From the NCBI GenBank assembly GCA_019192545.1, contig JAHCMI010000010.1, positions 62,001-126,000 on the forward strand: a stretch of 64,000 nt of DNA, written 5' to 3'. The stretch comes from Rivularia sp. MS3 (lineage in GTDB: Bacteria; Cyanobacteriota; Cyanobacteriia; Cyanobacteriales; Nostocaceae). The notes under the pieces were generated by a model that was given only the letters and a program-made list of their open reading frames with translations, did no database searches and had not been told where the DNA came from. The translations under genes and the position numbers were made by a program. Shown in pieces: positions 1-64,000 of the stretch (the stretch's first letter is position 1; every line of letters starts with the position of its first letter).

Positions 1-2140
1 ATACCAGACGTGCGCCACAAATTAATGGTAAATATAATTCTAATGCTGCAATATCAAAAGAGATGGAAGTGACAGCCAAAAGTGTATCGGTTGCAGTTAA
101 TCCCGGCTGTTTTTGCATTGATTTTAAGAAATTAACAACACTACCATGATTAATTTGTACACCTTTAGGTTTACCCGTAGAGCCAGAAGTATAAATTACA
201 TAAGCTAAATGAGAAGAGTTGATATCTAGTTTAAAATCAGGTTTTTGTTGATTAATTTGTTGCCAATCTTTATCTATACAAATAATTTCAGCATTATGAC
301 AAGGAAGATGATTTAATAAACTTTCTTGAGTTAATAAAAACTTAACTTGAGCATCTTCTAGCATCAGCGACAAACGTTGTTTAGGATAAGCTGGATCTAA
401 GGGTAAATAACCTCCACCAGCTTTTAAAATTCCTAATAATCCTACTACTATTGCTAAAGAACGCTCGACACAAATTCCTACCAAAGTATCTGCTTTAACT
501 CCTAATTTTTGCAGATAGGATGCTAATTGGTTGCTCCTTTGATTTAATTCACGGTAAGTTAGCTGTTGTTGCTCAAAAATTACGGCTATAGCATCGGGTG
601 TTTTTTGCGCTTGTAATTCGATTAACTGATGAATACAAACATCTTGCTGCCAATCTATTTGGGTATTATTCCAATCAATTAATAACTGATTTTTTTCTGT
701 TTCTGTTAGTAATGGTAACTCAGATATTTTAGCCTGGGGATTAGCAACAATACCAGATAATAAATTTTGAAAATGTGCTACCATCCGGGTAATTGTAGTA
801 GATTCAAACAAATCAGAACTATACTCTAAATAACCAAATAATCCTGCATCGGTTTCTGAAAAACATAAATCTAAATCAAATTTGGCTGTTTGATGTTCCT
901 CATTATTTAATTGACTCAAAGTTAATTCTGGTAACTCCAGACTTTTTGTAGGAGTATTCTGGAGTTGAAAAGCAACTTGGAACAAGGGATTATAGTTTAA
1001 ATTACGCTCTGGTTGCAGTTCTTCTACTAACTTTTCAAAAGGTAAATCTTGATGAGAATAAGCTCCTAAAGTTATATCTCGTACCCTAGTTAATAATTCG
1101 GTAAAAGTGGGATTACCAGATAAGTCGGTACGCAACACTAAAGTATTAACAAAAAAGCCAATTAACTTTTCTATTTCAGGTCGATTGCGATTAGCAATCG
1201 GAGAACCAATACAAATATCATCTTGATTAGTATAGCGGTACAATAAAACTTTAAAAGCCGCTAATAAAGTCATGAATAAAGTGACATTTTTTTTGCGACT
1301 TAAAGAACGTAATCGTTTGGTTAAGTCTTGAGATAAAATAAAAGAATGACTTGCACCTTTAAAAGTAGGAATAGTAGGTCTGGGTTTATCTGTAGGTAAA
1401 GCTAAAAGAGAAATATTATTTAACTGCTGCTTCCAATAATTCAGTTGTTGTTCTAAAACCTTACCTTGTAACCATTCTTTTTGCCATACTGCAAAATCAG
1501 CATATTGAATGGGTAATTCAGGTAAAGATAATAGCTGCTCTTGATTACATAAATTTGTATAAAGTGTAACTAATTCTTCTACTAATAATCCCATTGACCA
1601 ACCATCAGCAATAATGTGATGTAAAGTGAATAAGATTACAAATTCTGTTTGATTTAATTTTAGTAATTTTACTCGTAATAATGGACTAGATTCCAAATCG
1701 AAAGCAGTAAGAGCTTCTTGATTAATTAACTGTTGTAATTCTGGTTCTGGAAGTACCGAACCACTTAAATCAACAATTGGAATTCTCAATTTTAAAGATG
1801 CCTGAATAACCTGGACTGGTTGCCCATTTATAGTTTTAAATATGCTTCGTAAAATTTGATGACGCTGAATAATTTCATTGATACTTTGCTCTAAAGCTGT
1901 AATATTCAATTTTCCCTTGAGCTTCACAGCACCAGGTATATTATAAAAAGGATTTCCAGGCTCTAATTTATCTAAAAACCATAATCTTTGTTGAGCAAAA
2001 GATAAAGGAAAAATATTTGATTCTTGACTTTGGGGTTTAATAGTATTAGCTGTAGCTTTGTTTGTTTTTTGATTGATTTTTTGCAGCAGTAGTTCTCGTT
2101 TTTCCGGTGAGAGGGCTGCAATTTTTTGGTTAATATCCAT
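1..2140 (-). CDS. NRPS, partial (C - A truncated by window edge)
   Basis: Open frame from cat at 2138-2140 (MDINQKIAALSPEKRELLLQKI...) running off the window; condensation motif HHIIADGWS, adenylation motifs YTSGSTGKPKGV and SFDIAALEL before the edge. Confidence 0.93.
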   Translation of the reverse strand, partial: MDINQKIAALSPEKRELLLQKINQKTNKATANTIKPQSQESNIFPLSFAQQRLWFLDKLEPGNPFYNIPGAVKLKGKLNITALEQSINEIIQRHQILRSIFKTINGQPVQVIQASLKLRIPIVDLSGSVLPEPELQQLINQEALTAFDLESSPLLRVKLLKLNQTEFVILFTLHHIIADGWSMGLLVEELVTLYTNLCNQEQLLSLPELPIQYADFAVWQKEWLQGKVLEQQLNYWKQQLNNISLLALPTDKPRPTIPTFKGASHSFILSQDLTKRLRSLSRKKNVTLFMTLLAAFKVLLYRYTNQDDICIGSPIANRNRPEIEKLIGFFVNTLVLRTDLSGNPTFTELLTRVRDITLGAYSHQDLPFEKLVEELQPERNLNYNPLFQVAFQLQNTPTKSLELPELTLSQLNNEEHQTAKFDLDLCFSETDAGLFGYLEYSSDLFESTTITRMVAHFQNLLSGIVANPQAKISELPLLTETEKNQLLIDWNNTQIDWQQDVCIHQLIELQAQKTPDAIAVIFEQQQLTYRELNQRSNQLASYLQKLGVKADTLVGICVERSLAIVVGLLGILKAGGGYLPLDPAYPKQRLSLMLEDAQVKFLLTQESLLNHLPCHNAEIICIDKDWQQINQQKPDFKLDINSSHLAYVIYTSGSTGKPKGVQINHGSVVNFLKSMQKQPGLTATDTLLAVTSISFDIAALELYLPLICGARLV

Positions 2141-2193
2141 AGTCGTGGTTATATTTAAATTCGTAATATATGATTAAAATCTGTATGATTGAG

Positions 2194-5100
2194 CTATGAA
2201 TCGGGTAAATCGTCTAGTTCTGCCAACATTTCTTCTAGTAAGTCACTGTCTGTTTGTTCTATCTGTTTTTGAGCAACCAGCACTCCCAATTTTGCAATAG
2301 TAGGTGTAACAAAAATTTGACGCAAAGTTAACTCTACTCCCAAAGCGTTATACAGTCTTGAAGTAACTTGAGTTAATAGTAAAGAATGTCCTCCTAAATC
2401 AAAAAAATTATCGTTAATACCAACTTGTTCTAACCCTAATACTTCAGCCCAAATTTCTGCTAATACTTTTTCTATTTCCGTTTTTGGTGGTACATAATCT
2501 ACTGCTAATTCTGGTTTAACCTTTTCAGGTATGGGTAAAGATTGACGGTCAATTTTTCCATTCTGTGTTAAGGGAAATGTCTTCAGAAATATATAAACTG
2601 ACGGAATCATATATTCTGGCAATATTTCTCTGAGGAAATCTCGCAACTCATTAGTTGTTAATTGAAATTGACCGTTAGCTACAATATAAGCGACTAGTTT
2701 TCGACTACCAGATTCATCTTTAATCGCAACTACTACTGCTTTTTGAATAGCTGGATGTTGAGAAAGTAAAGCTTCAATTTCTCCTAATTCAATACGAAAA
2801 CCTCTAACTTTGACTTGGTTATCGATTCTACCTAAGAATTCTAAATTACCATCGCTATGGTAACGGACTAAATCACCAGTTTTATAGATAGTTTTTGTTT
2901 CTGTATTATCAAAACAATGTTGAATAAATTTCTCTGTTGTTATTTCAACATTATTCAGATAACCTCTAGCTACACTAGCACCAGCAATATATAATTCTCC
3001 CGCTACACCAATAGGTACGGGCTGCAATTGTGAATCTAAAACATAAACTTGTGTATTTGCTAATGGTTTACCCAAAGGTACAGTTTGAGAATTTAGATCA
3101 ATACTTTCAACTTGATAAGTCAATACTCCTACTGTTGTTTCAGTCGGACCATAATGGTTGATAATAGTACAGTTAGGATTTAATGATTGAATCTTCTTAA
3201 TTAACTCCCAAGAGCAAGCTTCTCCTCCTAAAATTAATCGCTGTTTTGGTAATATATCGGTAGCAAATTCAGAAGTTAATAATGCATCTAAATGCGCCGG
3301 AACAATTTTCAAACAATCAATGGTATATTGACGGCAATAATCCGCTAATGCTTCTGCATTGGTAGCACGTTCGTTAGAGATAATATGCAAACAGCCACCA
3401 CTACATAAAGCCGGAAAGATAGATGTATTTCCTAAATCTGCTGCTAAAGTAGAAATTAAACCAAAACTGGATATTTCTGGTAGATTTAATCTTTGTTGAA
3501 TACCGTACAAATAATTGAGAATTTGCTGATGTTCAATTGCTACTCCTTTGGGTTTACCTGTGGAACCGGAGGTGTAAATAATATAAGCTAAATTTTCTGC
3601 TGTAATTTTATTATCTGTATTTTCAGAATTACAATTAGCAATTTCTGCTTTGTTGGTGTCTAAACAAATAACAACAGGTGTTATGAGCGTGGGGTGTTGT
3701 TGCTGAATAGAAGAATTGGTTAATAATATTTGTGCTTGAGCATCTTCTAACCGACTAAGTAAGCTTTGGGTAGGAAAGTTTGGATCTAATGGTAAATATG
3801 CTCCTCCAGATTTGAGTATACCAAGAATTGCAATGATTGCTTCTAAGGAGCGTTCTAAGCAGATAGCAACTATGGTTTCTGCTACTACTCCATTTTGTTG
3901 GAGATAATCAGCTATTTGGTTAGCACGGGTGTTGAGTTCTTTATATGTTAATTGTTGGTTTTCACAGACAACAGCAATATTGTCAGGGTTAATTTTTACC
4001 TGTTGTTCAAATAATTGATGAATTAGTTGATTTTGAGAAAATTCGGTTTGTGTGTTGTTAAATTGATAGATTAGTTGTTGATAATCTTTTTCTGAAAGGA
4101 TGTTTAATTTACTAATTACTACTTCTGGAATCGATATTATATTTTGTAATAGTGTTTCAAATTGCTCTGCCAAACTTTGAATATTTTCGGTTGTCAATAA
4201 ATCGGTATCGTAATAAAAATTTATTTGAAAACTTTCTTGCTTTTTGATAAAAAATAATCTTAATTTAAATTTATCTATACATGATTCAACTTTATCTATT
4301 AGCCAGTAAATATTTTGTGGTGTTTCCAATTGTTGATAATCAAAACCAAAGGTTAAATAATTACCATTAGTCATTTGTTGATAATTATAATATTGTTGCC
4401 ACTGTTCGGCTTCAGCTTTGTTTTCTGCTATTTGTTCTACTATGTCAAAAATTGTTTGTTGGTTATCTAATTTTGTTTTAATTGGTAAATATTTTGCTAG
4501 TAATCCTATTGCCGATTTTAATTCTTCATACTGTCTGCCATCAAAAGCTGTACCAATTATTAACTCTGATTCTCCAGTCAGTCTAAAAAGTAAAATTAGC
4601 CAACAAGCGAGTAATAGATTATCTGGAGCAATTGTATATTTATCTATAAAATGATTGACTTTTTCTGCTAAACTCGATTCAAGCTCTCTGGTAAAAATGC
4701 TTAGTTGATAATTTCTTTTCTCAACAGTAGATTTTAACCAAGGAAGTTTAATATTTGTACCATTGAAAATATCTTGTTGTTGCCAATAATTTTTACCTAT
4801 TTCTGCATCTGCTGTTGTTAATAATTCCTGTTGCCATGCAGCATAATCTACATATTGTAAAGGCTCTTGAATAATTTCTGTAGATTCTAAATTGGAATAA
4901 TATAATTTACTAATTTCATTGACTAAATTCTGGAATGATATTGTGTCCCCACAAAGTGAAGGTAAGGATATTAACATTATATATTGTTGGCTATTAAGGA
5001 TTAATAAATATATATGTAATAGTGAACCCCGTTCAAAGTGAAAAGTTATATTTTTTAATTTTTGATATAACTGCTTGAACTTTTGCTGTTGTGCTAATAC

Positions 5101-5406
5101 ATCAAATTCAGTTAAATTGAATTCTTGATAATATGAAGTATTTTCCGAATTAATTACCTGTAGAGGTAAGCTAACTCCAGAAAATTTTTGAAAATTTGTA
5201 CGCAGAATTTCATGACGTTCAACTGTTTTTTCAATCGCTAACTGCAAAATCTCTCGGTTGAGATTACCTTTAATTATGATAGAACCTTGGATACTTAATG
5301 GTTGATAATTATTATGTTCTTGCAATTGCCATAGATATGTTTGTTGTGGGGATAGTTGATAACCTTCAATTGTTTCTTGTGGGTTTTCTATATTGCTTAA
5401 TTGCAT
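2194..5406 (-). CDS. NRPS module: condensation-superfamily (interface-like) domain - A (Asp predicted) - PCP
   Basis: N-terminal C-like domain has SLPSLCGDTIS where HHxxxDG is expected; A domain YTSGSTGKPKGVAIEH; hand-read specificity code D-L-T-K-I-G-H-V-G-(K), matching the Asp code; PCP DNFFDLGGHSLL. Confidence 0.92.
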   Translation of the reverse strand: MQLSNIENPQETIEGYQLSPQQTYLWQLQEHNNYQPLSIQGSIIIKGNLNREILQLAIEKTVERHEILRTNFQKFSGVSLPLQVINSENTSYYQEFNLTEFDVLAQQQKFKQLYQKLKNITFHFERGSLLHIYLLILNSQQYIMLISLPSLCGDTISFQNLVNEISKLYYSNLESTEIIQEPLQYVDYAAWQQELLTTADAEIGKNYWQQQDIFNGTNIKLPWLKSTVEKRNYQLSIFTRELESSLAEKVNHFIDKYTIAPDNLLLACWLILLFRLTGESELIIGTAFDGRQYEELKSAIGLLAKYLPIKTKLDNQQTIFDIVEQIAENKAEAEQWQQYYNYQQMTNGNYLTFGFDYQQLETPQNIYWLIDKVESCIDKFKLRLFFIKKQESFQINFYYDTDLLTTENIQSLAEQFETLLQNIISIPEVVISKLNILSEKDYQQLIYQFNNTQTEFSQNQLIHQLFEQQVKINPDNIAVVCENQQLTYKELNTRANQIADYLQQNGVVAETIVAICLERSLEAIIAILGILKSGGAYLPLDPNFPTQSLLSRLEDAQAQILLTNSSIQQQHPTLITPVVICLDTNKAEIANCNSENTDNKITAENLAYIIYTSGSTGKPKGVAIEHQQILNYLYGIQQRLNLPEISSFGLISTLAADLGNTSIFPALCSGGCLHIISNERATNAEALADYCRQYTIDCLKIVPAHLDALLTSEFATDILPKQRLILGGEACSWELIKKIQSLNPNCTIINHYGPTETTVGVLTYQVESIDLNSQTVPLGKPLANTQVYVLDSQLQPVPIGVAGELYIAGASVARGYLNNVEITTEKFIQHCFDNTETKTIYKTGDLVRYHSDGNLEFLGRIDNQVKVRGFRIELGEIEALLSQHPAIQKAVVVAIKDESGSRKLVAYIVANGQFQLTTNELRDFLREILPEYMIPSVYIFLKTFPLTQNGKIDRQSLPIPEKVKPELAVDYVPPKTEIEKVLAEIWAEVLGLEQVGINDNFFDLGGHSLLLTQVTSRLYNALGVELTLRQIFVTPTIAKLGVLVAQKQIEQTDSDLLEEMLAELDDLPDS

Positions 5407-5428
5407 ATTTACTTCCTTAATTTATTAT

Positions 5429-6481
5429 TTATTTTAAATTTTCGTAGCTACGAGGTTCAGACATTCCAACTATGACTTTTCTATTACCTTTAAATGGTTT
5501 GCGCCCGTGAGCTACTTGAACATTATCTAAAAGTAAAATATCACCTGCTTGCCAGGGAAATACTACTGTTTCTTGGGCATAAGCAGCTCGAATTTCTATT
5601 AATACTTCAGCTTCAATAGGGGAACCATCACCGTAATAAGTATTGTGAGGTAAATCAGCTTCAGAAAATTCTGCTAATAATGCGTTATAAATCTTCGGTT
5701 CTAAGGTTGTAACGTGAAAGAAAGCAGCATGATTAAACCAAACATTCACACCTGTAATCGGATGTTGAATTACTGCTGGACGGATTTGCTTAGTACGAAG
5801 ACGATTACCTTTTTTCCATTCAAATTCAATAGCGTTTTCGCGACAATATTCTTCTACAACGGCTTTGTCTGAAGTTTGAAATACATTCTGCCAAGGTAGT
5901 CCAAAGCCATCATTGTAGTTACGAACGTATAATACTTGTTTAGCTATAAATTTATCGCGAATTTGAGGAGAAATACGTTCAAAAATTTTATGAGAATCAG
6001 CAATTGGTGTTTCTCCTCCTTGTTGTGCAGGTTGCAAACAACAAAAGTATATTTTTTGCGCCCAAGTTAAACAATATGTACTTTCATTATGCAGAAAAAT
6101 GCTTTGTTCTGCTGGATAATCTGTGGAAGTATATATTTTACCGCTAATTTCATGACGTGGTGAAGAACGGTCATTATAACTAATTGGTTCTCCTATGGAT
6201 GTAGCTTGAATAAATTTATCTAACTGTGTTGGTGAATTGATATCAAAACCCCGAAATAATAAGGCTTTATGTTTGATTAACATTGCCTGAATCGTTTCTT
6301 GATTTTTGGTTGTCCACTCCAATAAATTAACGTTAGGTATTGCAGGTTGAATAACTAAAGGTATTAGTTGTTTTTCTGCAAAGTAGCCTTTACTAATTAA
6401 TTGGTTGGGGGATAGTTTAATAGATTTACGGTTTTTCGCGATATTTTTTAAACCTAATTTGTCTAATTCTGAATTGTTCAT
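5429..6481 (-). CDS. TauD/SyrP-type Fe(II)/2-oxoglutarate dioxygenase, putative aspartyl beta-hydroxylase
   Basis: 350 aa; FLHNESTYCLTW (HxE iron-binding motif as in SyrP-like enzymes), C-terminal VAHGRKPFKGNRKVIVGM; lies between NRPS genes and next to the Asp module. Confidence 0.85.
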   Translation of the reverse strand: MNNSELDKLGLKNIAKNRKSIKLSPNQLISKGYFAEKQLIPLVIQPAIPNVNLLEWTTKNQETIQAMLIKHKALLFRGFDINSPTQLDKFIQATSIGEPISYNDRSSPRHEISGKIYTSTDYPAEQSIFLHNESTYCLTWAQKIYFCCLQPAQQGGETPIADSHKIFERISPQIRDKFIAKQVLYVRNYNDGFGLPWQNVFQTSDKAVVEEYCRENAIEFEWKKGNRLRTKQIRPAVIQHPITGVNVWFNHAAFFHVTTLEPKIYNALLAEFSEADLPHNTYYGDGSPIEAEVLIEIRAAYAQETVVFPWQAGDILLLDNVQVAHGRKPFKGNRKVIVGMSEPRSYENLK

Positions 6482-6496
6482 GATATATCTGCATTT

Positions 6497-9400
6497 TTAG
6501 GAACGGGTAAAGGATTGACGTTTTATATTTTTAAGCATTTGCAGATTTTTAGCTTCTAGTTCTTTAGCTTTGCTAATTTGATTTTGTTTTTCGTTTTGTT
6601 TAAATTTAGTTGTGATTTCATCTAATTTCTGCTCTGGTGCTGCGACAATTTCTGCAAGTAATGTTTGGAAATTTTCAATCATGCGAGTAATTGTGTCATC
6701 CATGAATAAATCAGCACTGTACTCAAAACAGCCATTAATTCCGGTTGATGTTTCCTCTAGAAATAGTCCTAAATCGTAAGCGCTTACCTCGTTATGGATA
6801 TCTAAGGGTTGTAAAGTTAAATTTGGTAATTCTAAAGTGCCTAAAGGAGCATTTTGCAGAACAAACCATACTTGAAATAAAGGTAAATTACTTTGATATC
6901 TGTCTGGTTGTAATTCTTCAACTATTTTTTCAAAGGGTACATTTTGGTGAGTGTAAGCACCTAATGTTACTTCTCTAACTCGTGCTAATAATTCGTCGAA
7001 ACTGGGATTAGCAGATAAATCTGTACGTAAAACCAAAGTGTTAATAAATAAGCCGATTATTTTTTCCAATTCTGTGCGATCGCGATTAGCGATGGGAGAG
7101 CCAACCCTAATATCAGTTTGTCCGCAATAGCAATATAGTAGGGTTTTAAAGGCTGCTAAAAGGCTCATAAATAAAGTTACCCCTTCTTGCTGACTCAACT
7201 GTTTTAATTGCTGGGTTAAATCAACTGATATTGTGAAGTTAATTTTTTTGGCTTGTTGGCTAAGTTCTGGGGGACGGGGTTTATCTATTGGTAATTGTAA
7301 AGCCGTTAAATCTTGTCCTAATTGCTGTTTCCAATAATTTAATTGTTTATGTAATTCTTCACCTTGCAACCACTGACGCTGCCATACTGCAAAATCTCCA
7401 TATTGAATTGTTAAATCTGGTACTGGAGAAGTTTTCCCCGTACAATAAGCCGGGTAAAGTGCGGTTAATTCCTCTAGCCAAACTCCCATTGACCAACCAT
7501 CAGAAATGATATGGTGTAGGTTTAATAGTAAAATATATTCTGTAGAATCTAGCCACAATAAAGTAGTTCTCACTAAGGGACTTTGAGCTAAATCAAATGG
7601 TATTTTCGCTTCTTGTTTAGCTATTTGTAAAGCTTTTTGTTGTCGTTGTTGTAGTTCTAATTCTCTTAAATCTATAATTGTTAACTTAATATTTAGCGTA
7701 GGGCTAATAGCAATTTTCGGTTCTCCTTGAACAATGGGAAATGTTATCCTTAAAGCTTGATGACGACGGACAATTTCATTTATGCTTTGTTCTAAAGCAC
7801 CGGTATTTAACTGTCCGTTGATTTTTAAGGTGACGGCATCATTATAAAGTGCAGGATTTGCGGCTATTTGAGATAAAAACCACAGTCTTTGTTGAGCAAA
7901 AGATAGAGGAATTTCTTGCTCTTTTGATACTGGTTTGAGTGGCGGAATTTGTAAATTGTGTTGGGCGTTAATTTCTAATTCTATCGATGTAGATAGCTCT
8001 GCAATAGTAGGAAATTCAAATAAACAACGCAGTGGTAATTCAATTTGAAAAGTTTCTCGAACGCGAGAGATTACTTGAGTTGCTAAAAGTGAATGTCCTC
8101 CTAAATCAAAAAAGTTGTCGTTGATGCTGATATATTCTATACCCAATACTTGACTCCATATTCCCCTTAATATCTCTTGGATGGGAGTATTGACCGTAAT
8201 ATCTTTATTTACAGATTCGGAGTTGTTTAAATTTGGTTTTGGTAGAGCTTGTCTATCTATTTTACCGTTAGGAGTAAGCGGTAAATTATCCAAAAGAACA
8301 AACGCTGAAGGAATCATATATTCTGGCAATTTAGACTTAAGATATTGCCGTAATTGGGGAATTAATTCACGAGTTACTTTTCCCTGTAAGGGGTTATTAG
8401 CGTAACTATGTAAAGGACGTTCGGGAATATTATTGATATTATTTAATAATACTGGATGGCTATGATTTTCTCGTACTAATACCGCATCATAACTACCATT
8501 TTCGTAACTAGCAGACCAACTGATATTAATAGAATAATTGTATTTATCTCCTAATTCCCATAAATCATCCGGTTCAATTCCGTTATTTTCCGCAACCTCT
8601 AAAATTGAGCGAATTTCACCTACTGTTGTTGATTCTTGGTTTAATAACTCTTTAGTTTTAATTACTTTAGTTAATCTTGAGTTGGGAACCCTACGCAATC
8701 CTAAAATTTCTGGTTGAAAAGATTCTAATTTTTGATTGAGAGAATTTAATGTTAATATGTCTTGTTGCCAATCCAACCAATTAATTTTAGATCCAGTCTT
8801 AACATTGGGTTGGAAATCAAGAATCACATCATAACGAAACTGAGTTAATTCATTTATATAACCTCCCCGTTTTGGTTTAATTTCTATATTACTAATTTTG
8901 GGAAAATGATTAGTTAAGCTCAGGAAAAATGCCGGGTCGATAACTAATTCTTCTTCTTGTTCAATGCGGTTTTTTATTTGCTCTTTTAAACTAACACTAG
9001 ATAAATCATCGACAGCAGAATCTAAAGCAACTGCTGTATGAAACGCTTCTAACAACGGTAAACTCCGCACATCACCAATAAATATTTTACCTCCCGGTTT
9101 TACTAACTCCACAGCACCCTTAATTACAGTAAATAAATAATCAATACTCGGAAAATATTGAATTACCGAATTAATAATTACTGTGTCATAATTTGCTATT
9201 TCTAAACCCTCTAAATTATTCGCTATTCTCTGGCTGAGAGTCACCTGGGGAAGATGATATTCAGGAATATTGAGTACTTTCTGAATATAATTTAAAGCAC
9301 CTTGAGAAAAATCTGTACCGTGATATTGACTACAGTAAGGTGCAATATTAAACAATATCAAACCAGTTCCGCAGCCAATTTCTAAAACTTGATTCGGTTT

Positions 9401-12373
9401 CAGGTAAATAATTCTTTCGACTGTAGAATCTACCCAATCACGCATTTCTTCCGCAGGAATAGGTAAATCTGTATAGCTGCTATTCCAACCAATAATATTA
9501 AATTTGGGGTCTGCAACTACAGAAATTTCTTGATAATCATTAGCTTCCGATTCATAAACTACCTGCCATTGCGAAACTTGCTCATTTACAATTGCTATAG
9601 AATCACCTTGATATTGAGAATTTTGAACTACATAAGCAACTAATTTTTTTTCTGCTAAACTATCACCTTGAGCGATGATAGCATTTGCTTTCACTCCTGG
9701 ATGTTGATTGAGATTAGCTTCAATTTCTCCCAATTCAATCCGATAACCGCGAATTTTTGTTTGATAATCAATACGACCAATAAATTCCAGATTACCGTCT
9801 TCTAACCAGCAAGCTAAATCGCCAGTTTTATATAATTTATCTGATGGTTGATTGCTAAAAGGATGTTGAATAAATCGTTGTGTTGTTAATTGAGGACGAT
9901 TTAAATAACCCCTAGCAATACCAGCACCACCGATATATAATTCACCGGGCACGCCAATAGGTACTGGTTGTAAATTAGCATTTAAAATATAAAGTTGGGT
10001 ATTGGCAAAAGCACGACCGATAGGTACTAAACTATGATTTGGTAAATCCTGTGTTGTTTCAAAATAGCAACTATCAATTGTGGCTTCTGTAACACCAAAA
10101 GAATTAATTAATCGTGAGTGTGAATTAATCAAACTTCTCCACTGATTGTATTCGGAACCATACCAACTATCAGAACCACAAATCAGCAATTGCATCCAAT
10201 CTAAACGCTGTCCGCTTTGCTGTAAATATTGCATCAAATGTCGCAACACAGCCGGAACAAATTCGGCACAATCAACTTTTTCACTTACCATTAATTCATA
10301 AAGTTTTTCTGGTTCAAGAAGAAATTCACGGGGAGATAAAACTAATTTTCCTCCAGAACACAAAGCTCTAATTAAATCTCCGGTACAAACATCAAAGGCA
10401 AAACTAGCCATCTGTAAATGACTCTTGAGTGAAGATAATTGATAAGCTGCTTTCCAAGCAAAAAAAGCATTTACCAAGCTGCGATGCTCTACCATTACCC
10501 CCTTAGATTTACCCGTAGAACCGGAGGTATAAATTACATAAGCTAAATCCGAAGAATTAACTTTAGGAAGGGAAGCTGTTAGAGTTTGCCAATTTGTATC
10601 CAGACACAACAGTTGTAAATTATCTACCGCAACAATGTCTAAAAGTTTAGTTTGAGTTAACAACACCTCGACTTGTGCATCTTCCATCATCCAGGATAAA
10701 CGCTCCACAGGATAAGCAGGATCTAAAGGTACGTAAGCACCACCAGCTTTGAGTGTTGCTAAAGGAGCAATTATCATATCTAAACAACGCTCAACGCAAA
10801 TTCCAACCTTAACCCCTGGTTTAACTTGCATTGCTACTAGTTTTTGCGCGAGTTTATCTACTTTTTGATTTAGTTGCTGATATGTTAATTTTTCTTGGTT
10901 AAATACTACTGCAATCTCTTCTGGTGTACGTGCTGCTTGCTCTGCAAATAATTCATGTATGCATAAATTCGATTTAGTTATAGGCTGATTTTGATTAAGA
11001 TTTTGGCTAAATTCTACTAATAATTGATGTCGCTCATTTGCTGCAAGCAAAGATAATTCTGATAACCGGGCTGTAGGATTTGTTATCATACCCGTGAGTA
11101 AAGTTTGCAAATGCTTTAAAATCCGGGTAATAGTTTGTTGTTCAAATCTACGAGTGTCATACAATAAATCTATTCTCAATGATTCAGCCGGAGCTACTAA
11201 TAAACTCAGAACTTCATTAGTTTTCTCAAAAGATTTTCCGCTTTGTATTTTTAAATTATCTATTCCTCGCTCTAAAGCTTTATCAACTGGATAACTCTCT
11301 AAAACATAGCCAATTTCAAATAATGCTTGACCTCTGTCTATATCGCTCCATTTTTGTACTTCTATTAAGGGGCTATATTCATATTGAAGTACTTCAATTT
11401 GATGGTTTTGTAATTGTTGCAGCCAAGGTAAAAGTAAATCATCTTTTGTTACCTGTACCCGCAAAGGTAAGGTATTTACAAACAAACCTATCATGTCTTC
11501 AACCCCTGTTAAACTGGGAGGACGACCGGAAGATGTACTACCAAAAACAATATCTGATTCTCCACTATAGCGATTCAAAACTATTGCCCAAGCGCCCTGT
11601 ACTAAAGTATTTAAAGTTAATTGGTGCTGTCTGGCAAAAGATTGTAAAGTGCTTGTATCTGCCTCTGATAGCTCTATTCTTTGGCAATCATAATCTTCAT
11701 CTAAACTAGGTAAAATACCAGGATTTTTATCTAAAAGTAAAGTTGTAGGCTTGTCAAAACCTTTGAGTATTTTTCGCCAAAAATCTTCTGCTTCCGATAA
11801 ATTTTGTTGCTGTAACCAATTAATATAATCCCGATAAGGGCGGGGTGAATTTAATTTAATATCTTCACTTTGACAAAATGCTTGATAAAAAGCGTAAACT
11901 TCTTTAAAAACTAAAGATTCCGACCAACCATCCAATAATAAATGGTGACTGCTCCAGACAAATTCATAAGTTTGTTCGTCTAAACAGAATAAATTTAAAC
12001 GAATTAATGGAGCTTGAGAAAGTTCAAAACCACGCTGTCTATCTGCTTGTAAAAAATCCTCTAATTTTTGTGTTTGTATTTCAGCCGAATATTCTCGCCA
12101 ATCTTGCACTTCCCAAGGAAGTTCTACTTGTTGATAGACAACTTGATAAGGTTTTTCTAAATCCTGCCAATAAAATGCAGTTCTCAAAATTGGGTGTCTT
12201 TCTACTACCCGTTCCCAGCTTCGTTTAAATGCAGCAATATTAAAATCTCCCTGTAAAGTCCAACAAAACTGTTCAAAATATATCCCAGAGTTCGGAGCAT
12301 AAATAGTATGGAAAAGTAAACCTTGTTGTAAAGGAGAAAGTTCGTAAATATCTTCTAAATTTGCGGTATTCAT
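6497..12373 (-). CDS. NRPS: C (after-E type) - A (Orn predicted) with inserted N-methyltransferase - PCP - C
   Basis: LSPLQQGLLFHTIY N-terminal C domain; A code D-V-G-E-I-G-S-I-D-(K); SAM motif VLEIGCGTGLILFNIAPYC inserted in the A domain; PCP DNFFDLGGHSLLATQV; C-terminal C domain HHIISDGWSMG with no following A domain. Confidence 0.93.
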   Translation of the reverse strand: MNTANLEDIYELSPLQQGLLFHTIYAPNSGIYFEQFCWTLQGDFNIAAFKRSWERVVERHPILRTAFYWQDLEKPYQVVYQQVELPWEVQDWREYSAEIQTQKLEDFLQADRQRGFELSQAPLIRLNLFCLDEQTYEFVWSSHHLLLDGWSESLVFKEVYAFYQAFCQSEDIKLNSPRPYRDYINWLQQQNLSEAEDFWRKILKGFDKPTTLLLDKNPGILPSLDEDYDCQRIELSEADTSTLQSFARQHQLTLNTLVQGAWAIVLNRYSGESDIVFGSTSSGRPPSLTGVEDMIGLFVNTLPLRVQVTKDDLLLPWLQQLQNHQIEVLQYEYSPLIEVQKWSDIDRGQALFEIGYVLESYPVDKALERGIDNLKIQSGKSFEKTNEVLSLLVAPAESLRIDLLYDTRRFEQQTITRILKHLQTLLTGMITNPTARLSELSLLAANERHQLLVEFSQNLNQNQPITKSNLCIHELFAEQAARTPEEIAVVFNQEKLTYQQLNQKVDKLAQKLVAMQVKPGVKVGICVERCLDMIIAPLATLKAGGAYVPLDPAYPVERLSWMMEDAQVEVLLTQTKLLDIVAVDNLQLLCLDTNWQTLTASLPKVNSSDLAYVIYTSGSTGKSKGVMVEHRSLVNAFFAWKAAYQLSSLKSHLQMASFAFDVCTGDLIRALCSGGKLVLSPREFLLEPEKLYELMVSEKVDCAEFVPAVLRHLMQYLQQSGQRLDWMQLLICGSDSWYGSEYNQWRSLINSHSRLINSFGVTEATIDSCYFETTQDLPNHSLVPIGRAFANTQLYILNANLQPVPIGVPGELYIGGAGIARGYLNRPQLTTQRFIQHPFSNQPSDKLYKTGDLACWLEDGNLEFIGRIDYQTKIRGYRIELGEIEANLNQHPGVKANAIIAQGDSLAEKKLVAYVVQNSQYQGDSIAIVNEQVSQWQVVYESEANDYQEISVVADPKFNIIGWNSSYTDLPIPAEEMRDWVDSTVERIIYLKPNQVLEIGCGTGLILFNIAPYCSQYHGTDFSQGALNYIQKVLNIPEYHLPQVTLSQRIANNLEGLEIANYDTVIINSVIQYFPSIDYLFTVIKGAVELVKPGGKIFIGDVRSLPLLEAFHTAVALDSAVDDLSSVSLKEQIKNRIEQEEELVIDPAFFLSLTNHFPKISNIEIKPKRGGYINELTQFRYDVILDFQPNVKTGSKINWLDWQQDILTLNSLNQKLESFQPEILGLRRVPNSRLTKVIKTKELLNQESTTVGEIRSILEVAENNGIEPDDLWELGDKYNYSINISWSASYENGSYDAVLVRENHSHPVLLNNINNIPERPLHSYANNPLQGKVTRELIPQLRQYLKSKLPEYMIPSAFVLLDNLPLTPNGKIDRQALPKPNLNNSESVNKDITVNTPIQEILRGIWSQVLGIEYISINDNFFDLGGHSLLATQVISRVRETFQIELPLRCLFEFPTIAELSTSIELEINAQHNLQIPPLKPVSKEQEIPLSFAQQRLWFLSQIAANPALYNDAVTLKINGQLNTGALEQSINEIVRRHQALRITFPIVQGEPKIAISPTLNIKLTIIDLRELELQQRQQKALQIAKQEAKIPFDLAQSPLVRTTLLWLDSTEYILLLNLHHIISDGWSMGVWLEELTALYPAYCTGKTSPVPDLTIQYGDFAVWQRQWLQGEELHKQLNYWKQQLGQDLTALQLPIDKPRPPELSQQAKKINFTISVDLTQQLKQLSQQEGVTLFMSLLAAFKTLLYCYCGQTDIRVGSPIANRDRTELEKIIGLFINTLVLRTDLSANPSFDELLARVREVTLGAYTHQNVPFEKIVEELQPDRYQSNLPLFQVWFVLQNAPLGTLELPNLTLQPLDIHNEVSAYDLGLFLEETSTGINGCFEYSADLFMDDTITRMIENFQTLLAEIVAAPEQKLDEITTKFKQNEKQNQISKAKELEAKNLQMLKNIKRQSFTRS
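9812..10960 (-). repeat. 1149-bp duplicated adenylation-core block, copy 1
   Basis: Identity to 14446-15594 at constant offset 4634; translation identical from IHELFAEQAARTPEE to LYKTGDLA; divergence is immediate at both edges. Confidence 0.95.
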
Positions 12374-12393
12374 ATTTTTATTCCCTTTAACTG

Positions 12394-15300
12394 TTATTTT
12401 TTACCTGAAGTTTTGATTTTACCTAATAACTTATTAAAATCTTTTTGACCTATTTTTGCAGAAGAAAAATCAGAAGGTGTATAGCTTTCTATATTTGTAT
12501 TAATACTACGATTAATTAGATACTTTAAAGCATTTACAAAACCCTGCGCTAATTTCTCTATAGTAGTTTTTTGATGTAAATTCTGGCTATAAGTCCAGTC
12601 AAGTTGTAATTTATGATTAATTACCAAACAATCAATTTCTATAAGATAAGAACGTTTTGCTTGGGGACTCTGAACTAAACCAATTGCTTCAGTCGCAGGT
12701 GTTAAAAATTGTGATTCGTCAGAAATTTGATTGAATTGACCCAAATAATTAAAGCTTATTTCTGCTTGTGGTAATTTTTTTAAATCTTCAATAATTTCTT
12801 TTCTACCTAAATAACGCAGTAAACTATAACCAATTCCTTGTTGGGGAATCAGTCGCAATTGCTCTTTAACTGCTTTGAGAATTTGAATTAAATCGCCGTT
12901 ATTTTCCCAGTTTAAAGATACCGGAAATATAGATGTAAACCAACCAACAGTCCGAGATAAGTCTACATTATTAAATAATGATTCTCGTCCATGACCTTCT
13001 AAATCAATTAATAAGGAATTTTCTCCAGTCCAATCGGCAAAAGTTTGAGATAATGCCGTTAATAACACTTCATTGATTTGGGTTCGATAAGCTGATGGAA
13101 TATCATAAAGCAAGGTTTTGGTTTCTGAATCGCTCAAAGCAATTGATACTTGAGCAGTAGATTCAACATTATTATTACCGTAATCAAAATCTATGGGTAG
13201 ATTGGCAATTTTCTGATGATTATGTTTTAACCAATAATTAATTTTTGGTTCGATTTCTGCCGATTGAGCATAATTTATTAATTGCTGCGACCATTGTTTA
13301 TAAGCTGTAGTTTTTTGTGGTAGTTTAATCTCTTTTCCTTGGCTCAATTGAGTGTAAGCTGTTTGGAAGTCTTCTAATAAAATCCGCCAAGAAACACCAT
13401 CAATTAGCAAATGGTGAATGATGAATAGTAATCGGCTATCTCTATTTTCACCCAAATTAAATAAGGCAACTTTCATCAAGGGTGGTTGATTTAAATAGAG
13501 ACTTGCTTGTAATTTTTCAGAAATTGTCTTAATTTGCGATTGTTGCTCTATCTCTGATAATTCTGACAAATCACATTGAATAACTTCTACTGTCACATCA
13601 TCACCGACATTTACCTGTTGCCAACCAGAATCAGTTTTTGTAAATTTAATTCTCAAAGCATCATGATGCCAAACCAATTTTTGTACAACCTGTTGCAATA
13701 ACTCGGGATTAATAGCTGACTTTATTCTTAATAAATTGGCTTGATTGTAGTGATGTGGTTGAGAGAAGTTTTCCTGAAAAAACCACTGTTGAATAGGTGT
13801 TAGCGGTAAACTACCCGTAACTAAATCTTGTTCGCTTTTTATAAGTGGATTCGTACCGATAACTGTTGCTAATTCAGCAACTGTTTGATATTGAAATAGC
13901 TGCTTTGGTGTTAATTGTAAGCCTTTTTGGTTAGCTTTAGCAACAACTTGAATGCTAAGAATTGAATCGCCACCCAAGTCAAAGAAATTATCATAAATAC
14001 CGATATTTTCTGTACCTAATACTTCAGTCCAAATTTGTAATAATTGACTTTGTAATGGGTTTTGTGCGGTAACAAAATTCTCTGCTGTTTCTAATTTATT
14101 ATTTTCAGGTATTGGTAAAGAGCGTCTATCTAATTTACCATTGGGTGTAGTAGGCAAAGCATCCAAAATCACAAAGGCAGATGGAACCATATAATTAGGC
14201 AGCTTTTGCTTAATTAACTGACGCAGTTCCTGAATGTATAAATTGGATTTTTGAATCGGAACTACATAAGCAACTAAACGCTGTTTACCAGGTTCATCTT
14301 CTCTGACAATTACTACATTTTCTTGTACTGTAGGATAACTTGCTAAAACAGTTTCTATTTCTGCTAATTCAATGCGATAACCCCTAATTTTTACTTGATT
14401 ATCATTTCTCCCTAAATATTCAATTTTCCCATTAGGTAAATAACGAGCTAAATCGCCAGTTTTATATAATTTATCTGATGGTTGATTGCTAAAAGGATGT
14501 TGAATAAATCGTTGTGTTGTTAATTGAGGACGATTTAAATAACCCCTAGCAATACCAGCACCACCGATATATAATTCACCGGGCACGCCAATAGGTACTG
14601 GTTGTAAATTAGCATTTAAAATATAAAGTTGGGTATTGGCAAAAGCACGACCGATAGGTACTAAACTATGATTTGGTAAATCCTGTGTTGTTTCAAAATA
14701 GCAACTATCAATTGTGGCTTCTGTAACACCAAAAGAATTAATTAATCGTGAGTGTGAATTAATCAAACTTCTCCACTGATTGTATTCGGAACCATACCAA
14801 CTATCAGAACCACAAATCAGCAATTGCATCCAATCTAAACGCTGTCCGCTTTGCTGTAAATATTGCATCAAATGTCGCAACACAGCCGGAACAAATTCGG
14901 CACAATCAACTTTTTCACTTACCATTAATTCATAAAGTTTTTCTGGTTCAAGAAGAAATTCACGGGGAGATAAAACTAATTTTCCTCCAGAACACAAAGC
15001 TCTAATTAAATCTCCGGTACAAACATCAAAGGCAAAACTAGCCATCTGTAAATGACTCTTGAGTGAAGATAATTGATAAGCTGCTTTCCAAGCAAAAAAA
15101 GCATTTACCAAGCTGCGATGCTCTACCATTACCCCCTTAGATTTACCCGTAGAACCGGAGGTATAAATTACATAAGCTAAATCCGAAGAATTAACTTTAG
15201 GAAGGGAAGCTGTTAGAGTTTGCCAATTTGTATCCAGACACAACAGTTGTAAATTATCTACCGCAACAATGTCTAAAAGTTTAGTTTGAGTTAACAACAC

Positions 15301-17034
15301 CTCGACTTGTGCATCTTCCATCATCCAGGATAAACGCTCCACAGGATAAGCAGGATCTAAAGGTACGTAAGCACCACCAGCTTTGAGTGTTGCTAAAGGA
15401 GCAATTATCATATCTAAACAACGCTCAACGCAAATTCCAACCTTAACCCCTGGTTTAACTTGCATTGCTACTAGTTTTTGCGCGAGTTTATCTACTTTTT
15501 GATTTAGTTGCTGATATGTTAATTTTTCTTGGTTAAATACTACTGCAATCTCTTCTGGTGTACGTGCTGCTTGCTCTGCAAATAATTCATGTATAGTTCG
15601 AGTTTCTTGCCAATTTATTTGATTATTATTCCATTCAAATAATAATTGATTTTTCTCGCGAGAAGTTAATAAAGGTAACTCATCAATTTTGGTTTGGGGA
15701 TTAGCTACAATACCATAAAGTAAAGTATGAAAATGTTCCACCATTCTGGAAATAGTGGCTTGTTCAAACAACTCCGTACTGTACTCAATTGCTCCGGTGA
15801 GTCCTTTTTCCCCGATATATATATCCAAACTCAAATCAAATTGAGTTGTACCTCTTTCTAATTCTATCGGTGTTAAACTTAAATCCCCTATTTGTAAACT
15901 TGGTATGGGAAAATTATGCAGAGCAAACCAAACTTGAAACAATGGGTTACGGCTTAAATCTCTTTCTATTTCCAGTTCATCTACTAATTTTTCAAAGGGT
16001 AAATCTTGATGAGCGTAAGCTTTTAAGGTTGTATGTTTGACTTGATTTAATAACTCGCTAAAACTAGAATTATTTTTAATTTGAGTACGCAGTGCTAATG
16101 TATTGACAAATAAGCCAATGATACCTTCACTTTCTGCCCAATTACGATTGGCGATCGCCGAACCAACTACAATATCATCTTGGTTTGTATAACGATATAG
16201 TAAGGCATTAAATGCCGCGAGCAAAGTCATAAACAAGGTGACACCTGCTTTTTGACTCAAAGCTTCTAAAGCTGCGGTTAAATCCTGGGGAATTTGCCAA
16301 CTATAAGTTTTACCCTGAAATGTTTGTAGGGCTGAACGAGGATTATCTGTAGGTAGTTGTAAGGTAGAAATATCAGCAAGCTGTTGTTTCCAATAAGCTA
16401 ACTGGTTTTCTAAAACTTGCCCTTGTAAATATTCTTGCTGCCAAACGCTATAGTCTGCATATTGTAGTTGTAAATCTGGTAAGTCAACTAATCGATTATC
16501 GGATAAATTTTGATAAACTACGGCTAATTCTTTTAAGAATATACCGATAGACCAGCCATCGAAAATTACATGATGTATAGTTAATAATAATATATGATTT
16601 TGCTCGTTTATTTGTAGTAATTTCAGTCTAATTAAGGGACATTCTGATAATACAAATGGCTGTTTGACTTCTTCTATAGCGATTTTTTGTGCTTGCTCTT
16701 CTCGTTCAGTTTCTGATAAATATTGTAAATTGATTAAGGGAATTTGTAAATTTATATCGGCATATATTGCTTGAACTGGTTCACCATCAACTGTTAATAA
16801 GCTAGTTCTTAAAGCTTCATGTCGTCGAACAATAATTTGAAAACTTTTTTCTAATAATGCTATATTTAACTGTCCAGTTAACCGTACAGCATAAGGCAAA
16901 TTATAAAAAGGACTACCAGGCTCTAATTGCTCTAAAAACCACAGCCGTTTTTGTGCGAAAGAAGCCGGAAATACATAAACTTCTGTTTCTTCACTATCTG
17001 GAAAATCTTGGTCATCTAAAATTTCTAAAGTCAT
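12394..17034 (-). CDS. NRPS: C - A (Orn predicted) - PCP - epimerization domain
   Basis: C motif HHVIFDGWS; A code D-V-G-E-I-G-S-I-D-(K); PCP DNFFDLGGDSILSIQ; C-terminal LTPIQQWFFQ...HHLLIDGVSWRILLEDF typical of E domains. Confidence 0.93.
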   Translation of the reverse strand: MTLEILDDQDFPDSEETEVYVFPASFAQKRLWFLEQLEPGSPFYNLPYAVRLTGQLNIALLEKSFQIIVRRHEALRTSLLTVDGEPVQAIYADINLQIPLINLQYLSETEREEQAQKIAIEEVKQPFVLSECPLIRLKLLQINEQNHILLLTIHHVIFDGWSIGIFLKELAVVYQNLSDNRLVDLPDLQLQYADYSVWQQEYLQGQVLENQLAYWKQQLADISTLQLPTDNPRSALQTFQGKTYSWQIPQDLTAALEALSQKAGVTLFMTLLAAFNALLYRYTNQDDIVVGSAIANRNWAESEGIIGLFVNTLALRTQIKNNSSFSELLNQVKHTTLKAYAHQDLPFEKLVDELEIERDLSRNPLFQVWFALHNFPIPSLQIGDLSLTPIELERGTTQFDLSLDIYIGEKGLTGAIEYSTELFEQATISRMVEHFHTLLYGIVANPQTKIDELPLLTSREKNQLLFEWNNNQINWQETRTIHELFAEQAARTPEEIAVVFNQEKLTYQQLNQKVDKLAQKLVAMQVKPGVKVGICVERCLDMIIAPLATLKAGGAYVPLDPAYPVERLSWMMEDAQVEVLLTQTKLLDIVAVDNLQLLCLDTNWQTLTASLPKVNSSDLAYVIYTSGSTGKSKGVMVEHRSLVNAFFAWKAAYQLSSLKSHLQMASFAFDVCTGDLIRALCSGGKLVLSPREFLLEPEKLYELMVSEKVDCAEFVPAVLRHLMQYLQQSGQRLDWMQLLICGSDSWYGSEYNQWRSLINSHSRLINSFGVTEATIDSCYFETTQDLPNHSLVPIGRAFANTQLYILNANLQPVPIGVPGELYIGGAGIARGYLNRPQLTTQRFIQHPFSNQPSDKLYKTGDLARYLPNGKIEYLGRNDNQVKIRGYRIELAEIETVLASYPTVQENVVIVREDEPGKQRLVAYVVPIQKSNLYIQELRQLIKQKLPNYMVPSAFVILDALPTTPNGKLDRRSLPIPENNKLETAENFVTAQNPLQSQLLQIWTEVLGTENIGIYDNFFDLGGDSILSIQVVAKANQKGLQLTPKQLFQYQTVAELATVIGTNPLIKSEQDLVTGSLPLTPIQQWFFQENFSQPHHYNQANLLRIKSAINPELLQQVVQKLVWHHDALRIKFTKTDSGWQQVNVGDDVTVEVIQCDLSELSEIEQQSQIKTISEKLQASLYLNQPPLMKVALFNLGENRDSRLLFIIHHLLIDGVSWRILLEDFQTAYTQLSQGKEIKLPQKTTAYKQWSQQLINYAQSAEIEPKINYWLKHNHQKIANLPIDFDYGNNNVESTAQVSIALSDSETKTLLYDIPSAYRTQINEVLLTALSQTFADWTGENSLLIDLEGHGRESLFNNVDLSRTVGWFTSIFPVSLNWENNGDLIQILKAVKEQLRLIPQQGIGYSLLRYLGRKEIIEDLKKLPQAEISFNYLGQFNQISDESQFLTPATEAIGLVQSPQAKRSYLIEIDCLVINHKLQLDWTYSQNLHQKTTIEKLAQGFVNALKYLINRSINTNIESYTPSDFSSAKIGQKDFNKLLGKIKTSGKK
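14446..15594 (-). repeat. 1149-bp duplicated adenylation-core block, copy 2
   Basis: See copy 1 at 9812-10960. Confidence 0.95.
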
Positions 17035-17040
17035 AATAAT

Positions 17041-20000
17041 TTAATTATTAATTTTATTTTCTGCATTTAAAGAAGATAATTTCACGCTACGTGCTTTTCT
17101 AGATAAACGTTGGGGAGCCTTAACAGACTTTTCTGGTTCTTGTTCTAAAGATTTGACAATTTCTGCCGATAATAAGGCAATTGTCGGCATTTCAAATAAG
17201 CAACTGAGGGGTAATTCAATTTGCCATATTTGACGAATTTTAGACATTATTTGAGTTGCTAATAAAGAATGTCCTCCCAAGGTAAAGAAGTTTTCATGGA
17301 TACTAATTTCTATTAAATCAAGTACTTCCGCCCAAATTTCTGTTAATTGTTTTTCAATAGGATTACGCGCTAATACTTTTTGATGATTGGAATTTAAAGT
17401 TATTTTGGGTGTCGGTAAAGCATGATAATCGAGTTTACCATTAGGTGTTAAAGGTAAGCTATCTATTATGATAAAGGCTGAAGGAATCATGTAATCTGGT
17501 AGCTTCTGTTTCAGAAATTCACGCAGGTAATTAAATTCAGGTTTCTGTGAATCAGAATTAAGAATAATATAAGCTACTATTTGTTGACGATTAGATTCAT
17601 GACTAACTATAACTACAGCTTGTTTTATCTCTAGAATTTGTTGTATAACGCTCTCAATTTCTCCTAATTCAATCCGGAAACCACGAATTTTTACTTGATT
17701 ATCAATACGTCCTAAATATTCAATGACTCCATTTTCTAAATAGCGAGCTAAATCACCTGTTTTATATAACTTTTCTCCCGGTTGATTGCTAAAAGGATTA
17801 GCTATAAACTTCTCCTTTGTTAATTGAAGACGATTTAGATAACCGCGAGCTAAACCCATACCAGCAATATGTAATTCTCCCGGTATCCCAACAGGAACTG
17901 GCTGCAATTGTTTATCTAAAATATAAATTTGTGTATTAGCAATCGGACGACCAATTGGTATTATGTTTTCTTGAGTACCAGGTTGGCAATGCCAAAAGGT
18001 AACGTCAATCGCGGCTTCTGTGGGACCATAAAGATTATGTAATTCTACATTTTCACAGCGAGCAAAAAATTTATGTTGCAATTCACTAGATAACGCTTCA
18101 CCGCTACAAAATACCCGCTTTAAACATTGAAAATGTTCTATTCCCGGCTCATCTACAAAGATTTGCAGCATCGACGGCACAAAATGTAAAGTGGTAATTT
18201 GCTGCTGTTCGATTATTTTAACTAAGTAATTACTATCTTTATGCCCTTCTGGTTTAGCTATAATTAAACAAGCCCCAGTCATCAAAGTCCAGAAAAATTC
18301 CCATACCGAAACATCAAAGCTAAAGGGAGTTTTTTGTAATACTCTATCCGTAGTAGTTAACTTATAAGTATCCTGCATCCACAACAAGCGATTGCAAACT
18401 CCTTTATGAGTATTCATCGCTCCTTTCGGTTTACCTGTGGAACCGGAAGTATAGATAACGTAGGCTAAATTATCGGAGTTGAGATTGCAAGTTATATTTT
18501 CTGAGTTACTACGAGCAATTTTATCCCAATCGCTATCCAAACAAATTACTTCAGCTTTGTGAGCGGGAAGATTTTCTACCAAATGTTGCTGCGATAATAA
18601 AATTGGAATTTGAGAATCTTCTAACATGAAAGCCAAACGCTCCTGAGGATAATTTGGATCTAAAGGTACATAGGCTCCACCAGCCTTGAGAATACCCAAT
18701 AATCCAATTACCATTTCTAAACAGCGCTCTACACAAATCCCCACCAAAACCTCTGGTTTTACTTTCAAGGAACGCAAATAATTTGCTAATTGATTTGCTC
18801 TATTATTGAGTTCCCGATAAGTTAATTGTTGATTTTCAAAGACAACTGCTATTGCATCTGGTGTTTTTTCTACCTGCTCTTCAAATAGTTTGTGAATACA
18901 TTGATGCTGGGAATATTCAACTTGTGTATCGTTCCAATCAACTAATAACTGATGCTGTTCGGATGCTGTTAATAATGGTAACTCAGACAAACGCTGTTGC
19001 GGATTTACCGTAATTGCTTCTAACAACGTTTGCAAATGACTAACCATCCGCTCAATTGTACTTTCTTTAAATAAATCGGTATTGTACTCGAAAGTGCCAT
19101 TTAACCCAGATTCTGTTTCTGCCATATATAAAGTTAAATCGAATTTGGCACTATCACTATGGCTTTCTAAGAAATTCAAACTTAAACCGGGTAATTCTAA
19201 AGCCGATATTGGTGCATTTTCAAGCACAAACATCACTTGAAACAATGGTGTATGGCTTAAATCTCTTTGGGGTTGCAATTGCTCTACTAGCAACTCAAAA
19301 GGTAAATTCTGATGTACGTAAGCTCCTAATGCTACTTCTCGTACTCGTTTTAATAATTCTACAAAGCTGGGGTTTCCTGCTAAGTTTGTTCTCAACACCA
19401 GGGTATTAACAAAAAATCCAATTAACTGTTCTATCTCTGCTCGATTGCGGTTAGCGATGGGTGAACCAACTACAATATCTTCTTGAGTTGTGTAACGATA
19501 TAGCAGTGTTTGGAAACCTGCGAGCAAAGTCATAAATAAAGTTACACCATGCTGCTGACTCAATTTATTCAGCTTTGCAGATAATTCTGTTGATAGCTTA
19601 AATGAATAAGTTGCACCTCGATAAGTCTGTATTTTCCCCCTGGGATAATCTGTGGGCAATTCTAATACTTTTGGTGCGTTTTCTAATTGCTTGAGCCAAT
19701 AGGATAGGTGATTTTCTAATACTTCTCCTTGCAATAATTGTCGCTGCCAAGCTGCAAAATCTACATACTGTATTGGTAATGCAGGTAATGCTTTTAGGTT
19801 AACATTATTATCGCAAAAAATTGGATAAAGTATTGTTAATTCTTGTACTAATATACCCATTGACCAACCATCAGAAACGATGTGGTGCATTGTCACTAAG
19901 ATAATATGTTCTTGCTCTGCTAAACGCAATAGTTTTATTCTTAGTAAACAATCGCTACCGATGTCAAAGGGTTGTTGTGCTTCTCGTGCAATTTGTTGTT

Positions 20001-23000
20001 GCACTTCTGCTTGTTGATTTACACCGTTTGAACAGATATCTAATATTGACAGCGTTAACGGCTTTGCTTCGGAGATAACAACTAATGGTTGTCCTGCTTT
20101 TGTTAAAAAATTGGTTCTCAAAGTTTCATGACGCAGCACTATTTCATTGAAGCTTTTTTGTAGTGCTTCTACATTCAATTTTCCCTTTAATCGTACAGCC
20201 GCCGAAATATTATAAAATGGGCTGTTTTTTTCTAATTGAGTTAAAAACCATAGTCGTTGTTGGGCAAATGATATTGGTAGTTGTTGACAACGGGAAATCC
20301 GCTTAATATTCGTTGCTGTAACTGCTGAATCTAAGGTAATTGCTTTTTCAATTTTTTGTGCTAATCCTGCTATCGTTGGTGTTTCAAATAAATCACGTAA
20401 AGGTAGCTCTACCTGAAATACTTGCTGGATTTGGGAAATTACGCGAGTTGCAATTAAAGAATGTCCTCCTAATGCAAAGAAGTTACTATTAATACCTATT
20501 TTTTCAATTCCAAGTATTTTCGCCCAAATACCTGTCAATAAACTCTCCACTGGTGTAGAAGCAGTTACTATATCCGCTGACGAAATCTGTGTTAAATCCG
20601 GTACAACTAGCGCTTTGCGGTCAACTTTACCATTCGGTGTCAACGGTAAAGCTTCCAAGGTGACAAAACAGAAAGGCACCATGTATTTTGGTAATTTTGA
20701 TTCTACAAAACTTTGCAGTTCATCAATTACTAATATTTGCTGTTCCCGAACGACTACATAAGCAATTATTAATCCAGAATTTGCAGAATCGCCGATTATG
20801 ACTACAGTTTCTCGTACTGCTTTATATTGCCCGATTACAGCCTCAATTTCTCCCAGTTCAATCCGGTATCCACGTAGTTTAACTTGGTTGTCAATTCTAC
20901 CGATATACTCAATATTTCCACTAGGTAAATAGCGAGCTAAATCTCCGGTTTTATAAAGGCGATTGGCGAAGCCTACACCTAAAGGTGTATCGCCCTCTTT
21001 GTTACTGAAGGGATTGGGAATAAATTTTTCTGCTGTCAAATCAAAACGATGCAAATAACCTTTTGCAAGTCCCCTGCCACCGATGCACAATTCCCCAGTT
21101 ACACCTACGGGTACCAACTGGTTATGTTTGTCGAGGATATAAAGCTGGGTGTTGGCAATTGGTTTGCCAATCGGTACGATATTATCGCCCATTTCTACTT
21201 GACTAGCAGCCGACCAAATAGTAGTTTCAGTAGGACCGTACATATTCCACAAACAACGGCATCGCTTCAGCAGTTGATTTGCTAAATTTCTGGGTAAAGC
21301 TTCCCCACCGCAAAGGATTTTTAATTGACTATCTCCATCCCAACCAGCCCCCAAAAGCAACTGCCATGTTGCCGGTGTCGCTTGCATGACTGTAGCTTTT
21401 GTATCCATCAGTGTCGCCGATAACCGGATGCCATCGGCAACAATTTCTCGACTGGCTATTACCACGCGAGCGCCTACTATAATTGGCAAAAATAATTCTA
21501 ATGCAGCAATATCAAAGGAATAAGTAGTAACTGCTAGCAATACATCAGAAGATGTTAATCCCGGAGCTTGCTGCATCGAGTACAAAAAGTTGCTCAAAGC
21601 ACCGTGGCTAATTTGCACTCCCTTCGGTTTACCCGTAGAGCCTGAAGTATAAATTATATAAGCAAGGTCATCGCTAGTAGCTAGTGAGGATAAATTTTCC
21701 TGACTTTGTTGGGCTATCAGATGCCAATCGCTATCCAAACAAACCACTTGAGCTTGATGTTGCGGTATTGTTTCTAACAGCGTGGATTGAGTTAGCAATA
21801 CTGGTGCTTGAGTTTCTTCTAAGATAAAACCTATTCGCTCTTGAGGATAAATTGGATCTAAAGGTACATAGGCACCACCCGCTTTGAGAATAGCCAACAA
21901 TCCAATCAGCATATCCAAGGAGCGCTCGACGTAAATCCCCACCAACACCTGTGATTTTACTTGCATTGAGCGCAAATAATGGGCTAATTGATTTGCCCTA
22001 TTGTTGAGTTCCCGATAAGTTAACTGTTGATTTTCAAATACAGCTGCTATAGCATCGGGTGTTTTTTCCACCTGGGCTGCAAATAGTTGGTGAATACATT
22101 TATCTTCAGGGTAATTAGTAGCTGTATTATTCCAATCGACTAATAGAGTTTGACGCTCGGCTTCTGTTAATAACGGTAGCTCCGACAAACGCTTGTCTGG
22201 TTGAGCAACAATACCCTCAAGCAAATTAATCCAATGACCTACCATTCTTTCAATAGTGGTAGCATCAAACAAATCTGTATTGTACTCCCACCATCCCCTC
22301 AGTTGCGGCTGTGAATCCACCACGTATAAGCTTAAATCAAACTTGGCTGTTTCACTATGGTTTTGCAACCATTTTAAAGTTAAATCGGGTAGTACTAAAT
22401 CTGTTTTAGTATCTGATTGCAAAGCAAAAGTAACTTGGAATAAAGGAGTATGACTGAGATTGCGCTCCGGATGCAACTCTGCTACCAATTGCTCAAAAGG
22501 TATTTCAGCATGAGCATAAGCCCCTACACATACTTGACGAACTCTATGGAGTAATTCTAAAAAACTGGGATTACCAGACAAGTCGGTACGAAGCGCCAGG
22601 GTATTAACAAAAAAACCAATTAACCCTTGAATTTCATCGCGATCGCGATTTGCAATTGGAGAGCCAATACAAATATCTTCTTGACTTGTATAGCGGTACA
22701 AAAGTACTTGAAACGCCGCTAACAAAGTCATAAACAAAGTAACTCCTTGCTGCTTGCTCAAACACCTCAACCGCTCGCTCAATTGTGGTGATAGCTCAAA
22801 CTCTATGGTTGCTCCTTTAAAACTTTGTACTGGGGGGCGTTGATAATCCGTTGGTAGAGATAAACTGCTTGGAGCGTCTGCAAGTTGTTGCTGCCAATAT
22901 GATTGAGTTTTTTCTCGTTCCCCCTGCAACCATTGCTGTTGCCAAATCGAATAGTCTGGGTATTGAATCGGTAATGGTGATAGTGGAGAGGATTTTCCTG

Positions 23001-23622
23001 TTGAAAAAGCCTTATATATCGCTGCTAATTCTTGATTTAGTACTTGTATCGACCACCCGTCGCAGATAATGTGGTGGATAACTAATAAAAGTAAATATTC
23101 TTGTTCCCCTGTTTGTAATAACATCACCCGCAGCAAAGGAGCGGATGTTAAATCAAAAGGCTCTTGAACAATTTCAGCAGTTAATCGCTTAGTTTCAATA
23201 TCTTGCAGTCCTGTTGATAAGCCCCTCAAATCCACTACTGGCAAACCTATAGTTAAACTAGGACAAATTACTTGAACTTGCTGCTCGTTTAAAGTTTGAA
23301 AACAGGTACGTAGAGATTGGTGACGTTTGACAATTTCATTTAAACTTTTCTCTAAAGCTGCAACATTTAGAATACCTTTAAGATGCATACAAGCAAATTC
23401 ATTGTAAACAAAACTTTCGGGTTCTAATTGTTGGAGAAACCACAATCGCTGCTGGGGTGCAGACAAAGGAATCATATTTTGCTGACTGCGACGAGGAATA
23501 ACTACTTGTTGAACATTAGATTGATGCTCCCCCCGCAACCGCTTTTCTAAAATTGCTCGTTTAGCTGCCGAAAGATTAGAACGTCGTTTAATAACTTTAT
23601 CTGTATCTGTTTGATTATCCAT
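17041..23622 (-). CDS. NRPS bimodule: C-A(Gly-like)-PCP-C-A(Ser-like)-PCP
   Basis: Two C motifs (HHIICDGWS, HHIVSDGWS), two A domains with codes read as D-I-L-Q-L-G-M-I-W (Gly-like) and D-V-W-H-F-S-L-I-D (Ser-like), two GGHSL PCP motifs. Confidence 0.94.
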   Translation of the reverse strand: MDNQTDTDKVIKRRSNLSAAKRAILEKRLRGEHQSNVQQVVIPRRSQQNMIPLSAPQQRLWFLQQLEPESFVYNEFACMHLKGILNVAALEKSLNEIVKRHQSLRTCFQTLNEQQVQVICPSLTIGLPVVDLRGLSTGLQDIETKRLTAEIVQEPFDLTSAPLLRVMLLQTGEQEYLLLLVIHHIICDGWSIQVLNQELAAIYKAFSTGKSSPLSPLPIQYPDYSIWQQQWLQGEREKTQSYWQQQLADAPSSLSLPTDYQRPPVQSFKGATIEFELSPQLSERLRCLSKQQGVTLFMTLLAAFQVLLYRYTSQEDICIGSPIANRDRDEIQGLIGFFVNTLALRTDLSGNPSFLELLHRVRQVCVGAYAHAEIPFEQLVAELHPERNLSHTPLFQVTFALQSDTKTDLVLPDLTLKWLQNHSETAKFDLSLYVVDSQPQLRGWWEYNTDLFDATTIERMVGHWINLLEGIVAQPDKRLSELPLLTEAERQTLLVDWNNTATNYPEDKCIHQLFAAQVEKTPDAIAAVFENQQLTYRELNNRANQLAHYLRSMQVKSQVLVGIYVERSLDMLIGLLAILKAGGAYVPLDPIYPQERIGFILEETQAPVLLTQSTLLETIPQHQAQVVCLDSDWHLIAQQSQENLSSLATSDDLAYIIYTSGSTGKPKGVQISHGALSNFLYSMQQAPGLTSSDVLLAVTTYSFDIAALELFLPIIVGARVVIASREIVADGIRLSATLMDTKATVMQATPATWQLLLGAGWDGDSQLKILCGGEALPRNLANQLLKRCRCLWNMYGPTETTIWSAASQVEMGDNIVPIGKPIANTQLYILDKHNQLVPVGVTGELCIGGRGLAKGYLHRFDLTAEKFIPNPFSNKEGDTPLGVGFANRLYKTGDLARYLPSGNIEYIGRIDNQVKLRGYRIELGEIEAVIGQYKAVRETVVIIGDSANSGLIIAYVVVREQQILVIDELQSFVESKLPKYMVPFCFVTLEALPLTPNGKVDRKALVVPDLTQISSADIVTASTPVESLLTGIWAKILGIEKIGINSNFFALGGHSLIATRVISQIQQVFQVELPLRDLFETPTIAGLAQKIEKAITLDSAVTATNIKRISRCQQLPISFAQQRLWFLTQLEKNSPFYNISAAVRLKGKLNVEALQKSFNEIVLRHETLRTNFLTKAGQPLVVISEAKPLTLSILDICSNGVNQQAEVQQQIAREAQQPFDIGSDCLLRIKLLRLAEQEHIILVTMHHIVSDGWSMGILVQELTILYPIFCDNNVNLKALPALPIQYVDFAAWQRQLLQGEVLENHLSYWLKQLENAPKVLELPTDYPRGKIQTYRGATYSFKLSTELSAKLNKLSQQHGVTLFMTLLAGFQTLLYRYTTQEDIVVGSPIANRNRAEIEQLIGFFVNTLVLRTNLAGNPSFVELLKRVREVALGAYVHQNLPFELLVEQLQPQRDLSHTPLFQVMFVLENAPISALELPGLSLNFLESHSDSAKFDLTLYMAETESGLNGTFEYNTDLFKESTIERMVSHLQTLLEAITVNPQQRLSELPLLTASEQHQLLVDWNDTQVEYSQHQCIHKLFEEQVEKTPDAIAVVFENQQLTYRELNNRANQLANYLRSLKVKPEVLVGICVERCLEMVIGLLGILKAGGAYVPLDPNYPQERLAFMLEDSQIPILLSQQHLVENLPAHKAEVICLDSDWDKIARSNSENITCNLNSDNLAYVIYTSGSTGKPKGAMNTHKGVCNRLLWMQDTYKLTTTDRVLQKTPFSFDVSVWEFFWTLMTGACLIIAKPEGHKDSNYLVKIIEQQQITTLHFVPSMLQIFVDEPGIEHFQCLKRVFCSGEALSSELQHKFFARCENVELHNLYGPTEAAIDVTFWHCQPGTQENIIPIGRPIANTQIYILDKQLQPVPVGIPGELHIAGMGLARGYLNRLQLTKEKFIANPFSNQPGEKLYKTGDLARYLENGVIEYLGRIDNQVKIRGFRIELGEIESVIQQILEIKQAVVIVSHESNRQQIVAYIILNSDSQKPEFNYLREFLKQKLPDYMIPSAFIIIDSLPLTPNGKLDYHALPTPKITLNSNHQKVLARNPIEKQLTEIWAEVLDLIEISIHENFFTLGGHSLLATQIMSKIRQIWQIELPLSCLFEMPTIALLSAEIVKSLEQEPEKSVKAPQRLSRKARSVKLSSLNAENKINN
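20961..20992. repeat. Small dispersed hairpin repeat (SDR-like) inserted in frame in NRPS A domain
   Basis: cgattggcgaagcctacacctaaaggtgtatc; TACACC/GGTGTA stem plus GCTTCGC on the minus strand; encodes extra DTPLGVGFAN between FSNKEG and RLYKTGD, absent from sibling A domains. Confidence 0.7.
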
Positions 23623-23689
23623 AATAGTTTTTGAATACTTGTTAAATTTCTCAACTTATTTATATAAATTATTTCTTACTTTTTGCTTC

Positions 23690-26600
23690 TTACTCATTAC
23701 TATTTACAACCAACATTTCGGCTTCATCTTCAGTTAATTCCTCCAACTCTCCTATCAACACATCTTCAATAAATAAAGCTAATTCAGCAATAGTCGGCGC
23801 TGTAAAAATATGACTTAATGATATTTCCACTTGAAAATCTTGACGCAGTTGAGAAACTAATTGAGTCGCAATTAAAGAATGTCCGCCCAAATCAAAAAAG
23901 TTATCTTCAACCCCAATTTTCTCAATCCCTAATAATTGCTGCCATAGATTAGCAATTTTTTGTTCCACTGCATTACTTGGTTCTACAAAGTCGCTACTTA
24001 AAACAGGTCTTGAATGCTTACCAGATGATAAATTATCAATGCTTGTTTTTTCTGTATTGATAAATTTTGTTAAATCATTTACCCGCTCAATTGCGGTTGT
24101 CAGATTTTGTGTTGATACAACTACTTGGGGTTGATTAATAGATAAAATCCGATTCAATGCGTCAGTACCTTCTGTAAAGTTGATACCATATTTTTCTCGC
24201 ATCTGTTTAAACTCAGCTTGCAACCCAGGTATTCCTGACATCAATAAATCTGCCCAATTATTTCCTTGCCACCAATCCCAATTAATAGAGATAGTTTTAT
24301 TTTGTTTTTGATAGTAATTATAATGAGCAAAAGCATCCAGAAAAGCATTCACCGCACAATAATCTACTTGTCCCATACCACCTGTAATTGCAGTATTAGA
24401 AGAAAACAAGACAAAGAAATCTAAATTTATATTCTGCAAAACCGCATTTAAAACCAAGGTACCTTTTAGTTTTGGTTGAAAAACTTTTGCTACCGATTCA
24501 GGTGTTTTGAGTTGAATAATACCCGCACCTGGGACTCCTGCTGCATGAATCACTCCGTGAATAGTACCAAAGCGATTTTGTATTTGATTCATTGCATTCT
24601 GCATTTGTTCGAGGTTGGCAACATCTGCTTTCAAAACTAAAACTTCTGCACCCAATTCCTTCAAATGCTGAACTTTTTCGATTTTTCTCTTGAGTAAATC
24701 ATCATTATTTTTATTTGATATTAATTCTTCCCATTCCGAATGTGGAGGTAATCCCGAACGTCCGATTAATACCAGCTTTGCTTGTACTGTATTTGCTAAA
24801 TATTCTGCAAATACCAGTCCGATTTCTCCCAATCCACCCGTTATTACGTAAACTCCTTGTTTTCTTAACTTGTTTGTAGATAAAGTTTGGCTTTCGATTG
24901 GTAAAGCTTCAAAACACCGTACCCATCGTTGATTTCCGCGATATGCAATTACTTTATCGGAGTTTATACTCACCAATTCTAGCAAAAGATTGTCTATCAA
25001 TTGCTGCCGTTGCTCAGAATCAACTTGAAACAAATCTATATCGATACTGCGGCAATAAATATTAGAATATTCTTGAGGAATAACTTTACATAAACCTAGA
25101 ATTGTTGCTTTTTCTGGACATAAATATTTTTCATCAAACACCTGCTGCATATTGTTAGAAACAACATCAATATTTAAAGATTTAGTTATATTTTGTTCTG
25201 CAAGTGCTTGTACTAAAAAAAGTATACTGTAAAAACTGATATCTTGAAAATTATCAAAATCATCAATTTGCGAAACTTCTGCCTTCTGTCTTTTTTCAAA
25301 TGGCGTAATATTCCAAAAATGAATTATTTTATGAGGTATTTTCCCCGAATCAACAATAGTTTTGAATAAACTATCATAATCATCTCTACTGCAAGGACTA
25401 ATCCTATATTCTTTATCTGAAATTTGACTAAATTCTTCTCCAATTTTGACAGTGATAATATTTTCATAATCGCTTTCAAGCTGTTCTAAAATTTGATTAC
25501 CAATACCACAATCATCAATAAATACTAACCAACAATAATTTGATTCCATCAATTTTTCTGATGCAACAGGTCTTACCGCAACAGAACGTTTCCAAGAAGG
25601 AATATTAAACCAGTCGGTGACATCAAGCTTTTCATTTGACGATACTTGATATTGATTAAAAGAATTGGCTTTTTCTTGTGGCTCTATCCAGTAACGTTGG
25701 CGCTCAAAAGGATATGTTGGTAAAGGAAGACGATGACGACGCTCGCGTTCGTAAAAGCTAGACCAATTTATACAAACACCTTTTAACCAAAGCTGTCCTA
25801 AAGTATTTAATATAAAAGCTATATCCGAATACTGCTCTTTAGGATGGCGCAAACAAGTTAATGCAATTTGTCCCCTTTGTTGTCCAGAATGTTGTTTAAC
25901 TAAAGTCGATAATGTACGTCCGGGTCCTACTTCCAATAAAATACGATTAGGCTCTGCTAATAATGTAGATATACCAGCCGAAAACTGCACTGTTTGGCGT
26001 AAATGCTGCGCCCAATAATTTACATCTGTAGCTTGCTCTGCTGTAATCCAGGTTCCTGTAACGTTAGAAATAAAAGGAATTTGGGGAGCCTTAAATTGAA
26101 TTATGTTTGCCATCTTGATAAATGGCTTTAAGGCTGGTTCCATCATCTGGGAATGAAAAGCATGAGATGTATGCAAACGGCGACATTCTATACCTTTAGC
26201 AGCTAATCGTTTGTGTAAGCTATCGATAGCATTATCAGTTCCGGAAACTACACACAATGAAGGTGCATTACTGCTAGCTAATGAAAATTCTTCATTTAAT
26301 AAAGGTTTGACTTCAGCTTCTGGTAGCTGAATCGACAGCATAATACCCGGTGCCATTTGCTGCATTAATTTGCCCCGATTCGCAACTAGCATTAGAGCAT
26401 CTTCGAGGGAGATGACACCAGCTATGCAAGCAGCTACATACTCGCCAATACTATGTCCTATCATAGCTTGAGGAGTTATACCCCAAGACATCCACAATTG
26501 AGCTAAAGCATACTCAATCACAAATAATGCTGGTTGTGCAATATCTGTTTGCTTGAGTTTTTCTGCTGCTGCTTCCCGTTGCGATTCTTGAGGATAGATG

Positions 26601-28327
26601 AGCCGTCGCAAATCGAATCCTAAATGCTTAATTAAGATTGCACAGCAATTATCTACTATCTCGCGAAATCTTGTTTCAGTTTTATAAATCTCCCCAGCCA
26701 TATTTATATACTGGGAACCTTGCCCAGGAAACATAAAAGTAATGGGATGTTGCTTAGCTTCACAAAAGTGCGTCAAAACTTTTTTGGGTTCTAGATTCTC
26801 TAATCCATTAATTGCATCTGTAATATTCTCACAAACCAAAATTCGACGGTAATCAAATTCAGCCCTTCCCGTTTGTAATGTATAAGCGATATCAGCTAGC
26901 TTTGATTCGGGATTTGCTCTTAAATGTTCAACTAGATTTTTTGTTGTAATATCCAATGCAGACTCTGTTTTCGCAGAAAGTAATAATAGTTGGCTCGAAC
27001 GAGAATTACTAGACTCTTCAAGGGTTGGAGCTTCTTCTAAAATTACGTGAGCGTTTGTCCCACCTATCCCCAAAGAACTCACACCCGCACGACGAGGAGT
27101 AGTTTCCCATTCCCTTAACTTGGTATTGACGTAAAAAGGACTGTTTGCAAAATCAATTTCTGGATTCGGCTGCTCAAAATTTAAACTCGGAGGTATTTGC
27201 TCGTGTTTCAAAGCCAAAGCAGTTTTTATTAAACCCGCAACTCCCGCTGCTGCATCTAAATGACCTATATTTGTTTTTACCGAACCAATAGCACAAAATT
27301 GCTTTTGATCACTACTTTCGCCAAAAACGCCGGTTAAAGCAGAAATTTCAATTGGATCTCCTAAAACAGTTCCCGTTCCATGAGCTTCTATATAACTAAT
27401 GGTTTCCGGTTCCACATCTGCTAAAGCTAGCGCTTCTGCAATTACTTGCGATTGTCCGTTAACGCTGGGTGCGGTGTAACCAACTTTACCAGAACCATCA
27501 TTATTAATTGCACTACCTTTAATAACTGCATAGATATGATCGCCATCGGCGATCGCCTCAGCTAAACGCTTTAAAACTACTACTCCGACACCATTACCAA
27601 TAATCGTTCCTCTGGCTTGAGCATCAAAAGCGCGACAGTGACCGTCTGGCGATAAAATACCACCTTCCTGGTATAAATACCCTGTTTTTTGCAGAATATT
27701 AATTGATACTCCTCCTGCCAAAGCCATATCGCATTGATAATTCAATAGACTTTGACAAGCAAGCGTTGTTGCAACTAAGGAAGTAGAGCAAGCGGTTTGT
27801 AATGTCAAACTCGGACCAGTCAGATTTAATTTATAGGAAACGCGAGTCGCAAGAAAATCGTTGTCGTTACCAATACCTGTTTGAAAAATACTTGCTAATC
27901 CAGCTTTATCTTGATTTACCCTAGATGAATAACTATTTGAACTAGCTCCAGCATAAACTCCAATAGGAATTTCGCAACGTTGAGAATCATAACCAGCATT
28001 TTCTAATGCTTCCCATGCAGATTCTAAAAATAAACGATGTTGGGGATTAGTCAATTCTGCTTCTTTGGGATTAAAACCAAAAAACGCAGCATCAAATAAA
28101 TCTATGTTGTCCAATAAAGCGATTCTTTTGACATATTTAGGATGATTAAGCAATTCTGAATCGACTCCAGAAGCAGTTAATTCTGCATCTGTAAAATTAG
28201 ATATTGATTCTACTCCAGAGCATAAATTTTCCCAAAACTTTTTAATATCATTAGCACCGGGGAAACGTCCTGACATCCCAATGATTGCGATTGCTGGAAT
28301 TGAATTATCTAATTCTGGAGAATTCAT
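23690..28327 (-). CDS. Type I PKS module KS-AT(malonyl)-KR-ACP
   Basis: KS motif TACSTSLVATTLACQSL, AT GHSIGEYVAAC with HAFH malonyl motif, KR GVYVITGGLGEIGLVFAEYLA, C-terminal DNFFDLGGHSLIATQ carrier domain. Confidence 0.94.
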   Translation of the reverse strand: MNSPELDNSIPAIAIIGMSGRFPGANDIKKFWENLCSGVESISNFTDAELTASGVDSELLNHPKYVKRIALLDNIDLFDAAFFGFNPKEAELTNPQHRLFLESAWEALENAGYDSQRCEIPIGVYAGASSNSYSSRVNQDKAGLASIFQTGIGNDNDFLATRVSYKLNLTGPSLTLQTACSTSLVATTLACQSLLNYQCDMALAGGVSINILQKTGYLYQEGGILSPDGHCRAFDAQARGTIIGNGVGVVVLKRLAEAIADGDHIYAVIKGSAINNDGSGKVGYTAPSVNGQSQVIAEALALADVEPETISYIEAHGTGTVLGDPIEISALTGVFGESSDQKQFCAIGSVKTNIGHLDAAAGVAGLIKTALALKHEQIPPSLNFEQPNPEIDFANSPFYVNTKLREWETTPRRAGVSSLGIGGTNAHVILEEAPTLEESSNSRSSQLLLLSAKTESALDITTKNLVEHLRANPESKLADIAYTLQTGRAEFDYRRILVCENITDAINGLENLEPKKVLTHFCEAKQHPITFMFPGQGSQYINMAGEIYKTETRFREIVDNCCAILIKHLGFDLRRLIYPQESQREAAAEKLKQTDIAQPALFVIEYALAQLWMSWGITPQAMIGHSIGEYVAACIAGVISLEDALMLVANRGKLMQQMAPGIMLSIQLPEAEVKPLLNEEFSLASSNAPSLCVVSGTDNAIDSLHKRLAAKGIECRRLHTSHAFHSQMMEPALKPFIKMANIIQFKAPQIPFISNVTGTWITAEQATDVNYWAQHLRQTVQFSAGISTLLAEPNRILLEVGPGRTLSTLVKQHSGQQRGQIALTCLRHPKEQYSDIAFILNTLGQLWLKGVCINWSSFYERERRHRLPLPTYPFERQRYWIEPQEKANSFNQYQVSSNEKLDVTDWFNIPSWKRSVAVRPVASEKLMESNYCWLVFIDDCGIGNQILEQLESDYENIITVKIGEEFSQISDKEYRISPCSRDDYDSLFKTIVDSGKIPHKIIHFWNITPFEKRQKAEVSQIDDFDNFQDISFYSILFLVQALAEQNITKSLNIDVVSNNMQQVFDEKYLCPEKATILGLCKVIPQEYSNIYCRSIDIDLFQVDSEQRQQLIDNLLLELVSINSDKVIAYRGNQRWVRCFEALPIESQTLSTNKLRKQGVYVITGGLGEIGLVFAEYLANTVQAKLVLIGRSGLPPHSEWEELISNKNNDDLLKRKIEKVQHLKELGAEVLVLKADVANLEQMQNAMNQIQNRFGTIHGVIHAAGVPGAGIIQLKTPESVAKVFQPKLKGTLVLNAVLQNINLDFFVLFSSNTAITGGMGQVDYCAVNAFLDAFAHYNYYQKQNKTISINWDWWQGNNWADLLMSGIPGLQAEFKQMREKYGINFTEGTDALNRILSINQPQVVVSTQNLTTAIERVNDLTKFINTEKTSIDNLSSGKHSRPVLSSDFVEPSNAVEQKIANLWQQLLGIEKIGVEDNFFDLGGHSLIATQLVSQLRQDFQVEISLSHIFTAPTIAELALFIEDVLIGELEELTEDEAEMLVVNSNE

Positions 28328-28394
28328 GATTACTACCTAAATATTTCGCGTCAATCTTTTTTTATCTAATTCTTGATATCTTTTTATATTCCAA

Positions 28395-31300
28395 TTAACT
28401 TTTATAACGATTCATAGCTTTTTTATAGTTAATAGCCGTTTTTTGCTTTTCTGCCCTACTACGAATTCCTTGAAAAGAAGCTTTTTGATTTTGCTCTCGA
28501 TTTAAATAGTTAGCTAAAGCACTGATATTAGGATATTTAAACAAATCAGTAGCTGATATACTTTGATTTAAAACTTTTTGCAATTTACTTTGAACTTGGA
28601 GTATCAATAAAGAATGACCACCCAAATCAAAGAAATTGTCTTCCATTCCTACTTTCTCTAATTGCAGAACTTCTTGCCAAATATTGGCTATTTTTTTCTC
28701 AACCTCATTACTGGGCGCAACGTAATTAACGTTAAAATCATGACTGAAATCTGTTGCTTTTGGTAAAGCTTTACGGTCTAATTTACCATTTACATTTATA
28801 GGTAAATTATTCAACATTACAAAACTAGCAGGAAGCATATATTCCGGTAAATGTTCCTTTAGATATTTTCTCAAACTGTGGACTAACTTGATATCTTCTT
28901 TTTCCGGAACAATATAAGCAACTAAGCGCTGACTCCCAATTGTTTCTTCCCTACTAACAACCACACTTTCTTTGACATCCAAATGCTGATTTAATAATAC
29001 TTCAATTTCACTTAATTCAATGCGGAAACCTCGAATTTTGACTTGATTATCAATGCGTCCTAAAAATTCCAAATTACCATCAGCAAGATAGCGAACTAAA
29101 TCCCCTGTCTTATAGATACGCGCTTTGGGTTCTGTACTATATGGATTAGCAATAAACCTCTGTGCTGTTAATTCTGGCTGATTAAGATACCCTCGTGCGA
29201 TTCCCACACCTCCAATACATAATTCACCAGCAACTCCTACAGGTACAAGCTGTAAATCTTCCGGTGAAAGCACATAAGTCTGTACTTGGGAAATGGCTTT
29301 ACCGATAAGTACTTCATCCGTCGTCGCTATTGATGATAAGTCACAGGTTGTTGCCACAATTGTAGTTTCTGTAGGCCCATAAGTATTAACCAAACGCACT
29401 TGTTTACCTACTTTCTGCTGCCAAATGTCCAGGTAATTTCTGTTGGCTTTTTCACCTCCAATAATCACCAGTCGCACCGAATCGGGAATTGTCAAATTTT
29501 CTGTTGCAAATTGGGCACTAACTTGATGCCAAAATGCAGTAGGTAAATCCAGAATAGTTACTTGCCATTTATCGCATCGCTCTAAAAAGTGAGATATGGA
29601 ACTTAACATATCATCTGTCCGCAGTATCAGAGCAGCACCACTAACCAGACAAGAAAATATTTCTTCTGCTGCGGTATCAAAGCTAATAGAGGCAAATTGC
29701 AAAACGCGATCGCTTGACTTTATTTCAAATTCTATACAAGCATTATTGATATAATTACTCAATGAGCGATGCTCTATCGTCACTCCTTTAGGTCTTCCTG
29801 TCGAACCTGACGTATAAATTACATAGGCAAGGTTTTCGGATTTTGTATCACTAATCGGATTCTCGTCACTATACTCAGCAATAATTTGCCAGTCTCTATC
29901 TAAACAAACGATTTGAGATTGATTTTCCGGGAGTGCATCCAATAATACTGATGTAGTCAATAAAACTGGCGCTTGGGCATCCTCTAACATCAAAGCTAAG
30001 CGCTCTTTCGGATAGTTCGGATCTAAAGGTACGTATGCTCCTCCAGCTTTGAGAATTGCCAAAAGTGCAACTATCATCTCCAAAGAGCGCTCCACACAAA
30101 TTCCCACCAAAACTTCTGGTTCAACTCCCAGAGATTTGAGGTAATGCGCTAGTTGATTAGAGCGCTCGTTTAGCTGTTTGTAAGTTAAATACTGCTCGTC
30201 GCTAACAACTGCAACTGCATCTGGTGTCTTAATTACCCTTGCTTCAAATTGTTGATGAATACATTGTTCAACCTGAGATGGAGCATTAAATATTTGCGAC
30301 TTGTTTGTACTATATTCTAATAATTCTTCACAATCTGCCTGACTCAAAAGTGGTAATTGAGATAGTTTTAACTGTGGATTTTCAGCAACACCTGAAAGTA
30401 AATTCTCAAAGTGTCCCAACATCTTAGTAATGGTGAGATTATCAAACAAGTCAGTATTGTACTCAAATGCAGCCATTACTGCTGTTTGTCTCAACTCTAT
30501 AGAAGCACTTAAATCAAACTGGGCTGTTTTGGGTTCAATTTTGACTAAATCCAATGTCAAACCAGGTATATCTGGTAGCTGTGAGTAGTCTTGCACGCTA
30601 AACATCACTTGAAACAAAGGTGTGCGACTAGTATCTCGTTCTGGTTGCAGTACTTCTACCAATTGCTCGAAAGGTAAATCTTGATATGTATAAGCTTGTA
30701 GAGCAACTTTTTTAACTCGTTCGAGCAATTGAGTAAAAGTCGGATTTCCGCTCATATCTGTACGCAAAACCAAGGTATTGACAAAAAAGCCAATTAACCC
30801 TTTTACTTCATCGCGGTTACGATTCGCAATTGGCGAACCAACAGCAATATCATCTTGTCCGGTATAGCGATAGAGAAAAGCCCCAAATGCAGCCAACAAC
30901 AACATAAATAAAGTTGCATTCTCTTGACAAGCAATCTCCTTTAGTCTGTTTATTACTTCTCCAGATAATTCGATAGATTGTTGAGAACCGTTAGATGTTT
31001 GTACTAATGGTCTTGGTTTGTCAGTAGGTAGTTGTAATGCGGCTGGTATATCCTCAAGTTGTTGCTTCCAATAAGAAAGTTGAGTTTCGAGGGTTTCTCC
31101 TTGTAACCATTGTCTTTGCCATTGTGCAAAGTCTTTATACTGAATAGAAATTTCTGGTAAAGGTGAAGCAGTTCCGGCTAAGAATGCTTTATAAAGTGTT
31201 CCTATTTCCTTTAATAAGACTTCGGTAGACCAAGCATCAGAAATGATGTGATGCATTGACAACAAAAGAATATGCTTTTGTGGTGCTAAGCGCAAAACTT

Positions 31301-33776
31301 TAGCGCGCAATAATGGCCCCTGGGTAAGGTCGAAAGGTTGTTGACTTTGCTCGGTCAACAATTGCACAATTGCGGAATCGCCCTGTAAATCTATATTTTT
31401 TTGATAATCGATTACTGGTAAAGATAATTTTAAACAAGAAGCAATAACTTGTAGCGGCTGTCCGTTAACTGTAGTAAAAGTTGTTCGGAGAGCTTCATGT
31501 CGTCGGATAATTTCATTTATACTTTGCTCCAATACAACAACATCAAGCTCACCCTTAAGATTCACAGCCAAAGAAATATTGTAAGCCCGATTTCCTGGTT
31601 CTAATTTATTGAGAAACCACAATCGTTGTTGAGCAAAAGATAAGGGATAAAATTCTGCTGACTCGATTTTCTCCAGAGAATTGGAGGTGATGAAAGTTTC
31701 TGTTGTTATCTGAGTAATTATCTTAGTTGCCAAAGAACGGATACTCATCCCTTCAAAGAAATCAGCGATAGATACCGATACTTCTAAATCAATCTCAATC
31801 CGGTTTCTCAATTCAAATACTTTCAGAGAATCAAGTCCGAGGGTAGTTAATGGTTGTTCGGGATTGATATTATCTGGTGCAATACCCAAAATTGTTGCTG
31901 ATTGTTCTATCAAATATGTTTGTAAAATTTCTTGGCATTGTTTTGCTGGTTTACCTACAAGTTGATAACGCTGCAATCGAGTAATATTTCCCACAACATC
32001 ACTAATTTTAAGGGTATTGCTACCAATTGCAGACAAGGTACCCTTTTCAAATTGAGCGCGAGTTGCACGTCTTTGAATCTTACCGCTAGAAGTTTTGGGG
32101 ATACTACCCGGCTTGATTAAGACAACAGCATAAACTTGTACTTCATGTTCTTCACTAACAGCTTGACGAATTGCATTCGCTACTTCTTCTAAATTGGGTT
32201 TAGCGCGAAATTCCAATTCTTGAACAACTACCAGCTTTTCTTCATCATTAACTGAAACCGTAAAAGCCGCACTCGCACCGGAACGCAAACAACTATGACT
32301 GCGCTCCGAAGTTAACTCTATATCTTGCGGATACAGATTGCGACCGCGAATAATAATTAAATCTTTAGCTCTACCTGTAACAAAGAGTTCCCCATCCTGT
32401 AAAAAACCTAAATCCCCCGTCCGCAAAAATGATCCTTCCCCCGTATCTGATAAATATGCACCGAATATCTCCCTTGTATCTCGATCCCGATTCCAATACC
32501 CTTGCCCGACACTCGCTCCCGATACCCAAATCTCACCTATTTCGTCAGATTTACAACTCTTGAGTGTTTCTGGATGAGCAATTACAACCTTTTGCTCTGG
32601 TATAACTCGACCGCAACTAACAAAACTATATCGATCCCCGTTCTCTACAGAAGATTCTACAATCAGATTTGATGCCAATGCAGATTTCTGCACTGCCTTC
32701 ACAGTAGGTGATGTAGCCTTATCTACACCGGAAACCATCAGGGTAGTTTCAGCCATTCCGTAACAAGGGTAAAAAGCCTCTCTACGGAAACCACACTCTG
32801 CAAAAGCCTCCGCAAATCGCTCTAAAGTCTTATCTCGAACGGGTTCGGCTCCATTAAATGCTACATCCCAACTACTCAAATCCAGAGTTGCTTTTTGTTC
32901 CGGAGTAATTTTTTGCACGCATAAGTCATAGGCAAAATTCGGACCTCCACTGGTTGTTCCTTTATACTTCGAGATAGTCTGCAACCAATTTAATGGACGT
33001 TTAAGAAACGATGTTGGAGGCATAATTATACAAGGAAAACCACCATATAAAGGCTGCAATATACCGCCAATTAAACCCATATCATGGTACATTGGCAGCC
33101 ACGTCACAAACTTACTTTCTGCTGAATGCTCCATGAATTGGTAAGTTGTTTGAGCATTGTGCAGTAAGTTTCCATGACTAATCATTACACCCTTTGGTGT
33201 TCCCGTTGAACCAGAAGTATATTGCAAAAAAGCTAAGGTATCTTTATCAATACAAGGTTCTTCCCAACTATCTTCTATTCCCGGTACAAGATTATCCGTA
33301 GCCAACCACTGCAAAGACTTGATGTCAGTCTTTTCTATCATTAAAGACTGTACTGTAGACAATTTTTCTGTTGTCGTCAGAGCTATGGTTGCTTGTGCAT
33401 CATTAGAAATCGCTTTAATTCTTGGTGTATTGCGCTTGTTTCGTGGAGGATATGCAGTTACAGCCACAACTCCTGCATACAAGCAACCGAAAAAAGCAAT
33501 CAAAAAATCTAGCCCCGCAGGATAAAGCAATAAAGCACGCTCTCCAGTCAAACCACGTCCCTGCAATTGAACTGCAATGCGACGCGCAAACCTATCTAAC
33601 TCTTGATATGTCAAGGTTGCTTGTTCGGTTTCACCATCTAATAAAAAGGTGAAAGCATTTCGATTTGGCTGCTTAATACTTCTCAGACGTACTAGTTCAA
33701 CAACTGTAGAGCAGTTGCGAGCGTCTTCTGCGAAGCTAGAAGAATGTTGACTCATTTTTTCGGATAGATACACCAT
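28395..33776 (-). CDS. Loading protein: fatty-acyl-AMP ligase (FAAL)-ACP-C-A-PCP
   Basis: N-terminal FAAL sequence (YTSGSTGTPKGVMISHGNLLHN...WLPMYHDMGLIGGILQPLY), ACP (PLTTLGLDSLKVFELRN), C motif HHIISDAWS, A domain code read as D-T-E-D-I-G-T-I-V (not assigned), PCP. Confidence 0.93.
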   Translation of the reverse strand: MVYLSEKMSQHSSSFAEDARNCSTVVELVRLRSIKQPNRNAFTFLLDGETEQATLTYQELDRFARRIAVQLQGRGLTGERALLLYPAGLDFLIAFFGCLYAGVVAVTAYPPRNKRNTPRIKAISNDAQATIALTTTEKLSTVQSLMIEKTDIKSLQWLATDNLVPGIEDSWEEPCIDKDTLAFLQYTSGSTGTPKGVMISHGNLLHNAQTTYQFMEHSAESKFVTWLPMYHDMGLIGGILQPLYGGFPCIIMPPTSFLKRPLNWLQTISKYKGTTSGGPNFAYDLCVQKITPEQKATLDLSSWDVAFNGAEPVRDKTLERFAEAFAECGFRREAFYPCYGMAETTLMVSGVDKATSPTVKAVQKSALASNLIVESSVENGDRYSFVSCGRVIPEQKVVIAHPETLKSCKSDEIGEIWVSGASVGQGYWNRDRDTREIFGAYLSDTGEGSFLRTGDLGFLQDGELFVTGRAKDLIIIRGRNLYPQDIELTSERSHSCLRSGASAAFTVSVNDEEKLVVVQELEFRAKPNLEEVANAIRQAVSEEHEVQVYAVVLIKPGSIPKTSSGKIQRRATRAQFEKGTLSAIGSNTLKISDVVGNITRLQRYQLVGKPAKQCQEILQTYLIEQSATILGIAPDNINPEQPLTTLGLDSLKVFELRNRIEIDLEVSVSIADFFEGMSIRSLATKIITQITTETFITSNSLEKIESAEFYPLSFAQQRLWFLNKLEPGNRAYNISLAVNLKGELDVVVLEQSINEIIRRHEALRTTFTTVNGQPLQVIASCLKLSLPVIDYQKNIDLQGDSAIVQLLTEQSQQPFDLTQGPLLRAKVLRLAPQKHILLLSMHHIISDAWSTEVLLKEIGTLYKAFLAGTASPLPEISIQYKDFAQWQRQWLQGETLETQLSYWKQQLEDIPAALQLPTDKPRPLVQTSNGSQQSIELSGEVINRLKEIACQENATLFMLLLAAFGAFLYRYTGQDDIAVGSPIANRNRDEVKGLIGFFVNTLVLRTDMSGNPTFTQLLERVKKVALQAYTYQDLPFEQLVEVLQPERDTSRTPLFQVMFSVQDYSQLPDIPGLTLDLVKIEPKTAQFDLSASIELRQTAVMAAFEYNTDLFDNLTITKMLGHFENLLSGVAENPQLKLSQLPLLSQADCEELLEYSTNKSQIFNAPSQVEQCIHQQFEARVIKTPDAVAVVSDEQYLTYKQLNERSNQLAHYLKSLGVEPEVLVGICVERSLEMIVALLAILKAGGAYVPLDPNYPKERLALMLEDAQAPVLLTTSVLLDALPENQSQIVCLDRDWQIIAEYSDENPISDTKSENLAYVIYTSGSTGRPKGVTIEHRSLSNYINNACIEFEIKSSDRVLQFASISFDTAAEEIFSCLVSGAALILRTDDMLSSISHFLERCDKWQVTILDLPTAFWHQVSAQFATENLTIPDSVRLVIIGGEKANRNYLDIWQQKVGKQVRLVNTYGPTETTIVATTCDLSSIATTDEVLIGKAISQVQTYVLSPEDLQLVPVGVAGELCIGGVGIARGYLNQPELTAQRFIANPYSTEPKARIYKTGDLVRYLADGNLEFLGRIDNQVKIRGFRIELSEIEVLLNQHLDVKESVVVSREETIGSQRLVAYIVPEKEDIKLVHSLRKYLKEHLPEYMLPASFVMLNNLPINVNGKLDRKALPKATDFSHDFNVNYVAPSNEVEKKIANIWQEVLQLEKVGMEDNFFDLGGHSLLILQVQSKLQKVLNQSISATDLFKYPNISALANYLNREQNQKASFQGIRSRAEKQKTAINYKKAMNRYKS

Positions 33777-34581
33777 TTATATCAAACTTGTTTCCTCTTA
33801 CTTCGGTTAGAGAAAAATAAGTAGTAAATAACTAAAGCAAAAATTTATGCCTTTAACCCGTAAAAATACGCCTAAATACATATATTTCTACTACGTAAGC
33901 TAAGGTGTGGAGCATCCCCATTACGTACCTCCCATTACAAATGCTTGTTATTGACTATTTTTATCAATCTCTAAGTCTCAAGTACGACAGTCAGTCAAAC
34001 CAAAATTTATTCGTCAAGTCGAGAAATATATATCCTCTCCAAATCAAAGCCTTAACGATTAACTGGTAATCGAACCCGACACTTGTAAATACCTAATACC
34101 AATAGTACGGGAAACGTACTTAAACTTGCTAATTTAAGATTGTTGAAACTAATTTTCTTTAGCCTTAATTACTTTAACGAGAATTATTTGCTTTAGCAAT
34201 AGCTATATTATTAGCATTAATTATTAAATCATGCCAAAATACTTGCCTTTACTTATGTCAATTTTTGTCTAAAATGTAGCATATTTGGGCAATTTATCCG
34301 GTTCGCGTCCCATTTGTCAGATTTCGCATCTCCATAAATCGAATTTAACGGTAATAAAAACGAAGATTATCGCCAAGGAAAAACCCGACTTCGATAATTG
34401 TTAATAAAAATTATTATTTATAACTATTACTAATCTCAGTAAAAATATTAGCAATTACCTTACAATTAGGAGATTTGAATAGCAAGAAATAGGCTCATTC
34501 CTACTTACCAAACATATCTGTAATCCTCGACACTAATATGACAGCAAAATTAATGATATTATTTCTCATTAGCTTCTAAGT
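33777..34581. promoter_or_regulatory. Divergent intergenic region between the NRPS/PKS operon and the AraC-TonB operon
   Basis: ~0.8 kb without convincing coding; contains dyad AGTACGggaaaCGTACT (34104-34120) and AT-rich GATAATtgttaataaaaATTAT (34393-34414), a weak Fur-box-like candidate. Confidence 0.45.
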
Positions 34582-35604
34582 TTGAATCTTAAATCCAAAA
34601 TTGACATGACCCTTTTTCTCAAAGAATCAACAGATTGTTATCGGTTAGTGCCTATAAAATCATTAGATAATCAAAGCCATTTTCACCCAAAAACCTACGA
34701 ATTTCAACTGCATGACCCCAAGGGAATCAGTTATGGTAAGAGACTTTGGTTCCATTTACGTCCGGGTATCTCTCTTTTAATAGAAGACTATAAATTGCAA
34801 GAAAATTTAGTTGTTGAAACTTCCCCAAGTCAGGCTTGTACTTGTTTAGAATTAGGATTTAGTCTTTTTGGTCACGCTTGTGGTACAAATATTTACTCAG
34901 GACAAAATTTTATATCCCTGGACTTAGAAACGGATGCAAATCAAGTTAACACGAAAGAATGGCTTGCACAAGAAAGAATTTTAAAACTAGATATTCATAT
35001 AGAATATTCGCTGTTTGAAAATTTGGTATTGTCTCCTAACGATAAACTACTCGACAATTTCCAAAATATTATTGACAAAACAAATATTGATGTAAATTAC
35101 TTTCAAATTGGTAGGACAACACCGCAAATGCAAAGTATCTTGCAGCAAATTTTAAATTGTCCTTATCAAGGTTTAACAAGACAGCTTTATTTTGAAGCCA
35201 AGGTATTGGAATTAATAGCGCTACGTTTGGAAGATTTGCAAGACACTAAACCTTTCAACTCAACTACCAATCTTAAGCCGGAACAAATCGACAGTATTTA
35301 TCAAGCCAGAGATATTGTCATTAGTAGCTTCAGTAATCCACCATCATTATTGACATTAGCACGACAAGTAAGTCTTAATGATTGCACTCTCAAAAAAGGC
35401 TTTCAGCAAGTATTTGGTACAACTGTATTTGGTTATCTACATGATTATCGCATGGAACGAGCCAAAGAATTACTTTTAGAAGCAAATGCAGTCAGTCAAG
35501 TTGCGCGAACTGTTGGCTACGCTAGCCGTAGCGCTTTTGTAAGGGCTTTTAGCAAAAAATTTGGTTCTAATCCTAGCGTATATTCCCGAAAAAATTCCGT
35601 TTAG
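34582..35604 (+). CDS. AraC-family transcriptional regulator (PchR-like)
   Basis: C-terminal double HTH: LARQVSLNDCTLKKGFQQVFGTTVFGYLHDYRMERAKELLLEA...VARTVGYASRSAFVRAFSKKFG; adjacent to a TonB receptor. Confidence 0.9.
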   Translation: MNLKSKIDMTLFLKESTDCYRLVPIKSLDNQSHFHPKTYEFQLHDPKGISYGKRLWFHLRPGISLLIEDYKLQENLVVETSPSQACTCLELGFSLFGHACGTNIYSGQNFISLDLETDANQVNTKEWLAQERILKLDIHIEYSLFENLVLSPNDKLLDNFQNIIDKTNIDVNYFQIGRTTPQMQSILQQILNCPYQGLTRQLYFEAKVLELIALRLEDLQDTKPFNSTTNLKPEQIDSIYQARDIVISSFSNPPSLLTLARQVSLNDCTLKKGFQQVFGTTVFGYLHDYRMERAKELLLEANAVSQVARTVGYASRSAFVRAFSKKFGSNPSVYSRKNSV

Positions 35605-35631
35605 GGAACGATTAAATTCCGTCTAGGGAAC
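35592..35631 (+). promoter_or_regulatory. Tandem 18-bp direct repeat, 22-bp period, candidate AraC-family operator
   Basis: aaattccgtttagggaac (35592-35609) and aaattccgtctagggaac (35614-35631), 17/18 identical, upstream of the TonB receptor gene; inverted half-site ttccctaa at 35649-35656. Confidence 0.55.
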
Positions 35632-35776
35632 ATACTGGACTTCAGTTTTTCCCTAACTTACCGTAATATTACTGACAATAGTTACTAATAAGACTGTGTG
35701 CAGTCGAAAAAATTATCTGAGCATCAATCATAGGGTGGGTTACAGGCAAGTATTATTATTTGATGTGGGGAGATAA

Positions 35777-38614
35777 ATGAAGTTAGACAAATTGTTTCAA
35801 AGCCTACTGCTGACAAGTGGGGTTGTTTTATTAATCGGTACTCCAGCGAAAAGTGAAGAATATCAAGTTGGTCGAATTAGTAAATCTAAAGTAAGTAAAA
35901 AGGTTTCAGTTACAGATAATAAATCTTTGGGTTCTCGGATACCCCGAAATTTTCAATTGCAAAGAGCAAGTTCGGAAAAAAAGATAAAGTTGGATGAAGC
36001 AGGTCAAAATATTCTCCAACTCAGCGAAATCGAGCTTCCTGCAACTAAAGCTCAAATGTTGGTACAAGGTTCAACACCTACTCAAGAAGGAAGTATTGTA
36101 CCAATCACGGGAGTTAAGACCAATTCAACAGATAAAGGTTTAGAAATAATCTTGCAGACACCTCAAGCAAGACAGTTACAGGTAGTAAATCGTAGTAGTG
36201 GTAATGATTTTATTGCCGATATCCCTAACGCTCAATTGCAGCAAGCGACCGGAGATACGTTTAAATTTACTCAAGAAAAACCAACTGAGGGAATTACTGA
36301 TATTACAGTAACTAATTTGGATGCAAATACCGTGCGAATCGTCGTTAAGGGTGAGACAGGATTACCAAAAGTTGAATTATTCGATAGTGGAGAAGGTTTG
36401 ATTTTTGGGTTAGCACCTGCTGCTTCTACAGCACAAACCCCTGCTCAGACACAAGAGTCCCCAACACAAGAGGAGCCTACTACAACCCAAACTCCATCAA
36501 CTAAACCACAACAACCAACAGCAGATAATAACCAACCCATTGAATTAGTAGTAACAGCGACACGTATTGAGGAAGATGTGCGGAGAGTACCGCGTTCGGT
36601 AACGGTAATTAATCGCGAGGAGATTGAGAAACAAGCAGAATTAAGCACTAACTTAGCCGATATTTTGGCGAAAACTGTTCCCGGTTTTGGTTCCCCTACT
36701 AATCGTAGTAACACTTTTGGACAGACTTTACGCGGTCGCGATATTTCTGTTTTGATTGACGGTGTTCCTCAAAATGGAAATTTGCAATCAATTCCAGCCG
36801 CACTTACAACTATCGACCCCAGCGCAATCGAACGGATTGAGGTAGTACGCGGACCAAATGCAATATATGGTAGTCAAGCTACTGGTGGTGTTGTCAATAT
36901 TATTACTAAAAGACCGAGCGAGCAAAGACTAGTTTCCACGACAAATATTGGTTTAGATGCTTTTTTGACTAACTCCGAAGATAATTTTGGTTACAATCTT
37001 TCCCATCAAATTGCCGGTACTGAGGGTAAAGTTGACTACACTGTAGGTTTTTCTTTGAATACCACAGCAGGTTTTTATGATGCTGAAGGTGACAGGATTG
37101 CCAATTTTTCGGGTGATGATGACACCAGGAAAATAAATGCTTTGGCTAAATTCGGGTTTGAACTATCTCCAGAGCAGCGCTTGCAATTTACATTCAATCA
37201 CTTTGACCAGCAGCAAGATAGCGATTTTATTTCCGACCCAGCTATTGATGATATCCCCGGAATTCAAAAATCTCGTGCTTTGAGAATACCGTCCGGGACA
37301 ACCGTGATTGGTGCTGATGATGGTAACTTCATCAAAAATACTTTACTCAGCTTAAATTACAACAACGACAATATTTTAGGTAGCAGTTTGCAAGCTCAAG
37401 CTTACTATCGCGATTATCGTTTTGGTGGGGGAATTCCCGACGATAATCGTGGTTTTAGGTTGGATGAAATTGCTCAGTCAGAGGGAGACACCGAACAGTT
37501 TGGTGGAAGATTGCAGGTTGACACACCTTTTAATTCCCAGAAAACGGTGAGTTTGCTTTGGGGTGTTGACTATCAAAAAGAACGCAGTTCTCAAATATTT
37601 AATATTTTTGACCCTGTAGAATTTGATGCTTCCGATGGTCGAATCTTTCGCAAAATAGAAGAGCGTGTTTTTGTCCCAGAGTATGACTATGGGGAATTAG
37701 GTGTATTTGGTCAGTTACAGTGGGACGTTACTGATAAACTGCGTTTGAGCGGTGGTATTCGTTATGTAAATATAGACGTAAATCTGGATGACTATACTAG
37801 CGCAGAACCACCCCGACGCGATATCGAGGGGGGCGATCGCAATTTTGATTCTACAGTATTTAATGGAGGCATTGTCTACGGGTTGAGTCCCGAAGTCAAC
37901 GTTTTTGCTAACTTTGCTCAAGGATTTTCGGTTCCCGATTTAGGTCGTGTTTTCCGCAGACCTCCAGCAGGAGCTGTGAATATTTTAGACTCTCTACAAC
38001 TTACAGAACCACAGAAAGTAGATAATTATGAAATTGGAATTCGGGGTCAATGGAATAATTTACAAGCTTCTATAGCTGGTTTTTATAACTATTCTGGCTT
38101 AGGTTCGGACTTCAGAGTCACAGATGAAGATTTTTTAGAAACCGTCCGCGCTCCCCAACGTATCTACGGGATAGAAGCTACGGTTGATGTACAACCTGCC
38201 CGAAATTGGAATTTGGGAGGTACATTGACTTGGACCGAAGGTGAAAATGATGAGGACGATGATGGTGAATATTTAGCGCTCAATAGCATTACCGTTCCTC
38301 CCTTGAAGTTAACAGCTTATGTAGAAAATCAAACTCTCAAAGGTTGGCGAAATCGATTGCAATTTTTATATTCAGGTAATCGCGATCGCGCTTTTGAAGA
38401 TGGTGTAGAAGATGCTGGAATTGATAGCTTTTTTACAGTAGATTATTTAAGCAGTATCAAATTAGGAAAAGGGGAACTACAAATAGGCGTTCAAAACCTA
38501 TTTAATAACCAATATTTCCCAGTTTATTCCCAATACTTTGCACCTTTCTTTGATAGTGCCAACTACGCAGCTAAAGGTAGAACTCTCAGCGTTGGATATA
38601 AAATTTCTTGGTAA
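35777..38614 (+). CDS. TonB-dependent siderophore receptor with N-terminal AMIN domain
   Basis: Signal peptide; AMIN-like GLEIILQTPQARQLQVVNRSSGNDFIADIPNAQL; plug IELVVTATRIEEDVRRVPRSVTVINREEIEKQ and RIEVVRGPNAIYGSQATGGVVNIITKRP; C-terminal beta-barrel ending in an aromatic residue. Confidence 0.95.
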   Translation: MKLDKLFQSLLLTSGVVLLIGTPAKSEEYQVGRISKSKVSKKVSVTDNKSLGSRIPRNFQLQRASSEKKIKLDEAGQNILQLSEIELPATKAQMLVQGSTPTQEGSIVPITGVKTNSTDKGLEIILQTPQARQLQVVNRSSGNDFIADIPNAQLQQATGDTFKFTQEKPTEGITDITVTNLDANTVRIVVKGETGLPKVELFDSGEGLIFGLAPAASTAQTPAQTQESPTQEEPTTTQTPSTKPQQPTADNNQPIELVVTATRIEEDVRRVPRSVTVINREEIEKQAELSTNLADILAKTVPGFGSPTNRSNTFGQTLRGRDISVLIDGVPQNGNLQSIPAALTTIDPSAIERIEVVRGPNAIYGSQATGGVVNIITKRPSEQRLVSTTNIGLDAFLTNSEDNFGYNLSHQIAGTEGKVDYTVGFSLNTTAGFYDAEGDRIANFSGDDDTRKINALAKFGFELSPEQRLQFTFNHFDQQQDSDFISDPAIDDIPGIQKSRALRIPSGTTVIGADDGNFIKNTLLSLNYNNDNILGSSLQAQAYYRDYRFGGGIPDDNRGFRLDEIAQSEGDTEQFGGRLQVDTPFNSQKTVSLLWGVDYQKERSSQIFNIFDPVEFDASDGRIFRKIEERVFVPEYDYGELGVFGQLQWDVTDKLRLSGGIRYVNIDVNLDDYTSAEPPRRDIEGGDRNFDSTVFNGGIVYGLSPEVNVFANFAQGFSVPDLGRVFRRPPAGAVNILDSLQLTEPQKVDNYEIGIRGQWNNLQASIAGFYNYSGLGSDFRVTDEDFLETVRAPQRIYGIEATVDVQPARNWNLGGTLTWTEGENDEDDDGEYLALNSITVPPLKLTAYVENQTLKGWRNRLQFLYSGNRDRAFEDGVEDAGIDSFFTVDYLSSIKLGKGELQIGVQNLFNNQYFPVYSQYFAPFFDSANYAAKGRTLSVGYKISW

Positions 38615-38653
38615 ATTAAAGAGCAAAAAAATGCATCTATTTATTCACCAATA

Positions 38654-39946
38654 ATGCGTAAATTTATCATAATTTGGTTTGGTCAGTTAGTATCAAATAT
38701 TGGTAGTTACATGACCTATTTTGCTATCAAAATTTGGGCATGGCAACTTACAAATCAAGTGACTACAATTGCTTTAATCAGTTTTTTTGAACTCATTCCC
38801 AGTATTGTAATTACTTTGGTATCGGGATTAATTGTAGACCGTATAAATCGGAAATTTTTGATGATAATTGCTGATTTTGTAGCGGCAATATCTACTATAG
38901 TCATCGGCTATTTATACTTAACTGACCAATTACAAATTTGGCATATTTACGCCACTGGTGCAGTAAATGGAGCATTTAGCGAAGTGCAAGCGCTGGCTTA
39001 TTCTTCCTCAATTTCCATGCTAGTACCCAAACAACATTACCAAAGGGCTACTAGCATGAATTCTGCAATTCATTACGGTTCAGTAATCATCGCTCCAGCA
39101 CTGGCTGGTTTCCTTTATTATTTAATAGATTTAGGTGGTATTTTATTGATTGATTTTATTACTTTTACAATTGCCATTGCGACTATTTTAAAAGTACGTA
39201 TTCCTCAACCCAAAATAACGACTCAATCTGAGGAAAGTATTGGGTTTTTGCAGGAAATTATTTTTGGTTTTCGCTATCTAATTAAAAATCCCAGCCTTTT
39301 AGCTGTGATTATTTTTGGTTCATTATTTTGGTTTGCCCATGACATCGGTGCAACCTTATATTCGCCGATGATTTTGGCACGTACCAATAATGACACCAGG
39401 ATATTAGGTAGTATTTCCTCTGCAGCTGGATTGGGAGGAGTAACGGGAACTGTACTTCTGAGTATTTGGGGAGGCTCCAAACGGCGGATTCATGGCTTTC
39501 TTTTGGGAATGATTGGTGCTGGAGTCAGTAAAACAATATTTGGTTTGGGACAAGCATTAATAATTTGGCTACCTGCTCAATTCTGTTCTTCTCTTAATTT
39601 TCCCATGTTGAGAAGTTCTTCTACAGCTATATTACTGAATAAAGTTAAACCGGATGTGCAAGGACGAGTTTTTGCTAGCGAGTCTACTATCCAACAAATT
39701 GTTTCAGCAATTGCTGTGTTTATTTCTGCTTTACTAGCTGATAATGTTTTTGAACCTGCTATGATGCCAGGAGGTAATCTTGTTTACTTATTCGGTAATA
39801 TATTTGGGACCGGGAAAGGTGCGGGAATGGCAATTTTGTATGCGATTTCTTCTATTAGTTTATTGTTAATTGGTTTGAGCGGATATTCTGTTCCACGATT
39901 GCGAAATGTGGAAACTATTGTGCCGGATTATGATAATGAAGATTGA
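38654..39946 (+). CDS. MFS transporter, putative siderophore exporter
   Basis: 430 aa, multiple hydrophobic helices, FELIPSIVITLVSGLIVDRINRKFLMIIADF; between TonB receptor and binding-protein genes. Confidence 0.85.
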   Translation: MRKFIIIWFGQLVSNIGSYMTYFAIKIWAWQLTNQVTTIALISFFELIPSIVITLVSGLIVDRINRKFLMIIADFVAAISTIVIGYLYLTDQLQIWHIYATGAVNGAFSEVQALAYSSSISMLVPKQHYQRATSMNSAIHYGSVIIAPALAGFLYYLIDLGGILLIDFITFTIAIATILKVRIPQPKITTQSEESIGFLQEIIFGFRYLIKNPSLLAVIIFGSLFWFAHDIGATLYSPMILARTNNDTRILGSISSAAGLGGVTGTVLLSIWGGSKRRIHGFLLGMIGAGVSKTIFGLGQALIIWLPAQFCSSLNFPMLRSSSTAILLNKVKPDVQGRVFASESTIQQIVSAIAVFISALLADNVFEPAMMPGGNLVYLFGNIFGTGKGAGMAILYAISSISLLLIGLSGYSVPRLRNVETIVPDYDNED

Positions 39947-39973
39947 TATAAATAATGCTTAAGTCTATCATTT

Positions 39974-40927
39974 ATGAAGAACTTTTTCTGTGCAGAAGAA
40001 TCTTGTGAACTAAAAGAAGACCCCATTGGCTGTGCTTTAAATCGCCGATATTATGTCTTATTAGAATTTCCTCCACCTTGGACATCTGACCCCTTGGACT
40101 CAAAAGCTCTTTCCGATAAATTCAAAGCTCTAAAAGCAGCTATTAATGAAGAAGTAGAATTATATTTGAGGCTAGTATTTATTTACAATGCCAAATATTA
40201 TGAGAAGGGATACAATCGCTTAATTATATATTATCAGCAAGAAGAAAATTTTTCAGTTTATCTTAAGAAAGAATTTGTTTTATCAGATATTAATGATGCA
40301 GTACCGATAATTAAAAAATTCATCAAAGGTGAAATCTTAGAATCTGATAATAATCATATCCAAACCAGAGATTTTCTCATATGTACCCACGGAAGTCACG
40401 ATAAATGTTGTGCTAAATATGGTAATCCTTTTTTTCGCCAAGCTTTAGCTACAGTAGAAAATTTATCGTTATCTCATGTTCGAGTTTGGCAAAGCAGTCA
40501 TTTTGGCGGACATCGTTTTGCACCAACTATGATAGACCTTCCAGAAGCAAGATATTATGGTAGACTTGACCAAAAATCTTTTGCTTCTATTTTGACTAGA
40601 ACTGGTAATATTGAATGTTTTGAAAATATCTATCGCGGTTGGGGGATTTTACCTTGGCAGGTTCAATTTTTAGAAAGACAGTTGATGTTAATGCATGGCT
40701 GGAAATGGTTTAATTATCAAATACAAGGTCGGGTAATTGAACACAATGAAGATGAAACTTTTAATCAAGTCGAAATCTCTTTTAAAGCATCAGATAGCAT
40801 AACAAATATTTATCAATGTAATGTGATTGAAGACGAAACAAAAAATATATTATCAAAAGGTGAATGCTGTAATACTGAATTAACTCAAACCCCACAATTT
40901 AAAATTACCAATTTATTGAAAATTTAA
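39974..40927 (+). CDS. Sucrase/ferredoxin-like family protein (thioredoxin-like Fe-S candidate)
   Basis: FLICTHGSHDKCCAKYGNPFFRQAL...VWQSSHFGGHRFAPTMIDLPEARYYGRLD is characteristic of the family. Confidence 0.82.
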   Translation: MKNFFCAEESCELKEDPIGCALNRRYYVLLEFPPPWTSDPLDSKALSDKFKALKAAINEEVELYLRLVFIYNAKYYEKGYNRLIIYYQQEENFSVYLKKEFVLSDINDAVPIIKKFIKGEILESDNNHIQTRDFLICTHGSHDKCCAKYGNPFFRQALATVENLSLSHVRVWQSSHFGGHRFAPTMIDLPEARYYGRLDQKSFASILTRTGNIECFENIYRGWGILPWQVQFLERQLMLMHGWKWFNYQIQGRVIEHNEDETFNQVEISFKASDSITNIYQCNVIEDETKNILSKGECCNTELTQTPQFKITNLLKI

Positions 40928-40949
40928 TTTTATTAGTAGTAGCTATATT

Positions 40950-41939
40950 ATGTTTTTTAACACAAAGGGACGCGGAGTAACGCAAAGACTTTTTACTACC
41001 ATTTTTAATCATCATCAAATCAAGTTACTTTTATTTAGTATCGTTACAGCTTTCATAATTATTGGTTGTGGAATAAACACTTCTGAAAATATTAGTCCAA
41101 ATCCTGATAATTTAACTTCCCAAACGCGAGTTGTAAAACACGCAATGGGTGAAACCAAAGTACCTTTAAATCCCAAACGTGTAGTTGTCATTGGTGGTTT
41201 AGATAATGCTTTAGCGTTAGGAATTAAACCAATTGCAGCCACTACTTTACTATACGACCAATATCCTGATTATCTAAATTCAAAGACTCAAGGAGTTAAA
41301 AAAATTGGTGTTAATAATACTGCAAATCTAGAAAAAATTTTATATCAAAAACCAGATTTAATTTTAGGACTTAATTGGGATGCTGATATATATCAACAAT
41401 TATCTCAAATTGCTCCTACAGTTTTGGCTGATGGAGATAAAAGTTGGAAAGAATGGCTGACTAAATTTGCTGAAGCATCAGGAAAAACCGAAACAGCAAA
41501 AAAGTTACTAAAAGATTATGACCAAAGAATAAATACTCTACGTCAACAATTGGGCAATCGCCTAACTCAAACTCAAGTATCTCTGGTGAATTTTTGGAAT
41601 AACTATACTCGTATCTATATGAATGATTCCTTTGCTGGTTCAATTATTAAAGAAATAGGTTTACCTCGTCCTACATATCAAGATAAAGACAAAATTCATG
41701 AAAATGTTTCCTTAGAATTGATTCCGCAATTAGAGGGTGATGTAATCTTCTTGATTATAGGAGGACATAATCCCTCAAGATTAAAACAATTTACCAATCA
41801 CCCATTGTGGTCGAAATTAGAAGCTGTACGGGAAGATAAGGTTCATGAAGTTTCTGGCGATACTTGGATTAGCTCCTGGGGAATAGTTGGAGCTAATAGC
41901 GTTTTAGATGACTTATTTAAATACTTGATAGATAAATAA
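40950..41939 (+). CDS. FecB/FhuD-type iron-siderophore ABC substrate-binding lipoprotein
   Basis: Lipobox-like FIIIGCG after a hydrophobic segment; VPLNPKRVVVIGGLDNALALGIKPIAATT and KPDLILGLNWDADIYQQLSQIAPTV. The true start may be downstream of 40950. Confidence 0.88.
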   Translation: MFFNTKGRGVTQRLFTTIFNHHQIKLLLFSIVTAFIIIGCGINTSENISPNPDNLTSQTRVVKHAMGETKVPLNPKRVVVIGGLDNALALGIKPIAATTLLYDQYPDYLNSKTQGVKKIGVNNTANLEKILYQKPDLILGLNWDADIYQQLSQIAPTVLADGDKSWKEWLTKFAEASGKTETAKKLLKDYDQRINTLRQQLGNRLTQTQVSLVNFWNNYTRIYMNDSFAGSIIKEIGLPRPTYQDKDKIHENVSLELIPQLEGDVIFLIIGGHNPSRLKQFTNHPLWSKLEAVREDKVHEVSGDTWISSWGIVGANSVLDDLFKYLIDK

Positions 41940-42048
41940 ACAATTACTGTTTAGCATACGACCCTGCTTGTTAAGTAAATATTAAAGCTAAAAACTTGCA
42001 ATTAGCTAGTAAGGTTAGTTTATATATCTGCCAAAATTATGTTTCGCT

Positions 42049-42750
42049 ATGAAAACTCAACAAACCCAAAATCGGGCTGCTGAAACATTGGTATCTCTTC
42101 AAGCACCGATTCTTTCAGTACGAGGTTTATGTCGAAAAATCGATAAATACTGGATTTGGCGTAATTTGAATTTTGAATTATTTGCTGGTGAAAAGGTTGC
42201 TGTTTTGGGTGCTTCTGGTTCGGGTAAAAGTTTGCTTTTACGAGCTTTAGCAGGACTTGACCGAGTACAAGCGGGAAAGATTATCTTTCAAGGAAAAAAT
42301 ATTAATACTTGGCATTTACCTAAATATCGTTCTCAAATTACTTACCTCCACCAGCGTCCGGCTTTGTGGGAAGGAACTGTAGAATCAAACCTAAAGCAAA
42401 TTTATCACCTCAAAGTCAACCGTCATCTAGTTTATAACCGTGCTGCAATTCTAGATTATTTACAGCTTTTACACAAAAACGACGACTTTTTAAAGCGTCC
42501 GGTAAGCGCAATTTCTGGAGGTGAAGCTCAAATTGTTGCTTTTTTACGAGCATTGCAACTCGCACCAAAAATACTGTTACTCGATGAACCTACAGCCTCA
42601 TTAGATGCTCAAACTGCCCATAGTTTAGAAGCTTTGGTATCAACTTGGCAAGCCCAAAACCCGCAACGAGCCTATCTTTGGACTAGTCACGACCCAACCC
42701 AGTTACAGCGAATTACTAACCGTCAGATTAGTTTACAGGAAAAAGATTGA
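42049..42750 (+). CDS. ABC transporter ATP-binding protein (FetA/YbbL-like)
   Basis: Walker A GASGSGKS, signature AISGGEAQ, Walker B ILLLDEPTASLD; overlaps the downstream FetB-like gene. Confidence 0.9.
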   Translation: MKTQQTQNRAAETLVSLQAPILSVRGLCRKIDKYWIWRNLNFELFAGEKVAVLGASGSGKSLLLRALAGLDRVQAGKIIFQGKNINTWHLPKYRSQITYLHQRPALWEGTVESNLKQIYHLKVNRHLVYNRAAILDYLQLLHKNDDFLKRPVSAISGGEAQIVAFLRALQLAPKILLLDEPTASLDAQTAHSLEALVSTWQAQNPQRAYLWTSHDPTQLQRITNRQISLQEKD

Positions 42751-43544
42751 TGGATAACTATATTTCTATTAGCTACGGTCAACTAGCTTTAGCAACTTTA
42801 TTTATTATTATCAATGTTTGTATTTCCCTTGCGCTACGGTTGGGATTGACGCAAAGTCTGGTAGTAGCATCGTTGCGAATGGTAGTACAACTATTGCTGG
42901 TAGGTTATGCGTTGCAGTGGGTGTTTACTCTGCGTAACCCATTGTTAATACTACTTGTAGCTGTTACTATGACCACTATTGCCGCTAGTTCGAGTGTCAA
43001 CCGTACCCGCAGGCGATTTTCTAGTATTTATTGGAACAACTTTGTCTGTCTGTTGAGCGCTTCATTTTTGGTGACGGGATTAACGGTAAACGGAATTATT
43101 CACGTTGAACCTTGGTACGATCCGCAATATTTAATTCCTTTACTGGGTATGGTTTTGGGTAATGCGCTCACGGGTACATCTCTAGCGCTAGATAAATTTA
43201 TGGAAGATTTGAGCAGCAAGCGCGAGCAAATCGAAGCATTATTGACGTTGGGTGCGACTCGTTGGGAAGCAGCACACGATACATTAAAAGAAGCGCTGCG
43301 AACGGGGATGATTCCCACGATTAATTCCATGATGGTGATGGGGTTAGTTAGTCTACCGGGAATGATGACTGGTCAAATATTAGCTGGTGCAAGTCCTACT
43401 GATGCCGTGCGCTACCAGATTCTAATTATTTTTACTCAAGCTTCAGGAACTGCCTTAGCAACGATAGGGGTGTTAACTTTAGCGTTTTTTGCAACGTTTA
43501 ACCGACAGCATCAGTTGAGTGGGGATTTGATGCGGAGTTCGTGA
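42747..43544 (+). CDS. FetB/YbbM (UPF0014)-family ABC permease
   Basis: LLPLLGMVLGNALTGTSLALD-type motif (IPLLGMVLGNALTGTSLALDKF) and NSMMVMGLVSLPGMMTGQILAGASPTDAVRYQ. Confidence 0.92.
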   Translation: MMDNYISISYGQLALATLFIIINVCISLALRLGLTQSLVVASLRMVVQLLLVGYALQWVFTLRNPLLILLVAVTMTTIAASSSVNRTRRRFSSIYWNNFVCLLSASFLVTGLTVNGIIHVEPWYDPQYLIPLLGMVLGNALTGTSLALDKFMEDLSSKREQIEALLTLGATRWEAAHDTLKEALRTGMIPTINSMMVMGLVSLPGMMTGQILAGASPTDAVRYQILIIFTQASGTALATIGVLTLAFFATFNRQHQLSGDLMRSS

Positions 43545-43660
43545 TTATAAGTAGTTGATTAGTGGAAATAGGGAACAAGGATTTAAACTAAGAAGCCTCA
43601 CCGATGGCAAAGCTGCAATGTAAGTAGTTCGTAAGACAAAGGATATAGATTAAAGTCACA

Positions 43661-43738
43661 ATGACAATTTTTAACAATATTCCGCGCAATGTTTGGATTT
43701 TAGGTTTTGTCAGCCTCTTAGAGGGTGTTTATAAATAA
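43661..43738 (+). pseudogene. 5' remnant of an MFS transporter gene
   Basis: MTIFNNIPRNVWILGFVSL then abrupt LEGVYK*; resembles the conserved N-terminus IPRNVW.LGFVSLF of MFS proteins; gagggtgtttataaa at the break looks like an IS end. Confidence 0.6.
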
Positions 43739-43773
43739 AAAATAAAGGCGATCGCAATTGTTTCCTAAGACAC

Positions 43774-43857
43774 GTATTGACTCGAAAAGCTTATCCCACA
43801 GATATTTCAGATGTCGAATGGGATTTAATAAAACCCATGATTCCAGTGTCCGGTTAA
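43774..43857 (+). mobile_element. IS5-superfamily transposase N-terminal remnant
   Basis: Translation VLTRKAYPTDISDVEWDLIKPMIPVSG*, matching the typical YPTDLSDEEW.LI.P..P start of such transposases. Confidence 0.7.
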
Positions 43858-43992
43858 ACCGCTCCCCCTTTCCTATTTCCGACTGCCTACTGCCTTCCAA
43901 CAATTCTGGTTACGAAAGTAGAAAGACCGAAGCTGGCGATACTAGAAAAACTTCTAAAAACAGCTACTCCCTTCCCGCTATAAGAAAACCTA

Positions 43993-45099
43993 TTAAGCTG
44001 ATTGACCCGGTTGCACCAAAGCTCCATCAAAAGCTGGTAATCTCAATCTGACTTCGTATGCTTTGGGATCTATCAAAATTATTGGTACCGAATCAACTGC
44101 ATTTTGATAATCCCCAGAGACTTGTACCCTTTGAGGTGTCCAGTAATCACCTTCACGGATATTCATGTGAGCGACAATTCCATTAAAAGGTGCTTGAATT
44201 ACTGTATCTTCTAAGTTGACGTTGGAACGGTTTTGTCCAGCACGTGCTGAAGCGATAGTTGCTTTTGTTGATTCCATCTGAGATTTAGCAGATGCAAGTT
44301 GTCCGTTAGCAGATTTTACTTGACTTTGAGCAGCAGTTATTTGAGCTTGAGATGCTTTGACTTTTGCTGAAGCGTCTTTGGCTTTGTTTCTGTAAACATC
44401 AACATCTGATATAGAAATCGCTCCTTGAGAAAATAGTTTCTCTCGTCGTGTTAATTCCGCTAAAGCTAATCTGTAAGCATCTTGAGCAGCTTCTAAATCA
44501 GCTTCGGCTCTAATTACATCTGCTTTGGCTTGCTCTACTGATGCATTAGCCTGGGATACGCTAGCTTGTGCTGCAACTCTTTGGGTTTCGGCTTCAGCTG
44601 TTTTGGCTTGTGCTTGGACTAATTCTGCTCTGAGTTTGCGATCGTCAACTTTTGCTAGTAATTCACCTGCTTTAACAAAATCCCCTTCTCGCAAATTCCG
44701 ACCTTTGACTTTTTTGATGTAAGTAATCGTTCCGGAAATTTCAAAAGTTAAGTGTTTTCCTCGTACTGCTGAAACATAACCGTCGCCAAATACAAATTTT
44801 TGTAGAGGCTTAATTTTAACTTCTGTGGCTCTGACGTTTAAGCGTGCAGGTTCGGCAGCTTGAGTTGGCGCTTCCTGCGGACTATTCCGTAATTGCCGAA
44901 ATAATACACTAACTAATGCAAAAATACCAACTCCCAAAATTAGATACATCCACATTGGTCTTTTCTGTTTGGGAGAAGTATTTGCCTCAGCGTCACCGTT
45001 AACTAATTCAGTTTCGTATTCTTGTTTTTCAATATCCAGATTGGTATCTTCTTTGCTTTGCTGCGGTGGAGAAGGTTTATCGTTAGTGTCCTGATTCAT
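43993..45099 (-). pseudogene. RND/HlyD-family efflux periplasmic adaptor, apparently 3'-truncated
   Basis: TM anchor LILGVGIFALVSVLF, lipoyl/coiled-coil region, ends abruptly at DGALVQPGQSA* where homologues normally continue; followed by debris with an IS remnant. Confidence 0.72.
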
Positions 45100-45700
45100 T
45101 GTTCACTCCCCATCAGATTAAGTATTTTGTCTATTCATAAAATAATATGCTCAATTTGAAAAAAAAATTTATCAAACAACTATGCTCTAGAAAATGTTTT
45201 AGAAACAAAGATTTTTCTACGCCATTCATGTGGATATACCCCTATAGAATTAGGTTTGGAATTAATGCTTATGGCATGAGCCGCAGGTACACAATAGACA
45301 TCTCCGGGATATGAATAAAATCTGGTAAAATGATATTCAATCTGGAGCATCCCAATTTTGTAAAAATAAAAGGGTACTAGAAAGTATTAACGTTCAGCAG
45401 GAGGAGCCTCTGACGGAAGTCCTGTGGTATTCTCTAGCTGAGACCTCACGCTGCTACCTGCTTTCCGTTTGGTAACTAGGGTTAAAATAGCTGGAGCTGG
45501 TTGTGGTCGCTTTTGGGTGGTGTTTTTTATTATTGGAAATACGACTGAAATAATAGAAACTTTCTTTGGTTTTTTCAAGGCTCGGCGTGCAATACGGACA
45601 GGAGGAGGAGCAATAAGACTAAGGAGTTTTGGTCGATTTTTCATTGTGTCTTCTTCATAGAATAACTTAGCAATTTTGTTAGTTGAGACACTAACAGGAC

Positions 45701-46915
45701 GTGTGGGCTTTTCACCTTTCAAAGACTCCAATTCTTGACCTTCTTCGATTGGAGTGCTTTACTTTTGATGAGCTTGTAGCAATTGATGCAGATTTTAGCG
45801 GTTATCTCGATTGGTTAGAAACAGAAGTTAAACGAAAAGGTATTGATAAAAATTACGTAGCTTTGGCTTGTACCAAGGAAGAATTAGACTCAGTTAGCAA
45901 ACGTCCGATTGGAGTTAGTCGTTATACAGGAGAAGATGGTTGGATTGAAGGCTATATTGACCGTTGGTTGGATGACCCACCAGCTAAGGAACATATTTCA
46001 ATTTTAGGTGAGTTTGGTATGGGTAAAACTTGGTTTGCTTTGCATTATGCTTGGGTAGCATTGCAACGATACAAAGACGCACAGAACAGGGGTGTGCAAC
46101 TTCCTCGCTTACCTTTAGTGATTCCTTTACGAGATTATGCCAAAGCGGTAAGTGTTGAGTCGCTATTTTCCGAATTTTTCTTTCGTCAATATGAAATTCC
46201 CATACCCGGATATTCAGCTTTTGAACAACTCAACCGTATGGGAAAACTGTTGCTGATATTCGATGGTTTTGACGAGATGGCTGCTCGGATAAACCGTCAG
46301 GAAATGATTAATAATTTTTGGGAATTAGCGAAGGTTGTTGTTCCTGGTGCCAAGGTGATTTTAACTTGTCGCACCGAACATTTTCCCGAAGCCCAGGAAG
46401 AAAGGGCTTTATTAAATGCGGAATTACAGGCTTCGATTGCTAATTTAACGGGAGAAACACCGCAGTTTGAAGTGTTGGAACTGGAGAAGTTTGACGATAA
46501 TCAAATCCGTCAGGTGCTTTCGTTACAAACAGAACCTGCAACAGTTGAGCTTGTCATGGGTAATTCCCAATTGCTGGATTTAGCCCGTCGTCCAGTTTTA
46601 ACCGAATTAATTTTGGAAGCATTACCAGATATTGCAGCGGGTAAACCTGTAGATATGTCGAGGGTTTATTTGTATGCTGTGCAGCGGAAAATGGAACGGG
46701 ATATCAAAGCCGAACGGACTTTTACTTCCTTAGCAGATAAGATGTATTTCCTGTGTGAATTAGCTTGGGAAATGCTTTCAACCGAGCAGATGAGTTTGAA
46801 TTATCGCTTATTTCCCGATAGAATTCGCCGGTTATTTGGTTCCGTAGTGCAGAAAGAAAAAGATTTAGACCACTGGCCGGCCCGACATGATAGGGCAGAC
46901 AATGCTGATTCGTAA
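45701..46915 (+). CDS. NACHT-domain NTPase (5' part of a frameshifted NACHT-WD40 gene)
   Basis: [10 protein letters not shown]-loop, [27 protein letters not shown] start in the ORF track, likely lacking its original N-terminal domain. Confidence 0.85.
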
Positions 46916-49322
46916 TGCCGACGGTGATTATACTCCAGCCCATCGTTCGCTGTTGGAATTTTTTGTCGCGTATAAATTTGCGGCGGAATTGGGAGTTTTA
47001 GCGGATGATTTTACTGAGTTGGTGAAAGCACAATCTTGTTTGGATGGGAATGCTGTACCTGTTGAATATAGTTGGTCTGGTTATTTTGAGCGTCAGTTGG
47101 ATGAGAATGGGTGTAGTTTGGCTATAGCTCCGCTAAGTAGATTTACTAGCGAAACTTTGGAGAAATTGAAGGATACTTTTGGGCGATCGCCATTAACAAA
47201 AGCAGTCGTAGATTTGATGTTAAGGATGGTGGGTGATAATGAGTCACTGATTAAAGTGATTGAGGAAACGCGAGGAAAAAGTGAAGCCGAGGTTAGTTAT
47301 GTTGGGGGAAATGCGGCTACTTTGGCTGTGAAGCTTGATAAAGCCGGTTTGGAAGGGAAGGATTTATCATCTGCTGTGGTGAAGGGAGCGGATTTTAGTG
47401 ATGCGAGTTTGAGTAGGGTTGACTTTGCGGGAGCGAATTTGAGTGAGAGTGTTTTCGCGAAAAATTTAGGTGATATTGGTCAAATTGCATTAAGCCCAGA
47501 TGATAAATTATTAGCTATAGGTGATTCCAGTTGCATGGTTCGCTTGTGGGAAACTGCAAGTGGAAGGGAAGTTTTAATTTGTAAAGGACATACTCGTTGG
47601 GTAATATCAGTGGTATTTAGTCCAGATGGTAATACTGTTGCCTCTTGTGGTGCTGACGAAACTATAAGGGTTTGGAATACTAAAACTGGAAAATGTCTCA
47701 AAATATTTCAAGCTCATAGTAATTGGATAAACTCTCTTTCTTTCAGCCCCGATGGTAAAACTCTTGCTAGTGCTAGCGGCGATGAAACAGTGAAACTATG
47801 GAATATAAATACTGGAGAATGCCTCAAAACTTTTCAAGGTCATACCCAATGGTTGTATACCGTAGATTTTAGTCCGAATGGTGAGCTACTTATTAGTGGA
47901 AGTGGAGACAAAACTGTAAAGCTATGGGATATAGCCACTGGAAAATGTCTTTATACTTTCAATGGGCATAGTGATGGGGCAGTATCAGTGGCATTCAGTC
48001 CAGATGGGGAAATAATTGCTAGTAGTGGTTTAGACAAAACTATAAAATTATGGAGTATTAGTACCAAAAAATGTTTTTGTATTTTGCAAGGGCATACGAA
48101 TGGGATAAACTCCATTTCTTTCAGTCCTAAAGGTGATATTTTAGCTAGTGGTAGTAATGACCAAACAGTTAAGTTATGGGATATTACGACTGGAGAATGC
48201 CTTGATACTTTTGAAGAATATAGCAATACAGTAAATTCAGTCGTATTCAGTGCTGATGGAAAAAAGCTAGTTAGTGGTGGTAGAAATCAAACTATAAAGT
48301 TATGGGATATTGCGAATAAAGAGTGTCTTCAGGCTTTGCAAAGGCATAGTATTTTGGTATATGCGACGGCATTTAGTCACGATAAAAAGTTACTTGTTAG
48401 TGGCAGTGATGACCAAACTGTAAAGCTATGGAATGTTATGACTGGGGAATGTTTGTATATTTTTGAGGGACATACTAATTTGGTCGGATCGGTGGCATTT
48501 AGCCCTGACAGCAAATTGATTGCCAGTGGTAGTTCTGACAAAACAGTTAAGTTATGGGATATCACGACTGGAGAATGCCTTCATACTTTTGAGGGACATA
48601 CTAATTCAATTAATTCAATAGCCTTCAGTACAGACTGTAAGATGCTTGCCACTGCAAGCAACGACAGAAATGTAAAATTGTGGAATATTTCCACTGGAGA
48701 ATGCCTTCATACTTTACAAAAAAAATTCTCTGTACAATCATTAGCCTTTAGTTCAGATAACAAAACCCTTGCAACTTGCGGCAATGATGCAATATTAAGG
48801 TTATGGGATGTTGCTACCAGAAAATGTATTCATTCTTTGAAGAACCATACTCATTTCATACTGTCAGTTGCTTTCAGTTCTTCAGATAAAATTCTTGCTA
48901 CTAGTAGTGATGACAAAACGTTGAAAATATGGAGTAATATCACTAAAAAATGTCTTTATTCTTTAGAAGGTCATACCAGAGGAGTCAGAGCAATCGCTTT
49001 GAGTTCAGATGATAAGATGCTCGTTAGTGGTAGTGACGACCGAACCATAAGATTATGGAACACAATTACTGGAGAATGTATTCACACTTTGTATGGTCAT
49101 ACAAATGCAATATATTCAGTCATATTTCATTCAGATGGTAAAAATATTATAAGTTGCGGTCAGGATATGACAATCAAATACTGGGACATCAAAACTGGCA
49201 AATGTCTAAAAACATTAAAACGCGATCGCCCTTATGAAAACATGAATATCACTGGTGTTACAGGCTTAACAGAAGTTGAAAAAAGTACGCTAAAAGCATT
49301 AGGTGCTGTGGAAGAGAATTGA
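46887..49322 (+). CDS. Pentapeptide-repeat and 14 x WD40 protein (3' part of the same NACHT-WD40 gene)
   Basis: Pentapeptide-like stretch [21 protein letters not shown] then 14 WD40 units ([24 protein letters not shown]), counted by eye. Confidence 0.9.
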
Positions 49323-49399
49323 AACTGAATTTATTAGTAGTTTTTATGTACTATATTGTGATATTATTCAGTTAATCTATTCAATTTCCATGCCAAGCA

Positions 49400-49675
49400 T
49401 TGAGACAGCAGGAGGTTTTATGTCGAACCATAGTGGCAGTTATATGCTCGGCGGATATTATTCAAATGTTGAATGACGAAGAAGTGTTAAATACTATCGG
49501 ACTGCAAAAGTCTCAGCAAGTGATTACCCAAATGGTTAAAATTGCATCTAGAGAATATGATTGCAACTCTGGAGAAATTCTAGAAGGTCATACGGATTAT
49601 CTTAACCTTTGCTACTGTTGTCTTTCTATTACAACCAATCTCGACAATGGTTTATGCAATTCCTGTCGAAGTTAG
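49400..49675 (+). CDS. Hypothetical protein with C-terminal Cys pairs
   Basis: 91 aa; C-terminal CYCCLSITTNLDNGLCNSC resembles a zinc ribbon; coding status uncertain. Confidence 0.35.
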   Translation: MRQQEVLCRTIVAVICSADIIQMLNDEEVLNTIGLQKSQQVITQMVKIASREYDCNSGEILEGHTDYLNLCYCCLSITTNLDNGLCNSCRS

Positions 49676-49701
49676 CGATTAAAATAATTGCAAATTCATC
49701 C

Positions 49702-50317
49702 TCAACCCCACACCCGACGCAAATTCAAAACGAAAGCTGGTAATACTTTACCACCAGATAACGAATCGGGATTTTCTAATACTTCCACAGCAGAATCTGG
49801 TCGATAAATTTCCACACGTTGCGGTAGTGGATCTAGCAACCAGCCCAACTTTGCACCATTATCAATATACTCTTTCGTCTTTGCTTGTAACGATTCAAGC
49901 TTATCTGAGCTAGACCGTAATTCAACTACGTTCTGCGGGACAAATATTAGCAAAGGTTCCTTTTTGTTCTGCATTTAATGCATCCCATCGTTCTTGAGAA
50001 ACCCATGAAGCATCGGGGGAGCGAGTAGCACCATTTGGTAAAATAAAGCCAGTGGAAGAATTGAAAGCTTTACCCAAATTCTCATTTTCTTCATACCAGC
50101 GATATAGTTGTCCGCTAATGCTGAGATTGCGTTGTCCTGTTTCCCAGCCAGTAGGTGGATTCACAATCAATTCTCCCCGTGCGTTTCTTTCCAGTTTTAA
50201 ATCTCGGTTTGCGACTGCTAGGATTGCAAACTGTTCTTGAGTTACGTACAATCCAATCGACAATGGCAAGTTAAGCGGTAGAATTTGGTTTTCTGGAGTT
50301 GTGGGTGTCTGTACCAT
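49702..50317 (-). pseudogene. Uma2-family (DUF820) endonuclease-like gene split by one frameshift
   Basis: MVQTPTTPENQILPLNLP...FANICP then NVVELRSSSDKLESLQAKTKEYIDNGAKLGWLLDP in another frame; deleting one base of ggg at 49937-49939 restores ICPQNVVELRS. Confidence 0.85.
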
Positions 50318-50475
50318 CTTGGACTCTTGTAGAAAGCGGAATTTTAGGAAAGATATTTACCCTATTAATTAACATATTCTATCGCCCCAGAAGCCCATTA
50401 AAATACTCAACCTATTTTGATTATTAGTATATTTGTATTGTAAGATTAACAAGGTGAAGCCTTTATCATTCATCT

Positions 50476-50988
50476 ATGCTGGAATTAACTAAAATCCAAA
50501 CGATAGCCGAATTGTATTCTCCTCAAGAACTATTTGCTGCGTTAGTTTGGCAGCGTCAATTCAATAACTTTGACGGGGAACAAGTTATTACTGACTTATT
50601 AGAACATAATAATTTATGGGAAAGCTTTGTATTTACCAAACCGATTTTTGCCCCAGACGAAAATGGTTTGAGTTTTGGTGGTGTGATTGATACTCTTGCT
50701 GCAATGGCTAATTATCGTCCAATGCCAGAAACTAGTATGATTCATTTCGTTGCCTATCCCGCAGATACCTTATATATTCTGAGTGAAAATCAAGACTCCA
50801 AAGTATCCCAACTTGTAGATTTCGGTAAAAAGTGGAAAGCAGATTGCGTAGAAGTAACTGATGGAACAGATACACAATACACTTATCGACTCAAGCGTAT
50901 GCTGAGATATAGATTTGAAGAAGCGTTATGGGGAAATGAGAATAAGGAACAGCGGGATGCGGTTGTTGTTTCTTATTGGTGGGATTAA
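50476..50988 (+). CDS. Hypothetical protein, 170 aa
   Basis: Intact ORF with codon-biased sequence; no family assigned. Confidence 0.6.
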   Translation: MLELTKIQTIAELYSPQELFAALVWQRQFNNFDGEQVITDLLEHNNLWESFVFTKPIFAPDENGLSFGGVIDTLAAMANYRPMPETSMIHFVAYPADTLYILSENQDSKVSQLVDFGKKWKADCVEVTDGTDTQYTYRLKRMLRYRFEEALWGNENKEQRDAVVVSYWWD

Positions 50989-51026
50989 TGTAAGTAGAGC
51001 TAAAATTCATACCCCATATCTATCCA

Positions 51027-51383
51027 TTAATACCAATCAGCAATAGCTTCGGCAGTTTCTTCATCAACTTCAATCGGATGAATATCCTCAAGACGTGCAG
51101 AAAATATATCATCAACTTCCCCTTACCGATAACGTACTTCAACAAACATAGAGCGTATACATTCATCTTCCGGTGACATTTCTACTACTTCAATTTCCTT
51201 TCCTTGAGGACGCTGACGGTTTACCCACTTAGCCTTAAAAGGAAATTGTAACTTGTCTTGCAAGTAATAGTACCATCCCATTGCTCTTTCATCTTCGTTG
51301 TAAGCATCGACAACTACTTCCATATCGATGCGCTCTTCTCGATTTTTACTTGGTGCTGTACCGGACATAAAATCTATCTCCAA
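51027..51383 (-). pseudogene. CcbP-like calcium-binding protein interrupted by in-frame TAA
   Basis: 86-aa ORF ending VRYR*; the same frame continues GEVDDIFSARLEDIHPIEVDEETAEAIADWY* to 51027. Confidence 0.65.
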
Positions 51384-51482
51384 TGGTTAATTTTATTACA
51401 GTGTTAAAGTATTAAAATATCTTTCATTATTTTCCTATCTCGGAATACATCTAACCTTTAAAATTAAATTAAAACAGTTTCA

Positions 51483-52293
51483 ACAAATCACGATTCTGTA
51501 ATTTTAGGCATAAATATTAGTGAAGAAGATGGTGGTGGTTGGATTATTCTGGTGAAGGTTATTTCTCTGGGATGGTATCGCTAAGGGATAAAATATTGCA
51601 AGGTGATTATCGGTGTTTATATCTTGCTTGGCTAAAAGCTGCAACAATTTATTTTGGCTTTGAGGAAGAAGATTTACTCGAACCCCCCGTAACTCCCAAC
51701 TTGGATAATTTATCAGCTTCGCTTTCGTCTTTTATTGATTTTTTTGAAATTGACGAAGACTTGATTTCAGTCGCAGCTTCAGCGAGTGATTTTCAAGAAA
51801 GTTAGAAGATTTGATACCACAATTGAGCGAACAAGAAAGCAATGATTTTTTAATTCGACTCTTAAAAGGCGAAACTCATCTTGGAATACAATTAACTCAT
51901 AGGCTGCGGGAATTATCTGGTAAAAAATCAATAAATATTGATAGTAATACAAACAGACGTAATTTATGTCAATTGTTAGGATTGGCAGAAGAAGAAACAA
52001 ATCAACGACTTAAAAAAGAGAGAGAATTAGAACGTCAAGCCAGGATACAAAAATTAGAAGTATTAGCAAAGAAAAAAGATAAAGTTTGGCAGCAAGTATT
52101 TGAAGCAATTGCACTTAAACAAGCCAAACCATTAGACCAAGCTGTTGCTAATTTGATTGATTTACGGGACTTGGCACAGTACCAAGGAAAGTTAGAAGAG
52201 TTTTAAGCTAGCATTAATCAAATACAGAAAGATTACAGTAAACGTCCTGGGTTAATATCGCGGTTAAAGAAAGCAGGACTTTTGAAGAAGTAG
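51483..52293 (+). pseudogene. Conserved cyanobacterial hypothetical gene with two frameshifts and an internal TAA
   Basis: DSVILGINISEEDGGGW / DYSGEGYFSGMVSLRDKILQGDYRCLYLAWLKAA... / KLEDLIPQLSEQESNDFLIRLLKGE...GKLEEF* / ASINQIQKDYSKRPGLISRLKKAGLLKK*, three frame segments reading as one protein. Confidence 0.75.
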
Positions 52294-52326
52294 AATTATT
52301 GATAATAAATTATTTTATTTTGATAT

Positions 52327-52741
52327 TTATGGATACTGTCCTTGATTAATCAATACTTGTCGTTGAAGTACGCGATTAGGAGCATTAAACTGAAGTAGTC
52401 TTGCAGTTGCTTGACCAATTTGAGTTTTACCTTCAATATTCGCATTTTTAATATAAAAATGTTCATCCCATATCTGACGACGTGGATTAAACAAGGGAAC
52501 AATTTCTTTAGTCGTTTGATCTAATGTAGCGAAGTCAGAGCCTTTATGGCGATTACAGGATAAACATGAAAGTGCCAAATTATCTAGACTGCTTTCACCG
52601 CCATGCTTGATTGCAATAATATGATCTACCTCATGTGTATAAATAGAAAAATCTTGAAGAAGTAAACAATATACAAGCACGTTTGTTAGCTCTTTCTTGA
52701 ACAAGTTTACGTAATTTCGTAGAAATATAATCAGAAGTCAT
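52327..52741 (-). pseudogene. HNH endonuclease, frameshifted near its N-terminus
   Basis: MTSDYISTKLRKLVQERANKR from 52741 in one frame and YCLLLQDFSIYTHEVDHIIAIKHGGESSLDNLALSCLSCNRHKGSD in another. Confidence 0.78.
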
Positions 52742-52743
52742 GT

Positions 52744-53124
52744 TTACTCGTTGCGTTTGAAAGCTCTTGCTTTTAATAAAATCATCATATGTTCTAACTG
52801 TTCATAAACATCTAATTCAGCTAATTCCATTGAATTAAGTGTAGCAGAGCGGTTCCTTTCCAATAATTCTTCTAATCTCGACTGAGCTTGAGGTGAAACT
52901 TTAAAAGCAATTATTTCTTCTGGTGTTGGGCGCTTAATTAAAAAGTCAAGAACTTCTTGATAAACTAAGGGGATGTCTGTAGGCTCAGTTTGATCTGTCT
53001 TACTTATGCTTGTCGGTAAATTTGCAACATCTAATAATTGCCATAGCAATTCGGGTAAACGATTTTGCAAAGGTTCTAGACGCTGAGCTAGTTCATCGGA
53101 AACTTGAATTGTTAATTCTGCCAT
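52744..53124 (-). CDS. Hypothetical small protein paired with HNH gene
   Basis: 126 aa MAELTIQVSDELAQRLEPLQNRLPELLWQLL...; stop lies 2 nt before the HNH start codon. Confidence 0.65.
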   Translation of the reverse strand: MAELTIQVSDELAQRLEPLQNRLPELLWQLLDVANLPTSISKTDQTEPTDIPLVYQEVLDFLIKRPTPEEIIAFKVSPQAQSRLEELLERNRSATLNSMELAELDVYEQLEHMMILLKARAFKRNE

Positions 53125-53319
53125 TGCCTGGGGTTTCGTCCTGTCAGCTTATCTTAATATTGCTAATTATAGCTTTAGCTTTTACATAGAGTGCTATCTA
53201 AAGTTAATCCGCCGTCAAAACGGATTACGTTAAATTATTCTTCTGTAATTGACTTTGAATAAGATGATTTTCACAATGTTAGTATTAAAAGTATAAAAAC
53301 AAGCGATATCTAACAACCA

Positions 53320-53766
53320 ATGGCAACGCAAGAAGTCACGGTTGAACTCCCACAAGCTATTTTTCAGCAATTGGCTCGTATTGCTCAAGCAACTCAGCAG
53401 CCTTTGGAAACTTTGGTAGCTCAAAGCATCGTCAGCAACTTACCCCCTACACCCGACAATGCACCATTAGAAATCCAAGAAGAACTTCTACAAATGCAAA
53501 CCTGGGATGACGAGGAATTATTGGCGATTACCTTCGGTAGAGCTTCGCTTAACGCCAATAGTCAAATTACATCCGAACAGCAAAAACGCCACATAGAATT
53601 ATTAGAGAAAAATAGCACAAGCGAGGAGCTAAATAAGATTGAACGTTAAGAACTTAGTGAGTTAAGAACTGCTTCTGACCGTTTAATGTTACAAAAAGCT
53701 TATGCTTGGTCAGTTCTCCGTTGGCGAGGACACAAAATACCAAATTTAAATGAAATGCCCCTCTAG
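53320..53766 (+). pseudogene. Hypothetical small protein paired with HNH gene, interrupted by in-frame TAA
   Basis: MATQEVTVELPQAIFQQLARIAQATQQPLETLVAQS...NKIER* followed in the same frame by ELSELRTASDRLMLQKAYAWSVLRWRGHKIPNLNEMPL*. Confidence 0.75.
53530..53556 (+). repeat. SDR-like hairpin repeat inserted in frame (27 nt)
   Basis: accttcggtagagcttcgcttaacgcc encodes TFGRASLNA within EELLAI-NSQI; tACC ttc GGTa stem followed by GCTTCGC. Confidence 0.65.
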
Positions 53767-53769
53767 TTC

Positions 53770-54162
53770 ATGGCTATTTCTGACAAAATTCGTTCTGAAG
53801 TTATAATTCGGGCTAATTATAGGTGTGAATATTGTCAAACTAATTCTCGATTAATTGGAATGCCATTAGTTATGGAGCATATTTTTCCTAAAACTGCTGG
53901 TGGTGGAGATGAATCTGAAAATTTAGCAGCATCTTGTTATAGATGTAACGAATTTAAAGGCGCAAAAACTCATGCAATTGACTCAAAGACAAGCCAGTTA
54001 GTTGCATTATTTAACCCCAGAAAACAATCTTGGCAAGAAAATTTTAATTGGGTGAATGGTGGAACTCACATTGCTGGTATAACACCTACAGGTAGAGCAA
54101 CTGTAATTGCTTTACGACTTAATAATGATTATTTAACCGAAGCAAGAGCCGCCCTGGATTGA
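53770..54162 (+). CDS. HNH endonuclease
   Basis: 130 aa; IRANYRCEYCQTNSRLIGMPLVMEHIFPKTAGGGDESENLAASCYRCNEFKG. Confidence 0.88.
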   Translation: MAISDKIRSEVIIRANYRCEYCQTNSRLIGMPLVMEHIFPKTAGGGDESENLAASCYRCNEFKGAKTHAIDSKTSQLVALFNPRKQSWQENFNWVNGGTHIAGITPTGRATVIALRLNNDYLTEARAALD

Positions 54163-54204
54163 GAGCAATTGGCATCCACCATCATAAATATTTATTTTTA
54201 TCAA

Positions 54205-54603
54205 TTATTTACTCTTCAAAATTAAAGCATTAATTTTTTCATTATCAATATTTATACCATTACGTTCTAAGTATGGACGTAAATTAATTTGAATAAATAA
54301 ATCTTTTAATTCTGAGCGCAATTTCTTCAGGAGGATTTCCTGATAGAGCTGTTGCTATTAAACGTTCTGCTGCTTTGAATTCTCCACAATCTACCGAAGC
54401 GAGTTGCTGCGCTGCGATGTAAAATTGAACGGCTTGGTTCTGCATCTAATTGATGAGCAATTAATTCTGCGGCTGCTTGCTCGTTTTCAAATGCTTCTCG
54501 AATCAGTTGCGAGGCTTGTTCTAAGTTACCTGTTCCGTTTAGCAGTAAAAGCTGCTTCCGCCAAATCCATTGCGGTGCTATGTGTTTCTTGAATTTGTAT
54601 CAT
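54205..54603 (-). pseudogene. Conserved cyanobacterial hypothetical gene with multiple frameshifts
   Basis: MIQIQETHSTAMDLAEAAFTAK / GNLEQASQLIREAFENEQAAAELIAHQLDAEPSRS / HRSAA / VDCGEFKAAERLIATALSGNPPEEIA / RSELKDLFIQINLRPYLERNGINIDNEKINALILKSK* in alternating frames. Confidence 0.7.
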
Positions 54604-54694
54604 TTCTTTTATACATAAGATAGAGGTGTGCTTTCCATGTTCCGAGCCGAACTAAGCCATTCTCAAATCAGGAAAGCGAGTTTTTAGTAAATTG

Positions 54695-55482
54695 TTATGG
54701 GTTTTCTCTAGCTAAGTATGCTTGTAAATCATTGATATTAGAAAAACTGAAGAACACTTCACCTAAAGCTTCTAATTGTTCTGGTGACAAATTTTCAATC
54801 CTTTTCATTAATGAAGCATCAATTTCGCCAAAACGACTATTAATAATAAGCCTTACCCATTTCAATGCTTCTTTTTGTACAATATCTTGATAAATTACAG
54901 ATTGTCTCATAATATCCTCCGGTAAAAATTGGCGAATTAAATCAGAGGTCAAATCGTAAACCAGCTAAAATCCCTAAACACCCAGTTATGTTTTGCTGTT
55001 CTCTTATATCTGAAATTGTAGCTACTGTTTGAGCTACTTGGTTTAGTAATGCTGTGGGTGAATCAGTTTTTGTTAAAGGTGCTAGGGGTAAAAGTCCACG
55101 GTTATTGAGAAATAATGCCGAATCCTGCTCCCATAGACGAATTATACGATAACGGTGGATTGTTGTTTCGTCGCGATATTCTTCAGTAAATGCAATTTCG
55201 TTGGTAGTTTCCTGCAAAAATATTACTACTTGTGTAACAGGACATTTGTATGTCCGTTTTAACCTGAAGGAATAGTCCCCCATCCTAAAGGGAATCGGAG
55301 GTTTTGAAGTAGGTTCGGTCTGAAATTCTATATGTAAAATCCGATTTTTTGTTTGTAGGAAGGTAACGGTTGGGAGCACGAATTGGTTCTAAAAAAAGCT
55401 CCGTTTTAAGTACGTTAATATCTTCTGTTTCCATTCCCAGCAACCAACGCACAAAGTCTGTTGGATATTCTTCAGCCAAAAA
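54695..55482 (-). pseudogene. Rpn-family recombination-promoting nuclease-like gene, fragmented; 5' end displaced by the group II intron
   Basis: FLAEEYPTDFVRWLLGMETEDINVLKTEL / VTFLQTKNRILHIEFQTEPTSKPPIPFRMGDYSFRLKRTY... / DLIRQFLPEDIMRQSVIYQDIVQKEALKWV in successive frames. Confidence 0.82.
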
Positions 55483-55524
55483 GTTAAACTAAGCCGGAGA
55501 GTCGCCTCTCCGACTCGTCTTCAA

Positions 55525-55557
55525 AACCGTGCTTGAGACTTTTACCTCACACGGCTC
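55525..55557 (-). ncRNA. Group II intron domain V-like hairpin
   Basis: Minus-strand GAGCCGTGTGAGGTAAAAGTCTCAAGCACGGTT forms the D5-type stem, followed by a D6-like hairpin CGGAGAGgcgaCTCTCCG. Confidence 0.75.
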
Positions 55558-55656
55558 CTCGGTAACGTAGGTGTTTGTCATACATACCGTTTTCTCACAT
55601 AAATAAAGATATCCAACAAGATATTCCTTATCCATTTGTAAGCAAGCAAACATTCA

Positions 55657-57050
55657 TTATTTGTCGTTTGCAGTTTTTACATCGTGGCAATGTCGATGGA
55701 GTAATTGCTTGTTGTAAAGATTATTTAATCCACCTTTGGAAAGTGGAATAATGTGGTCAACTTCCAACAAATTTCCATCATAAAAGTACAGTCCACAATG
55801 AGCGCATTTTCCTTTTTGAAGCTTCAATAATTTTGATACATCTTTTGGAGCTTCAGGATGCTGTCCTCTTCTTATACTCCAGTAAATCCAATCACCATCA
55901 TAGACGCTGCGGTTACTTTGCACTTTGACATGATTAATAATCTTTGTATCTGTGTGTTTTCGTAACTTACGGTCATCGTTTAATGGTTGAAAAACCCAAT
56001 TATCTCCACCATTAGATTGCCAATATTTCCGGCGTATCCATTTAAATGGTTTGTGGGGATGACGATGTTTCGACCAACTTTTTAGTTGCCTGTAAACAAT
56101 ATGTTCTAATGCACTAAAAATGCTAGTAGAGCAGACAGTAGAGTAATAGTTTGACCATCCCCTAATAATTGGGTTTAGGTGCTTGATTAAGGCTAATTGT
56201 TTATCACAATTGTGCCTTTTTATTACCTTTCCTACTCTCTGAATGTGTGCTTTTAGCTTTTCTTTGCTTGGCTTGATAATTGTTTTAAACCCAAGTAATT
56301 GACCTTGTGTATTCTTACCTGTATGACATTTTCCTACTGGAAATTGTCGAATGGTAAATCCCAAAAAGTCAAAACCAACATTTTCTGAGTACTTGTTTAA
56401 AGTATGAGATATTCTGGTTTTACTTGGTTTCAATTCCAAGCCTAAACAACTTAACCATTCCACAATTATTTGCTGACATTTCTGAATGACATTCAAGTCT
56501 TCATGCATAATTAAAAAGTCATCCGCGTATCGAATCAAAATAGCATTTGGGATATAACCTGCATACTTGCCATTCTTGTAAACGTTTTTCCGAGGAAAAG
56601 CCTGTTTTATTCGATATTCCATTCCGTGAAGAGCAATATTCGCGAGTAATGGCGCACTTACTCCACCCTGTGGAACTCCTTGTTCAGTTGCGCTATATGA
56701 TTTTTGCCTTGTTGCATAATTCTTGAAATCAATTACTCCCGCTTTTAACCACGCTCGAATTTGTCGGCTAATGGTGGGGAATGTGTTCAGTTTTGTCAAC
56801 AATGCAAAATGATTTATTTTGTCGTTAGCGAAGCGTCTCCCTTTGGGAGAAAACAAGAAGCAATATCGGCATCCAAAACATATTTAGGTTTGAACCTAAT
56901 TGCATTAAATACTGCTTCAATTGCATCATGGGCACTTCTTCCTGCTCTAAACCCATAGGAATTTTCCTCGAATCGGGCTTCCCATTCCGGTTCAAGAGCT
57001 AGTTTGACTAGCGCTTGCTTTGCCCTTTCATCGATTGTGGCAATTCCCAA
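55657..57050 (-). pseudogene. Group II intron-encoded reverse transcriptase/maturase, frameshifted by a 26-bp insertion
   Basis: DADIASCF and DKINHFALLTKL are separated by 26 nt (56824-56849). Confidence 0.88.
56824..56849. repeat. SDR-like hairpin repeat inserted in RT ORF (26 nt)
   Basis: gttagcgaagcgtctccctttgggag; TCTCCC/GGGAGA stem adjoining GCTTCGC (minus strand); removal restores ASCFDKINH. Confidence 0.8.
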
Positions 57051-57177
57051 AGGTCGCTTTTCATCCCTTCCGGGTTTTGGTATCCATACCCTTCAGGTTG
57101 GTTTGGCTTTACTTGAATCTATCCCACTAATCACGAAACGTGATAATCTATTTCTTAACTGAAAGGGTGTATCACTT

Positions 57178-57529
57178 TATGGCTGGACGTTTTGAAGGAT
57201 TAAGTGACTTAGAGTGGAAGTTGTTTGAAGATATATTTCCCCCAGAACCAGAAAAACGTGGTAAGGGAATGCCTCATGCTCCGTATCGTCATGTATTAAA
57301 TAGCCTTTTATATATTTTAGTTACCGGGTGTCGATGGTGTGATTTACCGCGAGGAGGTATATGGGCATCAAAAAGCGCCTCACATAGATGGTTGAAGCGA
57401 TGGTACTCAGATGGAACCTTTGAACATCTACAAGCACGTATATTGGCGATCGCCAACGAGAGGGGACTTATAAATTGGGACTACGGAGCCATTGATGGCT
57501 CTTTTTCCCCCTGGGAAAGGAGGAGGTGA
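57178..57529 (+). CDS. IS5-like transposase, upstream frame
   Basis: MAGRFEGLSDLEWKLFEDIFPPEPEKRGKGMPHAPYRHVLNSLLYILVTGCRWCDLPRG. Confidence 0.82.
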
Positions 57530-58001
57530 AGAAGTTGCCTATGGTGGTAAAGGAAAGGGAATTCTAATTCATACATTAACCGAAGGTAATGGTATGCCCT
57601 TAGCTAATTCTACAACCCCAGCTAACGGTAGTGAAAGAGAGCAGATAATACCTCTACTAGATAAAGTAAAGCTTAAAACATTGAAGCCTGGTAGACCCCG
57701 TAAGAGAGTAAAAGTATTGGCTACTGACAAGGGTTATGACTCAAAAGAAAAACGTGCTGCTTTGCGTAAAAGGGGTATTCGACCTCAAATACCAAAACGG
57801 ACATGGAAAACCAAGAAAAATAGAGGTAGACCAATTAAAATGTCTGTTCCTCGGTATCAGCAAGAGCGTTGCTTTGCTTGGTTTCAACGTAAATACCGTC
57901 GGTTAGTTGTTCGTTGGCAACGTATAAAAGGATGCTTTGACGCATTTATTAATATCGCTACTATCCATATCTGGATTCAAAGAATCTTATTAGTGGGATA
58001 G
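57492..58001 (+). CDS. IS5-like transposase, downstream frame
   Basis: PGKGGGEEVAYGGKGKGILIHTLTEGNGMPLANSTTPANGSE...ATDKGYDSKEKRAALRKRGIRPQIPKR. Confidence 0.82.
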   Translation: MMALFPPGKGGGEEVAYGGKGKGILIHTLTEGNGMPLANSTTPANGSEREQIIPLLDKVKLKTLKPGRPRKRVKVLATDKGYDSKEKRAALRKRGIRPQIPKRTWKTKKNRGRPIKMSVPRYQQERCFAWFQRKYRRLVVRWQRIKGCFDAFINIATIHIWIQRILLVG

Positions 58002-58047
58002 GTTCAAACATAAAGCACGAACTATTACTCGTGCAAAGATTCTTATA

Positions 58048-58362
58048 ATGGCGAATGAAGGACATCTGGATAAAGCGATCGCCTCAAATCTAAGAGTAAA
58101 TATTTCGACTGTTGAACGAACCCGTGAAAAATTTATGCTTGGGGGATTAGAATATGCAATAAAAGACCGTCCACATCCACGAAGGTCTTGTAAACTTGAT
58201 GGCAAACCAGAAGCATTTTTGATAGCTACTGCTTGTTCGACTCCTCCAGGAGGACGTAATCGTTGGACAATGAGGCTTTTAGCAGACAAAATGGTAAGTC
58301 TTGGTATGGTAGACTCAGTTTCTCACGAAACAGTACGTCAAACCCTAAAAAAAACGAGGTAA
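58048..58362 (+). CDS. IS630-like transposase, upstream frame (HTH)
   Basis: [35 protein letters not shown]...[11 protein letters not shown]; ends just past an A8 run. Confidence 0.8.
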
Positions 58363-59042
58363 AACCTTGGTTAAGGGAACAGTGGTGTATTTCTGAAGTC
58401 AACTCGGAATACATCTTAAGAATGGAAGATGTATTGGATTTATATAATGAGCCATTAGACCCCAAGTGCCCAGTAATTTGCTTTGACGAGACTCCATATC
58501 AACTGATAGAAGAAGTTAGAACACCGTTACCTTCAGAACCAGACCAACCGGAACGTTATGACTTTGAGTATAAACGGAACGGCAGTGTTAATTTATTTGC
58601 GTACTTTCAACCATTAGCAGGCTGGCGACATATCGAAGTTACAGAACGGCGCACGAAGGTCGATTTTGCGAAGCAAATGAAAAATTTAGTTGATATTCAT
58701 TGTCCAGAAGCTGAAGTAATTCGTTTGGTGGTTGATAATTTAAACATACATAATCCAGCCGCATTATATGAAGTTTTTGAACCTACTGAGGCACGCCGAA
58801 TAATACAAAAATTGGAGTTTCATTACACACCAAAACATGCTTCTTGGTTAAATCAAGTAGAAATTGAACTATCAGTGTTGTCTCGTCAATGCTTAGAGCG
58901 GAGAATTCCAGAAGTACAAATATTAAAATCTGAAATTGATGCTTGGGAGTTACAACGCAATCAAGAACGTGCAACTGTAAACTGGCGCTTTAAAACTACA
59001 GACGCTAGACATAAATTTGAACGATTTTATCCAACTATTTAA
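58263..59042 (+). CDS. IS630-like transposase, downstream frame (DDE)
   Basis: [31 protein letters not shown]...; contiguous with the upstream frame after a -1 shift. Confidence 0.85.
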
Positions 59043-59066
59043 CCCCGCAAAGTTCGCTTGGCGGAC

Positions 59067-59399
59067 TACTAGCATAGAAGCATCAAACGGTGTCTCATTA
59101 CTATAAGATGATATCCCTATAAAATATTGTAGATAAGGGTTCTCCTTAATTTGTTCTACAGTCTCTCTATCACTTATTCCTAATTTTTCTTTAATTATTA
59201 AAGCGCCTAACGCCATCCTAAAAGATTTGGCAGGTGCCCCCATTTCCTCGTCAAAAATTGAAGCATATTCTTCTTCAAATTCTGACCAAGGTATCAATGA
59301 AGCCATAATCACCCAACGATTATCTTCAGACAACTTCCCCTCGAAAGGAAGTTCAAAATTTTCTGATGATACGTGAGATTGCTCCTCAAAACGGTACAT
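59067..59399 (-). pseudogene. IS5/IS1182-type transposase N-terminal fragment, interrupted by the IS630-like element
   Basis: MYRFEEQSHVSSENFELPFEGKLSEDNRWVIMASLIPWSEFEEEYASIFDEEMGAPAKSFRMALGALIIKEKLGISDRETVEQIKENPYLQYFIG...PFDASMLV, then IS630 end sequence. Confidence 0.82.
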
Positions 59400-59540
59400 A
59401 TATACTAAACACGCACAGCGTGTTACTCACGGTGATGCAAGAGTTCTGAGTCATTTTAGACCTTTTTCCTGCACCTGAATATATTCCTTGGGGTTGATAA
59501 TGTATGCTGCATCACCTTTTTCTATTTACTCAGCAAGCCC

Positions 59541-59822
59541 TATATTAGCAGTTTAAATTTAGACGCAAAAAAGTTTGGAGACTCAGTTCGTAGTCACTGG
59601 GGTATTGAAAATTCCTTACATTGGATATTAGATGTAGCACTAAATGAAGATGATTGTAGAATTAGAAAAGATAATGCTCCACCTCCATTTTGCTGTCCTT
59701 CGTCACATTGCAGTTAATTTGTTAGGTCAAGAAAAAAGTAAAAAGCTTGGAATTAAAAATAAACAATTTTTAGCTGCTATAGATGATAGCTATCTAACTC
59801 GGATTTTAAATTTAAGTATTTA
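59541..59822 (+). pseudogene. ISAs1-family transposase C-terminal remnant, frameshifted
   Basis: YISSLNLDAKKFGDSVRSHWGIENSLHWILDVALNEDDCRIRKDNAP / LHFAVLRHIAVNLLGQEKSKKLGIKNKQFLAAIDDSYLTRILNLSI*. Confidence 0.82.
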
Positions 59823-59987
59823 AGTTCAACAATAAAAATCACCAATCCTTTATATTTACTAAATATTGATTTCTACTGATATTTGCTATTTGAAGCTATA
59901 ATATTAGATACTTTTTTATACTTTAGTTACCGATAAAGATTGTATTATCAGATCCAAACCATTTTTTGGCGATCGCACAATCGCGCT

Positions 59988-60006
59988 GGTGCGGCATAGC
60001 CGCACC
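59988..60006. repeat. Perfect hairpin GGTGCGGC-ATA-GCCGCACC
   Basis: 8-bp perfect arms with a 3-nt loop read directly; partly abuts the stop of a small minus-strand ORF. Confidence 0.8.
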
Positions 60007-60137
60007 TAGCTTAATTTTAGATGCGTTTGCCCTGATTGAATACCCTCCGTATATCTCAAGCCCAGCAAGTGTTTGTAGAGAGTGGCTGAACCATGAAATT
60101 GCTTTAGCTCGTTGGCTATTTCTTGTGAAGTTTTCAT
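60006..60137 (-). pseudogene. DUF6876-like N-terminal remnant
   Basis: MKTSQEIANELKQFHGSATLYKHLLGLRYTEGIQSGQTHLKLS*; resembles the ELxQFxGTxxYYRHxxGLxYTDG start of that family, truncated. Confidence 0.5.
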
Positions 60138-60336
60138 TTTTTCAAAATCCTTTTACGAACTTCACAACTTCATCGGCGTGAGCCGTAAAACGATAACTGC
60201 TGATAATAGATACCAGCAGTTGTATCATTCTAATAAATATAAATAAATTAAAAATAGCGGAATCGGTTATGATAACTTTTATTTTAGCTTGCTAAGAATT
60301 GATTCTAAACTAATATTGAAATGAGACAGCAGCAAA

Positions 60337-61593
60337 TTAATATCTTGGTATTGCAATTTTATAATTATTATTAATACTTTCGTATTCTTGAGCCTGTAGA
60401 ACTTCAGATTCACAGAAATCACTTTTATTAATAATGGCACTGTATACCTTCTCCAGATTGCTTGCAATTTGATTCCAACAGTAATGATTATTTGCCCAAA
60501 TAGAGCCGTTTTGTCCTAATTCTTGTCTTAATTTTGGGTAAGTAAGTAAATGAGAAATAGCTAACTTAAGAGCATTGACATCTTCCTTTGCGACTAACCC
60601 CGCATTAGCTGCAATGATTTCTGGAGCAAGCTGTACCCCAGGAGTCACAATTACTGGTAAACCCGCTGCCATTGCTTCTGCTGTGGCTATACTAAAGTTT
60701 TCAGAAACAGAGGGTAAAACGAACATATCTGCACCTTGCAGTAATAAATTCTTTTGTTCGTTTTGCACAAAACCTGTAAATGTAACGCGATTATTTAAAT
60801 TCAAAGATTTTATAAGTTGTTTTAAATAGTCGATATAATCGAGTTCTCCATCCCCAGCTATTAAAAGATGAAAGTCGAGACAGTTGGTATTTATAAGACT
60901 GAGTGCTTTGATTAACATATCTGGAGATTTGTTATGACGCAGCCGAGAAAGGAATAGTATTATCAGAGTAGTTGGAGAAATGTTGTATAGAGAATGAAGT
61001 CGTAATTTTGCTTGGGGATTGACAGCAATTTGTTCTACACCCAAAGGTAATTTGATAATAGGAGCTTTAATACCATATTTACGTACATCAATGGCTTCAG
61101 CTTCCGTTGTACAATGTATAGCTGCTGCATTGTTGAGATTACGACGCTCAACCAGCATCGAATATATTTGTTTTTTTAACTTACTTTGAGTTAAAGCCCA
61201 AGATGTTAACTGCCCTTGTGTACGAATCGTATAGGGAATATTGTGCCACTTGGCGATCGCCGCAGCTGTACTCGGAGCATAAGAGAAAAGATAGTGGTTA
61301 TCGAGAATGTCATAGTTGTTGATATTTTGCCACAGCCATTTAGTCATAGCAGGAGAAAAGATAAACTCTTTCATGGGTGGCGAAAAGTAAGGTAAAAACC
61401 AAACAGGAACCCCTTGGTATTCGATTTTTTGGTATAAAGGAACATCAAGTGGTTTTGAACCGTTATGGTTGGTTGTAACTATTTCTGTTTCAATTCCATT
61501 GTCTAGTAAAGCTTTAACTAAATTCAAAACTACAGTAGTCGGACCACCCAATGATGGGCTAATTGAGGGAATTACATGGAGTATTTTCATCAA
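60337..61593 (-). CDS. Glycosyltransferase family 4
   Basis: MKILHVIPSISPSLGGPTTVVLNLVKAL; FLSRLRHNKSPDMLIKAL; FVLPSVSENFSIATAEAMAAGLPVIVTPGVQLAPEI. Confidence 0.92.
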   Translation of the reverse strand: MMKILHVIPSISPSLGGPTTVVLNLVKALLDNGIETEIVTTNHNGSKPLDVPLYQKIEYQGVPVWFLPYFSPPMKEFIFSPAMTKWLWQNINNYDILDNHYLFSYAPSTAAAIAKWHNIPYTIRTQGQLTSWALTQSKLKKQIYSMLVERRNLNNAAAIHCTTEAEAIDVRKYGIKAPIIKLPLGVEQIAVNPQAKLRLHSLYNISPTTLIILFLSRLRHNKSPDMLIKALSLINTNCLDFHLLIAGDGELDYIDYLKQLIKSLNLNNRVTFTGFVQNEQKNLLLQGADMFVLPSVSENFSIATAEAMAAGLPVIVTPGVQLAPEIIAANAGLVAKEDVNALKLAISHLLTYPKLRQELGQNGSIWANNHYCWNQIASNLEKVYSAIINKSDFCESEVLQAQEYESINNNYKIAIPRY

Positions 61594-61617
61594 ATAGAGT
61601 TGGGGTAGATGAGAAAA

Positions 61618-62940
61618 TTAATTATTAAAATCAGCTTGTAAAAATGGCAATTTAACTGCTATATAAGCAACTAACCAACCGGGTAAAGAATGAGCGGAAC
61701 CAATGTTATAAAATCCGGATTCAAAAAAACAAAGACATAATTCGGCTAAAAGAGCGCTACATAGTGCTAATTTCAATTCAAAATGCTCTTTGTTTATATA
61801 ATTTGCACTCTGTTGAATTTGATTAATAACAATCGACCATAAAGGAACAAATGTTAATAAGCTACCAATTAAACCAATTTGGTATGTCAAACCAATATAA
61901 GCATTATGAGCAGTTCCAACCCACAATCTTTCAAAGAAAATGCTTTGAGCAGATTTATGTAATAATAAAGCTTCTTCACTCCCCCAGCCATGACCAATTA
62001 ATATCGAAATTGGTGAAGATAAAATCTTTTCAATAAACAAAGGCCAAAGTAAATTAGTGCGATAGCTTGTAATACCCGCACCTTTAGAAGTAGTTAAGTT
62101 TTCGTATAATTTTTCAAAGAAAGATGATTGAAAAAAATCTACACTTACTATTAACAAAGCACTAATAGCTATTGTAGCAATGCCATATATCATTAACATT
62201 TCTATACCTTTATATCTCGACCAACATATCAGGTAGTAAAGTAATAAGATACTTAAAGCAACTAAGGGAGTTCTTGCACTACTGATAATAATTGCAGTAA
62301 ATATAATTATTGTTGGAATAAACCTTAATATTCCCCAGTGTTTCTGTCTGGATGAAAACCAGATAGATAAAGGTAAAATAACAATTCCTAGAGCGGCGGT
62401 AGCATTTGGATTAAAAAATATACCGCTGGGAGCGCCCATTAAAACAGGAATTATTCTAAGTGCATTGCCAATTAATCCAATAGTATAAATAACAGTAGCA
62501 CTGTAAACTAAATTTTTAATAATTGCTGTAGCATCGTTAAAAGAATTAAGTACGCTTTGTACTCCCCAAGTTAAGGATAAGTAAGCTAATAGAAAAGAAA
62601 CTGCTTTGAAAATACCTGTTTGATAAAAGTCTGCTGCATACAGTACACCATTTAAATCGGCATAAGCTGTACTGATAATAATTACTGTAAATACTAAAAA
62701 CGCGAAGCGGTCAAAATTATTACGTTCCCATTTCCCAGAAATAAATATTTTATTGAAACCGTAAATTAATAAAACGATTAATCCTATCCATCTTCCCCAA
62801 TAAGCTACCGCTGTTCCAGGAGGAATAACAAAGCTATTAATTGCTAAAGCGAAAGGAAGCCACCCAAATGTAGGCAGCCAGTGTAACCATTTTTTGGTTT
62901 GTATTGAATTATTTATTTGTGGTTGATAGGTTTGAGTCAC
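61618..62940 (-). CDS. O-antigen ligase/polymerase-like membrane protein
   Basis: Multi-spanning; ISSARTPLVALSILLLYYLI, GHGWGSEEAL...AHNAYIGLTYQIGLIGSLL typical of Wzy/WaaL proteins. Confidence 0.8.
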   Translation of the reverse strand: MTQTYQPQINNSIQTKKWLHWLPTFGWLPFALAINSFVIPPGTAVAYWGRWIGLIVLLIYGFNKIFISGKWERNNFDRFAFLVFTVIIISTAYADLNGVLYAADFYQTGIFKAVSFLLAYLSLTWGVQSVLNSFNDATAIIKNLVYSATVIYTIGLIGNALRIIPVLMGAPSGIFFNPNATAALGIVILPLSIWFSSRQKHWGILRFIPTIIIFTAIIISSARTPLVALSILLLYYLICWSRYKGIEMLMIYGIATIAISALLIVSVDFFQSSFFEKLYENLTTSKGAGITSYRTNLLWPLFIEKILSSPISILIGHGWGSEEALLLHKSAQSIFFERLWVGTAHNAYIGLTYQIGLIGSLLTFVPLWSIVINQIQQSANYINKEHFELKLALCSALLAELCLCFFESGFYNIGSAHSLPGWLVAYIAVKLPFLQADFNN

Positions 62941-63018
62941 CGGATTTTAGATTTTAGATTTTGGATTGGTATTTATGAGGATTTTGCTTTTAACTACTAC
63001 TCTCTTCTCACTATCAAG

Positions 63019-64000
63019 TTATGTTATATTCACATACTTATCTGAATTACTATTTATTGCTATTTGACTCATATATTCAGGAATTTTAACTGAGAAATTA
63101 TGTAAAATTATCGGTGCTATTTCTAAACAAGAAATCTTTCTTCTGATTTGTTTATAACTAGTGTCTTGAGGGTCGTAAATTAATAAAGAACCTTCTTTCA
63201 CATGATAAGCATTTGTATTCGTTTCATCTTCAATTGAAATATTTTCTAAACCAAGTTTATCTAAAGGTATTGAATGTCCTTTTAATGATGCATTTGCAAT
63301 TTTTTTCTGAGCTAAATTAACCTGACCAAAAATTACAGAAAATAAACCGTCTTCTTTTTGAGCAAATTTTATCAGTTTACCTTTGATAGATAATTGACTC
63401 AATTGATTCCGAAATTCTTCAACCCATTGCTCTTTGACAACAATCCCGAATTCTGGGAACATGGCAGGAGTTTGATACCAAGCATTATCGGGAATACCCA
63501 AAGCAGACATGAATTTTTTGGGATGGGTTAAGTTTAATTGGGTTTTTACCATCCATGCGGTAGTTGCACTCTGTCCCATGCTCGATGCTATCCATAAAGT
63601 ATATTCGGGATGATTATCGACGAAACGCACTAATTGAGCAAAAAACTGCTCGAATTTACTCATTGCAAAATCAATCTCGCCATTATATCTAGAAACCCAC
63701 CCACTGTTATAGCCGAAGTTTTGGTAATCTTGAGGAAATAATGCAGCCCAATAACGATGCATTGATGAAGCTACATGGTTAGTAAAAAAGGTAGCGAAAT
63801 CTGGTTGAGTGGTTTTGAGTTGTTTGAGGAATAAGTCAAAAGTAAGAACAGCTTGATAAGTACGTCTGCGATTTTTTCTGTAGGGTTTTAACTGTTCTGT
63901 TAATAACTGTTTTGCTGTGTCGATTAATGTAGGTATTCTTAAACCAAGTTTGGGAAGATGAGCAAAAAGTCTAATGGTGGCTTCTATAGGAATTTTGCTA
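63019..64000 (-). CDS. Hypothetical protein, possibly AlkP-superfamily-like; 5' end beyond window
   Basis: Frame remains open upstream of the listed Met to the window edge (SKIPIEATIRLFAHLPKLGLRIPTLIDTAKQLL...DFATFFTNHVASSMHRYW); contains LWIASSMGQSATTAW. Confidence 0.55.
   Translation of the reverse strand, partial: SKIPIEATIRLFAHLPKLGLRIPTLIDTAKQLLTEQLKPYRKNRRRTYQAVLTFDLFLKQLKTTQPDFATFFTNHVASSMHRYWAALFPQDYQNFGYNSGWVSRYNGEIDFAMSKFEQFFAQLVRFVDNHPEYTLWIASSMGQSATTAWMVKTQLNLTHPKKFMSALGIPDNAWYQTPAMFPEFGIVVKEQWVEEFRNQLSQLSIKGKLIKFAQKEDGLFSVIFGQVNLAQKKIANASLKGHSIPLDKLGLENISIEDETNTNAYHVKEGSLLIYDPQDTSYKQIRRKISCLEIAPIILHNFSVKIPEYMSQIAINSNSDKYVNIT

Follow-up and report, generated by a model that had tools for sequence, protein, structure and literature searches.

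A 26-nt small dispersed repeat in a cyanobacterial group II intron belongs to a two-hairpin family whose DNA-hairpin signature may hint at spread as single-stranded DNA

The window analysed here, a 64,000-nt stretch of the genome of Rivularia sp. MS3 (contig JAHCMI010000010.1, positions 62,001 to 126,000), carries a group II intron whose reverse transcriptase (RT) gene, read on the minus strand, is interrupted by the insert GTTAGCGAAGCGTCTCCCTTTGGGAG (Table 1). When these 26 nt are taken out, the protein sequence is rejoined as ADIASCF|DKINHF; the insert being 26 nt long, the RT frame is broken, and the RVT_1 domain (PF00078) is split in the Pfam comparison into profile positions 14-79 and 80-205. 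The site is empty in 21 homologous introns of this and other genomes, all of which align by BLAST over the junction without a gap. The closest of them (L010, 80% identity) reads exactly TTTTGTC|AAAACA, so that the borders of the insert cannot slide and there is no target duplication; this mark of insertion sequences and MITEs was looked for at 56824-56849 by comparison with L010 and was absent. The claims of an earlier note on this DNA, that the insertion is precisely delimited and that it destroys the frame, are thus both borne out, and the empty sites that it proposed to look for exist. Transposase genes also cut the upstream side of the intron, from 57140 onwards, and the intron is therefore a decaying copy. 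The 5' side of the RT gene is interrupted by two such genes, one in two frames (57140-58001) and one with a broken frame (58048-59042), which were assigned to IS families by visual inspection only.

Table 1. Intron features and dispersed repeats, in window coordinates
Feature	Position	Strand	Basis or remark
26-nt element GTTAGCGAAGCGTCTCCCTTTGGGAG in RT gene	56824..56849	+	flanks TTTTGTC / AAAACA; empty-site comparison
First mini-hairpin GC-GAA-GC, GNA loop	56828..56834	+	sequence; family rule
Second hairpin CTCCC-TTT-GGGAG	56837..56849	+	family stem covariation; T56836-A56850 a possible outer pair
RT frame, 5' fragment, RVT_1 14-79	56814..57050	-	ORF and Pfam
RT frame, 3' fragment: RVT_1 80-205, GIIM maturase domain, HNH	55657..56856	-	ORF and Pfam
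Group II intron catalytic RNA (RF00029), intron 3' end	55483..55559	-	
Sister element, SDR5-like, HIP1-embedded, 27 nt	20962..20988	+	stem ACACC/GGTGT; in frame, NRPS gene
Sister element, SDR5-like, HIP1-embedded, 24 nt	53529..53552	-	stem TACC/GGTA; in frame, 109-aa ORF

Two sister elements in the window both sit exactly between nucleotides 3 and 4 of HIP1 (GCG|ATCGC). The first adds nine residues (TPLGVGFAN) to an NRPS adenylation domain, just before the RLYKTGDL motif, which are missing from the window's five other adenylation domains; the second gives eight residues of its small ORF, and an element identical to it is found elsewhere in the same genome (C151) and three times in a relative (G005). 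There are five elements of the HIP1-embedded type in the source genome and others in several relatives, with none in the controls. PMC4390886 reports SDR5 at this same position in HIP1, and the two sister copies resemble SDR5 both in the HIP1 site and in the layout of an arm plus a hairpin; the copy in the intron differs in lying outside HIP1. Its arm is GTTAGCGNAGCGT, whereas the SDR5-like copies have four variable bases, GCGNAGC and a paired outer stem. The earlier note had counted all three as one family with differing stems. Both of the other stems that it read are present, and the common two-hairpin layout stands, but two of the copies are HIP1-embedded and SDR5-like while the third is non-HIP1 with a different arm; to judge by their sequences, the window copies are better described as two sister types with one two-hairpin layout, the intron copy being of the non-HIP1 type.

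About 90 copies of GTTNGCGNAGCG plus a hairpin occur in the 9.2-Mb source genome, with further copies in relatives; neither of the two outcomes that would have counted against the earlier note, a lack of further copies and a lack of covariation among stems, was observed. The fixed pattern matches 90 places in this genome and its reversal 13; a version that leaves the first loop open but also requires the beginning of the second stem has 64 matches, and none when reversed. The free-loop pattern gives 171 (G005), 57, 54, 48 and 40 matches in relatives, again with none for the reversed patterns, and the counts of 64 and 171 against zero exclude chance for this family. The number of pattern copies in G005 lies at 171-196. 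The exact CTCCCTTT stem type was found in 81 stretches among 84,980 species genomes, where the records listed are all cyanobacterial and the named genera all Nostocales (Nostoc, Calothrix, Scytonema, Rhizonema, Hassallia, Mastigocoleus, Tolypothrix and others). Many family copies are housed in heptamer arrays and in palindromic or MITE-like repeats, and some have long flanks in common. CTCCCTTT is also seen at five places in G005 (L069-L073) with similar flanks, CTAAC.TTGTC on the 5' side and AAAGCTAACATTAC on the 3' side, and these five are apparently part of a larger repeat. Viral contigs were considered as carriers and set aside: there were 6 pattern matches in 2.9 million contigs, and the one inspected (L317) is without the GTTA arm. 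No clear orientation bias was seen along half of the G005 chromosome.

Elhai and colleagues are said to have described, in 2008, the small dispersed repeats SDR4, SDR5 and SDR6 of Nostoc punctiforme and its relatives, 21-27 nt long and of Nostocales range, which reportedly share a secondary structure despite sequence differences, with compensation in the stems, and occur in heptamer arrays and minitransposons. Compared with these by description, the present family is alike in size (26 nt), Nostocales range, covarying stem and presence in heptamer arrays. By its size, range and covarying structure, the intron copy is assigned to this already known class, the small dispersed repeats of Nostocales, where the earlier note had rightly placed it; that note's calling the family active is an extrapolation, no insertion having been caught in the act.

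Each element consists of a 13-nt arm with the mini-hairpin GC-GNA-GC, followed by a hairpin of 4-6 bp. Of 77 distinct copies from the source genome, picked blind to pairing, 57 have a second-hairpin stem that pairs perfectly over 5 bp or more, as against an average of 14.7 (maximum 23 in 1000 trials) when the 5' stem arm is swapped between copies and 0.27 after shuffling. The stem covariation score in an alignment of 21 copies, selected on the 3' AT and not on pairing, is 0.503 versus 0.190 and was reached in 0 of 500 shuffles, and in the HIP1-type sisters the first hairpin's outer pairs also co-vary (G-C, A-T, C-G; 0.343 versus 0.113, 1 of 500 shuffles), though the p-values overstate independence because the copies are related by descent. 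G.T and A.C mismatches in the stems are few. Complementarity is thus kept between differing stems, as had been proposed from the three window copies.

The loops follow a rule of their own. The four bases occur near-evenly at the N of the arm GTTAGCGNAGCGT (A 37, C 32, G 27, T 23), and searches that leave the first loop unconstrained find GNA in 93 of 100 among the G005 matches listed and in 39 of 48 copies of another relative, G001; the G005 exceptions are mostly single G-to-A changes. The second hairpin has GNA in 53 of 65 three-base loops and GNNA in 43 of 47 four-base loops, while the background in other C-G-closed hairpins of the same DNA is 7 of 78 and 7 of 89, respectively. Eighty further Nostocales loci supplied only 8 other copies for testing this rule. 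The second loop of the intron copy itself, TTT, lies outside it. A TCC first-loop subfamily in G001 (GTTAGCTCCGCGTGTCC and one variant, at 7 places) is likewise an exception to GNA; read from the opposite strand, its TCC becomes GGA. HIP1-embedded two-hairpin elements at 41 places in G012, from another genus, have TTT, AAA, TCC and TGC (TNC) loops as well as GNA, and the rule is therefore not universal; hairpin order and strand vary among the G012 elements, as if they had been placed in either orientation of the palindromic HIP1.

The third place of the 43 GNNA loops is a pyrimidine in 35, leaving 8 of the GNRA form, so that most of these loops do not follow the RNA GNRA rule. According to PMC4686876, extraordinarily stable DNA mini-hairpins form when a GNA or GNNA loop, whatever the N, sits on two or more G-C pairs; the Tm given there for the GCGAAGC mini-hairpin is 78 C. 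This rule for d(GCGNAGC)/GNNA mini-hairpins, known from the work of Hirao and Yoshizawa, fits hairpin 1 nearly always and hairpin 2 mostly; these mini-hairpins are known as in vitro structures. Taken together, the loop statistics and the stability rule suggest that the structure is maintained in single-stranded DNA. Energy ranking with standard RNA and DNA folding parameters did not set the GNA/GNNA loops apart, and no link between the stable mini-hairpins and these repeats was found in the literature searched. The first mini-hairpin, the loop rule and the pyrimidine rule described below were absent from the earlier note, and both rules are drawn, for these repeats, from the present data.

A pyrimidine stands immediately 5' of the element in all 79 copies from the source genus and in all 69 from the wider Nostocales set; the two sets have a few copies in common. 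Where the flanking repeats lack the element, they mostly read Y|GA|A, as though two bases had been exchanged for a 28-nt unit (the element with AT or AA), which at this stem length would give a net gain of 26. The intron site accords with this, many of the homologous introns having GTC|GAAACA, which matches Y|GA|A, and the closest having GTC|AAAACA. The pyrimidine and a 3' A are constant across unrelated flanks, and direct repeats beside the site are commoner than in shuffled sequences. The centre of a palindrome was rejected as a general target, pairing across the site being only modestly in excess.

The reading preferred here, with a probability of about 55%, is that of a small dispersed repeat made of two tandem hairpins which inserts beside a pyrimidine, adding 26 nt net, and spreads via single-stranded DNA with the help of an enzyme acting in trans. 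The insertion with its empty sites, the family, the stem covariation, the loop rule and the pyrimidine rule are shown by the data; we infer the single-stranded intermediate and the trans-acting enzyme. The 26-nt non-coding unit consists of the mini-hairpin GC-GNA-GC and then the 4-6 bp hairpin; it would spread in single-stranded DNA form, and the folded DNA hairpins would be what the machinery recognises, the enzyme being supplied in trans. It inserts next to a pyrimidine without target duplication, often into other repeats, and its landing in the RT gene of the group II intron caused the frameshift. The DNA-hairpin signature of the family, which may hint at spread as single-stranded DNA, makes the movement of such repeats directly testable, and loop statistics offer a direct means of distinguishing an intermediate folded as DNA from one folded as RNA. 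The copy in the intron supplies a precise insertion with empty-site controls, and the question at stake is how repeats of 21-28 nt that carry no gene come to spread in the genomes of cyanobacteria. More tentatively, and with the odds somewhat against it, some of the smallest bacterial mobile elements known might consist of two tandem, exceptionally stable DNA mini-hairpins that travel as single-stranded DNA rather than RNA and enter a site marked by a pyrimidine by means of a trans-acting enzyme.

Elhai and colleagues reportedly favoured an RNA-intermediate route in 2008. On this view the target would receive an RNA copy by reverse transcription, carried out in trans by the RT of a group II intron, say, or by some other RT; the covariation of the stems suits either nucleic acid, the genome carries RT genes of group II introns, and the absence of target duplication is compatible with it. 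That the GNNA loops are mostly non-GNRA, that the conserved GC-GNA-GC is a known stable motif of DNA and not of RNA, and that no poly-A or RT-linked signature was seen make this the less likely route, at perhaps one chance in a few, yet still a serious rival.

Spread without any dedicated mobility, by replication errors (template switching or hairpin slippage) together with recombination of larger carrier repeats, seems improbable. It would account for the many copies in heptamer arrays and MITE-like repeats, for the long flanks that some copies have in common and for the excess of flanking direct repeats over shuffled sequences, but not for the precise insertions at unique coding sites in the intron RT gene, the NRPS gene and the small ORF, nor for pyrimidine and 3' A rules that hold in unrelated flanks. 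Mobilisation via single-stranded DNA, the preferred reading, would call for a trans-acting enzyme; none was found in the source genome, where the three Y1 (HUH) transposase genes were the obvious candidates.

The family resembles REP/REPIN elements, the partners of RAYT, in being made of tiny non-autonomous hairpin units without target duplication and in high copy number, and one copy does lie 24 bp past the stop codon of a Y1 gene, but mobilisation by RAYT or another Y1 transposase is very improbable indeed: the GTAG tag is absent, the arm being GTTA or GTTC and then GCGNAGC, no RAYT association was found, Y1 genes are few against many copies, and homologous IS elements are without the repeat. 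The sole adjoining copy (L103, about 1884-1910; G000 C1:448374) follows an IS605-type tnpA, and since the homologous IS elements lack it, it is itself an insertion near an IS end.
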